From positions 1-50,772 of the forward strand of contig CAMOKH010000079.1 in assembly GCA_946617675.1 (NCBI GenBank): DNA of 50,772 nucleotides. Direction: 5' to 3'. The notes under the pieces were generated by a model that ran no database searches, had not been told where the DNA came from, and was given only the letters and a program-made list of their open reading frames with translations. A program made the position numbers and the translations under genes. Below are positions 1-50,772 of this stretch, piece by piece; position 1 is the first letter of the stretch; the number at the start of each line of letters is the position of its first letter. This DNA comes from an uncultured Prevotellaceae bacterium. GTDB taxonomy: Bacteria; Bacteroidota; Bacteroidia; Bacteroidales; Bacteroidaceae.

Positions 1-1300
1 TGACGAAGATAAAGCCGCTCTTACCATCCGACCGGACGGCCCACCTGAGACTGCCGTCGTCGCCCTGCTTCAAGTCCTGGGGCGACGGGAACGAGGCCTG
101 CATCGGCGCCAGCACGCCGCCCCAGTCGCGCATAAACAGATGCAGCGGGCGCAGCATGTAGTACTGCGGATAGGGCTGTCCGAACTCGCCCAGCGGCGCC
201 TGGAAGTCGTAGGTGCAGACTGGCAGGTCGTTGTTGGCCGTAGCCGGCGACGTCTGACACTCGTTCAGCGTCGTCATCACGCCCTCGGGGTTGGTGCCGC
301 CGTGGTACATATAGTAGCCCAGCAGGTTGGAGCCGCTGCCCAGCTTCACCAGGGCCATGGCGTAGGCATCCTCAGGATAGACGTACGGCCGGCGGTGGTA
401 AGCGGTGGCCATGCCGCCGCCAAGCTCGCAGGTGAAGTACGGGTACTCGTCGTCGCCGGCATTGGTCTTTGCCTCCTGCTTGCCCAGCAGGTCGGTGCCG
501 ATGGCCGTCGACGAGCGGAACGCCTTGAAGTTGAACGCCTTGTAGTAGTTGCCGCAGCCCTCGGTCGTCTCCTTGTCCCAGAAGCCGTCGGCATAGTCGC
601 CATAGAGGGGCAGCAGCTCGCCGTAGGGCACCGGTGTGCGCAGCTCAGGCCAGCCGGTGCGGGTGTAGAAGGGCAGGTCGAAGCCGATGTCGAGTGCCGT
701 CTGTTTCAGTGCCATCAGGTACTCGCCCCGCCCGCGGTATTCGTTGTCGAACTGTGCGGCCACGACGGGACCGCCATCCTTCCACTGCAGGCCTTGCACC
801 TGGGTGAAAATCTGGCGGTAGAGGGCCTCGACGTAGTGCATGAACACGGGGTTCTGCTCGCGCAGCTTGCAGCCTTTCGTGAACAGCCAGTCGGGAATGC
901 CGCCGTTGCGCACCTCGCCGTGGCAGAACGGGCCTAAGCGCAGCACCACGGGCATCTGCTCGGCGCGGCACGCCTCAAGGAAGCGGCGCAGCGAGCGCTG
1001 GCCGTCCCAGCGGAAGACGCCCTCCTGCTCTTCAATGTGGTTCCAGAAGACGTAGGTGGCAGCGATGGTCACGCCGCCGGCCTTCATCTTGCGGATTTCC
1101 TGCTGCCACTCGTCGGCAGGGATTCGCGAGTAGTGAATCTCGCCCATCACGGGACAGACGCGCTCGCCGTCGACCATCAGACTGACGGCATCCCACGTCA
1201 CCCTACGGCCGAAGTAGTCGCCGGCAGCGGGGCGGGCCTGCAGGTAGCCGACCAGCGACAGCAGCAGGCCGAGCGTCAAGAGTTGCGCAGCCGTCCTCAT
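1..1300 (-). CDS. GH35 beta-galactosidase, 3' end outside window
   Basis: Reading the minus strand from the ATG at 1300 gives an open frame of about 433 residues that runs off the left edge. It begins with a signal peptide (MRTAAQLLTLGLLLSLVGYL) and then shows the GH35 TIM-barrel pattern: GEIHYSRIP near the N-terminus, YVFWNHIEEQEG, LRLGPFCHGE, and QFDNEY holding the likely acid/base Glu187. Glu292 in FTCELGGG is the candidate nucleophile, and YYMYHGGTNP follows. The family removes terminal beta-galactose, here probably from galactan or other plant or host glycans, in the periplasm or at the surface. The start overlaps the stop of the upstream glutamine synthetase as ATGA, so the two are probably translationally coupled. 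The family call is secure; the substrate is inferred. Confidence 0.88.
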   Translation of the reverse strand, partial: MRTAAQLLTLGLLLSLVGYLQARPAAGDYFGRRVTWDAVSLMVDGERVCPVMGEIHYSRIPADEWQQEIRKMKAGGVTIAATYVFWNHIEEQEGVFRWDGQRSLRRFLEACRAEQMPVVLRLGPFCHGEVRNGGIPDWLFTKGCKLREQNPVFMHYVEALYRQIFTQVQGLQWKDGGPVVAAQFDNEYRGRGEYLMALKQTALDIGFDLPFYTRTGWPELRTPVPYGELLPLYGDYADGFWDKETTEGCGNYYKAFNFKAFRSSTAIGTDLLGKQEAKTNAGDDEYPYFTCELGGGMATAYHRRPYVYPEDAYAMALVKLGSGSNLLGYYMYHGGTNPEGVMTTLNECQTSPATANNDLPVCTYDFQAPLGEFGQPYPQYYMLRPLHLFMRDWGGVLAPMQASFPSPQDLKQGDDGSLRWAVRSDGKSGFIFV

Positions 1301-2802
1301 CCGCAGTGGAAGTACTGGTTGACAAGTTTCTGAATCTCCTCCTGGTAGCCCTCGATATTCTGGCGCAGCGTGGCATCGTCGAAGGCGCGCAGCTGGGCAA
1401 TAATACCGTCAATCATGGCCGGCGAGAAGACGCCGTGCTCCTCGAACACCTTGCGCTGGCGGTCGAGACAGTCGGCCGAGGCCACGCACGAGTCAGGCAG
1501 CTGGGCCAGGGTGGCCAGACGGTCGGCATTCTCGGCGGCGTGGATGTTCACGTTGACATAGGTCTTCTCGGCCACCTCCAGGGCATTCTCCATCTCGAAG
1601 CCGTGGCGGCAGGCCACACAGAGGCCGGCCAGCAGCTGATAGAGGTCGGCCGAACCGTCGGGCGAGCGCATCTCGACGGTCTGCTTCTGACTGGTGTCGT
1701 ATTGGCTGACGGGCTCCAGCGGGTTGGCACCGTGGCACATATCAACGTCGGCAGCCCAGCCTAAGGGCACGCGGACGAGCACCGAGCGGTTGCGGTCGCC
1801 CCAGCAGACGTTTGTCGGCGCCTCCTGATGGGGCACCAGCCGGAAGTAGCTCGTCGGGTTCTTGTTGCCGAAGGCGGTGATAGACGGGGCGAGGTCCATC
1901 ATGCCGGCAATCATCCGCCGGGCCGACTCTGACAGCACGCCGCCGTCGAGCATCTGGTTCTTCCCGTCCTTCATCATGCGCATGTGGATATGCAGCCCCG
2001 AGCCAGCCTTGCCGGTGGTAATCTTCGGTGCGAAGGTGACGTCGTAGCCCAGCTGGTAGCCGAGGTTACGGATAATCCACTTGGCCACCATCAGCTGGTC
2101 GGCGGCCTGCTCTACGGGCACGGGCAGGAACTCGATCTCGTTCTGCTCGTAGTTCTTCCCGTCGAGCGAGAAGTTGCCCACCTCGGAGTGGCCGTACTTA
2201 ATCTGGCCGCCGGCCTGCGCAATGAACTGCATGCACTGCTGGCGGAACTCGTTGGCCTTGGCGTAGGGGGCCGACTCGTGGTAGCCGCGCTGGTCCTGGG
2301 CGGGGAAGACGCCCTCGTCGTCGCTGATGACGTAGTATTCAAGCTCGCCCATGGCCTGGAACTCCATGCCCGTCACCTGGTGGAAAGCCTCGGCGGCCTT
2401 GTGCAGGGTGTGCTCGGGCGACGACTCCAGCGGGTGGCCGTCCTTGTCGAAGTACGAGCAGAGCATCGTCACCGTAGGAATCTCGGCAAAAGGGTCGACA
2501 AAGGCGGTGCGGAAGCGGGGCAGCACGTAGAGGTCGCTCGAGCCGGCCTGTATGAACGAGAAGAGGCTTGAACCGTCGACGCGCTCGCCGCAGGTGAGGA
2601 TGGTGTCGAGGTAGGCCAGGTCGTTGATGACGAAGTTCAGCGTCTTCAGCCGTCCGTCGCCGCCGGGGTACATGAAGTTCACCATCCGGATGTCGTTGTT
2701 CACGATGTAGTCAATGATGTCGGCCTTGGTCAGTTCGGCCGCAGGTTTCTGCAATGCAGCCACGATGGGGTTGGCATTTAGTTTAAGGTGTCTGTTGTCC
2801 AT
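1297..2802 (-). CDS. glnA: Glutamine synthetase (about 500-residue GlnA-like form)
   Basis: A 501-residue cytoplasmic enzyme that should make glutamine from glutamate, ammonia and ATP. The beta-grasp N-domain carries the loop VDGSSLFSF; the catalytic domain shows GELEYYVI, the GSGLHIHMRM metal/ATP segment, NPTSYFRLVP (the classic N-P-x-x-S-Y-x-R-L-V-P block) and WGDRNRSVLVRVP. The length is near the usual bacterial GlnA size and well short of the roughly 730-residue GSIII of Bacteroidales, so this is not the GSIII type. It has its own TAnnTTTG promoter on the minus strand and is divergent from the M16 peptidase. Its last codons overlap the GH35 start (ATGA), an unexpected pairing of nitrogen assimilation with a glycosidase. 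Family assignment is strong; its in vivo role, given possible paralogues elsewhere, is less certain. Confidence 0.93.
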   Translation of the reverse strand: MDNRHLKLNANPIVAALQKPAAELTKADIIDYIVNNDIRMVNFMYPGGDGRLKTLNFVINDLAYLDTILTCGERVDGSSLFSFIQAGSSDLYVLPRFRTAFVDPFAEIPTVTMLCSYFDKDGHPLESSPEHTLHKAAEAFHQVTGMEFQAMGELEYYVISDDEGVFPAQDQRGYHESAPYAKANEFRQQCMQFIAQAGGQIKYGHSEVGNFSLDGKNYEQNEIEFLPVPVEQAADQLMVAKWIIRNLGYQLGYDVTFAPKITTGKAGSGLHIHMRMMKDGKNQMLDGGVLSESARRMIAGMMDLAPSITAFGNKNPTSYFRLVPHQEAPTNVCWGDRNRSVLVRVPLGWAADVDMCHGANPLEPVSQYDTSQKQTVEMRSPDGSADLYQLLAGLCVACRHGFEMENALEVAEKTYVNVNIHAAENADRLATLAQLPDSCVASADCLDRQRKVFEEHGVFSPAMIDGIIAQLRAFDDATLRQNIEGYQEEIQKLVNQYFHCG

Positions 2803-2833
2803 AATTGTTTTGTAGTTTTAGATATATTGTGCG

Positions 2834-2841
2834 CAAAGTTA
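2834..2841 (-). promoter_or_regulatory. TAnnTTTG promoter element for glutamine synthetase
   Basis: On the minus strand this reads TAACTTTG, 32 bases upstream of the ATG at 2802. It matches the -7 element of the Bacteroidetes primary sigma factor. The 175-base gap to the M16 gene also holds the opposite promoter at 2949-2956, so the region is a divergent promoter pair. Confidence 0.65.
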
Positions 2842-2948
2842 CGACTTTTCCGTCAGACGAGCAAAGGTTTTTGGCTTTTATGCTACGGAAAATACGATAA
2901 AGAAAGTTAAAAGGCCGCCGTTTCCTTGGGTTTATATCGGATAAACCG

Positions 2949-2956
2949 TAACTTTG
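2949..2956 (+). promoter_or_regulatory. TAnnTTTG promoter element for the M16 peptidase
   Basis: The plus strand reads TAACTTTG and then GC, 21 bases ahead of the ATG at 2978. It fits the Bacteroidetes -7 consensus and probably drives the M16-M3-Nudix run. The predicted leader is about 15 bases. Confidence 0.65.
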
Positions 2957-2977
2957 CAGGAAAACTGAAAGACCACC

Positions 2978-5869
2978 ATGCACAAATTTTTGCTCATCGT
3001 CGTCGGAGCCGCCCTGACAACAGGCGCACAGGCCGGCGGGCTCGACGTCAGGGAAATGAAACTCAGCAACGGACTGACCGTCTGGCTCAACGAGGACCAC
3101 TCGCAGCCGAAGGTCTTCGGCGAGCTCATCGTCAAGGCCGGCGCCAAGGACTGCCCCAACACGGGCATTGCTCACTACCTGGAGCACGTGCTCTTCAAGG
3201 GCACGCAGAAAATAGGCACCACCGACTACGACGCCGAGCGACCCTGGCTCGACTCCATCGCCGCGAAGTACGACGCGCTGTCGGTGACCAAGGACGACGC
3301 TCAGCGCCTGCTGATTCAGCGCGACATCAGCCGACTGAGCCAGCGGGCCGCCGACTACGCCATTCCCAACGAGTTCGACCGCCTGATCTCGCGCTACGGC
3401 GGGTCGGGACTGAACGCCTCGACGTCGTACGACGTGACGGAGTTTCACAACACCTTCGCGCCACAGTTCATCGAGCAGTGGTGCTGGCTCAACTCCGAGC
3501 GTATGCTCAAGCCCGTGTTCCGGCTGTTCCAAGGCGAGCTCGAAACGGTCTACGAGGAGAAGAACCGCGCGGCCGACAACCTCGTGACGAGCGCCATTGA
3601 GCGGGTCATGGAGGCAACCTTCAAGGGGCATCCCTACCAATATCCCATCATCGGCAGCACGGAGAGCCTGAAGAACCCGCGACTGCAGGACATGGAGGAC
3701 TTCTTCCGCCGTTACTACGTGGCCGACAACATGGGGCTGATACTCTGCGGCGACTTCAAGGCCGACACTATCGGCCCGCTCCTGGAGCGCACCTTCGGAC
3801 GCCTGCCCTCCTCCACCCTACACCCATCGCCCACCGCCCAACAACCCTCACCCACCACCCTACAGCCCTTCAACGGCGAGACCATCGACATCAAGATCAA
3901 CATCCCGCTGCTGAAGGCCGTCGGCCTGCTCTTCCGCGGACCGATAGAGAAGTCTGACGATTACCTCAAGCTACAGATAGCCATGAGCCTGCTGTCAAAC
4001 GACAACGAGACGGGCATGCTCGACTCGCTGAGTACGGCCCACAAGGTGATGGCGGCCTTCGGCGAGAACTTCGCCTTCAACGACGCCGGCGCCGTGGGGG
4101 TGCTCGTCATTCCCCGCCTGCCTTTCGGCTCGAAGCGTAAGGCCGAGCGGCTCTGCTGGCAACAGATAGAGCGCCTCAAGCGGGGCGACTTCAGCGACGA
4201 GAAGCTGGAGCAGCTGAAGCAGGAACTGACGCGCAACGCCGAGGGCGAGCTGGAGACGATTGACAGCCGAGCCGCACTGATGGCCTCGGTCTTCGCACAG
4301 GGCAGGACGTGGGACGACTACCTGCGCCAGCTGGCCGGCGTGAACCGCATCACCAGGGCCGACGTCATCGCCGTGGCCAACCGCTACCTGCTCAGCGACC
4401 ACTACCTACGCGGCGTCAAGCGCTTCGGCTCCTACCCCAAGGACAAGGTGTCGCAGCCCGACTATAAGCCCGTGGTGCCGAAGCACACCGGCGAGCAGTC
4501 AGCCTACGCCCGGGAGCTGGAGAAGCTGCCCGTCAGCGGCGACGGTCCGCGGCTCGTCAACCTCGACACCGACGCCGAACTGACGACCTTAGGCGACCAT
4601 GCCCGGCTCTACCGGGTGGCCAACCCCTTCAACGACATCTTCACGCTGGCGGTGAAGTGGAACAGGGGCACCCGCAGCGAGCCCAGGTTGGAGCTCGTAG
4701 GCAGCTACATCGGCGAACTGGGCACCGACTCGCTGACGGCTCACCAGCTGCGCGAAGCCTGGCAGCAGTTGGGCACGACCGTCGAGACCGACGCCTCGAA
4801 GAACTACTTCAAGCTGACCCTCAGGGGGCCGGAGCAGCAACTGGCACCCGCCATTGCCCTGCTGAGCCACATGATCAACAGGCTGACGCCCGACAAGAAG
4901 GCCACGAGCGAACTGGCCAGCGAATACAAGACCAGCCACCGACAGCTGACGCGTGAGAACTCGTCGGTGCTGCAGATGGTGGTCAGCAAACTGGCGCGCG
5001 GCGAGCACTCCGACTACCTGACTCAGCCTACCGTCAGCGAGGTGAAGAACACCAGTGGCGACGAACTGCTGAACCTGTTCCGTGAACTGCGGCAGTACGA
5101 CTGCGACGTACTCTACGCCGGCCGCGAGTCGTCGGCAACGGTGGCCGCAGTCTGCCGACGCCACCTCGCGCCCGCCGAGGCCCGGCTCGCCGCACCCGAC
5201 AACACCGTCAGACTGACGGAAGTCAGCGAGCCGACGGTCTACGTCTACGACATGCCCGACACGCGCCAGACCTACGTCGGCGTCTACGGCTCGGTGAAGC
5301 CAAGCCTCACTGACCGCGAGACGGCGCTGCTGCGGCTGTGGAGCCAGTACATGGGCGGCGGCATGTCGTCGCTGCTGTTCCAGGAGATACGCGAGTTCCG
5401 CGCCATGGCCTACTCTACCGCCGGACGCGACATCATCCCCAACCGCGCACGCCACAGCGACCACCCGGCGGGCTACATCGCCTACCTCGGCACGCAGGGC
5501 GACAAGACGATGCAGGCCCTCAGCGTGCTCGACTCGCTGATGGTCAACATGCCGCTGGTCGAACAGAACGTGGCCTCGGCCAAGCAGGAGATTCTGAACG
5601 ACATCAACAACACCTACCCGACGTTCAGACTGCTGCCCGACGTCGTCGCCTCCTACCGCTCGGCCGGCTACACCCAGGTCCCGCAGACCGTCACGGCCAG
5701 CGTTGTACCCACGCTGACGGCCCGCGACATGTACGACTTCTACCAGCACGAAATCCAGCCCAAGCCACGCGCCTACTTCATCATCGGCAACAAGCGGCAG
5801 CTCGACATGCAGCGGCTGGCCAGCTACGGCCGTGTGGTGGAACTGAAGAAGGACGACATCATGAGATAA
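2978..5869 (+). CDS. M16 family zinc metallopeptidase, two-repeat periplasmic form
   Basis: 963 residues. The N-terminus MHKFLLIVVGAALTTGAQAG is a signal peptide. The inverted zinc motif HxxEH is His66-Tyr-Leu-Glu69-His70, and the downstream Glu ligand probably lies in LETVYEEKNR around residues 189-193. The C-terminal half (from about residue 520) repeats the fold without a zinc motif, as is usual for pitrilysin-like proteins that act as a clamshell on peptides. A proline-rich stretch around residues 280-298 is encoded by a heptanucleotide repeat (separate entry). It is the first gene of a probable operon: the M3 peptidase begins 32 bases downstream and the Nudix gene follows. It likely degrades peptides in the periplasm; the substrate is unknown. 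Confidence 0.92.
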   Translation: MHKFLLIVVGAALTTGAQAGGLDVREMKLSNGLTVWLNEDHSQPKVFGELIVKAGAKDCPNTGIAHYLEHVLFKGTQKIGTTDYDAERPWLDSIAAKYDALSVTKDDAQRLLIQRDISRLSQRAADYAIPNEFDRLISRYGGSGLNASTSYDVTEFHNTFAPQFIEQWCWLNSERMLKPVFRLFQGELETVYEEKNRAADNLVTSAIERVMEATFKGHPYQYPIIGSTESLKNPRLQDMEDFFRRYYVADNMGLILCGDFKADTIGPLLERTFGRLPSSTLHPSPTAQQPSPTTLQPFNGETIDIKINIPLLKAVGLLFRGPIEKSDDYLKLQIAMSLLSNDNETGMLDSLSTAHKVMAAFGENFAFNDAGAVGVLVIPRLPFGSKRKAERLCWQQIERLKRGDFSDEKLEQLKQELTRNAEGELETIDSRAALMASVFAQGRTWDDYLRQLAGVNRITRADVIAVANRYLLSDHYLRGVKRFGSYPKDKVSQPDYKPVVPKHTGEQSAYARELEKLPVSGDGPRLVNLDTDAELTTLGDHARLYRVANPFNDIFTLAVKWNRGTRSEPRLELVGSYIGELGTDSLTAHQLREAWQQLGTTVETDASKNYFKLTLRGPEQQLAPAIALLSHMINRLTPDKKATSELASEYKTSHRQLTRENSSVLQMVVSKLARGEHSDYLTQPTVSEVKNTSGDELLNLFRELRQYDCDVLYAGRESSATVAAVCRRHLAPAEARLAAPDNTVRLTEVSEPTVYVYDMPDTRQTYVGVYGSVKPSLTDRETALLRLWSQYMGGGMSSLLFQEIREFRAMAYSTAGRDIIPNRARHSDHPAGYIAYLGTQGDKTMQALSVLDSLMVNMPLVEQNVASAKQEILNDINNTYPTFRLLPDVVASYRSAGYTQVPQTVTASVVPTLTARDMYDFYQHEIQPKPRAYFIIGNKRQLDMQRLASYGRVVELKKDDIMR
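3814..3869 (+). repeat. Heptanucleotide tandem repeat inside the M16 gene
   Basis: Eight consecutive degenerate 7-base units of the type CACCCAY: CACCCTA, CACCCAT, CGCCCAC, CGCCCAA, CAACCCT, CACCCAC, CACCCTA, CAGCCCT. They are translated as a Pro/Ser/Thr/Gln-rich linker (LHPSPTAQQPSPTTLQPF) in the interdomain region of the peptidase. The reading frame stays open. Period 7 cannot be explained by codon periodicity, so the array looks like a DNA-level repeat that has expanded or inserted in the gene. Confidence 0.75.
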
Positions 5870-5901
5870 CGATAACGAAAACCCAAACCTAAAGGAAAAG
5901 T

Positions 5902-8061
5902 ATGAAACTGACAAAAGTTTGTCCGCTGTGCTGCGGCGGTGCCGCAGCCCTTATGACCATTGGACTGACAACGGCCGTAATGATGCCGTTCACGGCCTGC
6001 CAGCAGGCACAACGCGAGAACCCACTCACGCAGGAGAGCACGCTGCCCTTCGGCGCACCTGACTTCAGCAAGATTCAGACCGCCGACTACCTGCCCGCCA
6101 TCGAGGAGGGCATACGACAGCAGCGCGAGAACATCCAGAAGATTGTTGACTGCCAGGACTCGGCCACATTCGAAAACACCATCCTGGCTTTCGAGGAGAG
6201 CGGACGGCTGCTCGACCGCGCCAGCCGGACATTCTTCGCACTGGTAGAAGCCGACAAGACGCCTGAGATCGGCGAGATTGAGAAGAAGGTGCAGCCCATG
6301 CTGACTGACCTCGAGAACGAGATTATGTTCAACAAGCAGCTCTTCGGGCGCATCAGGCAGGTCTACGAACGCCAGCACGACACGCTGCAGGGCGAGGAGC
6401 TGAAGCTGCTGGAAGAGACCTATAAGGAATTCGTGCGCAAGGGGGCACTGCTCACCGACGACAAGATGGAACGCATGAAGCAGATTAACCGCCGCATAGC
6501 CGACCTGCAGCAGCAGTGGGGCGACCTGCTGCCCAGCGCCACCAACGAGGCCGTCGTCTGGGTCGACAAGGCTGAAGAGCTGGCCGGACTCAGCCAGGCC
6601 GACATCGCACAGTGTGAGAACGACGCCAAGAGCCGCGGAAGCAAGGCGCCCTACGCCATCGTCATCGTCAACACCACGCAACAGCCGCTGCTGGCCAGCC
6701 TCGACAACCGCGACCTGCGCCGCCGTGTCTACGAAGCCAGCATCCACCGTGCCGACGGCACCAACCCTAACTTCAACACCTTCAGCATCGTCTGCGAGAT
6801 GGCTAAGCTGCGCGCCGAGCAGGCCGAGCTGATGGGCTACCCCAACTACGCCGCCTACTCGCTGGAGAAGACGATGGCCAAGACGCCCGAGGCCGTCTAC
6901 AGCTTCCTGAAGAGCCTGATAGCACAGTACCGCCCGAAGGCCGACGCCGAGACGAAGGCCATCGAGGACTTTGCCCGCCAGACATCGGGCGACGCCGCCT
7001 TCCAGCTTCAGCCCTATGACCGCTTCTACTACTCGGCCAAGATGAAGAAGCAGCTGCTCAACGTCAGCGACGACGAGGTGAAGCCCTACTTCAACGTCGA
7101 CAGTGTGCTCATCAACGGTGTCTTCTACGCCGCCAGCCGCGTCTACGGCCTGACGTTCAGCGAGCGCAGCGACATTCCCACCTACAACCCCGACATGCGC
7201 GTCTTCGAGGTGGCCGATAAGGACGGAAAGCCACGCGCACTCTTCTACACCGACTACTTCCGCCGCCCCACGAAGCGCGGCGGAGCCTGGATGGACGGAT
7301 TCCAGAAGCAGTGCCGGCAGTGGAACCAGCTGCCCATCATCTTCAATGTCTGCAACAATGCCAAGGCGCCCGACGGGCAGCCCTCGCTGCTGACATGGGA
7401 CGAGGTGACGACGATGTTCCATGAGTTCGGCCACGCCCTGCACGGCATTCTCTCCGACTGCCAGTACAACCGGCTGAGCGGCACGTCGGTGGCCCGCGAC
7501 TTCGTCGAGATGCCATCGCAGTTCAACGAGTCGTTTGCATCAATCCCCGAGGTCTTCGACCACTACGCCCGCCACTACCAGACGGGCCAGCCGATGCCAG
7601 CCGACCTGAAGGAGCGCATGCTGGGCAGCATCAACTTCCAGCCCTGCTACGCCCTGGGCGAGAACCTCGCCGCCACCTGTGTCGACCTGGCCTGGCACAT
7701 GCTCGCCCCTGGCGACGTGCCTACACCCGAGAAGGCCATGCAGTTTGAGACCGAGGCCCTGCGCCAGGTAGGACTGCTCGACACGCAGATTCCGCCACGC
7801 TACTCGACGAGCTACTTCAACCACGTCTGGGGCGGCGGCTATGCTGCCGGCTACTACAGCTACCTGTGGACCGAGGTGCTGGCCGTCAACATTGCCGACG
7901 TCTTTGCCCGCCGAGGAGCACTGAAGCCTGAGACGGGACAGGACATGCGCGACAAGATACTGAGCCGCGGCAACACCGGCGACCTCATGCAGATGTTCAC
8001 TGACTTCACCGGCATGCAGCAGCCCGACGCCACGAGCCTGCTGAAAGCCCGCGGACTGTAA
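5902..8061 (+). CDS. M3 family metallopeptidase (Dcp/oligopeptidase A type), lipoprotein
   Basis: 719 residues. The N-terminus is long and hydrophobic and ends in a lipobox-like FTAC followed by QQAQ, so the enzyme is probably a lipid-anchored periplasmic protein. The catalytic domain has HEFGH (His507, Glu508, His511) and the downstream Glu ligand in SQFNESFASIPEVFDHY. The distal block YSTSYFNHVWGGGYAAGYYSYLW is partly visible as the typical substrate-binding tyrosine/glycine loop of peptidyl-dipeptidases. It cleaves short peptides, probably releasing dipeptides. It lies 32 bases after the M16 gene and 13 bases before the Nudix gene, consistent with one transcript for peptide turnover. Whether it is a dipeptidyl carboxypeptidase or an oligopeptidase A cannot be settled from sequence alone. 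Confidence 0.93.
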   Translation: MKLTKVCPLCCGGAAALMTIGLTTAVMMPFTACQQAQRENPLTQESTLPFGAPDFSKIQTADYLPAIEEGIRQQRENIQKIVDCQDSATFENTILAFEESGRLLDRASRTFFALVEADKTPEIGEIEKKVQPMLTDLENEIMFNKQLFGRIRQVYERQHDTLQGEELKLLEETYKEFVRKGALLTDDKMERMKQINRRIADLQQQWGDLLPSATNEAVVWVDKAEELAGLSQADIAQCENDAKSRGSKAPYAIVIVNTTQQPLLASLDNRDLRRRVYEASIHRADGTNPNFNTFSIVCEMAKLRAEQAELMGYPNYAAYSLEKTMAKTPEAVYSFLKSLIAQYRPKADAETKAIEDFARQTSGDAAFQLQPYDRFYYSAKMKKQLLNVSDDEVKPYFNVDSVLINGVFYAASRVYGLTFSERSDIPTYNPDMRVFEVADKDGKPRALFYTDYFRRPTKRGGAWMDGFQKQCRQWNQLPIIFNVCNNAKAPDGQPSLLTWDEVTTMFHEFGHALHGILSDCQYNRLSGTSVARDFVEMPSQFNESFASIPEVFDHYARHYQTGQPMPADLKERMLGSINFQPCYALGENLAATCVDLAWHMLAPGDVPTPEKAMQFETEALRQVGLLDTQIPPRYSTSYFNHVWGGGYAAGYYSYLWTEVLAVNIADVFARRGALKPETGQDMRDKILSRGNTGDLMQMFTDFTGMQQPDATSLLKARGL

Positions 8062-8074
8062 CGCCAACAGGACA

Positions 8075-8578
8075 ATGACACACGACAACAAAGACGAACG
8101 ATTCCCCATCGTCGACGAGCAGGGCCGCGTCGTCGGCTCGGCCACACGCGGCGAGTGCCACAACGGCTCGCGACTGCTCCACCCCGTGGTCCATCTGCAC
8201 GTGTTCAACTCGCGCGGCGAGGTCTACCTGCAGAAGCGTCCCGAGTGGAAGGACATTCAGCCCGGAAAGTGGGACACCAGCGTCGGCGGCCACATGGATT
8301 ACGGCGAGACGCCCGAACAGGCCCTGGCTCGCGAGGTGCGCGAGGAGCTGGGCATCACCGACTTCAAGCCCCGGCGCGAGGGCCTTTACGTCTTCGACAG
8401 CCGCCGCGAGCGCGAACTGGTCTACGTCAACAGTACGGTTTACGACGGTCCCGTCAGTCCCTCGGCCGAGGAGCTCGACGGCGGCCGTTTCTGGACGCTC
8501 GACGAGATTCGCCACGCTCTGGGGCGCAACATCCTGACGCCCAACTTCGAGAGCGAGTTCCAGCACTTCTTCTTGTAG
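8075..8578 (+). CDS. Nudix hydrolase
   Basis: 167 residues with a complete Nudix box at about residues 71-94: GHMDYGE, seven residues, then REVREELGI, matching GX5EX7REUXEEXGU. The flanks (DEQGRVVGSATRGECHNGSRLLHPVVH near the N-terminus, LQKRP, and KWDTSVGGH) resemble the IPP-isomerase-like/YfcD-type Nudix group, which hydrolyses nucleoside-diphosphate-linked compounds. The substrate cannot be predicted. It begins 13 bases after the M3 peptidase gene and ends 39 bases before a strong hairpin, so it is probably the last gene of the M16-M3-Nudix unit. Confidence 0.9.
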   Translation: MTHDNKDERFPIVDEQGRVVGSATRGECHNGSRLLHPVVHLHVFNSRGEVYLQKRPEWKDIQPGKWDTSVGGHMDYGETPEQALAREVREELGITDFKPRREGLYVFDSRRERELVYVNSTVYDGPVSPSAEELDGGRFWTLDEIRHALGRNILTPNFESEFQHFFL

Positions 8579-8617
8579 TACCAACCCCGTCCGTTCACAT
8601 CTTTTAACAAAAATTTT

Positions 8618-8650
8618 CCGAGGGTGCACCGCGTTTTGGTGCACCCTCGG
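8618..8650. terminator. Perfect 13-bp hairpin, terminator or operator
   Basis: CCGAGGGTGCACC and GGTGCACCCTCGG are perfect inverted copies around a 7-base loop (GCGTTTT). There is no T-tract behind the right arm; instead a TAnnTTTG promoter element begins 2 bases later. The hairpin could end the Nudix transcript or be an operator covering the -33 region of the next promoter. Both readings are possible. Confidence 0.6.
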
Positions 8651-8652
8651 CC

Positions 8653-8660
8653 TACCTTTG
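8653..8660 (+). promoter_or_regulatory. TAnnTTTG promoter element for the 33-residue ORF
   Basis: TACCTTTG followed by CAC, a strong match to the Bacteroidetes -7 element, 41 bases ahead of the small ORF at 8702. It abuts the right arm of the 8618-8650 palindrome, so transcription could be occluded by a protein bound there. Confidence 0.6.
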
Positions 8661-8701
8661 CACCCGACAAACTGAATATTTTACTAAAAAGCATTACTAT
8701 T

Positions 8702-8803
8702 ATGGACGGACTTTTCCTACTTTACATCTTGGCCATTGTCTTCGGCTGCATCATCAATAACCTCCTGGCCGACCAGTGCGCTTCTGGGGATGCCGGGTGT
8801 TGA
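8702..8803 (+). CDS. Small hydrophobic protein, 33 residues, unknown
   Basis: ATG at 8702 to TGA at 8801-8803. The product starts MDGLFLLYILAIVFGCIINN and continues LLADQCASGDAGC. Residues 4-22 are a likely single membrane span and the tail has two cysteines. I do not recognise the family. Support comes from its own promoter element 41 bases upstream and from lying in a gap of 334 bases between well-defined genes. Against it, the ORF is short and may be chance. It could be a membrane microprotein or a leader peptide for the sulfhydrylase gene downstream. Confidence 0.4.
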   Translation: MDGLFLLYILAIVFGCIINNLLADQCASGDAGC

Positions 8804-8865
8804 ACTTTGCAAAGGTTACCCTGCGTAAAAAGCAAAATAAATTTGGTAGTTACCACGACTTTTCG

Positions 8866-8873
8866 TACCTTTG
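8866..8873 (+). promoter_or_regulatory. TAnnTTTG promoter element for metY
   Basis: TACCTTTG and then CAC, 39 bases before the ATG at 8913. Its position rules out an in-frame TTG start at 8871, which lies inside the promoter element. No S-adenosylmethionine riboswitch-like structure is visible in the leader. Confidence 0.65.
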
Positions 8874-8912
8874 CACGCGAATAGCATAAGAAAAGAACGA
8901 ATCAGTAACACA

Positions 8913-10196
8913 ATGGACAAGAAACTTAAGCAGGGCACGCTCTGCGTACAGGCCGGATACAAGGCTAAAAACGGCGAACCGATAGAACTGCCCATCATAC
9001 AGTCGACAACGTTCAAGTATGACGACTCCGACGAGATGGCAAAGTTGTTTGACCTCGAGAAGGAGGGCTACTTCTACACCCGCCTGCAGAACCCCACCAA
9101 CGACGCCGCGGCGGCCAAGATTGCCGCCCTCGAAGGGGGCGTGGGGGCCGTGCTCACCTCGTCAGGACAGGCCGCCAACTTCTACGCCCTGTTCAACATC
9201 TGCCAGGCCGGCGACCACTTCGTCACCTCAAACGAAATCTACGGCGGCACGTACAACCTCTTCGGCGTGACGCTCAAGAAGCTCGGCATCGACTGCACCT
9301 TCATCAGTCCCGAGGCTTCGGAGGAGGAAATCCAGGCCGCCTTCCGCCCCAACACGAAGGCACTATTCGGCGAGACCATCACCAACCCCGGCTGCGCCGT
9401 ACTCGACATCGAGAAGTTTGCACGCATTGCCCACCGGAACGGCGTGCCGTTCATCATCGACAACACGTTTGCCACGCCCATCAACTGCCGCCCCTTCGAG
9501 TGGGGAGCCGACATCGTCACCCACTCCACCACGAAGTACATGGACGGCCTGGCCACACAGGTGGGCGGCGTCGTGGTCGACAGCGGCAACTTCGACTGGC
9601 TCGCCCACGCCGACAAGTTCCCCGGCCTCTGCACACCCGACGAGTCGTACCACGGACTGACCTACGTCAAGGCCTTCGGACGTATGGGCTACACCACGAA
9701 GCTCGTGGCACAGCTCATGCGCGACCTCGGCTCCATACCCGCCCCGCAGAACTCGTTCCTGCTGCACCTCGGCCTGCAGACGCTCCACCTGCGCATGGCG
9801 CAGCACTGCCGCAACGCCCAGCGCGTGGCTGAGTTCCTGCACGACTGCCCGAAGGTGGCCTGGGTACACTACTGCGGACTGAAGGACGACCCCTACTACG
9901 AGCTGGGACAGAAGTACCTGCCCGGCGGCTCGTGCGGCGTCATCGCCTTCGGACTGAAAGGCACGCGCGAGACGGCCATCCGCTGGATGGACTCGCTCGA
10001 GATGATCAACATCGTCACCCATGTGGCCGACGCCCGCACCTGCGTGCTACACCCCGCCAGCCACACCCACCGCCAGCTCAGCGACGAACAACTGCGCCAG
10101 GCCGGCGTCGCCCCCGACCTCATCCGCCTCTCTGTAGGCATCGAGGACGTCGACGACATCCTTGACGACATCCATCAGGCCCTCGACAAAATCTAA
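8913..10196 (+). CDS. metY: O-acetylhomoserine sulfhydrylase / Cys-Met metabolism PLP enzyme (MetY type)
   Basis: 427 residues from the ATG at 8913 (an in-frame TTG upstream is inside the promoter). It is a fold-type I PLP enzyme: SGQAANFYAL (cofactor phosphate region), GETITNPG, DNTFATPINCRPFEWGAD, and the Schiff-base lysine Lys208 in HSTTKYMDG. The C-terminal signature IRLSVGIEDVDDILDDI is typical of the family. Length and the early block LPIIQSTTFKYDDSDEMA fit O-acetylhomoserine aminocarboxypropyltransferase better than the ~400-residue cystathionine enzymes. It would make homocysteine from O-acetylhomoserine and sulfide in the cytoplasm. A methionine gamma-lyase-like activity is the main alternative. 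It is followed after 38 bases by an outer-membrane barrel gene. Confidence 0.88.
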   Translation: MDKKLKQGTLCVQAGYKAKNGEPIELPIIQSTTFKYDDSDEMAKLFDLEKEGYFYTRLQNPTNDAAAAKIAALEGGVGAVLTSSGQAANFYALFNICQAGDHFVTSNEIYGGTYNLFGVTLKKLGIDCTFISPEASEEEIQAAFRPNTKALFGETITNPGCAVLDIEKFARIAHRNGVPFIIDNTFATPINCRPFEWGADIVTHSTTKYMDGLATQVGGVVVDSGNFDWLAHADKFPGLCTPDESYHGLTYVKAFGRMGYTTKLVAQLMRDLGSIPAPQNSFLLHLGLQTLHLRMAQHCRNAQRVAEFLHDCPKVAWVHYCGLKDDPYYELGQKYLPGGSCGVIAFGLKGTRETAIRWMDSLEMINIVTHVADARTCVLHPASHTHRQLSDEQLRQAGVAPDLIRLSVGIEDVDDILDDIHQALDKI

Positions 10197-10234
10197 ACAG
10201 GATAATCAATGTTAAACTCTAAAAACAAAAGACA

Positions 10235-10939
10235 ATGAAGAAAATCTTATTCATGACCGCCATAATGGTAGCAAGCCTCACGGCAGGCGCACAGTCGCGC
10301 TTCGATGCCGGCTCGTTCACACTGCAGCCCCGCCTCGGCGGAACAGGCTCCATGTTCGTCAACGCCCCCGACATGAAAGTAGACGGCAAGACCATCGAGA
10401 CAACCGCCACGGGCGGCGAGTTTATCGGTATCGACGCCGAGTACCACGTCAGCCGCCGATTCACCATTGCCGCCGGCGTCAACTACGCCGCTGCCGGTAA
10501 CGGCTGGAAGGACTACGAAGTGGTCGACGATGACTACGGCAAGCTGGACGTGAAGGAGCAGGCCTGGAAGACCAACTACATCAACATCCCCATCACCGCC
10601 AACTGGTACGTACTGAAAGGCTTCGCCCTGAAGGCCGGCGTGCAGTTCGGCTTCCTCACCAGCGCCAAGGAGTACATGCGCGGTGAAGGCACTGCCGAGG
10701 GCATCGACATCACGCTGACGGCCGAGAAGAGCGTCAAGGACGACTTCAACAAGTTCGACATCAGCATTCCCGTGGGCCTGAGCTATGAGTTCAAGCTGCC
10801 CATCGTCCTCGACCTCCGCTACAACATCGGCGTGAGCAAGCTGAACAAGAACGACAATATTGACGGCACCCCCCTCGACGGCAAGACCCTGTCCGACATC
10901 GGCGCCACCATCACCATCGGCTACAAGTTCCAGCTCTAA
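10235..10939 (+). CDS. Outer-membrane beta-barrel protein (PorT-like/OMP_b-brl)
   Basis: 234 residues with a clear signal peptide (MKKILFMTAIMVASLTAGAQ). The rest alternates polar and hydrophobic residues in short beta strands, for example FTIAAGVNYAA, INIPITANWYVLKGFALKAG and LPIVLDLRYNIGVSKL, and ends with the aromatic-rich strand GATITIGYKFQL, whose final positions suit BAM recognition. The size fits an 8- to 10-stranded barrel of the PorT/OMP_b-brl group common in Bacteroidetes. Specific function unknown. It lies 38 bases after metY with no obvious promoter between, so co-transcription is likely, although no functional link is apparent. Confidence 0.8.
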   Translation: MKKILFMTAIMVASLTAGAQSRFDAGSFTLQPRLGGTGSMFVNAPDMKVDGKTIETTATGGEFIGIDAEYHVSRRFTIAAGVNYAAAGNGWKDYEVVDDDYGKLDVKEQAWKTNYINIPITANWYVLKGFALKAGVQFGFLTSAKEYMRGEGTAEGIDITLTAEKSVKDDFNKFDISIPVGLSYEFKLPIVLDLRYNIGVSKLNKNDNIDGTPLDGKTLSDIGATITIGYKFQL

Positions 10940-11223
10940 CGTCTACCGGCTCCCTGCACTGAACCTAAACCCGAACCTGCACTTATGATAAGTAGCGGAT
11001 AGTAGGTGAAAAGTGGCGGGTTATGCGCCGGCAAAGTGCAGGACATTCCTTCTCTCCATTGAACATTTAGCATTAAAACCGTCAAAAAAGTAGGAACGGC
11101 CACATCACAAAGCGACGGCTCAGGTCATGGTAGCGGAGGGATGATAGGCCTACGTCTGTGGCAAGCGGTCGGGCGTCAGGTATGAGTTCTTAGCGTAGCC
11201 GTACGACAGAATGACATTCACAG

Positions 11224-11238
11224 CTGCCAACTTGACAG
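11224..11238. promoter_or_regulatory. Dyad upstream of the sigma-54 promoter
   Basis: CTGCCAA-C-TTGACAG, a 7-bp inverted repeat with one mismatch, centred about 20 bases before the -24 element. It is placed where an activator or bending protein could bind, though closer than typical enhancer sites. This is inferred from position and symmetry only. Confidence 0.4.
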
Positions 11239-11250
11239 ACTGATTACTGC

Positions 11251-11266
11251 TGGCACGTATGTTGCA
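11251..11266 (+). promoter_or_regulatory. Sigma-54 (RpoN) -24/-12 promoter for hsp20
   Basis: TGGCACG-TATG-TTGCA matches the RpoN consensus TGGCACG-N4-TTGCW exactly, with GG and GC ten bases apart. Transcription would start about 11277, giving an 85-90 base leader to the Hsp20 ATG at 11364. No TAnnTTTG element is evident in the same interval, so RpoN may be the main control of this gene. Confidence 0.75.
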
Positions 11267-11350
11267 CTTAGCTCAGTGAAGGCCGAAGCCCGAAGGGGAC
11301 TGAGGCCGGAGAACGAAAACAAAGTGTAACAATTAAAAACAATAGAATTA

Positions 11351-11356
11351 GGAGGT
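11351..11356 (+). promoter_or_regulatory. Strong Shine-Dalgarno site of hsp20
   Basis: GGAGGT, seven bases before the ATG at 11364. Canonical ribosome-binding sites like this are rare in Bacteroidetes and absent from most other genes here, so it suggests high translation of the stress gene and fixes the start codon. Confidence 0.7.
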
Positions 11357-11363
11357 AATAATT

Positions 11364-11780
11364 ATGCTACCAGTAATGAACAGTTGGTTTCCTACCGTGT
11401 TTGACGAGTTTATGAACAGCGACCTGACGCCGCGTGCCAGCAAGACCGCTCCGGCCGTGAACGTGAAGGAGGACGACAAGGCCTACACCATGGAGGTGGC
11501 CGCCCCAGGCATCAAGAAGGAGTACTGCCGTGTGAGCCTGAACGAGGAGGGCAACCTGAACATCTCTATCGAGAACAAGATGGAGCACAAGGAGGAGGAC
11601 AAGAAGCAGCACTACCTGCGCCGCGAGTTCTCGTACACCAACTACCAGCAGAGCTACGCCCTGCCTGACGACGTGGTGAAGGACAAGATTACGGCCAGCG
11701 TGGCCGACGGCATACTGACCGTGACGCTGCCGAAGGTGCAGAAGGAGGCTACAGTGTCGAAGACGATAGAGATCATGTAA
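11364..11780 (+). CDS. Hsp20 / alpha-crystallin small heat-shock protein
   Basis: 138 residues. The alpha-crystallin domain spans about residues 35-125: APAVNVKEDDKAYTMEVAAP at its start, then ISIENK, a REFSYTNYQQSYALP segment and the closing ADGILTVTLPKV (the family A-x-x-x-G-v-L box). The tail ends TIEIM, a variant of the I-x-I anchor used for oligomer assembly. It should hold unfolding proteins in the cytoplasm during stress. It is a single-gene unit: a sigma-54 promoter and a rare strong ribosome-binding site lie upstream, and an intrinsic terminator follows at 11824-11864. Confidence 0.95.
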   Translation: MLPVMNSWFPTVFDEFMNSDLTPRASKTAPAVNVKEDDKAYTMEVAAPGIKKEYCRVSLNEEGNLNISIENKMEHKEEDKKQHYLRREFSYTNYQQSYALPDDVVKDKITASVADGILTVTLPKVQKEATVSKTIEIM

Positions 11781-11823
11781 GGATTGTGACATGGCTGCAA
11801 GCCAAAGTTACAACAGTGAAAGG

Positions 11824-11864
11824 CTGCTGCAAAGGATTTGCTTACCTTTGCAGCAGTTTTTTTT
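11824..11864 (+). terminator. Intrinsic terminator of hsp20
   Basis: CTGCTGCAAAGG and CCTTTGCAGCAG are perfect 12-bp arms around a 9-base loop, followed directly by eight T. The right arm contains the TAnnTTTG element of the next gene, so terminator and promoter share DNA. Confidence 0.9.
11843..11850 (+). promoter_or_regulatory. TAnnTTTG promoter element embedded in the hsp20 terminator
   Basis: TACCTTTG lies across the loop and right arm of the 11824-11864 hairpin, 42 bases before the GH53 ATG at 11893. It is the best promoter candidate for that gene. Confidence 0.55.
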
Positions 11865-11892
11865 CGTACCATTTATCAAACAACGTCATTCA

Positions 11893-13722
11893 ATGAAAAG
11901 ACAACTACTGACACTCCTGATGGCCGCCACGGCGATGGCCCTGCAAGCCGCCACCGTGACCGACACCATCTTCACCCGCGCCGCCCACGAGGATTTTGCC
12001 TTCGGTGCCGACGTTAGTTTCGTACCCATGATGGCTAGCACCCGCTGGCTCGACAAGAACGGGCGGCAGAAGGACATCCTGCTCATCCTGAAGGAACAAG
12101 GCATCAACAACATCCGTCTGCGCGTGTGGACCGTTGGCAGCGGTGCCAGCAGCAAGCAGGAGGTCGTCAGCATGTGCCAGCGCGCCAGGCAGCGCGGCAT
12201 GGGCGTGATGATTGACTTCCACTACAGCGACACGTGGGCTGACCCGGGCAACCAGACCATCCCCTCGGCATGGAAAGACCACAGCGTGGAGGCGCTGGCC
12301 AAGAACATCTACGACCACACCTACGACGTGCTGAAAGCCGTCAAGGCCACGGGAGCCAACATCAAGTGGGTGCAGGTGGGCAACGAGACGAAGCGGGGCA
12401 TGCTCTACCCCGTCGGGCAGACCAACAAGGGCGGCAGCGTAGCCTTTGCCAAGTTCGTCAAGAGCGGCTACGACGCCGTGAAGGCCGTCGACTCTACGAT
12501 GCAGGTCATCGTCCACCTGCCCGACGGCCACGACAACTCGCTCTACCGCAGCATCTTCGACGGTCTGAAGAAGAACGGCGCCAAGTGGGACATCATTGGT
12601 CTGTCAGCCTACCCACGGTGGTCGCACCTCGACGGTCCGACGATGATCAGCCGCGTCATGGCCAACATCAACGACCTGAAGAGCCGCTACAAAACGCCCT
12701 GCATGGTGGTAGAGACCGGCCACTACCCCCGCGAGGCGGTCGTCGGCAATCAGTACCTGGTGGGACTGATGGACCGCATGATCAGGAACGGCGACCTGGG
12801 CTGCTTCTACTGGGAGCCGGAATCGTTCCAGGGCTACGACATGGGCGCCTGGGATGCTGCCACGATGCGCCCGACGGTGATGATGGACGCCTTCCTCGGC
12901 ATCAAGCATACCGAGGTGAGCTGGGTGCTGAGAGGCAGCATGAAGGCTCCCACTAACGGCCAGACAGTCAGCAGCGACGAACCGCTGACATTAGAGGCTG
13001 CCGTGACGCACATACGCAAAAACCGCCCGACGACGGCGACGTTCTATATCGACGGCACGCCAAAGGGTAAGGTGACGGGGACAGCGCACAGCCTGGAAGT
13101 CAGCGGGCTGAAGCGCGGCATCCACAGAGTGTGGTCCGACGTCGCCGACGATGCCGGCAACACGCTGACGACGGACACCGTAGTGTTCTTCGTCGGAGAG
13201 TCGATGGTGGCCAATGCTCCCACGCTGACCAATCAAAACGCCAAGGGCGGTACAGCCGAATGGACTGTCGACCTGCCATCGGCAGGCAGCTACGCGTTCT
13301 ACTTCCTCTACAGCGGCAGTACCCTGCATGCGTGTGACCTCAACGTGGGCAACGACTCCATAGGGCGAATCTACTTCACCAAGAACCACAATTATTATAT
13401 TAAAAAGGATGGGGAGGTCAGCCAGGGCGGCAAGACGACCGTCAGACTGTCGGCAACCTCCACGTCGGGGCTGCCTGACATACAGGAACTGCGCATCTTC
13501 AGACTTGACGACGAGGCAGACATCACTGCCATCGAGAGCACGGCGGCACTGCTGCCCGCTGACGGCAACGAACCGGTAGAAGTCTACAGCCTGACGGGCG
13601 TCCTGCTGCGGCGGACGACAGCCGGCGAGGCGGGCGTGCCCTATGGTTGGGACGGACGCCCCTGCGTGATAAACTGCGTAGGCGGCACGCCGTACATCGT
13701 GCGGAAGCAGCGGCTAAAGTAG
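11893..13722 (+). CDS. GH53 endo-beta-1,4-galactanase with C-terminal accessory domains
   Basis: 609 residues starting at MKRQLLTLLMAATAMALQAA, a signal peptide; an in-frame ATG farther upstream (11791) would precede the promoter and is rejected. Residues about 25-340 are a GH53 barrel: FHYSDTWADPGNQTIPSAW, acid/base Glu165 in VGNET and nucleophile Glu274 in VVETGHY. It should cut beta-1,4-galactan side chains of rhamnogalacturonan I. Residues about 355-450 look like an Ig-like domain, about 455-560 a beta-sandwich that may bind sugar, and the end (VYSLTGVLLRR...YIVRKQ) resembles a short C-terminal sorting or anchoring tail. Its last 82 bases overlap the end of the convergent AraC-type regulator gene. 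Confidence 0.9.
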   Translation: MKRQLLTLLMAATAMALQAATVTDTIFTRAAHEDFAFGADVSFVPMMASTRWLDKNGRQKDILLILKEQGINNIRLRVWTVGSGASSKQEVVSMCQRARQRGMGVMIDFHYSDTWADPGNQTIPSAWKDHSVEALAKNIYDHTYDVLKAVKATGANIKWVQVGNETKRGMLYPVGQTNKGGSVAFAKFVKSGYDAVKAVDSTMQVIVHLPDGHDNSLYRSIFDGLKKNGAKWDIIGLSAYPRWSHLDGPTMISRVMANINDLKSRYKTPCMVVETGHYPREAVVGNQYLVGLMDRMIRNGDLGCFYWEPESFQGYDMGAWDAATMRPTVMMDAFLGIKHTEVSWVLRGSMKAPTNGQTVSSDEPLTLEAAVTHIRKNRPTTATFYIDGTPKGKVTGTAHSLEVSGLKRGIHRVWSDVADDAGNTLTTDTVVFFVGESMVANAPTLTNQNAKGGTAEWTVDLPSAGSYAFYFLYSGSTLHACDLNVGNDSIGRIYFTKNHNYYIKKDGEVSQGGKTTVRLSATSTSGLPDIQELRIFRLDDEADITAIESTAALLPADGNEPVEVYSLTGVLLRRTTAGEAGVPYGWDGRPCVINCVGGTPYIVRKQRLK

Positions 13723-15605
13723 CTCACCGACGAGAAGCCCGTGGCATAGCTCACCTCAGTCACCGTCATCTGTCCCTCGGCCAGTAGTTCCGCGGCACGT
13801 CTCAGTCGAATCGTACGCATAAACTCCGTAGGCTTCTGGCCGGTAGACTGCTGTATCTTGCGGTAGAGGGTCATGCGGCTCATGCAGAGGTCGCTGCTCA
13901 GCTGCTCGACGGAATAGCCGTCGTCGGCGAGGTGCTCGCCGACCAGGGTTATGGCCTTGTTGAGCCACTCGCTGTTCACCACAGGCGAGGTGCTTTCAGG
14001 CTTTTGCGCCGGGTGTTCCTCTTCGGCAGGCGCCTGTTTCACAAACGTAGACTGCTTCATCGCTGCAAGGAAGTGCTTGCGCTGACGATACAGCAGCCAG
14101 ACGTAACCGGCGAGCACCAGCAGGCCGACACCCAGGACAGCCAGCACCCACCACACCCACCAGGGCAGCCGCTCAACGACCTGCCCGTGGTCGGGCATGC
14201 TCCACCGCTCGCCGGGGTGCGTCTCAGCCAGTTCTATGCGGTAGATGCCGTCGCCCTCGACACTCTGCTGCCGCAGGGTATGCCTGTCAGGGTCGTAGCG
14301 GCGAGCGTAGCGGTCATAGGCTATCATCAGCCGTCCCACCGTGTCAGCACTCATGGCCACGATGGCATCGCCATACTCGTTGCTGGCATAGTCGTCGGTC
14401 AGCAGCTTGCCGTCACGATAGGTATAGACTACGCCGAAGATGGTTCCGAGCCACAGGGTGCCGTCGGGCGCAAAGGCCATGGCCGACACGTCTTTTGCCG
14501 GCAACACCACCTTCTCCTGCCCTTTGGGCTGCTGTTGCCGCCTGATGTCCTGCCCGGTGCTGTACCAGAAAGCGTCAGCCATGGCATAAGCTGTCGGGCG
14601 GGCCGAGAGCCCCCTTGCCTGCCGCAGAGAGTCGGCCGTGACGACTGACAGAGGGGCCAGCGGCGGCCAGTTCACCATGCTGCCTACAGCCACAGGCTCC
14701 CCCTGACTGCTGGCCACGAGCAGGCAGCCCTGGCGGTCGAGCGACAGGCGACCTGGCGACACGGGCATCCCGTCGGTAGGCAGCGGCTGCAATTGGCCGT
14801 TGGCGGCATAGAGCTGCAGCCCGCCGGTGGTGCTCACCCAGAGTTGCCTGCCGTCGGCGGTCGGCTGCAGGTCGATGCAGACCGTTCTGATCATGTCAGG
14901 TTGCTCCTCAATCGTGCCGCCGTCAGGGTCATAACCCACTACGCCACGCCCCACAGTGCCTATCCAGAGACGACCGTCGCCGGCGTCGGCCATGTCGGTA
15001 GGCGAAACGTCGAGCGGCCAGGGTGCCGCTTCAAACGCACTGCCTTTCAGCCTCAGCAAGCCCCCACTCCACTGTGTAGCCCAGAGGCGGCCCGTGGCGT
15101 CCTCGAAGAGGTGGGCCACGTACTTGCCGGGCGACGCGTAGGTCTGCTTCAGCCGCATGTCTGGACTGAAGCAGAAAATCTTCTGATTGGCCGTCAGCAG
15201 CACGTCGCCGCTGCGGAGCACGAGGATGTCGTCTACGCGCTTGTCGTCGACCTCGCTCAGCCGGCGTATGGCGAAGTCCCCCTTGTCCAGGACGTAGGCG
15301 CCGTGATAGGTCCCGACGATGATCAGATGCCCCGCCTCTGCCAGGCACGCCACCTTGTTGCTGCCCAGCAGGTCGGGTGTCTCGGCGTCGCTCCTGAAGA
15401 TGTCAACTTGGCGACCGTTGTCGCGGCACAGGCCGCCGCCCTCGGTGGCATACCACAGGGCCCCCTCGCCGTCCTGTACGACATGGTTCACCTTGCCCGA
15501 CGACAACTGCTCCTGATTAGGCAGGTGCAGTGTTGTCTGGCTCTGAACTGTTACGACAGCCGACAGCAGGGTATATATCATTAGCAAAATGCCGTGTTTT
15601 TTCAT
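13641..15605 (-). CDS. Membrane-anchored propeller-AraC transcriptional regulator without kinase
   Basis: 654 residues from the ATG at 15605, chosen because MKKHGILLMIYTLLSAVVTV is a signal/anchor and a promoter lies just upstream. Residues about 30-470 contain repeated propeller blades of the HTCS sensor type (DGEGALWYATEGGGL, DATGRLWATQWSGGL, GDGRLWIGTVGRGV, APDGTLWLGTIFGV). One membrane span follows (WWVWWVLAVLGVGLLVLAGY, about 480-505), then a 35-40 residue linker and an AraC-type DNA-binding domain at about 545-645 with YATGFSSVSYFSRCFRTMYG. No HisKA, HATPase or receiver domain fits in the linker, so sensing would pass straight through the membrane, as in SusR-like regulators. It is divergent from the esterase-GH51-GH53-GH43 operon and probably controls it. 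The gene end overlaps the GH53 gene. Confidence 0.85.
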   Translation of the reverse strand: MKKHGILLMIYTLLSAVVTVQSQTTLHLPNQEQLSSGKVNHVVQDGEGALWYATEGGGLCRDNGRQVDIFRSDAETPDLLGSNKVACLAEAGHLIIVGTYHGAYVLDKGDFAIRRLSEVDDKRVDDILVLRSGDVLLTANQKIFCFSPDMRLKQTYASPGKYVAHLFEDATGRLWATQWSGGLLRLKGSAFEAAPWPLDVSPTDMADAGDGRLWIGTVGRGVVGYDPDGGTIEEQPDMIRTVCIDLQPTADGRQLWVSTTGGLQLYAANGQLQPLPTDGMPVSPGRLSLDRQGCLLVASSQGEPVAVGSMVNWPPLAPLSVVTADSLRQARGLSARPTAYAMADAFWYSTGQDIRRQQQPKGQEKVVLPAKDVSAMAFAPDGTLWLGTIFGVVYTYRDGKLLTDDYASNEYGDAIVAMSADTVGRLMIAYDRYARRYDPDRHTLRQQSVEGDGIYRIELAETHPGERWSMPDHGQVVERLPWWVWWVLAVLGVGLLVLAGYVWLLYRQRKHFLAAMKQSTFVKQAPAEEEHPAQKPESTSPVVNSEWLNKAITLVGEHLADDGYSVEQLSSDLCMSRMTLYRKIQQSTGQKPTEFMRTIRLRRAAELLAEGQMTVTEVSYATGFSSVSYFSRCFRTMYGVPPTQFITQGRPSQP

Positions 15606-15626
15606 TATTCTTACCGAAAAGTGCCA

Positions 15627-15634
15627 CAAAGTTA
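15627..15634 (-). promoter_or_regulatory. TAnnTTTG promoter element for the regulator
   Basis: The minus strand reads TAACTTTG, 22 bases upstream of the ATG at 15605. It faces away from the esterase promoter at 15688-15695 within a 121-base divergent region that is the natural place for the regulator's operators. Confidence 0.6.
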
Positions 15635-15687
15635 CATAATTTAAACGTAAAGAAAAAAGAGTACAACGTTGTTTTAAGTTATTTTCG

Positions 15688-15695
15688 TACTTTTG
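15688..15695 (+). promoter_or_regulatory. TAnnTTTG promoter element for the esterase-GH operon
   Basis: TACTTTTG followed by CC, 31 bases before the ATG at 15727. It is the likely start of the esterase-GH51 transcript. Confidence 0.6.
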
Positions 15696-15726
15696 CCGTC
15701 GAAAAACGAAACCTAACAACACTACT

Positions 15727-17286
15727 ATGTACAAGAACATCTTAACTCTCGTGGTACTGGCACTGACAGCCGTCACCACGCAGGCCCAGCCCATAACGGC
15801 TGGCAAGCACACCCGCGTCGAGACCGTCTACGGCCCCATCGAAGGCTATCAGGACGGCAGAATCTTCACCTTCAAAGGCATACGCTACGCCAAGGCCGAG
15901 CGGTTTATGCCCCCGCAGAAGCCCGACAAGCATACCGAGCTGCGGCAGTGCAAGGTCTACGGTCCGCAGGCCCCTCAGGGCGAGAGCCTGAGGTGGAACG
16001 ACCGTAACAGCCAGACCGACTACGGCTTCGGCAACCAGTTTGTCACCGAACCGATGGACGAGCAAAACTGTCTGGTGCTCAACGTCTGGACACCCGGCAT
16101 CAACGACGGCCGCCAGCGCCCCGTCTTTGTCTGGATTCATGGCGGTGGCTATGCCGGCGGTTCCGGTCACGACCTGCCCTGCTACGAGGGGCGCGCCCTG
16201 GCCGAGGCGGGCGACATCGTGGTGGTGAACCTCAACCACCGTCTGAACGTCCTGGGCTACATCGACTTGACAGGACTCGGCGGCAAGTACGCACAGAGCG
16301 TCAACCTCGGCCAGCAGGACATCGTGAAAGCCCTGGAGTGGGTGCGCGACAACATTGCCCGTTTTGGCGGCAACCCGCAGGAGGTGACCATCGGCGGACA
16401 GTCGGGTGGCGGCGGCAAGGTGTCTACACTGCTGGCCATGCCCTCGGCCAAGGGGCTCTTCAAGCGGGCCATTGTGCAGAGCGGCTCCACGCTGCGCCAG
16501 GCTCTGCCTGAGCAGACGCAGGCCTTCGGCCGCGCTTTCGCCCAGGAGTTAGGTCAGCCCGCCACGGGTCAGGCCGACTTCTCGAAATTCACCTACGACG
16601 AACTGAACCACGCCATCACCCGGCTCTCGCAGCGAGGCATACGCGGCGGACTGTCGCCGGTGGTCGACGGCACCATCCTGCCCCAGCACCCGTTTGAGCC
16701 TGCCGCACCGACGGCAAAGGACGTGCCCATGCTGATAGGCACCGACTTCAACGAGTTCACCTTCGACATCAGCCGCGACATGACGTGGCAGGAGGCCGAG
16801 GCCACCGTCCGCCAGCGTCAGGGCGACAGAGCCGACCAGTTTATAGCAGCCTTCAAGGCGGCCTACCCCAATGCCCAGCCTAAGGAGATGACCTATGTGG
16901 ACACGGGCTTCCGTGCCGGAGCCGTGCGCCAGGCAGCTGCCAAGGCCGCCCAGGGCGGAGCGCCAGCATACCTATACCTGTTTATGTGGAAACCCGAGAG
17001 CAACGCCCTCGGCGCCTCGCACGGCATGGAGCTGCCCTTCATGCTCCACAACGTCAGCCTGCAGCGCGAGATGACCGGTGCGTCGGCTGCCGCCTACAAG
17101 TTCGAGAAGCTCATCAGCAGCATCTGGCTGCAGTTCATCAAGACCGGCAACCCCAACGTCAAGGGACTGCCACGGTGGGAGCCCTACACTGAAGAGACGG
17201 GCGTGACGATGCTGCTCGACAACAAGTGTCAGCCCGTGAAGCACCACGACCGCGAGCTGATGAAGCTGAGCCGCAGCATCTGGTAA
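15727..17286 (+). CDS. Type-B carboxylesterase
   Basis: 519 residues with a signal peptide (MYKNILTLVVLALTAVTTQA). It has the alpha/beta-hydrolase type-B pattern: oxyanion loop FVWIHGGGYAGGSG, nucleophile Ser226 in GGQSGGGG, likely acid Glu343 in TDFNEFTF and His432 in GASHGMELPF. Such enzymes hydrolyse carboxylic esters. In this operon, ahead of GH51, GH53 and GH43 enzymes, it probably strips acetyl, feruloyl or similar esters from pectic arabinan or galactan, but the substrate is an inference. It is the first gene after the divergent promoter, with GH51 starting 34 bases downstream. Confidence 0.88.
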   Translation: MYKNILTLVVLALTAVTTQAQPITAGKHTRVETVYGPIEGYQDGRIFTFKGIRYAKAERFMPPQKPDKHTELRQCKVYGPQAPQGESLRWNDRNSQTDYGFGNQFVTEPMDEQNCLVLNVWTPGINDGRQRPVFVWIHGGGYAGGSGHDLPCYEGRALAEAGDIVVVNLNHRLNVLGYIDLTGLGGKYAQSVNLGQQDIVKALEWVRDNIARFGGNPQEVTIGGQSGGGGKVSTLLAMPSAKGLFKRAIVQSGSTLRQALPEQTQAFGRAFAQELGQPATGQADFSKFTYDELNHAITRLSQRGIRGGLSPVVDGTILPQHPFEPAAPTAKDVPMLIGTDFNEFTFDISRDMTWQEAEATVRQRQGDRADQFIAAFKAAYPNAQPKEMTYVDTGFRAGAVRQAAAKAAQGGAPAYLYLFMWKPESNALGASHGMELPFMLHNVSLQREMTGASAAAYKFEKLISSIWLQFIKTGNPNVKGLPRWEPYTEETGVTMLLDNKCQPVKHHDRELMKLSRSIW

Positions 17287-17320
17287 AACGACTACAAACT
17301 AAAACTATAACATCAAGACA

Positions 17321-19849
17321 ATGAACAAGAAAAGCCTCTCAGCAGCCATGCTGCTGACATGCGCCCTGACAGCAACGGCGCAAACAGAACCCATCAGTAT
17401 AGACCTCCAGCAAAAAGGAGCTGTAGTGTCGCCAAACCTCTTCGGCATCTTCTTCGAGGAGATCAACCATGCCGGCGACGGCGGACTCTACGCCGAACTG
17501 GTGCAGAACCGCGGCTTCGAGGAGCATGTGCTGCCGTCGGGCATGACCTACAAGGACGGCAAGGCGTGGGCCCCTGACGCCATGAACTATGAGCACCGCA
17601 CGAACCGCAAGTGGAACATACCCTGGAACCTGGAGGAGAAGAAGATGACGGGCTGGCGCGTCAGTGGCGAGAATGCCACGGTCGCAGGCAGCGTGGTCGT
17701 CCCCCAGACGCCGCTGCACAAGAACACGCCCAACGCCATGCAGCTCGATATCACGAAGGTGAAGAAGGGCGGCCGTGCCATCCTGGCCAACACCGGCTAC
17801 TGGGGCATCGGACTGAAGCAGGGCGAGCGCTACGACCTGCGCCTCTACGTCAAGAGCAGCAACTACAAAGGCACCATCACCGCCCGGCTGACCGACGGCG
17901 CGGGGAAAACGCTCGGCAAGACCGTCCTGGCCAAGAAGCCGATAAAGGACTGGACGGAACTGACCGCCACCCTCACCGCCGACGCTACGGCCGCCAAGGG
18001 TGAACTCTGGATAGAGTTCGACAAGGCGGGCACGGTGCTTGTCGACTATGTGTCGCTCTTCCCGCAAGCCACCTTCAAAGGGCGCAAGAACGGACAGCGC
18101 GCCGACGTGGCCCAGATGCTCGTCGACCTGCACCCACGCTTCATGCGCTGGCCTGGCGGCTGTATCGTCGAGGGTGCCACCTACGAGAACCGCGTGAAGT
18201 GGAAGGAGACACTGGGCGACCCCATGACACGACGTGGCGAGTGGGACCTCTGGGGCTACCGCGCCACCTGGGGCATGGGCTATCACGAGTTCCTGCAGTT
18301 CTGCGAGGACCTCGGAATGGACGCCATGTTTGTGAACAACGCCGGCATGTCGTGCTCGGTGCGTAACGGCGACTTCGTGAGCAGCGACCAGGACATGGAC
18401 GCCGTCGTCCAGGACTTCCGCGACGCCATCGACTACGCCTTTGGCGACCCCGCCAGGAACAAGTGGGCCAAGATGCGTGCCGACGCCGGCCACCCCAAGC
18501 CATTCCCGCTGAAGTATGTGGAGATAGGCAACGAGAACGTCGGTCCGGAGTACGTCACCCACTTCAACTACATCTTCAAGCGCCTGAAGGCCGAGTACCC
18601 GCAGATCACCTTCATCAACACGCTCGGCCATACCGACGCACTGCTCGACCGTATTCCCGGTGACTACATGGTAGACCCTCACTGGTATCGCAACCCGGAC
18701 TTCTTCTTCAACAACAACCACCTCTTTGACGACGCCCCCCGCACCCACGACATCTATGTGGGCGAATATGCCTGCAATGGCGGCGTGGGCGCCGGCAACC
18801 TGCTGGCAGCCCTCAGCGAGGCCGCCTTCATCATGGGCATGGAGCGCAACAGCGACGTGGTGAAGATGACGTCGTACGCGCCGCTCTTCGAGAACGAGAA
18901 CCACCGCGACTGGCCCACGAACCTCATCCACATCAACAGCACCGACGTCTTCGGCCGCGCCTCCTACTACGTCCAGCAGATGGCCGCCGAGCATCGCGCA
19001 ACCTATAATATATATGTAAGCGAGCCCACCACGCCGGAACAGGTGCAGCCTTTCCGCACGGGCGGCATCGGCGTTGGCAGCTATGCCACGCAGTGCGAGT
19101 ATAAGGACCTGAAGATCACCACGGCTGACGGCAAGGTGCAGAACGTCAGCGTCAGTCAACTGCAGACCAAGAAGGGCGAATGGAAAGTCGAGGGCGACCT
19201 GCTGCGGCAGACCTCTGACGAGCAGGTCACGATGGCGCAGCTGCCCGCCTTCAGTGCCGACACCTACACCTTAGAGCTGAAGGCCCGGAAGCTGGGCGGA
19301 CTCGAAGGCTTCTTCGTCTATTACGGCCTCGACGAGAGCGGCCGCAACGGCTACGCCGCCAACATAGCCGGCTGGAACAACCGCACCACGGCCATACAGC
19401 CCATGAACCGCGGCCGGGTGAACGACGTCCTGGGCCGGCGCGCCCGCCAATCGGTTGAGACCGGCAAGTGGTACGACGTGAAGCTACAGGTGACGCCGAC
19501 AGCCGTCACGCTCTATGTCGACGGCCAGGAGATGACCGTGGCCAAGCCCGCCGCCACCACGCGCCACTTCTGCCAGACGGGCTACGACGAGCAGACGGGC
19601 GAAATCATCGTCAAGGTGGTGAACGGCACCGACAAGCCCTACAGCCGCTCGTTCAGCATCAACGGCGCGAAGAACGTCATACCTACCGGCCGCGTCATCA
19701 CCCTCAGCGGCAGTGCGCAGGACGAGAACACCTTCGAACAGCCCACGAAGCTGGCGCCCGTTGAGACGCGCTACGGCAAGTTCGGACGGCAGTTCAGCTA
19801 TGAGTTCAAGCCCATGTCGTTCACCATCATGCGCATTAAGGCCGAGTAA
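17321..19849 (+). CDS. GH51 alpha-L-arabinofuranosidase
   Basis: 842 residues with a signal peptide ending near TATAQ. After an N-terminal beta-sandwich (about 150-250, CBM4/9-like: LRLYVKSSNYKGTITARL) comes the GH51 barrel with MRWPGGCIVEG, acid/base Glu405 in EIGNENVGPEY and nucleophile Glu482 in YVGEYACNG. Between about residues 580 and 720 an extra concanavalin-like module is inserted (LEGFFVYYGLDESGRNGYAA), as in many long Bacteroidetes and plant GH51 enzymes. It removes alpha-L-arabinofuranose from arabinan and arabinogalactan branches. It is second in the operon, 34 bases after the esterase. Confidence 0.93.
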   Translation: MNKKSLSAAMLLTCALTATAQTEPISIDLQQKGAVVSPNLFGIFFEEINHAGDGGLYAELVQNRGFEEHVLPSGMTYKDGKAWAPDAMNYEHRTNRKWNIPWNLEEKKMTGWRVSGENATVAGSVVVPQTPLHKNTPNAMQLDITKVKKGGRAILANTGYWGIGLKQGERYDLRLYVKSSNYKGTITARLTDGAGKTLGKTVLAKKPIKDWTELTATLTADATAAKGELWIEFDKAGTVLVDYVSLFPQATFKGRKNGQRADVAQMLVDLHPRFMRWPGGCIVEGATYENRVKWKETLGDPMTRRGEWDLWGYRATWGMGYHEFLQFCEDLGMDAMFVNNAGMSCSVRNGDFVSSDQDMDAVVQDFRDAIDYAFGDPARNKWAKMRADAGHPKPFPLKYVEIGNENVGPEYVTHFNYIFKRLKAEYPQITFINTLGHTDALLDRIPGDYMVDPHWYRNPDFFFNNNHLFDDAPRTHDIYVGEYACNGGVGAGNLLAALSEAAFIMGMERNSDVVKMTSYAPLFENENHRDWPTNLIHINSTDVFGRASYYVQQMAAEHRATYNIYVSEPTTPEQVQPFRTGGIGVGSYATQCEYKDLKITTADGKVQNVSVSQLQTKKGEWKVEGDLLRQTSDEQVTMAQLPAFSADTYTLELKARKLGGLEGFFVYYGLDESGRNGYAANIAGWNNRTTAIQPMNRGRVNDVLGRRARQSVETGKWYDVKLQVTPTAVTLYVDGQEMTVAKPAATTRHFCQTGYDEQTGEIIVKVVNGTDKPYSRSFSINGAKNVIPTGRVITLSGSAQDENTFEQPTKLAPVETRYGKFGRQFSYEFKPMSFTIMRIKAE

Positions 19850-19890
19850 AAGAAAAATCAATAAGACGATTCTATTTCAAAAAATATTAT

Positions 19891-19898
19891 TATCTTTG
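19891..19898 (+). promoter_or_regulatory. TAnnTTTG promoter element directly before the second GH53 gene
   Basis: TATCTTTG followed by CACC. The ATG at 19907 is only 9 bases after the element, so a transcript starting at the usual distance would be leaderless or nearly so. It may be an internal promoter within the longer operon. Confidence 0.55.
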
Positions 19899-19906
19899 CA
19901 CCGAAA

Positions 19907-21022
19907 ATGAGAAAGACAATGACAGCACTGCTGCTGACGCTGACGGCCCTGACGGCCACGGCTCAGACGGCCACGACAGAGAAGGACTTCGTGAAGGGGG
20001 CCGACGTAGGCTTCCTCCTGGGTCAGGAGCGGCGTGGCGTCAAGTTCCACGACCGGCAGGGACGTGAGCGCGAGTGCCTGGAACTGCTGCGGAACGACTA
20101 CCAGATGTCGGCCATCCGCATGCGTGTCTGGGTAGACCCCCGGGGTGGCGACTGCGACAAGCACGCCCTGCTGACCATGGCCCGCCGCGTAAAAGCGTTA
20201 GGCATGGACCTCATGGTAGACTTCCACTACAGCGACTCCTGGGCCGACCCTGCCAAGCAGCCTATTCCCAAGGCGTGGCTCGGCCACAGCTACGAGCAGA
20301 TGAAGCAGGACCTCAGGGCCCACACCATCGACGTGCTGACACTGCTGAAGCAGAACGGCATCGAGCCACGATGGGTGCAGGTGGGCAACGAGACGACGAA
20401 CGGCATGCTCTGGAGCGTCAAGACCGACGAGCGCGGCTGGGAGGTGAAGGACTCGCTGGGCCACACCATCATTACCCACTCCATGGGGCACTTCAAGACT
20501 GAACCGCAACAGTACGCCGGCTTCATTCGCACGGGCTACGACGCCGTCAAGGAGGTGTTCCCCCGTGCACAGGTCATCGTACACCTGGACCGCGGCCACC
20601 GCCAGAGCCTCTACGACAAGCACCTCGACACGCTGCTGAAGTACGGCGGACGGTGGGACATGGTGGGCATGTCGCTCTACCCCTACTGGGCACGGAAGGA
20701 CCATCCGGAACTGAACCCCGACAGCATCATCACCGACTGCATACGCAACATCCGCCACGTCAGCCGTAAGTACAAGTGCGACGTGATGATTGTCGAGACG
20801 GGCTTCGAGGTGGACGAGCAGCACCCTGAGGTGATGGAGGAAGGCCGCCGACAGCTGGCACGCATCGTCAGCGAGGCCCGCAACGAGACCGACGGCCACT
20901 GCCGCGGTGTGTTCTACTGGGAACCGCAGTGCCTGCCTGGTGGCTACAAGCTCGGCGCCTTCGACAGCCACGCAGCACCAACCGTCATCATGGACGGATT
21001 TATAGAACCAGCAACAAAATAG
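19907..21022 (+). CDS. GH53 endo-beta-1,4-galactanase, single-domain
   Basis: 371 residues: signal peptide (MRKTMTALLLTLTALTATAQ) and a bare GH53 catalytic domain. It shows VDFHYSDSWADPAKQPIPKAW, acid/base Glu162 in VGNETT and nucleophile Glu297 in IVETGF, ending with FYWEPQCLPGGYKLGAFDS. It hydrolyses beta-1,4-galactan internally. It lacks the accessory modules of the GH53 at 11893-13722, so the two may act on different galactan lengths or at different cell locations. It lies 57 bases after GH51, with its own promoter element, and 27 bases before GH43. Confidence 0.92.
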   Translation: MRKTMTALLLTLTALTATAQTATTEKDFVKGADVGFLLGQERRGVKFHDRQGRERECLELLRNDYQMSAIRMRVWVDPRGGDCDKHALLTMARRVKALGMDLMVDFHYSDSWADPAKQPIPKAWLGHSYEQMKQDLRAHTIDVLTLLKQNGIEPRWVQVGNETTNGMLWSVKTDERGWEVKDSLGHTIITHSMGHFKTEPQQYAGFIRTGYDAVKEVFPRAQVIVHLDRGHRQSLYDKHLDTLLKYGGRWDMVGMSLYPYWARKDHPELNPDSIITDCIRNIRHVSRKYKCDVMIVETGFEVDEQHPEVMEEGRRQLARIVSEARNETDGHCRGVFYWEPQCLPGGYKLGAFDSHAAPTVIMDGFIEPATK

Positions 21023-21049
21023 ATACCAACGACAAAACATTAAGATACA

Positions 21050-22099
21050 ATGAAGAGAACTGTTTTCTTAACAATGACGCTCGCGGCCGTCAGCCTGGCA
21101 GCCACCGCCCAGGGGCCGCGCCGATTCCAGCGTGAAGCCTTCACCACCGAGACGCCCATGGTTCACGACCCCGTCATGGCCCGCGACGGCGACACCTACT
21201 ACATCTATGCCACGGGTAACGGCATACAGCAGATGACCTCGAAGGACCGCCGCACGTGGACGGTGCTGCCCCAGCCCGTGATGACCGTCATGCCGGGCTG
21301 GACCACCGACTCCGTGCCGGGCTTCGGCACCCACGTCTGGGCGCCCGACGTCATTCACTGGAACGGCCGCTGGTGGCTGGCCTACAGCTGTTCGACGTTC
21401 GGCCGCAACGGGTCGGCTATCGGCCTGCTGAGCAACCGCACGCTGCGCGGCGGCGTCTGGCGCGACGAGGGCTGCATCGTCACCTCGCACGAACGGAAGC
21501 GCGATGCCAACGGTCGGATGACCGGCGACAACTGGAACGCCATCGACCCGAACTTCGTCATCGACGACCAGACCGGCACGCCGTGGCTCACCTGGGGCTC
21601 GTTCTGGGACGGCATACAGATAGCCCGCCTCGACTCCTCCATGCATATTGCCAAGGGCGAGCAGCCCCGCACCATTGCCCGCCGCTACGACCCCGACTAC
21701 AAGCCCACGGAGCCTAACCCCACGTCGAAGTTTGCCGGCACTAACGCCATCGAGGCGCCCTTCATCTTCAAGCACGGCGGCTGGTACTACCTCTTCGTGT
21801 CGTGGGACTACTGCTGCCGTGGTGCCAAGAGCAACTACCGCGTAGCCGTAGGCCGCAGCAAGACCGTCGGCGGGCCCTACCTCGACCGCCAGGGGCGCGA
21901 CATGGGCAAGGGCGGCGGCACCCTCTTCCTCGAGGGCGACAAGCAGCAATGGGAGGCTGCCGGCCACTGTGCCGCCTACACCTTCGACGGCGAGGATGTC
22001 TTCATCTGCCACGGCTACAGTGCCACGCAGAACGGTGCCGCCATGCTCATACAGCGCAACATCACATGGACGGCCGACGGCTGGCCCGAACTCAAATAA
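21050..22099 (+). CDS. GH43 arabinan endo-1,5-alpha-L-arabinanase or arabinofuranosidase
   Basis: 349 residues with a signal peptide (KRTVFLTMTLAAVSLAATAQ). The five-bladed propeller carries the GH43 triad: base Asp40 in VHDPVMARDG, pKa-modulating Asp166 in NAIDPNF and acid Glu235 in NAIEAPFIF. HVWAPDV and the LTWGSFWDGIQ blade are also characteristic, and FICHGYSATQNG supplies the usual late His. The overall pattern is closest to arabinan endo-1,5-alpha-L-arabinanases, but subfamily assignment needs a search. In the operon with GH51 it would break the arabinan backbone that GH51 debranches. The next gene starts 9 bases later. Confidence 0.9.
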   Translation: MKRTVFLTMTLAAVSLAATAQGPRRFQREAFTTETPMVHDPVMARDGDTYYIYATGNGIQQMTSKDRRTWTVLPQPVMTVMPGWTTDSVPGFGTHVWAPDVIHWNGRWWLAYSCSTFGRNGSAIGLLSNRTLRGGVWRDEGCIVTSHERKRDANGRMTGDNWNAIDPNFVIDDQTGTPWLTWGSFWDGIQIARLDSSMHIAKGEQPRTIARRYDPDYKPTEPNPTSKFAGTNAIEAPFIFKHGGWYYLFVSWDYCCRGAKSNYRVAVGRSKTVGGPYLDRQGRDMGKGGGTLFLEGDKQQWEAAGHCAAYTFDGEDVFICHGYSATQNGAAMLIQRNITWTADGWPELK

Positions 22100-22108
22100 C
22101 TATAGTAT

Positions 22109-23977
22109 ATGAGAATCAAGCAATCATCACTCCTGCTGGTCGCCGTCATGACGGTGACCAGCCTGTCGCTTTCATCGTGTAGCGACGTCGTAGACAACCC
22201 CACAGTGAACCCGCAGCCCAGCGGCGGCGACGACGGCAGCTTTACCGTCAGACAAGTACCCGTCAGCCGTGGCGGCAACAACAGCGGCACCGTTACCCTG
22301 CGCTTCTACGACGACATGAACGGGGTGGCCTACATCTCAGCTGCCGACTTCCAGAAGATGATCCTGCCGGGCAGCAGCATGAACGTGCTGAAGACCGGCG
22401 AGGACACTTACCTGCTGGACAACGGCAAGGCCACGGCCACGGTGAACACCACCGACGAGACTTTCACCTCGACCGACTTCATGGCCTTTACTAACGTCAT
22501 GAGCCAGCTGTGGCCCGGCATGGCCAACGTCTACTATGACGGTGCGCCCTATATCCACTACAGCAGCATGCAACTCACGCCGGAGACATCGACCGTGACC
22601 TTCGACATGAAGGGCTACGGCATCGACCTGCGCGGCGACGACGGGGCCGTCTACTTCCCCTTCACCACACTGGCTGACCTCTACAGCGACCTTTACTACC
22701 ACTTGGCTGCATTCAACGGCGAGCGGGTGTTCATCATCACCGACAACAGCCACAGCTCTATCGTAGAGGTCGACCCCGACTTCACTCAAAAGGCTTTCTC
22801 TGCTGAGAAACGCTCGGCCCAGCAGGCCGCCTACAGCTACGGCGAGCTCTGCTTCGTCATCGACCACTTCTACGGCATGCCCGGACGCTCGTCGCTCGAG
22901 AGCAGCATCAAGGCCAACGGCCTCGACGCTACACTCGACGCCATTCAGAACGGTCCCGACGTCAAGCGCCTGCTGCAGTCGACCGTTACCAACGACTACC
23001 TCTACGGTCTGACCTGCCTCCACATGCTGCTCGACGACGACGGCCACACCATCCTCTCGCCCTCGCTCCTGCTCAGTATTGCCGGAAATGGCGAGGTGGA
23101 AGACCCCCTCTCTGAAGTGAAAGGCCAGTATGACGAGAAGTTCCCCGAACTCGCTATGCTCCAAGAGGCATGGTATATCGGAATCCTGTCCAGAGGCTCG
23201 ATAGCTGAAGAACGTTCAACGCTCCGCAGCGAGCTGATGCCTGAGGGCGACGACTACTATCGCAAGAGCGGCAATACGGCCTACTGCCTGTACGACCAGT
23301 TCGGCTATACCGACTTTGATGGCTGGCACGCCTACTACGAGGGTAAGGCCCCCATGCCCTCGGTCACCAAGAAGTACCAAGGCGAACTGGTTGTCGTGCT
23401 CGACGCCCTGAAGCGCGCCAGCACCGACCCTGAAGTCGAGAATCTGGTGATTGACCTGAGCTGCAACAGCGGCGGTTCGCTCGACGTCGTAATGGCCATC
23501 ACTTCGCTGATTGGCAACCAATGCAAATTCTACAGCGAGAACACGCTGACAGGCCAGCAGCAGATTATCTACTACGACATGGACCGCAACTTCGACGGCC
23601 GGGTAGACGCTGCCGACGAGGACGTCAGCTTCGACGGACTGAACGTGGCCATACTGACCAGCAGGACCTCCTTCTCGTGCGGCAATCTGCTGCCGTCGCT
23701 CATGAAGGACATGGGCTTCCTCATCATCGGCGAGCGCTCGGGCGGTGGTGCCTGTGCCGTTCAGAACTTCTGCACGCCCGAAGGCATGCAGTACCAGATA
23801 TCCTCGTACCGTGGACGCCTGACCAACGACCGCTGGCAGAACATCGACGGCGGCATTGAGCCCAACGTGCCCATCACCGTCGGTACGACTGAGGATGGAA
23901 CCCTCGACTACAGCAGTTTCTATGACTTTAAGCTGGTGGGCGACATCATCAGCAAGTGGTATGCCGACCGGAAATAA
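22109..23977 (+). CDS. S41-type peptidase, lipoprotein
   Basis: 622 residues starting MRIKQSSLLLVAVMTVTSLS with a lipobox (LSSC) followed by SDVVDN, so a lipid-anchored envelope protein. The C-terminal half is an S41 (tail-specific protease-like) fold: LVVVLDALKRA, DLSCNSGGSLDVVMA, and the candidate nucleophile Ser523 in ILTSRTSFSCGNLLPSLM, followed by GERSGGGACAV. The N-terminal 300 residues are unrecognised beta-rich sequence. Located 9 bases after GH43 and before a strong terminator, it is the last gene of the arabinan/galactan operon. A protease is unexpected there; it may process surface proteins or be a non-peptidase relative. The S41 relation is clear, its role is not. Confidence 0.8.
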   Translation: MRIKQSSLLLVAVMTVTSLSLSSCSDVVDNPTVNPQPSGGDDGSFTVRQVPVSRGGNNSGTVTLRFYDDMNGVAYISAADFQKMILPGSSMNVLKTGEDTYLLDNGKATATVNTTDETFTSTDFMAFTNVMSQLWPGMANVYYDGAPYIHYSSMQLTPETSTVTFDMKGYGIDLRGDDGAVYFPFTTLADLYSDLYYHLAAFNGERVFIITDNSHSSIVEVDPDFTQKAFSAEKRSAQQAAYSYGELCFVIDHFYGMPGRSSLESSIKANGLDATLDAIQNGPDVKRLLQSTVTNDYLYGLTCLHMLLDDDGHTILSPSLLLSIAGNGEVEDPLSEVKGQYDEKFPELAMLQEAWYIGILSRGSIAEERSTLRSELMPEGDDYYRKSGNTAYCLYDQFGYTDFDGWHAYYEGKAPMPSVTKKYQGELVVVLDALKRASTDPEVENLVIDLSCNSGGSLDVVMAITSLIGNQCKFYSENTLTGQQQIIYYDMDRNFDGRVDAADEDVSFDGLNVAILTSRTSFSCGNLLPSLMKDMGFLIIGERSGGGACAVQNFCTPEGMQYQISSYRGRLTNDRWQNIDGGIEPNVPITVGTTEDGTLDYSSFYDFKLVGDIISKWYADRK

Positions 23978-24018
23978 CTCTGACGAGGCTGCACCTGACG
24001 ATGGGCGGCGCCGCTTGA

Positions 24019-24129
24019 CGAAAAAGCGGCGGTTTACGACCCGAAAGGCGGCGGTTTACGACCCGAAAAGCGGCGCTTTACAACCCGAAAAGCGGCGCTA
24101 TACAACCCGAAAGGCGGCGCTTTACAAAT
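24019..24129 (+). repeat. 22-base tandem repeat, five copies
   Basis: Five units of a sequence like CGAAAAGCGGCGCTTTACAACC; the first has one extra A and the last ends in AAAT. Units alternate CGG/CGC and TACGACC/TACAACC. Because 22 is not a multiple of three and stop codons occur, it is not coding. The array sits between the S41 stop and the terminator hairpin, so it is transcribed as the 3' end of the operon. Confidence 0.85.
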
Positions 24130-24176
24130 GTTCACCAGCATGGAATAAATCTTCCAGGCTGGTGAACATTTTTTTT
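24128..24176 (+). terminator. Intrinsic terminator of the esterase-GH operon
   Basis: ATGTTCACCAGC and GCTGGTGAACAT form a perfect 12-bp stem with an 18-base loop, followed by a run of eight T. It separates the plus-strand operon from the convergent GH3 gene, which ends at 24200. Confidence 0.88.
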
Positions 24177-24199
24177 GACCTATAGCTCATTTTACTTCT

Positions 24200-26446
24200 T
24201 CAATTGTCGATGAAGATATCTAACCGTTGCAGGTTGTTGTCGGCACTGCTTGAGCCTACTAAGAGTTCGTAGTGACCGGGAACCACGCGTATGGTTTGTG
24301 TTACCGCATCCCAATTTTCGAAACGTTCACGGGGCAGGACAATATTAACCGCCTTCCGCTCACCAGCCTTCAGATCGACACGGGCATAGCCTCGGAGTGA
24401 CTTAATGGGGCCTTCCTCATCGGCAGGGCGACGCATGTAGACTTGAACCGTTTCAATGCCATCGCGTTGTCCCGTATTCGCCACTTCAACCGATACCATC
24501 ACGCTGCCGTCCTTTTGCTTGGTGCAATGGGCATTGTGCATTTCAAATGTCGTGTAGCTCAGTCCGTAGCCGAAGGGGAAGAGCGGCTCGCCACGGAAGT
24601 AGCGGTAGGTACGGTTCTTCATGGAGTAGTCCTCGAACGGGGGCAGTTGTGAGTCGTCACGGTAGAATGTGACGGCCAGTTTGCCTGAAGGGTTGTAGTC
24701 GCCGAAGAGGACGTCGGCCAAGGCATGGCCACCCTGTTCGCCGGCATACCAGGCCTGGACAATGGCATCACAGGTCTCCATCTCGGGCACCAGTGCGACT
24801 GCCGAACCACTACAATTGACGAAGACCACCCGCTTACCGGCCTCGTGTAGTGCTTTCAGGATGTTGCGTTGTACCTGGGGCAGCTCAATGGTGGTACGGT
24901 CGCCGCCGTCGAAGCCGATGTCCTTAGCGCTGGTCTGCTCTCGCTCCAAGTTAGGTGAGATGCCTCCAACGAAGATGACGGTATCCGACTGGCGGGTGGC
25001 ATCGAGTATTTCAGCGATAGTATAGGTTTTCTTGCCTTTCTCCACCATCTGCAACGTGGTGCTGCCGTCAGCGGCCTCAACAGCCTTGCCGACGGCCATT
25101 TCCTTGACGGTCATGCCAGTGATGCCACAGGCCGTCAGGTAAGGCACATCGCCTATTTTTGCACGGATGCCCTCCAATGGTGTTACCGTGTGTGAGGGCA
25201 TGCCAAAGTAGATTCCCCAGAGCATGGTGGAGTCGGCGGCGTTGGGCCCCATCACCATAATTGAAGAGCGAGCTGTTTTTGTCTTTTCAGTTTTTAAAGG
25301 CAGGATGCCGTTGTTCTTAAGTAGCACCATCTGTTCACGGGCCATCTGGCGGGCCAATTGCTTATGCTCCTCACAGGCGATGACAGAGGATGGAATCTGC
25401 GTCCACGGCACAATAGAATCGGGGTCCATGTCGCCCAGTTCGAAGCGTCCTTTCAGTAGTCGGCGCACGCTGACGTTTATTTGTTCCTCGGAGATGTCAC
25501 CACGGCGCACAGCCTCCGGCAGGCTGCCATAATGGGCACCGCATTCTACATCGGTTCCGCTGAGTACGGCTTTTGCCGAAGCGGCAGGCTGGTCGGGCGA
25601 CACGCCATGACGGTTGGGTTGCCAGAAGTCACCGATGGCTCCGCAGTCGCTGACCACCAATCCCTGGAATCCCCACTCGTTGCGGAGTATCTGCTGCAAC
25701 AGGCGGTTCGACCCGCAACAGGGATCTCCGTCGAAGCGCTGGTAGGCACACATCACCTCCTTGACACCACCCTGCTGCACGAGCGTCTTGAAGGCCGGCA
25801 GATAGGTTTCCCACAGGTCACGGGGCGAAAGTTCCTCGATATTCATCGAGTGACGAAGTTTCTCGGGGCCACTGTGTACGGCGAAGTGCTTGGCACAGGC
25901 CAGGAGCTTGTAGTACTTACCTCCAGCCCCTTGCAGGCCGCGTACCACACGGAGTCCCATCTGACCGTTCATGAAGGGGTCTTCGCCGTAGCTCTCCTGG
26001 CCTCGTCCCCATCGGGGGTCACGGAAGATGTTGATGGTAGGCGTCCAGAACGACAGGCATCTGTACTTGCCGACTTTACCCTCTTGGCGGGCTATGGTGT
26101 TCTTGGCACGGGCCTCGTCGCTGACAGCAGTGAAGATGCGCTCAATAAGGTCGTCGTCGAACGAGCAGGCCATGCCGATGCACGAGGGGAAGGTGGTACT
26201 GATACCGTTGCGTCCTACGCCATGCAGAGCCTCACTCCACCAGTCGAAGGCGGGAATACCTAAGCGTGGGATGGCGGGCGACCCGTTACGCATCAGCCGG
26301 GTTTTCTCTTCAAGCGTCAATCGTCCCAACAGGTCTTCTGCCCGCTCTGCAGCTGTCAGGTCGGGGTTTTGGTAGGGCAGCTGCTGTGCTGCCAAGTTGG
26401 TAGTCAACAGCAGTGCTGCGCTGAAGCATATACTTTTAGCGTTCAT
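24200..26446 (-). CDS. GH3 glycosidase (beta-xylosidase/beta-glucosidase type)
   Basis: 748 residues with a signal peptide (MNAKSICFSAALLLTTNLAA). The N-terminal barrel shows ALHGVGRNG, RDPRWGRGQESYGEDP, CAKHFAVHSG and the nucleophile Asp267 in LVVSDCGAIGDF. The alpha/beta sandwich domain (about 360-580) and a fibronectin III-like C-terminus (VEVANTGQRDGIETVQVYMR) complete the three-domain plan. The sequence near HGVGRNG and WTPTINIF resembles the plant-type beta-xylosidase/arabinofuranosidase branch, so the sugar removed could be xylose or glucose; it cannot be fixed here. The start codon is 3 bases after the stop of the pectin methylesterase-lyase gene, so it is the second gene of that operon. 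Confidence 0.9.
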   Translation of the reverse strand: MNAKSICFSAALLLTTNLAAQQLPYQNPDLTAAERAEDLLGRLTLEEKTRLMRNGSPAIPRLGIPAFDWWSEALHGVGRNGISTTFPSCIGMACSFDDDLIERIFTAVSDEARAKNTIARQEGKVGKYRCLSFWTPTINIFRDPRWGRGQESYGEDPFMNGQMGLRVVRGLQGAGGKYYKLLACAKHFAVHSGPEKLRHSMNIEELSPRDLWETYLPAFKTLVQQGGVKEVMCAYQRFDGDPCCGSNRLLQQILRNEWGFQGLVVSDCGAIGDFWQPNRHGVSPDQPAASAKAVLSGTDVECGAHYGSLPEAVRRGDISEEQINVSVRRLLKGRFELGDMDPDSIVPWTQIPSSVIACEEHKQLARQMAREQMVLLKNNGILPLKTEKTKTARSSIMVMGPNAADSTMLWGIYFGMPSHTVTPLEGIRAKIGDVPYLTACGITGMTVKEMAVGKAVEAADGSTTLQMVEKGKKTYTIAEILDATRQSDTVIFVGGISPNLEREQTSAKDIGFDGGDRTTIELPQVQRNILKALHEAGKRVVFVNCSGSAVALVPEMETCDAIVQAWYAGEQGGHALADVLFGDYNPSGKLAVTFYRDDSQLPPFEDYSMKNRTYRYFRGEPLFPFGYGLSYTTFEMHNAHCTKQKDGSVMVSVEVANTGQRDGIETVQVYMRRPADEEGPIKSLRGYARVDLKAGERKAVNIVLPRERFENWDAVTQTIRVVPGHYELLVGSSSADNNLQRLDIFIDN

Positions 26447-26449
26447 AGA

Positions 26450-29400
26450 TTATCTGATGATTATTTTCTTACCGTTCTTTATATATAATCCTTTCTTTAA
26501 TGCCGAGACTTGGCGACCTTGCAGGTCGTAGGTTATTGATTGTACATGATGCATTGTGGATTGGGGAATCCCCGTAGACTGACTGAGGGTGACAGCGATG
26601 TTCTTAACGTTGCCGGTGTATTGGCCCGCTGCACTCTGCCACGTCATCGTCAGGCGCTTCGTGCCTTCGGTCATTTCTTCGGTGTAGAGTGTATAGGTCT
26701 TATACTTCTGCCAGTCGCTGGTGTTGCTGATGCTGAGTGTCTTGCTGGCTTCTATGCGCCCTGTGTGGACATCAGTCAGCAGCAGCTTCAGCTTGAAGTC
26801 GCTGCGGATAGTGGCGGCATCGAGGCTGATGGTATAGACACCCTGTTCCTTGCAGTTCAGCAAGAAGACGGCCTCGTCGCCATGGCTGAAACTGTCGAAC
26901 GAGCCAGCCAGCACCTTGGCGGCCCGCTTACCGCTCTGATTGATGATGATTTCTGCCTTGTCAGGGTTCAGTTCATCGCTGGGAATGTTGATGGCTCCCG
27001 TCACATCCTCCTCGGTGGCATACTCTATGTAGCCCTCAGGTGTGCCGCCCTCGTTCTGGGCTTTGGTGATATGGGCCACGATGGCGTTCAAGTATAGTTC
27101 CAGATTGGTGTATCCCTCATCGTTGCGCAGAGTGCCGTCAGCCTTGTCGTTGGGATTCAGGCCGTTGGCCGTCTCCCACTCGTCGGGCATGCCGTCGCCG
27201 TCGGTGTCCTTCTGTGCAGCAGTTGCGGTCAGTTCCGGCCAGGGGCTCCAGTCATCGGCAGCTCCGGCTGGCTTTATGTCGAAAGGCGAATCGATAATGC
27301 CCGGCCAGTCGCCCTTGCTCGTGTCGCCGGTATAGGTGGCCTTGCGCTGGCGTGTGTCGCTGACAATCACCTCGTCGAGGGCATCACGGCGGAGCGAGGC
27401 TCCAGCGTACTGAAGCACCCGTTCGTAGGCCAGTTGAGGCGTATGTGTAGTAACGTGAATGAAAGGGAGAGGCTCACGTAGCCGCATGGTGTCCTTGGTC
27501 GTGGCGGTATAGCCCCAGTTGTCGGTGGAGATTTGGGGGTAGATGCCCATCTCCCAGTTTTGCGTCTTCAGGGCGGGATAGTCGGGGTTCTCGTTGCCGT
27601 CGACAAAGTATTTGCCCCAGATGTGGTAGCTGCCGTCGCCTTCCTTCGAGGTGACCCCCAAGCCACAGATGCGATAGGCCAGCGGCTTTCGGCTGCCTGA
27701 AGCCCGTCCGTCGGTGGCAGGACCGGGCTTATAATAGTTGTTCACCATATTCACCTTCATGCCCTCGCCGCCGTAGCAGCCATTTCCCGCCCAGTTATAG
27801 ATGACGTTGCAGCGGTAGTCGGTGGTGTCCTGCTGCACAAACGTCGGGCGGTTGCCGAAGCGGGGTGTGCGCGAGTCGTGGTGTGCCACGAGGTTGTGGT
27901 GGTAGGTGGCTCCTTTGCCGCCCCAGTTGCCGCCGTAGCCGTGGGCACTCTTGGCATGGGTCGAGTTGCGCAGGCTCTGGCTGACGATGCACCACTGCAC
28001 GGTCATGTGCTCGTTGCCATAGACCGAGCAGCACTCGTCCACTGACCAGCTGATGGAACAGTGGTCGATGATGACGTTTCGTCCGTCCATGCCGCTCAGG
28101 CCGTCAGGCTCACCCTGCGAAGTCTCTCCGGGGCGGAATCGCAGGTAACGTATGATGACGTTCGGAGCGGCAATCGTAAAGTCCCAGTCTGCCACGCAGA
28201 TGCCGTCGCCGGGAGCCGTCTGTCCCGCGATGGTGACATTGCCGTTGCGCAGTTTCAGTTGCGACTTCAGGTGGATGGTGCCGCTGACATCGAAGACAAT
28301 GGTGCGCGTGCCGCTCTGCTCACAGGCCCACCTCAGGGAGCCTTTACCCGAGTCGTTCAGGTTGGTCACGTGGTACACCTGCCCGCCCCGGCCGCCCGTC
28401 ACATAGCGTCCATAGCCCTCGGCGCCAGGGAAGGCGGGAGTCTTCTCCTTTACGTTGAACGTTGAATGTTGAACGTTGAGGGGTTGGCTCTCGCCGCCCA
28501 TGCCGCCATTCAGGTTGCAGGAGCGTACGGTGTAGCATCCTGCCTCATTAGCATTATATGTAGTAGTAGTTTGATTAGTCACATACTGACCGTCACGCAT
28601 GATGACGTAGCAGCGGGCATCCTCCACCTCAGGCCATGAGAGTGTTGTGCCGTTGACGCTGACCTGCGGTGCTGCTGTGGTAACAGTCTCCTCGGTGGGT
28701 AGCCAACTGTCGGAGCCGCCTAAGACGTTCTCGACAGTAAAGTGCGAAGCCTCCTCGTCGCTGAGTACTGGCGTATATTTGTTGGTACTGGTGGGCGAAT
28801 TCTGACGTTTGCTCAGGTCAATTTTATTTCCATTCTTATCGGTGGAGTTATACTCATAGAAGTGAGTCTTCAACGTACTCATCGAGCGCCACCCGGCTTC
28901 ACTGGGTCTGACATTCATCGTCGTATTCAGGAAATAGGCACGTGGCTCGTTCTGCCAGGGACGCCCTAAGTCGTAGTTATTATCGGCGTTAAAGCCCGGA
29001 TAGGCATTCACCGTGCAGTGCTGGAACACATAACCCCAGCGGAGAAGTGGGCTGGTGGCCGGAGCGGTAATTGGGCCGGGGTTGGTCATAATCAGTTCGC
29101 AACTGTCGTAGAAGTGGTCGCCCCCGCCGCAGATATAGTCCACGGCTCCATAGATCTTGCAGCCCACGTAGTAGCCGCTCTCGCCGGTGACCTGCGTGTC
29201 CTGCTGGCTCTGCATGGCCACGTTCTTCATCACCACACGGCGGCCGCCACTAATGGCCACGCCCACGCCGGAGCGAGTACGTCCGAAGTCCTTGTCGTTA
29301 CGCACAGTCAGATCCTGCAGATAGACACCCCCAGTGTTGCCCAGATTGAGGACTGGGTTACTGATGCCATCACGATTGCCATGGAGCACCACACCGTCGC

Positions 29401-31768
29401 GGCTCTCGCCGACGATGCTCACGTTGTAGGCCTTGATAGTCTGCTCGGCGGCACCGAAGTCATAGTCACCGTTGCGGACAAAGATAACGCGACGCCGGGC
29501 CGAAGCATTACCATTTGTACTGTTGACGGCACTCAGTGCCTGCTTCCATTCATCCACGGTGCTTACTATATAGTCGTAGGTAGCCTTCCCGACGACGGGT
29601 TTGCTGCCTACGATGATGTCGAGTGTAATGTCTTCGGTGTTGGCATTGCCGTAGTTGTCTTTGGCAGCTCCGGCGGCCAGACGGAAGGTGTTTCGGCTGT
29701 TATAAGCCATGTTCCACACGGGGAAACTCAGTACCGACTGTCCACCCCGGGCAGTGATGGTCTGTCCGCCGATGGTGGCCACTGCATCCTGCATCTCGCG
29801 GTCGAAAGCCAGCTCCACCACGCAGTGGTTCCTGTGGTCGGTGGCTGTGGCGCTAATGCTCTTCAGCACAGGCTCAGTGGTTACGGCCACTTTCCCTATG
29901 GTAAGCTGGAACCAGGCCACCGGCTGGCCACCGCCCTTCAGCGTGAAACTGACAGGCTGTCCGGCCTGATGGTGTTCGAGATTGATGATGAGGTCGTACA
30001 TCGTAGCATCGGGTTCCTGATAGTCGTGCTTCGTGGGAATCCACACGGTGGCTCCGTTACTGCTGCAGGCGGTCAGTTGTCCGCCGTTGTAATTGGCATT
30101 GAAATCCTTCAGCACCACCTGTTTCACCTGCACGTCGGTGGGCACGTCGAGGGTGTAGGTGCCCTCGCCCATCTTGAAGCTGCTGTTCTCCCATCCGTCG
30201 CCGATGCCCGAAAGCGAGTAGAGTCCATCCGTCCAACTGCCCTTTTTGACGCCGGCACCAGTGTACTTCAAGCTAACGGTCTCGTCGCCCTCCACCTTAT
30301 TATAAATATGTACGCCCTCGACCGTGAGTCGGTAGTTGCGTGTCTGGCTGCCCATCTTGGCGCTGATGACATAGACGACGCTGTTGCCCTCAGGCTGTCC
30401 CTGCCCCTGCATGGTGGAACCGTCGATAAGCCGGGCTTCCACCGTGGGTATGCTGGTATAGATGCTGCCCGAGAAGGTTGCCTCGTAGGGAGCTTCGTTC
30501 AGGGCTGCTACGACGTCGGCATCCACGCCGTCGATGGTAAGGCGGGTGAGAGAGATTTCACCGATGCGGAAGATACGCAGCGTGTAGTCCTGGCGTGACG
30601 CTGCAGCCCCGGTTTCGCTGTCGGGGGTTATGTGCAGACTGACGATGACCGCCTGTCCCTGTTGCGGCGTAGGCAGCGAGAATGTGCCGTCATCCAGTGC
30701 CGTTATGCCGACGGACTGTCCGGCTGCATCGGTAGCAGTGGCTGTCACAGTGCCGTTGACATGATCAACGCTGAAGGAGGTCTCCGCAGGTGCATACTCA
30801 GCGGGCAGATTGCACAGCCAATCGGTGTCGTCGCCGTTGGTGACCGTTTGCCCGCTGATGCTGATACCGCGGATTGTGGCCAGATGGGCGGCATAGTAGT
30901 CCATCTGCAGGTTACGATAGTTGCAGATGTAGCCCGAGCCGCCGGTAAACTGTAGGGTGAGGGTCTTCAGCCCCTCTTCCAGTTCACCCTGCAACACGAT
31001 GGCGTTGGCTGTGTAGCTACCGGGGGCACTGCTTGTGATGACGTGCTGGGCGGTGGCCTCAACATGGCCGGTCTCGGCATCCCTCACGCAGATGTTGAGT
31101 ATGCCGCCTGTGCCGTAACGTGCCAGGTCGAACTTGAATGTATAGACACCAGCCTGCTGGCAGCGCACGTTGTAGCTCGCCACAGCGCCATCCTTGATGT
31201 AACCGGCGTTTTCACCTTCGTTCACCATACCTCCGCCGTAGCTTCCTACCGTCAGGTCGATGCTGCCAGGAATGGCGGGAACGCCATCGAGGGTGTAGAA
31301 AGCCAAGTCGCCCCAGTTGCCAGCATAACCGCTGGCCTGAGTGACGTTAAACTTCATCGTGTATGCTCCTTCGGGCAGTTGTTTCAACGTATAGTTATGT
31401 GCGACACTGGGAGTCCAACTGTTGGTATTCTCAATCTCCACGCTACGTCCAAACACCTCCTCTCCTGAAGCGTTGGTGAGTGTCACCTTCATCTTTGCAG
31501 CACTCTTCGTACCAGTCTTGAAGGTGAGCAGGTAGTCCTGCTGTACCGTGTTGCTTATGCTGAACTGTAGCTGTGTGTTCTTTCCCGTGCTGCCTACGTT
31601 GGCACCATTGTTTTCCACTTGGAAGCCCGTACCCGTGGCATTGTTCCAGGAAATGTAGGTTCCAGTCTTGGTAGGTATGTCTACCGTTGCGGCCTTCAGC
31701 CCTGTTGTGAACGCCGTGACCATTCCGATGGCGAGGCCCATAAACTGCAATAATTTTGATTGTTTCAT
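26450..31768 (-). CDS. Pectin methylesterase (CE8)-pectate lyase (PL1) fusion with binding modules
   Basis: 1772 residues, secreted (signal peptide ending near TGLKAA). Two related beta-sandwich modules fill about residues 25-285 and another about 490-620. The CE8 beta-helix (about 720-1030) has QQDTQ, the nucleophile-bearing GAVDYICGGG and LGRPWQNEPRAYF. After a linker comes a PL1 domain (about 1111-1520): PGAEGYGRYVTGGRGG, DHCSISWSVDECCSVYG (calcium aspartates) and SRTPRFG with the catalytic Arg. DTDGDGMPDEWETANGLNP is a calcium-binding linker. The C-terminus repeats the binding module (about 1600-1740) and ends DLQGRQVSALKKGLYIKNGK. One chain could demethylate homogalacturonan and cut it. 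It is first in an operon with GH3 and divergent from a regulator. Confidence 0.92.
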   Translation of the reverse strand: MKQSKLLQFMGLAIGMVTAFTTGLKAATVDIPTKTGTYISWNNATGTGFQVENNGANVGSTGKNTQLQFSISNTVQQDYLLTFKTGTKSAAKMKVTLTNASGEEVFGRSVEIENTNSWTPSVAHNYTLKQLPEGAYTMKFNVTQASGYAGNWGDLAFYTLDGVPAIPGSIDLTVGSYGGGMVNEGENAGYIKDGAVASYNVRCQQAGVYTFKFDLARYGTGGILNICVRDAETGHVEATAQHVITSSAPGSYTANAIVLQGELEEGLKTLTLQFTGGSGYICNYRNLQMDYYAAHLATIRGISISGQTVTNGDDTDWLCNLPAEYAPAETSFSVDHVNGTVTATATDAAGQSVGITALDDGTFSLPTPQQGQAVIVSLHITPDSETGAAASRQDYTLRIFRIGEISLTRLTIDGVDADVVAALNEAPYEATFSGSIYTSIPTVEARLIDGSTMQGQGQPEGNSVVYVISAKMGSQTRNYRLTVEGVHIYNKVEGDETVSLKYTGAGVKKGSWTDGLYSLSGIGDGWENSSFKMGEGTYTLDVPTDVQVKQVVLKDFNANYNGGQLTACSSNGATVWIPTKHDYQEPDATMYDLIINLEHHQAGQPVSFTLKGGGQPVAWFQLTIGKVAVTTEPVLKSISATATDHRNHCVVELAFDREMQDAVATIGGQTITARGGQSVLSFPVWNMAYNSRNTFRLAAGAAKDNYGNANTEDITLDIIVGSKPVVGKATYDYIVSTVDEWKQALSAVNSTNGNASARRRVIFVRNGDYDFGAAEQTIKAYNVSIVGESRDGVVLHGNRDGISNPVLNLGNTGGVYLQDLTVRNDKDFGRTRSGVGVAISGGRRVVMKNVAMQSQQDTQVTGESGYYVGCKIYGAVDYICGGGDHFYDSCELIMTNPGPITAPATSPLLRWGYVFQHCTVNAYPGFNADNNYDLGRPWQNEPRAYFLNTTMNVRPSEAGWRSMSTLKTHFYEYNSTDKNGNKIDLSKRQNSPTSTNKYTPVLSDEEASHFTVENVLGGSDSWLPTEETVTTAAPQVSVNGTTLSWPEVEDARCYVIMRDGQYVTNQTTTTYNANEAGCYTVRSCNLNGGMGGESQPLNVQHSTFNVKEKTPAFPGAEGYGRYVTGGRGGQVYHVTNLNDSGKGSLRWACEQSGTRTIVFDVSGTIHLKSQLKLRNGNVTIAGQTAPGDGICVADWDFTIAAPNVIIRYLRFRPGETSQGEPDGLSGMDGRNVIIDHCSISWSVDECCSVYGNEHMTVQWCIVSQSLRNSTHAKSAHGYGGNWGGKGATYHHNLVAHHDSRTPRFGNRPTFVQQDTTDYRCNVIYNWAGNGCYGGEGMKVNMVNNYYKPGPATDGRASGSRKPLAYRICGLGVTSKEGDGSYHIWGKYFVDGNENPDYPALKTQNWEMGIYPQISTDNWGYTATTKDTMRLREPLPFIHVTTHTPQLAYERVLQYAGASLRRDALDEVIVSDTRQRKATYTGDTSKGDWPGIIDSPFDIKPAGAADDWSPWPELTATAAQKDTDGDGMPDEWETANGLNPNDKADGTLRNDEGYTNLELYLNAIVAHITKAQNEGGTPEGYIEYATEEDVTGAINIPSDELNPDKAEIIINQSGKRAAKVLAGSFDSFSHGDEAVFLLNCKEQGVYTISLDAATIRSDFKLKLLLTDVHTGRIEASKTLSISNTSDWQKYKTYTLYTEEMTEGTKRLTMTWQSAAGQYTGNVKNIAVTLSQSTGIPQSTMHHVQSITYDLQGRQVSALKKGLYIKNGKKIIIR
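28454..28481 (-). repeat. Heptanucleotide tandem repeat between CE8 and PL1 domains
   Basis: Four units on the plus strand: GTTGAAC, GTTGAAT, GTTGAAC, GTTGAGG. On the coding strand they give the linker QPLNVQHSTFNV. The same wording, STFNV, occurs before the tail of the 35103-37841 protein. Period 7 inside a gene marks it as a DNA-level repeat rather than a protein repeat. Confidence 0.7.
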
Positions 31769-31793
31769 GTCGTTGTGATCTTTAAGTTTGCTG

Positions 31794-31801
31794 CAAAGAT
31801 A
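31794..31801 (-). promoter_or_regulatory. TAnnTTTG promoter element for the CE8-PL1/GH3 operon
   Basis: The minus strand reads TATCTTTG and then CAGC, 26 bases upstream of the ATG at 31768. It is divergent from 31920-31927 across a 178-base region that should hold the binding sites of the adjacent regulator. Confidence 0.65.
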
Positions 31802-31919
31802 GGCACTTTTGCTTATTCAAAAGGGTAATCTTTATGTCAATTCGTTTCTTTGGCAATTATTCCACCAATTCTGATAATATTTTCCCGTCCAAAAACTGAC
31901 GTTTTTAGCAAATTTGTTG

Positions 31920-31927
31920 TACCTTTG
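31920..31927 (+). promoter_or_regulatory. TAnnTTTG promoter element for the second regulator
   Basis: TACCTTTG followed by CAC, 19 bases before the ATG at 31947. An in-frame TTG at 31914 lies upstream of the element and cannot be the start. Confidence 0.65.
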
Positions 31928-31946
31928 CACGCAAACTGAACAAATC

Positions 31947-34900
31947 ATGATGAAAAGAGCTATACTGACCATTCTACTGATTATAGCACTCACAAGTGTT
32001 GTTGCCCAACCTTTTTGCAACGTTCGTAGATTCAGCCTGAGAGACGGACTGGCGTCAAATGTCATATCAAGCATGGAGCAGACGCAGGACCAGTTGATGT
32101 GGTTCTCGTCATGGAACGGCCTGAACTGTTACGACGGCTACGCATTCACCACTTTTAACGACCATACGGGGCATGAGCGCACACTGACCACAAACCGGCT
32201 GCTAAAGATTACACCGTCGGCAAGTAGTGGCAGTATCTGGTGCCTGACCTACGACCGTCAGGTGTTTCTATTCGACCGCAGTACGTGCCGCTTTCTCAAT
32301 GTGTCGGCAATCATCGACAATCTGTTGGGGAGAGCGTTCGTCTGCCAGCGTATAATATCCTTGCGAAATGGCCATGCATGGCTGTTCAGCCGTGGCGAGG
32401 AAGGTCTCTGCATCTGTATTGACGAACGGCAGGAACTGACCACAGATTCTATCCATATATTTAGTCGCGAGAATGGGAGACTGCATGGAAAGACGGTTTA
32501 CGGTGTCGAACTGGACGACGATGGACGTGAGTGGTTGTGTACCGACGGTGGTGCGTGCATTGTTGGTATGGAGTTAGACACAAAGACTCCCTACACGTTT
32601 GTAAGACAGTTAGGCAGACAGGTCTATCTGGCCACTTTGGACGGACGATTCGGCTGTTATGACGGCAAAACCATAACACCGTTGAGAAACCTGCCCGAAA
32701 ATATAGGTAGTGTCAGGGGAATGGAGTCTGTCGGCGACCGCTATTTGGCTGCTCCTACTGATATCGGACTGCTTGTTTACGACACAAAAAGCCGACAGTC
32801 ACGACTGCTCGACGGCACCGACGGCGACATCAATGAAATCAGCATTGACAGCCGTCAGCGCATCTGGGCGCTGACGGCCCATGGCGGCGTGCTGCTTGGT
32901 ACCGCCGACAGGCAGATGCAGCAAATAACCGTGATGGGTACAATGCCCACTCTGCACCAGTGTACACGCCAATTAGTGCATGAAGACCACTACGGCACTG
33001 TATGGGTAGGCACTGAACGGGGATTTTTCGGCTACTACGACGAACAGGCGCATCATCTGGTGCCATACCTCGTCAGGACAAACGCAGCACAGCCTACCAT
33101 CGACCGCTGGTATGCCGACAGCCGTGGTGACCTCTGGTTCTCAGGCGAGCACGACATGGCTGTCATCAACTTCGGACAGCGTGTGTTCAACACGACGACT
33201 ATGGAACAGATGCAACAAGTGCGTAGCATCTGCTACGACAGTCGTGGACGGTTATGGTTGGGCGACATTGCAGGTCATGTGGCTGTCACAGAGGGCCACA
33301 ACGTCAGCTACTTAGGCAACGACGGACGGCTACATCAGCAGCCAACTATCTTCTCCGACCACATCTACTGCCTGTATGAGGACAGTCAACGGCGTCTCTG
33401 GATAGGTACTAAAGGTGACGGCCTCTACAGTGTAACCGCCGATGGCCAGGTCAGTCACTACCGTCACGACGACGGCGACAGCTGGTCGTTACCCAGCGAC
33501 CAGATATACGATGTACACGAGGACCATCAGCACCGGCTGTGGATAGGCACCTTCGAGCAGGGCATCTGTCTGATGGACGGTCAGCGGTTCATTCATGCCG
33601 GTAATCAGCTGAAGCAATATCCCGTGAAAGACTTTTTCAAGGTGCGCCGAATTACTGAGACGCCCAGCGGCATCATCATTGTGGCGGCCTCGAACGGACT
33701 GGTGGTCTTCTCAGAGCAATTCACGCAAACAGCCGACATCAGGTTCTATGCCCATAAGCATGTGCCCGGTGATACCACATCGCTGCTGACAAGCGACGTG
33801 ATGCAGGCCTGTGTCGATCATGATGGTCGCATCTTCGTGGCTACTGTTGGCGGAGGCTTGCAACAGGTGGCCGACCGCCAGTTGTTGCGCGACAAACTCA
33901 AGCTGACCACGTCGGGACGCATGGACGGAGACTACAGCACCATCCTTAACATGCTCGAAGACCGCAGGGGCAACCTCTGGATAGGGCGCGAGAGCAGTAT
34001 TGCCATGCATGAATATGAGACGGGGCGGTTGTGGCTCTTCGGCCCTGGCCATTTAGGCGAGCAAACAGAACTAACGGAAGCCAAACCAGCTTTCGACCCC
34101 CAGACGGGACAGATAGCCTTTGCCACAACCAACGGATACGTCAGTTTCCAGCCCGAGCAGATAGGACAGGAAAACTTCGTACCGCCACTGGTGTTCAAAA
34201 GCGTCTATTTCCACGGCACACAGGAGTCGGTACACCTGATGAAAGACGATATGCTCGACGTGCCTGCCACACAACGCAATCTGACCATCCACTTTGCCGC
34301 ACTCGATTACCAGGATAACTACATGATACGCTATGCCTATAAGTTAGAGGGCATTGACAACGACTGGAATTACTTAGGCACGGAACACAGTATATCGTTC
34401 AGCAACCTGCCCCATGGCCACCACCGGCTGCTGGTACGCAGCACCAGCCAATATGGTTCATGGGCCGACAACGAGCAGGCACTCATGCTCAACGTCCATC
34501 CCACGTTCTGGGAGACATGGTGGGCCAAACTGCTATACGTCATGCTGCTGACAGGAGTTGTGGCCGTCGGTGTATGGATTTACCTGCTCCGTAACCGTGC
34601 TGAACAGGAACGCCAGAAAAGCCGCATGCTTTCACTTCTGCTGGAGGAGATGAACCAGCATCAAGATTACGAAACAACCTCAAAAAAGCCTGAGCAGGAA
34701 TCAAAGGAAGATGATAACAACATACTGCGACTCCGTCCCACCGACATCGTTGACAGCGACAAACTGATGATGGAACAGCTGTTGGCCTATATTGAGGAGA
34801 ATCTGTCAAACCCAGACCTGAAAGTCGAGGACTTGGCTCAGGCCGTCTGCTTAGGTCGTACCGCGTTCTACAACAAGGTGAAGGCGCTCGTGGGTATCAG

Positions 34901-35081
34901 CCCTGTGGAACTGCTGCGCCACATCCGCATACGTCACGCCGAGGACATGGTGGCAAAGTCGCAGGAGCCGTTTTCGCAGATTGCCTACGCCGTGGGTTTC
35001 AGCGACACCCACTACTTTGGCAAATGCTTCAAGAAACAAACAGGCCTCACACCCTCGGAATACCGTGAGCGCAAGGCCTGA
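31947..35081 (+). CDS. HTCS-like propeller-Y_Y_Y-AraC regulator without kinase or receiver
   Basis: 1044 residues from ATG ATG at 31947; the start MMKRAILTILLIIALTSVVA is a signal/anchor. The periplasmic part is a long run of propeller blades (RQRIWALTAHGGVL, YGTVWVGTERGFF, QRRLWIGTKGDGLYS, QHRLWIGTFEQGIC, RGNLWIGRESS) and a Y_Y_Y-type domain (YAYKLEGIDNDWNYLG). One membrane span lies at about 860-881, followed by about 60 charged residues and an AraC-type DNA-binding domain at about 940-1040 (IAYAVGFSDTHYFGKCFKKQ). Classical hybrid two-component proteins place HisKA, HATPase and receiver domains there; none is present. It probably senses a pectin fragment and drives the divergent CE8-PL1/GH3 operon. 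Confidence 0.88.
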   Translation: MMKRAILTILLIIALTSVVAQPFCNVRRFSLRDGLASNVISSMEQTQDQLMWFSSWNGLNCYDGYAFTTFNDHTGHERTLTTNRLLKITPSASSGSIWCLTYDRQVFLFDRSTCRFLNVSAIIDNLLGRAFVCQRIISLRNGHAWLFSRGEEGLCICIDERQELTTDSIHIFSRENGRLHGKTVYGVELDDDGREWLCTDGGACIVGMELDTKTPYTFVRQLGRQVYLATLDGRFGCYDGKTITPLRNLPENIGSVRGMESVGDRYLAAPTDIGLLVYDTKSRQSRLLDGTDGDINEISIDSRQRIWALTAHGGVLLGTADRQMQQITVMGTMPTLHQCTRQLVHEDHYGTVWVGTERGFFGYYDEQAHHLVPYLVRTNAAQPTIDRWYADSRGDLWFSGEHDMAVINFGQRVFNTTTMEQMQQVRSICYDSRGRLWLGDIAGHVAVTEGHNVSYLGNDGRLHQQPTIFSDHIYCLYEDSQRRLWIGTKGDGLYSVTADGQVSHYRHDDGDSWSLPSDQIYDVHEDHQHRLWIGTFEQGICLMDGQRFIHAGNQLKQYPVKDFFKVRRITETPSGIIIVAASNGLVVFSEQFTQTADIRFYAHKHVPGDTTSLLTSDVMQACVDHDGRIFVATVGGGLQQVADRQLLRDKLKLTTSGRMDGDYSTILNMLEDRRGNLWIGRESSIAMHEYETGRLWLFGPGHLGEQTELTEAKPAFDPQTGQIAFATTNGYVSFQPEQIGQENFVPPLVFKSVYFHGTQESVHLMKDDMLDVPATQRNLTIHFAALDYQDNYMIRYAYKLEGIDNDWNYLGTEHSISFSNLPHGHHRLLVRSTSQYGSWADNEQALMLNVHPTFWETWWAKLLYVMLLTGVVAVGVWIYLLRNRAEQERQKSRMLSLLLEEMNQHQDYETTSKKPEQESKEDDNNILRLRPTDIVDSDKLMMEQLLAYIEENLSNPDLKVEDLAQAVCLGRTAFYNKVKALVGISPVELLRHIRIRHAEDMVAKSQEPFSQIAYAVGFSDTHYFGKCFKKQTGLTPSEYRERKA

Positions 35082-35102
35082 AAGACTACTTTTTTATCTG
35101 AC

Positions 35103-37841
35103 TTACTTTACTATTACTTTCTTGCCGTCAACAATGTAAAGACCCTTTTTTGCTGCATTGACCTTGCGGCCCTGAAGGTCATAAACATTGAATGTAGAAC
35201 ACGGAACGCTGAACTGTACATTGTCAATCCCTGTCGGGTCGGCCTTGACAAAACTGATGGCGTAGATGTTGCCTACCCATGAGCCTGCGGCAGTCTCGCC
35301 GTAAATCCTTACCGTAGCACGGCCTTCCGTCAGGTTGATGCCGCGAACGATGACGTCTTCCTGTGCACCCCAACCGTTGCCGGGAACATCGACCGTGGCA
35401 TCTGTTACGACAGTCTCGTCCTCAGTAATCGTCACACGCATCACACCGCCAGGAGCGGCATTCGACAGCAGCAGCGTCATGTCGTAGGCATCGGTCTGAG
35501 CGACGAATACATCGTAGGTGACACTGCCCCCTTCGTAGCCGAAGCCAATGTTGCCGGCACCTTCAGTACGCCACTGGTCGAATGTGCCCTGAGCCAGTTT
35601 GAAGGGGTCTTCGTCGGTAGAGGGTATGACGTTGATAATAAACAGGTTCTTCAGTCCGCTGGTGCTCACGGTCAGGGAATCGTAGGCTGCATGCAGCAAT
35701 TTGCCGTCGCCACTGGCAATAGCCTCCTTGGCAAGCCGGATAGCCTCCTCAACCTTTTCAATGGGGGTACGGTCAGCAATACGGTTCTCGTAGCGACTGC
35801 CTACACCGTATTCGTCGATAGCCGCCTGGGCTTCATCGGCTTTCTCCTGCACACTCTCCGGGGTGAACTGTGCGTACCAAGCCTTACGGGCGTCTTCCAC
35901 GGCCTTGGCTCCAGCACCCTCCGTTCCGTCAATCTTGGTGAACTTGAACAGGCGGGGATTGCCTACGTAGCTGGGGCCGGTGCCGGTAATCTTCAGGTAA
36001 ACGTAGCCGGCGGGAACAGCACCAACCTTCATCGACTTGGGTTCGAACATCTGCCATCCGCCCGTGCTGGTGAACTCCTCAGACAGGGCGTCGGTCACCA
36101 GAAGCCGGGTGCCGGCTTCCTCGTCGTCGACTAGTATCTGGAACTCCATCTGGGCACCGTCATTGGCATGAGCAAACTCAAACTCTACCTCGTATTCGGC
36201 ATCAAAGCGGTTGTAGACTTTATAGAGCATATAGCCCTCGGAGCGGAAATTATCGAGCTGCATAATGCCGCCGTCCGACTTGTAGGAACAGTTTTTGCTA
36301 TCGTCATAGGCCACCACATCGAACTCACCAGAAGTGGGAAATATGTTCAGCACCTTCAAGTTGGCGAGGGCCAAGATGGCGTCGTTCAGGTTTTCGTAAG
36401 CTTCATCCACCTTTTCGGGAATCTCCTCGTATAAGACCTTTTCGGCCAAGTCGACGGTCTCCTCCAGGCGGTCCAACAGCGTACGGTCTTCCACGGCGTA
36501 GTATTCGTCGGTGCCTTCACGGTAGACCCATAGTTTTGCCTGTGCCTCCTCCATGAGTGCCTCCAATTGTTCGGAAGTGTGATACTCCTTTGGCAGGTAG
36601 CGCAACAGAATATTGCGCACATTCGTATACTGACGATAGTACATGTGGAGGAAGTAGGTCTTGCCTGCTTCCATCTGGAACTTGGCTATCTCAGAGTTGC
36701 TCATCAACTCGTAGTTCTGCCAGGCACCGTTGTTGGTGGGCAGCAGGTATTTCTGCATGACAACAGTGGCGCTATCATCGGCCAGAATAGTCATTTCGAT
36801 GCCTCCGGAGTTTTGCGAGCTGGCCAGATACTGAATGTACCATGCCCCATCCTTCGGCAGGTCATCGCTGGCAGTGAACTTATAAGTGAAATAGTTGTTC
36901 TGGGTGAACTCCAACTGCGCAGGCGTGTCCTCCAGTCCATTCTCCATCTCGTAAGACCCGCTCTCGTCGTAGCCGCCCAAAGGAGCCATCGTTGCGGGGT
37001 CGTTGTACTCGTTGTGGTAGAGCAACAGGTCGATGCGGGTGCTGTCCTCTCCGACAATGACACCTTTACCATGGCGCACATCGGCCTCCTTCAGTTCGAC
37101 AGCCCGCATATCGGCCTCTACGGCAGCTGTAGATGCTGTCGTGTAGTCGGTGCGGATAGCCTGCAACAGGGCTTCATAGTCGCTCACCATTCTAATCGTG
37201 GTGGCATCCTGTAGGCTGGTAAAGTATTTTACGCGGAAAGCCTTTTGGCTGGCACGGGCGGCAAGTTCACCCACATTTCCCGAGCCTTCGCCTAGCACGC
37301 GGATACTCCTGAACTGCACCTTTTGGGGAGCCAGCGCATCGTTGCGCCAGTAGACGTGCATAAAGACGTGTACATAGTTAATACCGGCTTTCAGTTCTAC
37401 GGCAGAAAACATGTAGACAGGAGTACCCAGTTCAGCAGCAGTTCCCTCTTCTGATTCTTCAGCGGCAACAGGTTCCTGCAGATCCTCGTCGGTCTTGCAG
37501 ATGGAGTGGGCAAAGCTGTCGAACTCCGGCTCTGTCAAGGCTGTTTCCGAGTCTGTAGCTATGGCGCCAAGCTGCACGTTGTTGCCCGTAACATTGACCA
37601 AATACTCCACAGCATATTTGCCATCGGCAGGGGCATTGATCTTAAACGACAGCAACGGCGTGCGAAGCAACGTGCGCGTGGCACCTTCCAACTTGTAGGG
37701 CCAGTCGAGCTTCATCCATGAGGCATCGGTGAATTCGGTTACGGGCTGCCCAATCTCATTGGCAGCTGTTGCAGCTGCGGTAGCAAGCAGTGCAGCTGCC
37801 AATGCAATAGTTTTCATTGAACGTAAAAACATTTTTTTCAT
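35103..37841 (-). CDS. Large secreted multidomain protein, probable non-catalytic glycan binder
   Basis: 912 residues, secreted (signal peptide about 1-27; ATG also at 37832 and 37817). I do not recognise the whole protein. It alternates about four beta-sandwich modules resembling carbohydrate-binding domains (about 30-190, 265-425, 510-640 and 760-880) with three helical, Ala/Glu-rich segments (about 200-260, 435-505 and 650-745; for example VDEAYENLNDAILALANLK) that resemble FIVAR-like repeats. The end, VYDLQGRKVNAAKKGLYIVDG, is the same C-terminal tail type as the CE8-PL1 protein. It is strongly acidic and has no catalytic domain I can see. It converges on the regulator gene, whose stop is 21 bases away. 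A role in holding pectin at the surface is an inference. Confidence 0.6.
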   Translation of the reverse strand: MKKMFLRSMKTIALAAALLATAAATAANEIGQPVTEFTDASWMKLDWPYKLEGATRTLLRTPLLSFKINAPADGKYAVEYLVNVTGNNVQLGAIATDSETALTEPEFDSFAHSICKTDEDLQEPVAAEESEEGTAAELGTPVYMFSAVELKAGINYVHVFMHVYWRNDALAPQKVQFRSIRVLGEGSGNVGELAARASQKAFRVKYFTSLQDATTIRMVSDYEALLQAIRTDYTTASTAAVEADMRAVELKEADVRHGKGVIVGEDSTRIDLLLYHNEYNDPATMAPLGGYDESGSYEMENGLEDTPAQLEFTQNNYFTYKFTASDDLPKDGAWYIQYLASSQNSGGIEMTILADDSATVVMQKYLLPTNNGAWQNYELMSNSEIAKFQMEAGKTYFLHMYYRQYTNVRNILLRYLPKEYHTSEQLEALMEEAQAKLWVYREGTDEYYAVEDRTLLDRLEETVDLAEKVLYEEIPEKVDEAYENLNDAILALANLKVLNIFPTSGEFDVVAYDDSKNCSYKSDGGIMQLDNFRSEGYMLYKVYNRFDAEYEVEFEFAHANDGAQMEFQILVDDEEAGTRLLVTDALSEEFTSTGGWQMFEPKSMKVGAVPAGYVYLKITGTGPSYVGNPRLFKFTKIDGTEGAGAKAVEDARKAWYAQFTPESVQEKADEAQAAIDEYGVGSRYENRIADRTPIEKVEEAIRLAKEAIASGDGKLLHAAYDSLTVSTSGLKNLFIINVIPSTDEDPFKLAQGTFDQWRTEGAGNIGFGYEGGSVTYDVFVAQTDAYDMTLLLSNAAPGGVMRVTITEDETVVTDATVDVPGNGWGAQEDVIVRGINLTEGRATVRIYGETAAGSWVGNIYAISFVKADPTGIDNVQFSVPCSTFNVYDLQGRKVNAAKKGLYIVDGKKVIVK

Positions 37842-37882
37842 ACTTTTGTAGTTTTTAGTTAGTAATGCAATGATTTCAAATG

Positions 37883-37890
37883 CAAAAGTA
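37883..37890 (-). promoter_or_regulatory. TAnnTTTG promoter element for the 912-residue protein
   Basis: The minus strand reads TACTTTTG followed by CA, 42 bases upstream of the ATG at 37841. Confidence 0.55.
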
Positions 37891-38059
37891 CAAGAAAATG
37901 GTTACCCCATTGGGCAATAATTGCCGTAATAAGGGTAATTTTCGCCTATTGACAATTATTCTCCTATTTATAATAATGGGTATTACCCATTGATGGCTAT
38001 CCAAAGACACCCCGCAGAACCATGTTATCAGCAGGTTTGGGCCACCTGAACCTGCTAAT

Positions 38060-38078
38060 GATGAGCGGCAGTTTATGC
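38060..38078. repeat. 19-base direct repeat, left copy
   Basis: GATGAGCGGCAGTTTATGC, identical to 39772-39790. The two copies enclose a 1.7-kb segment whose only intact gene is the ATPase at 38514. Confidence 0.75.
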
Positions 38079-38138
38079 GGCCCCCACCCTGGGCTACAAC
38101 CACGACCGCCGCCCACAGGAAATCATCTCGGTGTCTTG

Positions 38139-38236
38139 GGAAAGAAATTATGGGAAATGATGATTAATTTAACCCCTCTTGTCGTCGTTGTCGAGGAATC
38201 AAAATCATTATCCATAATTTCCCCCAATTTCTTTCC
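38139..38236. repeat. 98-base imperfect inverted repeat
   Basis: Outer arms GGAAAGAAATT (38139-38149) and AATTTCTTTCC (38226-38236) are perfect. Inside, GGGAAAT (38152-38158) pairs with ATTTCCC (38217-38223) and ATGATT (38160-38165) with AATCAT (38203-38208). The RNA would fold into one long interrupted hairpin. It could be a miniature mobile element or a small RNA; nothing decides between them. Confidence 0.55.
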
Positions 38237-38436
38237 GAAAAATAGAGAAAATAGTCGTTGAGAAGGTCGTTGCCTACACTAAACCAAATTGCCTACACAA
38301 AGTTAGCAGCTGACAGTCAGCAGGTTACGGCTTAGTGTAAGCAGTGTAGGCACTCTACAAAATAAATATTTCGTGAGAGCGAGGCTGGACAGCCATAGCG
38401 AAGCCTTCCCAAAGGTATTCTGCCTACAATCCAAGA

Positions 38437-38473
38437 AATTATCATTTTTTTGATAATTATTTTTTGATAATTA
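38437..38473. promoter_or_regulatory. Tandem 14-bp units upstream of the ATPase promoter
   Basis: TTTTTTGATAATTA occurs twice head-to-tail (38446-38459 and 38460-38473) and is preceded by the inverted half AATTATCA (38437-38444). The second unit ends 12 bases before the -7 element, so the units cover the -33 region, where a regulator would control the promoter. The degraded ATPase locus at 39844-40071 has the same layout with different sequence. Confidence 0.6.
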
Positions 38474-38485
38474 CGGCAAAAGTAC

Positions 38486-38493
38486 TATCTTTG
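38486..38493 (+). promoter_or_regulatory. TAnnTTTG promoter element for the ATPase gene
   Basis: TATCTTTG followed by CAC, 20 bases before the ATG at 38514. Confidence 0.65.
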
Positions 38494-38513
38494 CACAAAA
38501 AACAGCGGAATAT

Positions 38514-39647
38514 ATGATTGACAATCCTTTTGTAACAAATGGCTACGCCGGACCAGAGTACTTCTGTGACCGTGTGGACGAAACGGCGATGCTTACCAGC
38601 CTCCTGACCAATGGAAATAATATTGCCCTGATGTCGCCACGCCGCGTGGGTAAGACCGACTTGATAAAACACTGCTTCCAACAGACAGGAATCAAAGAGG
38701 AGTTTTATTGTTTCGTCATCGACATCTATGCCACCAACTCATTCCGCGACTTCGTCAGCATGTTCGGGAAATCCATCCTCGACGCATTGAAGCCCAAAGG
38801 CAGAAAGGTCTGGGAGGGCTTTCTGAATACGCTGCTGTCGATACGTTCTGAAATATCCTTCGACATCAACGGCAATCCCCAATGGGGCTTGGGCGTAGGG
38901 GCGATGGTTCCACCGCAAACAACGCTCGACGAGATCTTCGCCTATCTGCGCACGGCAGAGAAACACTGCTTCGTTGCTATAGACGAGTTTCAGCAGATTC
39001 TTTATTATAATGACAACCAGAACGTAGAGGCTGCACTGCGCACCCAGATTCAGCAATGCCCGAATGCCAACTTCGTCTTTGCCGGTTCACAGCGCCACTT
39101 GATGAGCGAGATGTTCCTGTCGCCCTCACGCCCTTTCTACCAGTCGGTGGTGCCCATGAGTCTTGGGACAATACCTCTGGACCGCTACTGGGCTTTTGCC
39201 GAGCCACAGTTTGCCAAGAATGGTGACAGACGAATATCCTACGAGGTTGTAGCGTCGGTCTACCAGCGCTTTGAGGGGATTACAGCCAACGTGCAGCGTA
39301 TCATGAACATGCTCTACATGCTGACACCGAAAGGCGAGACATGTACGCTGGAGATGATTGACAGGGCCATTGACACCTATCTGCAATTGTCATCAGCCTA
39401 TTACGGCGAACTGCTGCGCCAGATGCCAGAAAAGCAGCGCAACGTGTTTTTGGCCATCGCAGCGGAAGGTCAGGTGAAAAACATCTCCGGCGGCAAGTTC
39501 GTCCACAAATATCATCTTCCCTCAGCCAGTTCCGTGGTTTCGGCCGTAAAAGGGCTACTGGAAAAGGATTTCATTACTCAGACCGACAATGTTTACAGCA
39601 TCTACGACCGCTTCTTCCAGTTGTGGTTAGAGGCTGGCAAGGCTTGA
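38514..39647 (+). CDS. AAA/STAND-like P-loop ATPase (archaeal ATPase family)
   Basis: 377 residues, cytoplasmic. Walker A is SPRRVGKT (residues 41-48, Lys47), preceded by the family's N-terminal block PEYFCDRVDETAMLTSLLTN. Walker B is CFVAIDEF with Asp157-Glu158, and FVFAGSQRHLM is a likely sensor region. The C-terminal 110 residues look like a winged helix (GGKFVHKYHLPSASSVVSAVKGLLEKDFI) and end YSIYDRFFQLWLEAGKA. This matches the small ATPases often present in many copies in Bacteroidetes; their biological role is poorly understood. It is a single-gene unit with its own promoter and tandem upstream units, close to a deleted relative on the other strand, in a more AT-rich, repeat-rich patch. 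Confidence 0.85.
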   Translation: MIDNPFVTNGYAGPEYFCDRVDETAMLTSLLTNGNNIALMSPRRVGKTDLIKHCFQQTGIKEEFYCFVIDIYATNSFRDFVSMFGKSILDALKPKGRKVWEGFLNTLLSIRSEISFDINGNPQWGLGVGAMVPPQTTLDEIFAYLRTAEKHCFVAIDEFQQILYYNDNQNVEAALRTQIQQCPNANFVFAGSQRHLMSEMFLSPSRPFYQSVVPMSLGTIPLDRYWAFAEPQFAKNGDRRISYEVVASVYQRFEGITANVQRIMNMLYMLTPKGETCTLEMIDRAIDTYLQLSSAYYGELLRQMPEKQRNVFLAIAAEGQVKNISGGKFVHKYHLPSASSVVSAVKGLLEKDFITQTDNVYSIYDRFFQLWLEAGKA

Positions 39648-39843
39648 ACTTGGGCAGTTCCGCAGAGAAAATCCATAAAGTCCACGAGTTTAATAGTTGC
39701 CGTAGTTCTTTAGGAAGGGGGATGTTGTCGAGGTTGCACTGGTCGGCCGCCCTTAAACAGCCGAATTTTTAGATGAGCGGCAGTTTATGCATCAAGTGCA
39801 AAAAGTGCAGGTTCTTTCTGGCTTTACCTTACCAAGAGACTAT
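39648..39843. other. Gene-free stretch after the ATPase gene
   Basis: No ORF of interest. It holds the right copy of the 19-base direct repeat (39772-39790), followed by AAGTGCA (39794-39800) and AAGTGCAGG (39803-39811), motifs shared with 10976-11042 and 50499-50591. No T-tracted hairpin is visible. Confidence 0.5.
39772..39790. repeat. 19-base direct repeat, right copy
   Basis: Identical to 38060-38078. It lies 125 bases after the ATPase stop codon. The pair could be the trace of a recombination or insertion that brought in the ATPase segment, or two members of an intergenic repeat family. Confidence 0.75.
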
Positions 39844-39998
39844 TTACAGGAAGCGCTGTCTGAACCATAAGGCGAAGACTGGGTCGGTGATATAGAGCTG
39901 GCGCATCTCCGAATAGGCGAGGTCGCGCTGGTTTCTTCCTCTCGGCCAGTGAAATTATAGTCCGTAACGGCCACTCCATAGACAAAGCTCTTCTCCAT
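39844..39998 (-). pseudogene. Internally deleted ATPase gene of the same family
   Basis: On the minus strand the ATG at 39998 opens MEKSFVYGVAVTDYNFTGRE, the typical beginning of this ATPase family (compare the F-x-x-R-x-x-E block of the intact neighbour). Within about 25 codons, and in another frame, the sequence becomes QRDLAYSEMRQLYITDPVFA then LWFRQRFL and a stop at 39844-39846, the typical C-terminus (ITDPVFALWFR). About 300 middle codons, including Walker A and B, are missing and the two ends are out of frame. It is therefore a deletion remnant of a second ATPase gene, with its upstream palindrome still in place. Confidence 0.75.
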
Positions 39999-40017
39999 AA
40001 CTTACTGTATTTGAGGG

Positions 40018-40025
40018 TAAAGATA
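40018..40025 (-). promoter_or_regulatory. Weak -7-like element of the deleted ATPase gene
   Basis: The minus strand reads TATCTTTA, one mismatch from TAnnTTTG, 19 bases upstream of the remnant's ATG at 39998. The mismatch may reflect decay after the gene was lost. Confidence 0.4.
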
Positions 40026-40041
40026 GTAAAAAGAAAAAAAA

Positions 40042-40071
40042 TTCACAAGTTTGTGATCACAAACTTGTGAA
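40042..40071. promoter_or_regulatory. Perfect 30-bp palindrome made of two 14-bp units
   Basis: TTCACAAGTTTGTGA (40042-40056) is followed immediately by its exact inverse TCACAAACTTGTGAA (40057-40071), with no loop. It can also be read as two adjacent 14-bp near-dyads, TCACAAGTTTGTGA and TCACAAACTTGTGA. It lies 16 bases upstream of the -7-like element of the deleted ATPase gene and 51 bases from the end of the S8 protease gene. It might be an operator, or a stem that also terminates transcription. Confidence 0.65.
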
Positions 40072-40122
40072 ATTTAAATATTATTAAGTTCCGAGCCTCA
40101 GAACCAACGCGGTTGATGAGGG

Positions 40123-43100
40123 TCAGGGCTGGGGGCACTGCAGGGCTACAGCTATTATGGCTGTCAAGTCGGTGATGTCTACCACGTTGTTACCATCCAT
40201 GTCGGCGGCAGCCTTGCTGAAGCCTGTTGGGTTCTGACCGAGAATGTGGCTGACGGTCAGCCTGATGTCATCAACGTCAACATCGCCGTCACCGTCGGCG
40301 TCGCCTTTCAGGGGGGCCGTGGCCGTCACCTGCCGGTAGATTTGGGGGACCGACTTAACGGATGAAGAACTGTCATAGCATGAGAAGATGGGCAGACCGC
40401 TATTGGGATTGAAGCGCATCGTGTTGTGCTCATTGTCACCTTGGAAGGTGATGGTGGCGCTGCCGTCGCTGATGCTGATGGTGGCCTGGGCATTGGCGTC
40501 GGCTTTCGATTCTGTCCGCATATAGTTCTTGGTGCTGCTGGCGGCATAGAGATAGCCATCGCCGACGTTGAAGAGGTAGTTGCTGCCGGCCTTCTCGAGG
40601 GTGATGACCTGGGCTTCGACGCCAGGCATGAGCGTGCCGTCGCTGTTGACCGTCACGTCGTCAGTGGCAGCGCGGTTGTTGGTGTTCTGCGTCTTACTGA
40701 GCACCAGCTGCGTGTCGCCGTCGATATAGGCAATAAGAATCTTGTCGCCCGCGGCCAGCGTGCCGGCATCAGTCACCAGGGCATAGCTGCCGGTGGCGAC
40801 GGCCGGGTCAGGATCCGAGCCGGGCGTCGTGCCGCCTCCGCTGCCTTCATAGAACACCTTCACCTTCCGGATGCGGCGGTGCCCGCTGGTGCCGCCGACG
40901 GTGAACGTGACCGACGTGCTGCTGCCCGTCCAGGTGCCATCGTCGTAGGTGCCGACATCGGTAGTGATGCCATTGGTACCATCGCCCGAGCCGAACGTCA
41001 GTTCTATCTTAATAATGGTATTGGTGGCCGAGGCGATGGTCATCGTGTTGCCGCCATACAAGCGGGCGGCCTCGCCCGTGTCGTAGTACTTGGGCGAGTT
41101 GTTCTTGTTGGTTCCCTTCCCGAAGGTGGCCTCGCAGTTGGTCCCGCTGGTGCTTGTCAGCGATTCTGCATTCTCATAGTCCTGGGCGGCGAAGTCGATG
41201 ACCTCGTCGGTGACGGCCGAGGCGTTGGCAGTGAGGCTGATGGTGACAGGCTCTGCCCCCGGACTGCTGAGCGTCAGGGTTGCCGTGAAGGAGCCTTCGT
41301 CGGCCGACTGGAACGTGACGGTGAGCGCACCCTCCGTGACGGAACTCTTGTCGACAGAGAAGACACCGTTGGCATCGGCAAGAGCGACGGTGACAGCGGC
41401 GGTCAGGAATTCGCCCGCCACCTCGATGGGCTTGCTGTCCGGCTGGTCAAGTCCGGCGACAAAGGCCAGCGATTCCGCGTCGGCAATGATGGTAGGCGCG
41501 GCAGGCTTGGCAGTTGCCACGAGCGGAATCACCACGTCCTTGGCACCACTCGATGAGAGTACGATCGAAGCCTCATGCGTGCCGGCGGCCTGCGGTGCAT
41601 ACGTGACGGTAATGTCAACGCCGTCGGCGGCCTCGTCGCTGGTGACGGTCGTCGCGCTCAGCCCGTAAGCCTCGCTCCCGCTCCCGTTAAGGTTAAGGTT
41701 AACGTCAGCGTCAAGGCTATAGCCCCGCACGCTGAACGTCCGGGTGTATGTCCTGGTGGCGAAGTTGGCGCTGCCGAAGTCGATGCGTGCAGGCGTTGCC
41801 TTGATAAGCGGACTGCCTGACGTTCCCAGGATGTACTGGATACCGGCCAGGGCGTCGATCTTGCCGTGGCCGAAGTGGGTGGCATTGGGGCCCGTGGTGT
41901 AGCTGTCGCTGATGGCGGTCTGCCTCATGATGTCCTTCACGTCGTTCACCGTCAGCGGTTTCTTGACCTCCTGGGCTGCCTGTAGCCACTGGGCCACGAT
42001 GCCGGCAACCACGGGCGTAGCCATCGACGTGCCTTCCATCACGCCGTACGGACTGCTGGAGCTGTTGACCACCAACTCGCTCTTGTAGGGGCCATAGTAG
42101 CTGTAGTCGCCCTTCTTGTCGTAATGGTTCACGGCAGCCACCAGCTGTGCTCCGGGGGCGGTGATCCACGGATAGGACTGCCCCGTCGGGCTCTGCTCGG
42201 CGGTGGCATAGCTTGAGAAGTAGACGATGTCGCCCAGCGCGCCCGAACTGTAGGTATTGGTCTGTCCCTGAGCGTTGGTCACGCGGTCCTTCGACACATA
42301 GGCGCCCACGGAGATGGCGTCGGGGATGGTGGCTTCGTCGCTGACGCACATATCGTCGGTGCCTGCCGTCCACGTATATCCTGAGGTCGAAAGATGGTTG
42401 GTGAAGTAGCTCCAGTCGCCGGCCCACATGTCAACGTCGGCACTGCCCGAGGCTGGGTAGACCTCGATGGCCAGCGTGTAGTCGCCTTCAGCCTCAAGGT
42501 CTTCGTCGGTGACGACGACCAGCTGGTATTTCCCGTTGTCGGGTTCAATGTAGATGGCCAGCGAACCATAATAGTACTTGCTGAGCCCGCTGAAGGACGT
42601 GGTCTCCTTGGTCACCGTCCACGATTTCTTGACGGCTCCGGTCGAGTTGTCGAGCACATGAAGCTTGCAGTTCAGCTTGCCGACGGACCACGCATAGGCT
42701 ATCAGGCCCGTGTAGTAGTCGCCGCCCTCGCCGTCGGTACGGATGATGGTGCCCAGGGGTGCACTGCTGCTGACGGCACTCTTCTTGACGAAGAAGCCGC
42801 CGCCCTCGCTGCCCGTCCGGTGACCGGCATCGTTCGACGCGGCAAAGAGTATGACTCGGTTGGGATGGTCGTCGCCGAAATACTTGCCCACAAGCTCTGC
42901 AAGTTCGCCCGTGCCGTCGCGGGGCCCCCAGCCGGAGCCCCAGCTGTTGCTCACCACGAGGGGCTTGCCCTGGTTGTCGGCATAGTTCACCATGCGCTGC
43001 AGGGCGCTGGTGAGATAAACGTCGTCCAACCCATTGATTCCGGCCAGGTAGAGGTCGGCCCCCGGTGCCATACCGCCGTAGGTAGCGCTGGCGTGGTCGT

Positions 43101-43911
43101 CGGTGACGCTGACCGTCGAACCGCTGACGACGACGCTCGAGCCGCCAGCCGTCGAGGCGGTGTGCGTGCCGTGGTCTTCGGCCGAATCGTCGGTGGTCGG
43201 TGACGTGGCTGTGATGTCTTCTTCTGCGTATTCCTTCACCTTGCCTGACCCTGAATAGACGTAGGCCCGCTTGATGCGGCTCTTGCCGTCCTTGTCCTTG
43301 AAGGCAACGTGCTGGAAGTCGATGCCCGTGTCGATGATGCCGAGTATGACGCCTGTGCCGTCATACTTATCGGTCACGCCCAAGGCCAAGGCGTCAGCCG
43401 ACTGGGTAAGCAGGTCGGCGGCGTTGGTCGTCTGCCGCGCCACGTCGGTCAGCGGCCGCATCGGGCGGGCCACCTTGATACGCGTGACGTTGTCGATGGC
43501 CGCCAGCGGTTCTAACTGGTCGGCAGGCACACGGGCGGCGACGAAGTCGAGGCCGTCGAACGTCTGCTCGACCTCGACGCCGAGGGCACGGACGGCTCCG
43601 AGGTCAGCCGCATTCTTCAGATGAACGAAGCACGGGATGTAGGCCACGCCGTCGACCGTGTCGGGCGTGGCTATGAGTCGGCGATGCTTCGGCCGGACCT
43701 TACTGCCGGGCAGTCGGCGCATACGGGTAGGCCGCGAAGCCGCCGGATTTTCGGCCTGTTTTTTCTGTCCGCTGAGGAACATCTGTGTGGTGATTGAGAA
43801 CTTCTCGTTCTCCTCCTGGCCCCACGTCACGGCGACGGGCGCCACAAGCATGACGAGGGCCGTTAAGACCCTCGTCAGCTTAGTTTTCATTTTGTCGGTT
43901 CTGGTTTTCAT
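40123..43911 (-). CDS. Secreted S8 (subtilisin-like) serine protease with C-terminal dockerin
   Basis: 1262 residues from the ATG at 43911 (alternative 43890), chosen because MKTKLTRVLTALVMLVAPVA is a signal peptide; the frame is open farther upstream but there it only overlaps the DUF2207 gene. The catalytic triad is Asp194 in IIDTGIDF, His247 in DHGTHTAS and Ser629 in EGTSMATP. Several beta-sandwich domains follow (about 700-1000), then a region with GSGGGTTPGSDPDP, and the final 60 residues form two dockerin type I calcium repeats (GDADGDGDVDVDDIRLTVSH and MDGNNVVDITDLTAI). Dockerins bind cohesins, so surface or complex attachment is possible. It is third in an operon, 14 bases after the DUF2207 gene. 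Confidence 0.9.
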   Translation of the reverse strand: MKTRTDKMKTKLTRVLTALVMLVAPVAVTWGQEENEKFSITTQMFLSGQKKQAENPAASRPTRMRRLPGSKVRPKHRRLIATPDTVDGVAYIPCFVHLKNAADLGAVRALGVEVEQTFDGLDFVAARVPADQLEPLAAIDNVTRIKVARPMRPLTDVARQTTNAADLLTQSADALALGVTDKYDGTGVILGIIDTGIDFQHVAFKDKDGKSRIKRAYVYSGSGKVKEYAEEDITATSPTTDDSAEDHGTHTASTAGGSSVVVSGSTVSVTDDHASATYGGMAPGADLYLAGINGLDDVYLTSALQRMVNYADNQGKPLVVSNSWGSGWGPRDGTGELAELVGKYFGDDHPNRVILFAASNDAGHRTGSEGGGFFVKKSAVSSSAPLGTIIRTDGEGGDYYTGLIAYAWSVGKLNCKLHVLDNSTGAVKKSWTVTKETTSFSGLSKYYYGSLAIYIEPDNGKYQLVVVTDEDLEAEGDYTLAIEVYPASGSADVDMWAGDWSYFTNHLSTSGYTWTAGTDDMCVSDEATIPDAISVGAYVSKDRVTNAQGQTNTYSSGALGDIVYFSSYATAEQSPTGQSYPWITAPGAQLVAAVNHYDKKGDYSYYGPYKSELVVNSSSSPYGVMEGTSMATPVVAGIVAQWLQAAQEVKKPLTVNDVKDIMRQTAISDSYTTGPNATHFGHGKIDALAGIQYILGTSGSPLIKATPARIDFGSANFATRTYTRTFSVRGYSLDADVNLNLNGSGSEAYGLSATTVTSDEAADGVDITVTYAPQAAGTHEASIVLSSSGAKDVVIPLVATAKPAAPTIIADAESLAFVAGLDQPDSKPIEVAGEFLTAAVTVALADANGVFSVDKSSVTEGALTVTFQSADEGSFTATLTLSSPGAEPVTISLTANASAVTDEVIDFAAQDYENAESLTSTSGTNCEATFGKGTNKNNSPKYYDTGEAARLYGGNTMTIASATNTIIKIELTFGSGDGTNGITTDVGTYDDGTWTGSSTSVTFTVGGTSGHRRIRKVKVFYEGSGGGTTPGSDPDPAVATGSYALVTDAGTLAAGDKILIAYIDGDTQLVLSKTQNTNNRAATDDVTVNSDGTLMPGVEAQVITLEKAGSNYLFNVGDGYLYAASSTKNYMRTESKADANAQATISISDGSATITFQGDNEHNTMRFNPNSGLPIFSCYDSSSSVKSVPQIYRQVTATAPLKGDADGDGDVDVDDIRLTVSHILGQNPTGFSKAAADMDGNNVVDITDLTAIIAVALQCPQP

Positions 43912-43925
43912 TGTTTTCTTTTTTT

Positions 43926-45584
43926 TTATCTGACGCCGCCGCCGAAGCCGCCGCCGGAGAAGCCTCCGCCACCGCCGCCCCACGACGTGTGACCGCCGCC
44001 GCCCGAGGCCCGGGCCTCGCGGGCAGCCTTGCTGGCTACGGCGCGTGCCGTACTGCTGTGCATGGTGGAGTAGATCATCGGGATGGTCATGTCGTCGGCC
44101 ATCACGTGGGCCACCTGGTCCATGTTGAAGTATTCGGGGTTGATCTTCTTCATGTCGCGGATCACCTGGTCGGCAATACCGAAGAGGGTGGCGTAGATCA
44201 TGTAGTCCTTCCACAGGCCAACTTCGCTGACATGGCGCTCGTCCATCAGGGTGAACTCCTGCAGGAACTTCTTCAGGCCGAAGACCTTGCGCGCCTCTTC
44301 GATGTGGTTGGCATACTTGCTGGCATTGCCCTTGACGTGCAGAGTCTCGATGAACGAGTCGGTAATGCTCCGGGTGCTGCTGCTCTTCATAAACGACTTC
44401 AGCTCCCACGGCTCGAGGACGGTGTCTTCGCCGGCGGCCATGCGGAAGATGTTGTGCATCTTGCGCACAAGCACGGGCTGGCTGCCCTGGTCGGGCAGGT
44501 CGTGGATGACGAAGCTCTGCACCGTCTTGCCCTTCTTGTTGGGCCGCGGCTCAATGGTGATGGCACCCATGTTGACGAGCTTCAGTATGACGGCTGAGAG
44601 CAGGTTGTCGTAGTCGCTGCCGGTGTAGCGCGCGGCGTTCAGCATGTTATTGGCCTCCTGCAGGTTGCCGTTCAGCGGAATGTCGCGGTACCAAAGCAGG
44701 TCTTTGTTCACGTTGCGGCGGAAGCGCCAGACGGTGTAGACCTTGTAGAGCCACGCGCAGACAGGAGCCACGACGACGAACAGGACGAAGAAGATGAGGT
44801 AGAGGATGTCCTCGGCGCTGAAGTCGCTCTCGCTGATGGCGTAGTCGCTGCCCTCGAAGGCCTCGCCCTGCTTCTGCTCGAAGGTGACGTCCTCCTGGAT
44901 GGTGGGCTGGAACATGCCCTTGTCGAAGCGCACCATGATGTATAGTCCGCTGCCACTCTCCATCGGCTCGGTGGTCTCGGCCACGATGCTGTCGCCGACG
45001 AAGTCAATGGTGCCCATGAAGCGGAAGCCCCAGATGCCGCAGTGCTCGGCCGTCAGGCGCGTGCTGTCGTCCTCGGCCACGATGGTCACCATGGCATGGG
45101 CCGGCTTGGGCGTGACGCCCTCGTCGAGGAAGACGTGGCGGATGGCGTCGGCATCGGGATAGGCGTGGACGAGGCTGGTGACGGTGTAGCTCGTCACGTA
45201 GGTGCGGTCGCCGCTGTCGCCGAGGCCCCAGCACAGCTCGTAGCCGCCGCTCTTGTAGACAATGCCGCAACGGCCTGCCTTCCACTCGCGGCTGCGGTCG
45301 ATGTCCCACTCGCCGACGTTCTCAAACTGACGTCCGGTCTCGTCGCTGACCGTCAGGTCGCGCACCTCGCTGCCGCCCATGTTGCCCAGTCCGATGAAGC
45401 ACTCAGTGCCCTCGGAGTCGATGCTCATCTGGCGTGTCTCGGTGATACGGGCGTCGCCGTTCGCACTCAGCACAACGCGGATGTTCAGGTCGTGCAGGTA
45501 CGGACGTGCCCAGCCGGTGACACAGCACAGGCAGCACACTACGGCCAGGAGCCAGCGGCCAGGGTTACTTCTTAAATGCATCAT
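43926..45584 (-). CDS. DUF2207-like membrane protein with Gly-rich tail
   Basis: 552 residues starting at tandem ATGs (45584/45581), overlapping the lemA end by about 20 bases. Residues 1-30 are a signal sequence. A beta-rich extracytoplasmic domain follows (IRVVLSANGDARITETRQM, and VGEWDIDRSREWKAGRCGIV), then one clear span (LYLIFFVLFVVVAPVCAWLYK, about residue 260-280) and a cytoplasmic helical part. The end, GGGGHTSWGGGGGGFSGG, is the glycine-rich tail common in DUF2207 and TPM-domain proteins. Such proteins are regularly found next to LemA; their function is unknown. The order lemA-DUF2207-S8 protease suggests envelope quality control or protein export. Confidence 0.82.
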   Translation of the reverse strand: MMHLRSNPGRWLLAVVCCLCCVTGWARPYLHDLNIRVVLSANGDARITETRQMSIDSEGTECFIGLGNMGGSEVRDLTVSDETGRQFENVGEWDIDRSREWKAGRCGIVYKSGGYELCWGLGDSGDRTYVTSYTVTSLVHAYPDADAIRHVFLDEGVTPKPAHAMVTIVAEDDSTRLTAEHCGIWGFRFMGTIDFVGDSIVAETTEPMESGSGLYIMVRFDKGMFQPTIQEDVTFEQKQGEAFEGSDYAISESDFSAEDILYLIFFVLFVVVAPVCAWLYKVYTVWRFRRNVNKDLLWYRDIPLNGNLQEANNMLNAARYTGSDYDNLLSAVILKLVNMGAITIEPRPNKKGKTVQSFVIHDLPDQGSQPVLVRKMHNIFRMAAGEDTVLEPWELKSFMKSSSTRSITDSFIETLHVKGNASKYANHIEEARKVFGLKKFLQEFTLMDERHVSEVGLWKDYMIYATLFGIADQVIRDMKKINPEYFNMDQVAHVMADDMTIPMIYSTMHSSTARAVASKAAREARASGGGGHTSWGGGGGGFSGGGFGGGVR

Positions 45585-46146
45585 CCAAGTCGGGGTATTG
45601 CTTCTTCTTCTCGTCGTCAACCTTCAGGTAGTCCTTCTGACCGAAGTTGAGCATCGAGGCGACTATCGACGATGGCCACTGGCGCACCATGCGGTTCATC
45701 TTCGTAGCCGTGTCGTTATACACCATGCGCGACATACGGACGTTCTCCTCGTACTGCTTCTGGCCTTCCTGTGCCTTGACATACAGTTCGCTGGCCTTCA
45801 GCTCAGGGTAGCGCTCGAAGACGACATTCAGCCGACCCATCATCTGGCCCAGCAGGTCGGCCTGCTGGTTGATGGCTGCAGCCGAGGTGCCGTTGGCAGG
45901 GATGGTGCCGCTGTTGCCGCCGCGGGCTTCGATGGTCTTGATAATGGTGTCCGACTCGTGCTCGGCATACTTGGCGGCCGTCTTGGCCAGGGCGACGACT
46001 GCGTCGAAACGAGAGTTTAGCTGAACCTCAATCTGGCTCAGGGCATTCTTACACAATTCATCCAGGTTGACCAGCGAGCGCTGAGTCGAGATGAAATAAC
46101 CTCCTACAATCACCACCAGGGCGATAACAATGATTAGTGCTGTCAT
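45565..46146 (-). CDS. lemA: LemA family protein
   Basis: 193 residues. An N-terminal membrane helix (MTALIIVIALVVIVGGYFIS) is followed by the LemA helical bundle: LVNLDELCKNALSQIEVQLN, RFDAVVALAKTAAKYAEHES, a central VFERYPELKAS, and the conserved Y-N-D-x-x-x-x-x-N motif as YNDTATKMNRMVRQWPSSIVA. It is an inner-membrane protein with the domain probably periplasmic or cytoplasmic depending on species; its biochemical role is not established. It is the first gene of the unit, with a good promoter 32 bases upstream, and overlaps the DUF2207 start, pointing to coupled translation. Confidence 0.93.
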   Translation of the reverse strand: MTALIIVIALVVIVGGYFISTQRSLVNLDELCKNALSQIEVQLNSRFDAVVALAKTAAKYAEHESDTIIKTIEARGGNSGTIPANGTSAAAINQQADLLGQMMGRLNVVFERYPELKASELYVKAQEGQKQYEENVRMSRMVYNDTATKMNRMVRQWPSSIVASMLNFGQKDYLKVDDEKKKQYPDLDDAFKK

Positions 46147-46177
46147 AATTATTAAAGTGTTAATGGTTATTCTGGGG

Positions 46178-46185
46178 CAAAGATA
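46178..46185 (-). promoter_or_regulatory. TAnnTTTG promoter element for the lemA operon
   Basis: The minus strand reads TATCTTTG and then CCCC, 32 bases upstream of the lemA ATG at 46146. Confidence 0.65.
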
Positions 46186-46388
46186 GGAAAAAATCTGAAC
46201 CTACGCAAGCCTATCGGGGAAAAAATGCTATTTTCTCCCGAAACTTTGCAGCCATTCGTCGAAACACAGCCAAACAGATTACCATTTTTATCTCTACTTC
46301 ACCCTCCGCGGCAGCTTGGGACGCAACCGTCATTAGAAAACTATCAGAAAAACACGCACATTTGTTTTGCGGATTCAAAAATAGTTCG

Positions 46389-46396
46389 TATATTTG
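46389..46396 (+). promoter_or_regulatory. TAnnTTTG promoter element for the antitoxin-like gene
   Basis: TATATTTG followed by CAC, 27 bases before the ATG at 46424. Confidence 0.6.
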
Positions 46397-46423
46397 CACG
46401 GTGAATAATCCAAGAACAGAAAA

Positions 46424-46780
46424 ATGATTATTAAAGAAGGAGACGCATTAATGGGAAATAATTCAAAAGGAAATGCCGTAAACGAACTGGCCGCAATCTT
46501 GACATACGGGATGAGTCCTGCTCTGCGGGGCAGTGACTTGTTAGGCAAAGTTGACAGACTGAGCCATAAGGACAAGGCCTGCCTCATACGCTATATTAGG
46601 CAGACTGACGAGCAAGGACATGAGGATTGGGAAAATCTTAATGACGATAATACTCCCTACACGATGGAGGAACTCAACGCTCGTATCGATGAGGCCGAAG
46701 AAGGAATGGCCCGTGGTGAGGGCAAGTCGTTCGAGGAGATGATGAACGGATTCAAGCGGCAACTGCTATGGCTCAAGTGA
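46424..46780 (+). CDS. Small antitoxin-like protein, no toxin partner seen
   Basis: 118 residues with its own promoter. The middle VDRLSHKDKACLIRYIRQTD and the end YTMEELNARIDEAEEGMARG followed by EGKSFEEMM resemble the antitoxin halves of Bacteroidetes RelE/ParE-type modules, whose C-terminal helix (EELNARIDEAE...) wraps the toxin. The N-terminal 35 residues are unrecognised. No toxin ORF follows: the plus strand closes at once, and the next 495 bases hold only gene remnants. So this may be an orphan left after loss of the toxin, or an unrelated small regulator. The antitoxin reading rests on pattern recognition only. Confidence 0.55.
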   Translation: MIIKEGDALMGNNSKGNAVNELAAILTYGMSPALRGSDLLGKVDRLSHKDKACLIRYIRQTDEQGHEDWENLNDDNTPYTMEELNARIDEAEEGMARGEGKSFEEMMNGFKRQLLWLK

Positions 46781-46858
46781 AGTGGAGAGGCCCCATGTTT
46801 TTTAGAGCCTATCGTCGTAAATGGGCGGTTATGCGCTAACGGCGGATAGACTATATCT

Positions 46859-46993
46859 TCAGCATGTTACGACAATGCGGGCATAGTCCGTGTCGCCATT
46901 CACCTTGTCAATGATTTTCTGGTGATGTGTCCAAGGAATGCAAAACAGCATTTTGAAATCTTCGGCAAGTTGCCGAAGATTATCAGCCGATGA
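46859..46993 (-). pseudogene. Remnant of a DUF1016/YhcG-like nuclease gene
   Basis: The minus strand reads SADNLRQLAEDFKMLFCIPW then THHQKIIDKVNGDTDYARIV and a stop at 46859. LRQLAxEF...IPWxHHxxIIxK resembles the N-terminal domain of YhcG/DUF1016 putative nucleases, in which the match normally continues with Y-V-R-x-T-I-E-N; here it is broken off. The frame remains open upstream to 47128, but that part is merely antisense to the LytTR remnant. The assignment is by memory of the family pattern and moderate. Confidence 0.45.
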
Positions 46994-47164
46994 TTTTTCG
47001 GCATCCTGCGCGTACATCGCAGCTACATCGTCGCAGTTGACAAAATCAGCAAGGTGGACCGCAATGACTGTATATATATAAGTAATGAGATCATACACGT
47101 GCCCGACGGCTACCAACAGGCTTTCCACGCCTTCCTCAGCAGCCGCACATTTAACAAAATGTAA
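46994..47164 (+). pseudogene. 3' remnant of a LytTR-family response regulator gene
   Basis: The plus-strand frame from 46994 (just after a TGA) to the TAA at 47162-47164 reads FFGILRVHRSYIVAVDKISK, then VDRNDCIYISNEIIHVPDGY and QQAFHAFLSSRTFNKM. FLRVHRSYIVxxDKI...IxVxxxYxxxFxxFL is the end of the LytTR DNA-binding domain. There is no start codon context, receiver domain or partner kinase. The remnant abuts the nuclease remnant exactly, so a rearrangement joined the two. Confidence 0.7.
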
Positions 47165-47216
47165 CCCGAAAAGAAAAATAATTGGCGAAAAACTTGGAGG
47201 TTACTGATATTTTTCC

Positions 47217-47224
47217 TATTTTTG
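47217..47224 (+). promoter_or_regulatory. TAnnTTTG promoter element for gdhA
   Basis: TATTTTTG followed by CAGC, 52 bases before the ATG at 47277. Confidence 0.6.
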
Positions 47225-47276
47225 CAGCACCTAAGATAACACAATGTTACAAACAACCTTTTAAAACCACTACACT

Positions 47277-48611
47277 ATGGAAGTTGAGAAAATCATGCAA
47301 GGCTTGGAGCGTAAGCATCCAGGCGAACTCGAGTACCTGCAGGCCGTACGCGAGGTGTTGGAGTCTATCAAGGATGTCTACAACCAGCATCCCGAGTTCG
47401 AAAAGGCCAAGATTGTGGAGCGCATCGTCGAACCTGAGCGCATCATTACGTTCCGCGTTCCCTGGGTCGACGACAAAGGCGAGGTGCAGGTCAACCTCGG
47501 CTACCGCGTCCAGTTTAACAGCGCCATCGGCCCCTATAAGGGCGGACTGCGTTTCCATGCCTCTGTGAACCTCTCGATACTGAAGTTCCTCGGTTTCGAG
47601 CAGACTTTCAAGAACGCGCTCACCACACTGCCTATGGGCGGCGGCAAGGGCGGAAGCGACTTCAGCATACGCGGCAAGAGCGATGCTGAGGTGATGCGCT
47701 TCTGCCAGGCATTCATGACCGAACTCTACCGACACATCGGGCCCGACGAGGACGTGCCGGCCGGCGACATCGGCGTCGGCGCACGCGAGATTGGCTATCT
47801 CTACGGACAATACAAGAAGCTGACCCACCAGTTCCAGGGCGTGCTCACCGGCAAGGGCCGCGAGTGGGGCGGCTCTATACTGCGCCCCGAGGCTACGGGC
47901 TTCGGCGCACTCTACTTCGTCAACCAGATGCTGACCGAGCACGGCCTTGACATTAAAGGCAAGACGGTAGCACTGTCAGGCTTCGGCAACGTGGCCTGGG
48001 GTGCCGCCAAGAAGGCTACCGAGCTGGGCGCCAAGGTTATCACCATCAGCGGTCCCGACGGTTACATCTACGACCCCGCCGGACTGGATGCTGAGAAGAT
48101 TGACTACCTTCTCGAGTTGCGCGCCTCGGGCAATGACGTCTGCCAGCCCTACGCCGACGAGTTCGAGGGGGCCGAGTTCTTCGAGGGACGGAAACCGTGG
48201 GAGCGCAAGGCCGACATCTACCTGCCCTGCGCCACTCAGAACGAGCTGAACGGCGACGACGCCGACCAGATTCTGCAGAACAAGCCGCTCTGCGTGGCTG
48301 AGGTGTCGAACATGGGCTGCACGGCCGAGGCTGCCGAGAAATTCATTGCCGCCAAACAACTGTTCGCTCCGGGCAAGGCCGTGAATGCAGGCGGCGTGGC
48401 CACCAGCGGACTGGAGATGAGCCAGAACTCCATGCGCCTCTCGTGGACGGCTGAGGAGGTCGACCAGCGGCTGCACCAAATCATGGCGGGCATCCATGAG
48501 CAGTGCGTCAAGTACGGACGCGAGGATGGCTATGTGAACTATGTAAAAGGCGCCAACGTGGCCGGCTTCATGAAGGTGGCTAAGGCTATGCTGGCACAAG
48601 GAATTGTATGA
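47277..48611 (+). CDS. gdhA: Glutamate dehydrogenase, hexameric NADP-type
   Basis: 444 residues, the usual length of the hexameric bacterial enzyme. It interconverts 2-oxoglutarate plus ammonia and glutamate in the cytoplasm. Visible are the substrate block GPYKGGLRFH (Lys88), the catalytic MGGGKGGSDF (Lys124), DVPAGDIGVGAREIGYLYG with the catalytic Asp, and the Rossmann motif VALSGFGNVAWGAAKKATEL, a G-x-G-x-x-A variant that suits NADP(H). CATQNELN and the closing GANVAGFMKVAKAML also fit. With the glutamine synthetase at 1297-2802 it covers ammonia assimilation. RlpA begins 1 base after its stop codon, so the two are probably co-transcribed. Confidence 0.95.
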   Translation: MEVEKIMQGLERKHPGELEYLQAVREVLESIKDVYNQHPEFEKAKIVERIVEPERIITFRVPWVDDKGEVQVNLGYRVQFNSAIGPYKGGLRFHASVNLSILKFLGFEQTFKNALTTLPMGGGKGGSDFSIRGKSDAEVMRFCQAFMTELYRHIGPDEDVPAGDIGVGAREIGYLYGQYKKLTHQFQGVLTGKGREWGGSILRPEATGFGALYFVNQMLTEHGLDIKGKTVALSGFGNVAWGAAKKATELGAKVITISGPDGYIYDPAGLDAEKIDYLLELRASGNDVCQPYADEFEGAEFFEGRKPWERKADIYLPCATQNELNGDDADQILQNKPLCVAEVSNMGCTAEAAEKFIAAKQLFAPGKAVNAGGVATSGLEMSQNSMRLSWTAEEVDQRLHQIMAGIHEQCVKYGREDGYVNYVKGANVAGFMKVAKAMLAQGIV

Positions 48612-48612
48612 T

Positions 48613-49305
48613 ATGAAAGAGACCCACCCCCTGCCCCTCCCTGTATGGAGGGGAGTGATTACCTTACTCCTGATTTGGGGTAACTTCTCCCTTGGACAGG
48701 GGGCGGGTCTTTACGCCCAGACTCAGAGCGGCAAGGCGTCATACTATGCCAAATCGTGGACCGGACGACGCACGTCGAACGGCGAACGGCTGCACCACGA
48801 CTCGCTGACCTGCGCCCACAAGACGCTGCCCTTCGGCACACTGCTGAAGGTGACCAACCTACTGAACGGCAAGCAGGTGGTTGTACGCGTCACCGACCGC
48901 GGCCCCTACGTTAAGGGGCGCGTAGTCGACCTCTCATGGGGTGCCGCCAAAGCCATAGGCATGCTGGCGCAGGGCATTGCCCCCGTCAGTGTCGAGCGGG
49001 TCAGGACATCGACGATTCCTTTCAAGCCTGAGGAAGACGACCCCGACGTACCGAAGCTTGAATTTGAGTTGGCCGACATCGCCCCCGTGGGCATCACACC
49101 CGTCTGGCAGCGCGATATGAAGGCTAACATAGACCCCCAGAAGGTGAAGCGCTCGATGAACGAGACGGCCCGTGAGACCGCAGCAAAAACAAAGCTTCCC
49201 GCCGTTGCGCCTGCAGCATCGACAAAGTCGGACAACGATGCTTTCGACGAAATCAACGAGAAGCCTAATGCCGCCCGGGCTTTCCAGAAGCGGCAGGGTC
49301 GCTAA
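48613..49305 (+). CDS. rlpA: RlpA-like septal ring lytic transglycosylase
   Basis: 230 residues from the ATG at 48613, one base after the gdhA stop (an in-frame TTG at 48604 is rejected because it lies in gdhA). The double-psi barrel spans about residues 40-130: GKASYYAKSWTGRRTSNGER, then CAHKTLPFGTLLKVTN, VVVRVTDRGPYVKGRVVDLS and AAKAIGM. RlpA enzymes cleave naked glycan strands of peptidoglycan at division sites. No SPOR domain is visible; the C-terminal 100 residues are low-complexity and charged. The predicted signal peptide (about 1-38) is encoded almost wholly by a palindromic DNA element (separate entry), giving the odd N-terminus KETHPLPLPVWRG. Confidence 0.88.
   Translation: MKETHPLPLPVWRGVITLLLIWGNFSLGQGAGLYAQTQSGKASYYAKSWTGRRTSNGERLHHDSLTCAHKTLPFGTLLKVTNLLNGKQVVVRVTDRGPYVKGRVVDLSWGAAKAIGMLAQGIAPVSVERVRTSTIPFKPEEDDPDVPKLEFELADIAPVGITPVWQRDMKANIDPQKVKRSMNETARETAAKTKLPAVAPAASTKSDNDAFDEINEKPNAARAFQKRQGR
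48620..48710. repeat. Palindromic element within the rlpA signal-peptide region
   Basis: Outer arms AGACCCACCCCCTGCCC (48620-48636) and GGACAGGGGGCGGGTCT (48694-48710) are inverted copies with two mismatches. Inside are a small hairpin (CCTCC...GGAGG, 48636-48652) and a second pair around 48651-48664 and 48676-48691. The whole can fold as a branched hairpin. It looks like a REP-like or miniature palindromic element that has been captured in frame. Confidence 0.7.
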
Positions 49306-49313
49306 ACAATCTT

Positions 49314-49376
49314 CTTACCTTTTACTTCTTACCTATTACTTCTTACCTCTTACCTCTTACTTCTCACCTCTTACTT
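49314..49376 (+). repeat. Heptanucleotide tandem repeat between convergent genes
   Basis: Nine consecutive 7-base units: CTTACCT, TTTACTT, CTTACCT, ATTACTT, CTTACCT, CTTACCT, CTTACTT, CTCACCT, CTTACTT. The array starts 9 bases after the rlpA stop and runs over the stop codon of the minus-strand lipoprotein gene (49371-49373). It is pyrimidine-only except for the A at the fourth base of each unit and one further A. Confidence 0.85.
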
Positions 49377-50114
49377 CCTGCGCGTTGCCACCCGGTACTC
49401 ACGTGTCAGCGAGCGGTGCTCGCGACCGCCCTGCAGGACGGATACACGGATGACGGCCTCGCCGTTGCGCAGACCGTTGTCGGCCTTCACCTGGGCGGTG
49501 TAGCGGATAGTCTGCTTAGGCTGTATGCACTCCACGAGTATATTCTCAGAGATATGGATGTGGCGGTTGCCCGTCACCTCATAGACCGTGGGCTGGACGC
49601 TGTAGGCGGGCTTGTCTGACGGATTATGGATCTCGAACACCACATGGGCCGACTCGCCGCGCATCAGCACACCGTCGCGCGAGGCATCGACGATGCGGAC
49701 GTCGCCAACCTCAAGACGGACGGGAGTCGCCGACGTGTAGCCTGCCGACATGCCGTCGAGCATAATGCGGTCGTCGCCTCGTCCCTGAGGGTCGTAGCCA
49801 CTGTCATCGTAGCCGGCATTGCTGCGCTCGTAGCGCTCGGCATTGGCCTGACGGTGACGCTCGTAGCGCTCCACAGCCCGCGCCTCGGCCTTCTCGTCGG
49901 CTGCCTTGCCTATGGCCGCGCCGACTACGGCACCGCCTGCCAGGCCTACCAGCGAACCGATGTCGCTGCCGCGCCAGCCGCCGGTGATGCCACCGATAGC
50001 CGAACCGATGATGGAACCGAAATGGGCGCCAGTGTAGGCACCCGTTGCCTCGTAACTGCCGCAGCTACTCATCATGATGAGCATGCCAAGCGAAATGATC
50101 AACACCTTCTTCAT
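49371..50114 (-). CDS. Glycine-zipper lipoprotein
   Basis: 247 residues from the ATG at 50114; an in-frame ATG at 50150 would sit in the promoter. MKKVLIISLGMLIMMSSCGS has a lipobox (MSSC), so a lipid-anchored envelope protein. Residues about 25-70 are a glycine zipper (GSIIGSAIGGITGGWRGSDI then GSLVGLAGGAVVGAAIGKAA) able to insert in or pack against membrane, followed by an Arg/Glu/Tyr-rich helix (RAVERYERHRQANAERYERS) and a C-terminal beta domain of about 110 residues that resembles a conserved envelope domain of unknown function. It converges on rlpA across the heptamer repeat. Confidence 0.8.
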   Translation of the reverse strand: MKKVLIISLGMLIMMSSCGSYEATGAYTGAHFGSIIGSAIGGITGGWRGSDIGSLVGLAGGAVVGAAIGKAADEKAEARAVERYERHRQANAERYERSNAGYDDSGYDPQGRGDDRIMLDGMSAGYTSATPVRLEVGDVRIVDASRDGVLMRGESAHVVFEIHNPSDKPAYSVQPTVYEVTGNRHIHISENILVECIQPKQTIRYTAQVKADNGLRNGEAVIRVSVLQGGREHRSLTREYRVATRRK

Positions 50115-50147
50115 CGTCTGTTCTGTTCTTTTTAAAGTTTCACGCTG

Positions 50148-50155
50148 CAAAAATA
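50148..50155 (-). promoter_or_regulatory. TAnnTTTG promoter element for the glycine-zipper lipoprotein
   Basis: The minus strand reads TATTTTTG followed by CAGC, 34 bases upstream of the ATG at 50114. Confidence 0.6.
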
Positions 50156-50218
50156 CGATTTATTTCGGAAACGGCCAAACGGATTTCCCCTAAACTGACG
50201 TAGGAAAATCCCTATTAT

Positions 50219-50245
50219 CGCTCACGCTAAGGCCCCCTGTGAGTT
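50219..50245. repeat. Hairpin related to the 50392-50419 hairpin
   Basis: CTCAC (50221-50225) pairs with GTGAG (50239-50243), and CCCCCTGTGAGTT (50233-50245) is repeated exactly at 50407-50419. It appears to be a second, degenerate copy of the 5' end of the candidate RNA. Confidence 0.5.
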
Positions 50246-50265
50246 GAGCCGTCACCCGATCACCC

Positions 50266-50416
50266 TAAAAAAAATCTGAGCAAACCGTGAGCGTGTGACC
50301 TGTTTGGCGCCGCCATCCGGGTCGTCCGGAGCCTCCAAACGGAGTGAATAGCGCCGCCATCCGCACCCTTTGGCGCCCCTATTCCTTGGTGCTCACTGGG
50401 GGACAACCCCCTGTGA
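50266..50416 (-). ncRNA. Candidate structured non-coding RNA, about 150 bases
   Basis: A good promoter element (TATCTTTG on the minus strand, 50422-50429) would start a minus-strand RNA near 50416. Its first 26 bases fold perfectly: CTCAC-A-GGGGG, loop TTGT, CCCCC-A-GTGAG. Farther on, GAATAG pairs with CTATTC, and GTTTGG with CCAAAC. It ends at eight U (50267-50274) after a weak CAAAC/GTTTG stem. GGATGGCGGCGC occurs twice in it. No ORF starts after the promoter that I would trust. I do not recognise a known RNA family (not tmRNA, RNase P or SRP RNA by eye). Confidence 0.35.
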
Positions 50417-50421
50417 GTTTG

Positions 50422-50429
50422 CAAAGATA
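50422..50429 (-). promoter_or_regulatory. TAnnTTTG promoter element for the candidate RNA
   Basis: The minus strand reads TATCTTTG followed by CAAAC. It is a full consensus match placed 5 bases before a perfect hairpin. Confidence 0.5.
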
Positions 50430-50498
50430 GTTCTTTTGTATCATATAACAAAATTTTTCTTACACTATTTCTACGTGGCGTTTCACAAAGAAAAAAAT

Positions 50499-50591
50499 CC
50501 TGCACTTCCTGCACTGACCACTGATTACCAGGCGGTTACAAGGCATTTCGGCCCAATTTCCCTGCACTTCGAACCGACAGAACCTGCACTG
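50499..50591. repeat. Cluster of CCTGCACT motifs
   Basis: CCTGCACTT at 50499-50507 and 50561-50569, and CCTGCACTG at 50508-50516 and 50583-50591. The same nonamer or its inverse is found in the gene-free stretches at 10976-10984, 11034-11042 and 39803-39811. No ORF of interest overlaps them. Confidence 0.6.
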
Positions 50592-50697
50592 CATGGTATT
50601 TACCCTTAGGAAGAAACTCGACGAACGGACACAAGGCGTGGCGGTTTATGAAAAAAAAGCAGTGCTTTTCAGACGAAAGGGGCACCTTTCGGGCGTT

Positions 50698-50772
50698 CCC
50701 ACGGCTTGGGACATTTGTCCCACGGCCTGGGACGAATGTTCCACAGCGTGGAACAAATGTTTCGCGGCGTGC
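50698..50772. repeat. 21-base tandem repeat running off the right edge
   Basis: Three full units and one partial: CCCACGGCTTGGGACATTTGT, then versions with CTGGGACGAATGT and GTGGAACAAATGT, then TTCGCGGCGTGC to the edge, each about 75 percent alike. Each unit contains a GGGACA...TGTCCC-like dyad across its junction. The array is non-coding as far as visible. Confidence 0.75.

What the first reader, a model, noticed from the sequence alone, without database searches (positions are those of the whole stretch)
38437..40071. Two ATPase loci, one intact and one deleted, share an architecture of two tandem 14-bp units upstream of the promoter
The intact ATPase gene (38514) is preceded by TTTTTTGATAATTA twice in tandem; the deleted relative on the other strand is preceded by TCACAAGTTTGTGA and TCACAAACTTGTGA in tandem. 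Period (14), copy number (2) and distance to the -7 element (12 and 16 bases) agree while the sequences differ. This looks like a family of locus-specific operators, each perhaps read by its own ATPase or its winged-helix tail, keeping many paralogous ATPases separately regulated.
Basis: partly seen in the sequence, partly recalled or inferred. Interest (0 to 1): 0.72.

Follow-up and report, generated by a model that had tools for sequence, protein, structure and literature searches.

The report
ATPase genes with private promoter operators
Many related ATPase genes of Bacteroidales gut and rumen bacteria carry tandem 14-15-bp DNA repeats at their own promoter, the repeat sequence differs from subfamily to subfamily, and it tracks one amino acid in the protein's predicted DNA-reading helix, so each ATPase likely binds and switches off its own gene through a private operator.

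Summary
The intact ATPase (38514-39647) and the deleted relative (39844-39998, - strand) each have tandem repeats at the promoter, and so do most relatives: 106 of 175 upstreams in genus and family have a period-14/15 repeat, against 8 of 353 neighbour-gene controls; 53 of 86 held-out order-level genes do. Period is 14 or 15, copies two or more; the block covers -33, abuts -7, or follows it.

Column 343, in the predicted recognition helix, ranks first of 377 columns for the pre-stated half-site ending CAA, in training and held-out data, though the held-out rate was lower than predicted (12 of 30 R343 against 2 of 38; training 30 of 33 against 11 of 160). K343 goes with CC/GG, S343 with CGAA. 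The T343 prediction failed.

New: at 80-90% protein identity, homology starts about 77 bp before the ATG (the operator's outer edge) and ends near the stop codon; 161 of 168 pairs share no flanks. Operator plus gene looks like one transferable cassette.

Best reading: a STAND/Cdc6-like ATPase repressing itself through a private operator. Binding and repression are untested.

The parts
38437..38473 (+). operator of the intact ATPase: inverted half-site AATTATCA (38437-38444) and two tandem TTTTTTGATAATTA units (38446-38459, 38460-38473)
   Evidence: read directly; conserved block in relatives begins about here; TGATAATTATTTTTTGATAATTA has no other place in the 2.14-Mb assembly at up to 2 mismatches and one at 3
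38463..38493 (+). core promoter: -33 TTTG (38463-38466, inside the second unit), 19-bp spacer, -7 TATCTTTG (38486-38493)
   Evidence: Bacteroides consensus TTTG / TAnnTTTG as quoted in PMC7366714 (passages)
38514..39647 (+). STAND/Cdc6-like ATPase, 377 aa, C-terminal winged helix
   Evidence: Pfam AAA_14; AlphaFold2 pLDDT 87.5 and fold matches 2qen, 2fna, Orc/Cdc6
39525..39563 (+). predicted recognition helix H3 (residues 338-350); residue 343 is codon 39540-39542 (Ser)
   Evidence: secondary structure; columns around it and above all 343 track operator sequence
39844..39998 (-). internally deleted ATPase relative: 69 bp of 5' end joined to 86 bp of 3' end
   Evidence: alignment to intact relative L104, 124 of 155 bases identical; frames read
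40042..40071 (-). operator of the deleted relative, a perfect 30-bp palindrome made of two TCACAA..TTGTGA units
   Evidence: like units at intact relatives L104 and L106; CACAAACTTGTG occurs exactly 4 times in the assembly, 2 here and 2 at the L003 ATPase
40018..40025 (-). -7 element TATCTTTA of the deleted relative

Best explanation
Each gene is a one-gene unit, an operator-promoter followed by a Cdc6-like STAND ATPase, in which the ATPase's C-terminal winged helix likely binds the tandem units at its own promoter and would repress its own transcription. Shown here: the tandem imperfectly palindromic 14/15-bp units; their position over -33, abutting -7 or after -7; their conservation with the gene and change between subfamilies; and the association of one recognition-helix residue (343) with operator bases in training and held-out data. 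Inferred: direct binding, repression by excluding RNA polymerase, and ATP-dependent oligomerisation along the tandem sites as the switch. The operator-plus-gene block sits among unrelated flanks in nearly all 80-90% identical pairs, so it probably moves between loci as a cassette; a private operator would let a newcomer control itself without cross-talk. In the window the intact gene is an example with operator and reader together, and the deleted copy has lost its reader while keeping its operator.
For: Period-14/15 repeats: 106 of 175 vs 8 of 353 controls; held-out 53 of 86. Position: of 168 blocks with a TAnnTTTG (the nearest one taken), 122 lie upstream (107 of them ending 7-22 bp before -7), 17 abut or overlap it, 29 lie downstream; downstream sites suit a repressor. 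Conservation among 75-95% identical proteins (439 pairs): 0.54-0.88 identity over -50 to -9 from -7, and 0.24-0.30 further out. Operator similarity follows protein identity. Recognition helix: 7 of 12 variable columns of 335-347 in the top 30 of 337 (hypergeometric p=1.3e-5; this column range was set after a first look at the same data); column 343 ranks 4/326, 3/332 and 1/319 in three disjoint subfamilies. Pre-stated half-site ending CAA: R343 30/33 vs 11/160 in training, 12/30 vs 2/38 held-out (p=5e-4); column 343 ranks 1 of 377 for it in both sets. Register-free CA-N3/4-TG (worded after both lists were seen): R343 29/33 vs 6/160 and 21/30 vs 8/38, rank 1 of 377 in both and after collapsing to 117, 69 or 28 clusters built on the ATPase part alone. 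K343 with CC/GG, noted before the held-out set: held-out 6/7 vs 10/61. CG-type half-sites, held-out: S343->A 5/5, R343->C 2/2. Two tested operator sequences are not found exactly outside ATPase promoters or the remnant in the own genome. Cassette: 7 of 168 pairs at 80-90% identity share flanks; alignment starts 60-110 bp before the ATG in 156 of 168.
Against: No binding or expression data. 33 of 86 held-out and 69 of 175 genus/family upstreams do not pass as period-14/15 repeats (some show diverged dyads by eye). The winged helix as a whole does not stand out in sliding windows, and a mutual-information scan on single half-site bases is led by subfamily-marker columns. In the C-type group alone the helix columns are not significantly enriched (p=0.29). 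The pre-stated prediction that most R343 genes have half-sites ending CAA failed as worded (12 of 30), partly because the half-site register is ambiguous. T343->G/T failed (0/2). K343 ranks only behind alanine at column 343 for CC/GG in training, where the column ranks 30 of 377, and 4 held-out; for CGAA/TTCG the column ranks 227 in training and 2 held-out. Shared ancestry can inflate all counts; cluster collapsing reduces but does not remove this.
Confidence: 0.78

Rival explanations
1. The units are bound by an unlinked host regulator, and the ATPase is merely its target gene.
For: No binding was measured; other genes can have promoter repeats (45 of 353 controls at any period).
Against: Many different unit sequences, each tied to the protein subfamily, and operator bases tracking a recognition-helix residue of the downstream protein. 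The two unit sequences tested do not recur exactly at other kinds of gene in the own genome (the assembly is 56% complete).
Confidence: 0.1
2. The ATPase binds its own units but as an activator or as a nucleation site for another DNA act (replication- or transposition-like), not mainly as a repressor.
For: The fold is shared with Orc1/Cdc6 and, more weakly, TnsC and MuB; most blocks overlap the -33 region, where some activators can also sit; the operator is one edge of the transferable unit.
Against: 29 of 168 blocks lie downstream of -7 and 17 abut or overlap it, positions expected to block RNA polymerase. No second gene is shared within the flanks compared in nearly all 80-90% pairs.
Confidence: 0.2
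3. The repeats are slippage or recombination by-products at AT-rich promoters with no regulatory role.
For: Copy number varies; heptad slippage repeats exist upstream of some neighbour genes.
Against: Fixed 14/15 period, palindromic units (109 of 175 with palindrome score at least 9, vs 36 of 353 controls), strong conservation against random flanks, and co-variation with residue 343.
Confidence: 0.03

Closest known systems
SSO1545 / PABY2304 archaeal ATPases (PDB 2fna, 2qen; the MNS-type STAND NTPases as recalled from Leipe et al. 2004)
   Different: Solved structures without an assigned operator (recalled; the SSO1545 paper is not held); 16-18% identity
Archaeal Orc1/Cdc6 initiators
   Different: Origin binding, not promoter operators; here the sites are private to each subfamily of paralogues
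repABC RepA autorepression in Rhizobium leguminosarum (PMC4492784; abstract and outline read)
   Same: Related ATPases coexisting in one genome, each binding specifically its own operator with imperfect palindromes and autorepressing its own operon, with nucleotide dependence
   Different: RepA is ParA-type and acts in plasmid partition; no residue-base rule was taken from it
IniR (PMC5760070; passages read)
   Same: AAA+ domain likened to SSO1545 plus a C-terminal DNA-binding domain; binds a promoter
   Different: 818 aa (M. marinum) with a MalT-like domain; induces iniBAC transcription
LacI-family recognition-helix code and lambdoid repressor immunity groups (recalled)
   Same: Specificity switched by few recognition-helix residues with matching operator changes
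   Different: Different fold; no ATPase

Membership tests
Pfam AAA_14 (PF13173) | score above the gathering cut-off | tested here: met
   31.4 bits vs 27
Pfam ATPase_2 (PF01637) | score above the gathering cut-off | tested here: not met
   27.4 bits vs 33.2 for the window protein; the 120 listed near relatives carry PF01637 as precomputed
SSO1545/PABY2304-type STAND ATPase | AAA+ core plus C-terminal winged helix in the same arrangement | tested here: met
SSO1545/PABY2304-type STAND ATPase | Walker A and an acidic Walker B-type motif | tested here: met
   R43 R44 G46 K47 and D157 E158 invariant in 28 diverse members
Orc1/Cdc6 initiator | fold | tested here: met
Orc1/Cdc6 initiator | acts at a replication origin | not tested
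   no origin analysis done; sites are at the gene's own promoter
Transposition ATPase (TnsC/MuB) | travels with a transposase and element ends | tested here: not met
Known anti-phage defence protein | clear match to a PADLOC model | tested here: not met
   four family members scanned; best hits partial and weak, 4.9e-07 to 0.008
Autorepressor with private operator (works-like) | operator at own promoter that co-varies with the protein's recognition helix | tested here: met
Autorepressor with private operator (works-like) | binding and repression | not testable with these tools
   needs a gel-shift and a reporter

The most novel reading that the evidence does not exclude
A vast family of single-gene selfish cassettes: each consists of an operator-promoter and one STAND ATPase that reads that operator, moves between loci and genomes as exactly that unit, and diversifies by coupled changes of one helix residue and the operator, giving phage-like immunity groups whose operators can be predicted from the protein sequence.
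Probability: 0.4. Interest if true: 0.88.

Novelty: new variant of a known kind. Interest (0 to 1): 0.76.

Why it matters
These ATPases are a large, unexplained, expanded family in gut and rumen Bacteroidales (76 of 100 genus genomes, up to 11 matches each; 7652 of the 7999 candidates scored in a capped search), named in the listing only 'ATP-binding protein', 'predicted ATPase' or 'hypothetical protein' where named at all. A private operator gives each copy a testable ligand at once, and a residue-to-base rule for a winged helix would let the operator be predicted from sequence. It also offers hundreds of natural protein-operator pairs, a resource for studying how regulators stay orthogonal after duplication or transfer, and a direct handle on what STAND/Cdc6-like solo ATPases do.

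Tried and rejected
Rejected: that the winged helix as a block co-varies best with the operator (no window stands out; peaks at 54-69, 94-113 and 142-157 are as high or higher). A mutual-information scan on single half-site bases was led by family-marker columns such as 38, 225 and 49 for h4; for h5, column 343 ranked second (63 clusters) or first (38 clusters). A 4-mer scan on clusters put 343R with ACAC at p=3.6e-5 at 39 clusters, behind several marker columns; at 24 clusters 343 was not among the 22 listed. A regex count of CG half-sites over all 244 upstreams mixed in background matches and was not used.

Incompatibility between same-operator copies in one genome: not supported and not excluded (2 of 71 within-genome pairs share an operator vs 311 of 8444 between genomes; permutation mean 2.6). 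G006 holds two copies with nearly the same operator (L104, L106).

Empty-site search: gene 35103-37841 has strong matches in three relatives (L390-L392). Its left neighbour, the regulator 31914-35081, is beside it in all three, but the right neighbour 40123-44409 is not, so no clean empty site was seen.

Rfam and tRNA scans of the window: nothing. NCBIfam: no match at a cut-off. PADLOC: weak partial hits. Phage records with a match: 2 of 50,697; plasmids: 23 of 72,556. Of six plasmid relatives read, the Bacteroides CACC 737 and Vibrio SCSIO 43186 genes have a period-14 repeat at score 10 or more; Arcobacter, Geobacter, Marinomonas and Parabacteroides distasonis do not.

Literature: searches listed no paper that by title or abstract start describes these operators, within an open-access library only (searches returned none).

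Full report
What is there. The intact ATPase gene at 38514-39647 has AATTATCA, then TTTTTTGATAATTA twice, ending 12 bp before the -7 TATCTTTG; the last unit holds the -33 TTTG. The - strand fragment 39998-39844 is an ATPase relative that kept 69 bp of its 5' end and 86 bp of its 3' end; against intact relative L104 the missing part is 976 bp. Its operator, 40042-40071, is a perfect 30-bp palindrome. In the same 2.14-Mb assembly (56% complete) there are two more ATPases, L002 and L003, each with its own dyads. Exact CACAAACTTGTG occurs four times in the assembly: twice at L003 and twice at the deleted copy; two further places match with one mismatch. TGATAATTATTTTTTGATAATTA with up to 3 mismatches occurs at its own promoter and once elsewhere with 3 mismatches. 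The L002 operator was not searched.

How general. 76 of 100 genomes of the genus carry matches, up to 11 each. I collected 182 loci from genus and family and scored 120-bp upstreams of 175 ATPases; the window's own gene was not in this count because of a start-finding slip. 110 of 175 had a strong direct repeat, 67 at period 14 and 39 at 15. Of 353 upstreams of other genes in the same loci, 45 had one, at scattered periods (8 at 14, none at 15), and 23 of 525 shuffles did, 2 of them at 15. The period-14 controls include heptad slippage repeats before ordinary genes. In 80 named loci (some the same contigs as before; 70 remained after removing duplicates), 56 passed. In 86 held-out genes, almost all from other families of the order, 53 passed, as predicted beforehand.

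Where it sits. Of 244 unique upstreams, 173 had a period-14/15 block (score at least 9) and 168 of these a TAnnTTTG; the nearest one was taken, which favours closeness. In 122 the block is upstream of -7, 107 of them ending 7-22 bp before it; in 17 it abuts or overlaps -7; in 29 it starts downstream. Among 439 pairs of 75-95% identical proteins, identity is 0.54-0.88 over -50 to -9 and 0.24-0.30 further out.

Who reads the operator. Among 193 genes with a detected operator, similarity falls with protein identity: 84% of 428 pairs at 75-99.9% share it, 36% of 245 at 65-75%, 10% of 2511 at 55-65%, 1.3% of 2461 at 45-55%, 0.0% as printed below. Adjusting for overall identity, columns 335-347 stand out (7 of 12 variable ones in the top 30 of 337); that range was set after a first look at the same data. 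Column 343 ranks 4 of 326, 3 of 332 and 1 of 319 in three disjoint subfamilies; the helix columns as a group were not significant in the C-type subfamily (p=0.29). Residue 343 arginine forms 9 clades on a tree built on the ATPase part alone; 30 of 33 such genes have half-sites ending CAA, against 11 of 160 others. In half-sites of the form xACGNAA, training showed S343 with A, R343 with C, T343 mostly with G or T (one T343 gene, L091, has C).

Held-out test. Predictions were written down first. P1 (repeats in at least half): met, 53 of 86. P2 (half-site ending CAA in most R343 genes, in under 15% of others): 12 of 30 and 2 of 38, so the first half failed as worded and the second held; the contrast is still significant (p=5e-4), and 343R is the best of 377 columns for it in held-out as in training data. 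P3: S343->A 5 of 5, R343->C 2 of 2, T343->G/T 0 of 2; two A343 genes had no prediction. A register-free form, at least two CA-N3/4-TG, was worded after both lists had been seen; it gives 29/33 vs 6/160 in training and 21/30 vs 8/38 held-out, and 343R ranks 1 of 377 in each. K343 with CC/GG was noted before the held-out set, its counting form (at least two) after; it gives 8/9 vs 50/184 and 6/7 vs 10/61. After collapsing all 261 genes into 117, 69 or 28 clusters on the ATPase part alone, 343R is still first for CA-N3/4-TG (p=4.6e-11, 1.8e-4, 1.8e-3). For CC/GG, column 343 ranks 30 in training (there with alanine) and 4 held-out; for CGAA/TTCG 227 and 2.

The cassette. The window block against 17 close relatives aligns from 38410-38447 to 39587-39648 and no further at E 1e-5, apart from one 53-bp piece in L004; a few of these loci have short flanks on one side. 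Over 506 pairs with at least 70% identity and at least 900 bp upstream and 500 bp downstream, flank homology is found in 0 of 310 (70-80%), 7 of 168 (80-90%), 9 of 24 (90-98%) and 4 of 4 (98-100%); the alignment starts 60-110 bp before the ATG in 156 of 168 at 80-90%. Pairs share loci and are not independent. As a contrast, the neighbouring gene 35103-37841 keeps its left neighbour in 3 of 3 relatives at 37-61% identity. No empty site was found.

Reading. The most economical account is a self-controlled ATPase with a private operator, transferred as a unit. Binding, repression, the role of ATP and the ultimate function of the ATPase are inference. The fold suggests nucleotide-dependent assembly on tandem sites. 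RepA of repABC plasmids (PMC4492784, abstract and outline) shows that such specific autorepression among coexisting ATPases occurs in nature, in another family.

Noticed in passing
L359 (order-level relative): About six tandem AGTAATAA-type units before one ATPase gene; most others show two or three.
   Followed up: no
window 38514-39998; G006:C9 (L027, L104); G034:C39 (L014); G294:C151; G431:C3: ATPase genes of different subfamilies recur within about 4 kb of each other, as in the window; not counted or tested.
   Followed up: no
G133:C88, G225:C120, G214:C66, G340:C17, G253:C13: Short or split ATPase matches are common, as with the deleted copy in the window; gain and loss look frequent (contig ends not excluded).
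   Followed up: no
L153, L145, L144, L049: Heptad repeats such as TTGACTC or CTGTCAA directly upstream of ordinary genes in relatives; unrelated in sequence to the ATPase operators.
   Followed up: partly
window 40123-44409 (-): Subtilase-family protein with a C-terminal type I dockerin match.
   Followed up: no
window 31914-35081 (+) and 35103-37841 (-): Large regulator with two-component propeller repeats, Y_Y_Y and AraC-type HTH, next to a 912-aa protein without Pfam match that has strong matches in only 3 of 99 other genus genomes; the pair stays together in those three.
   Followed up: partly
L421 (Vibrio sp. SCSIO 43186 plasmid): A 26% identical ATPase outside Bacteroidota also has a period-14 tandem repeat (CTAAATACTAA type) before its start, so the layout may be wider than the phylum.
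   Followed up: partly
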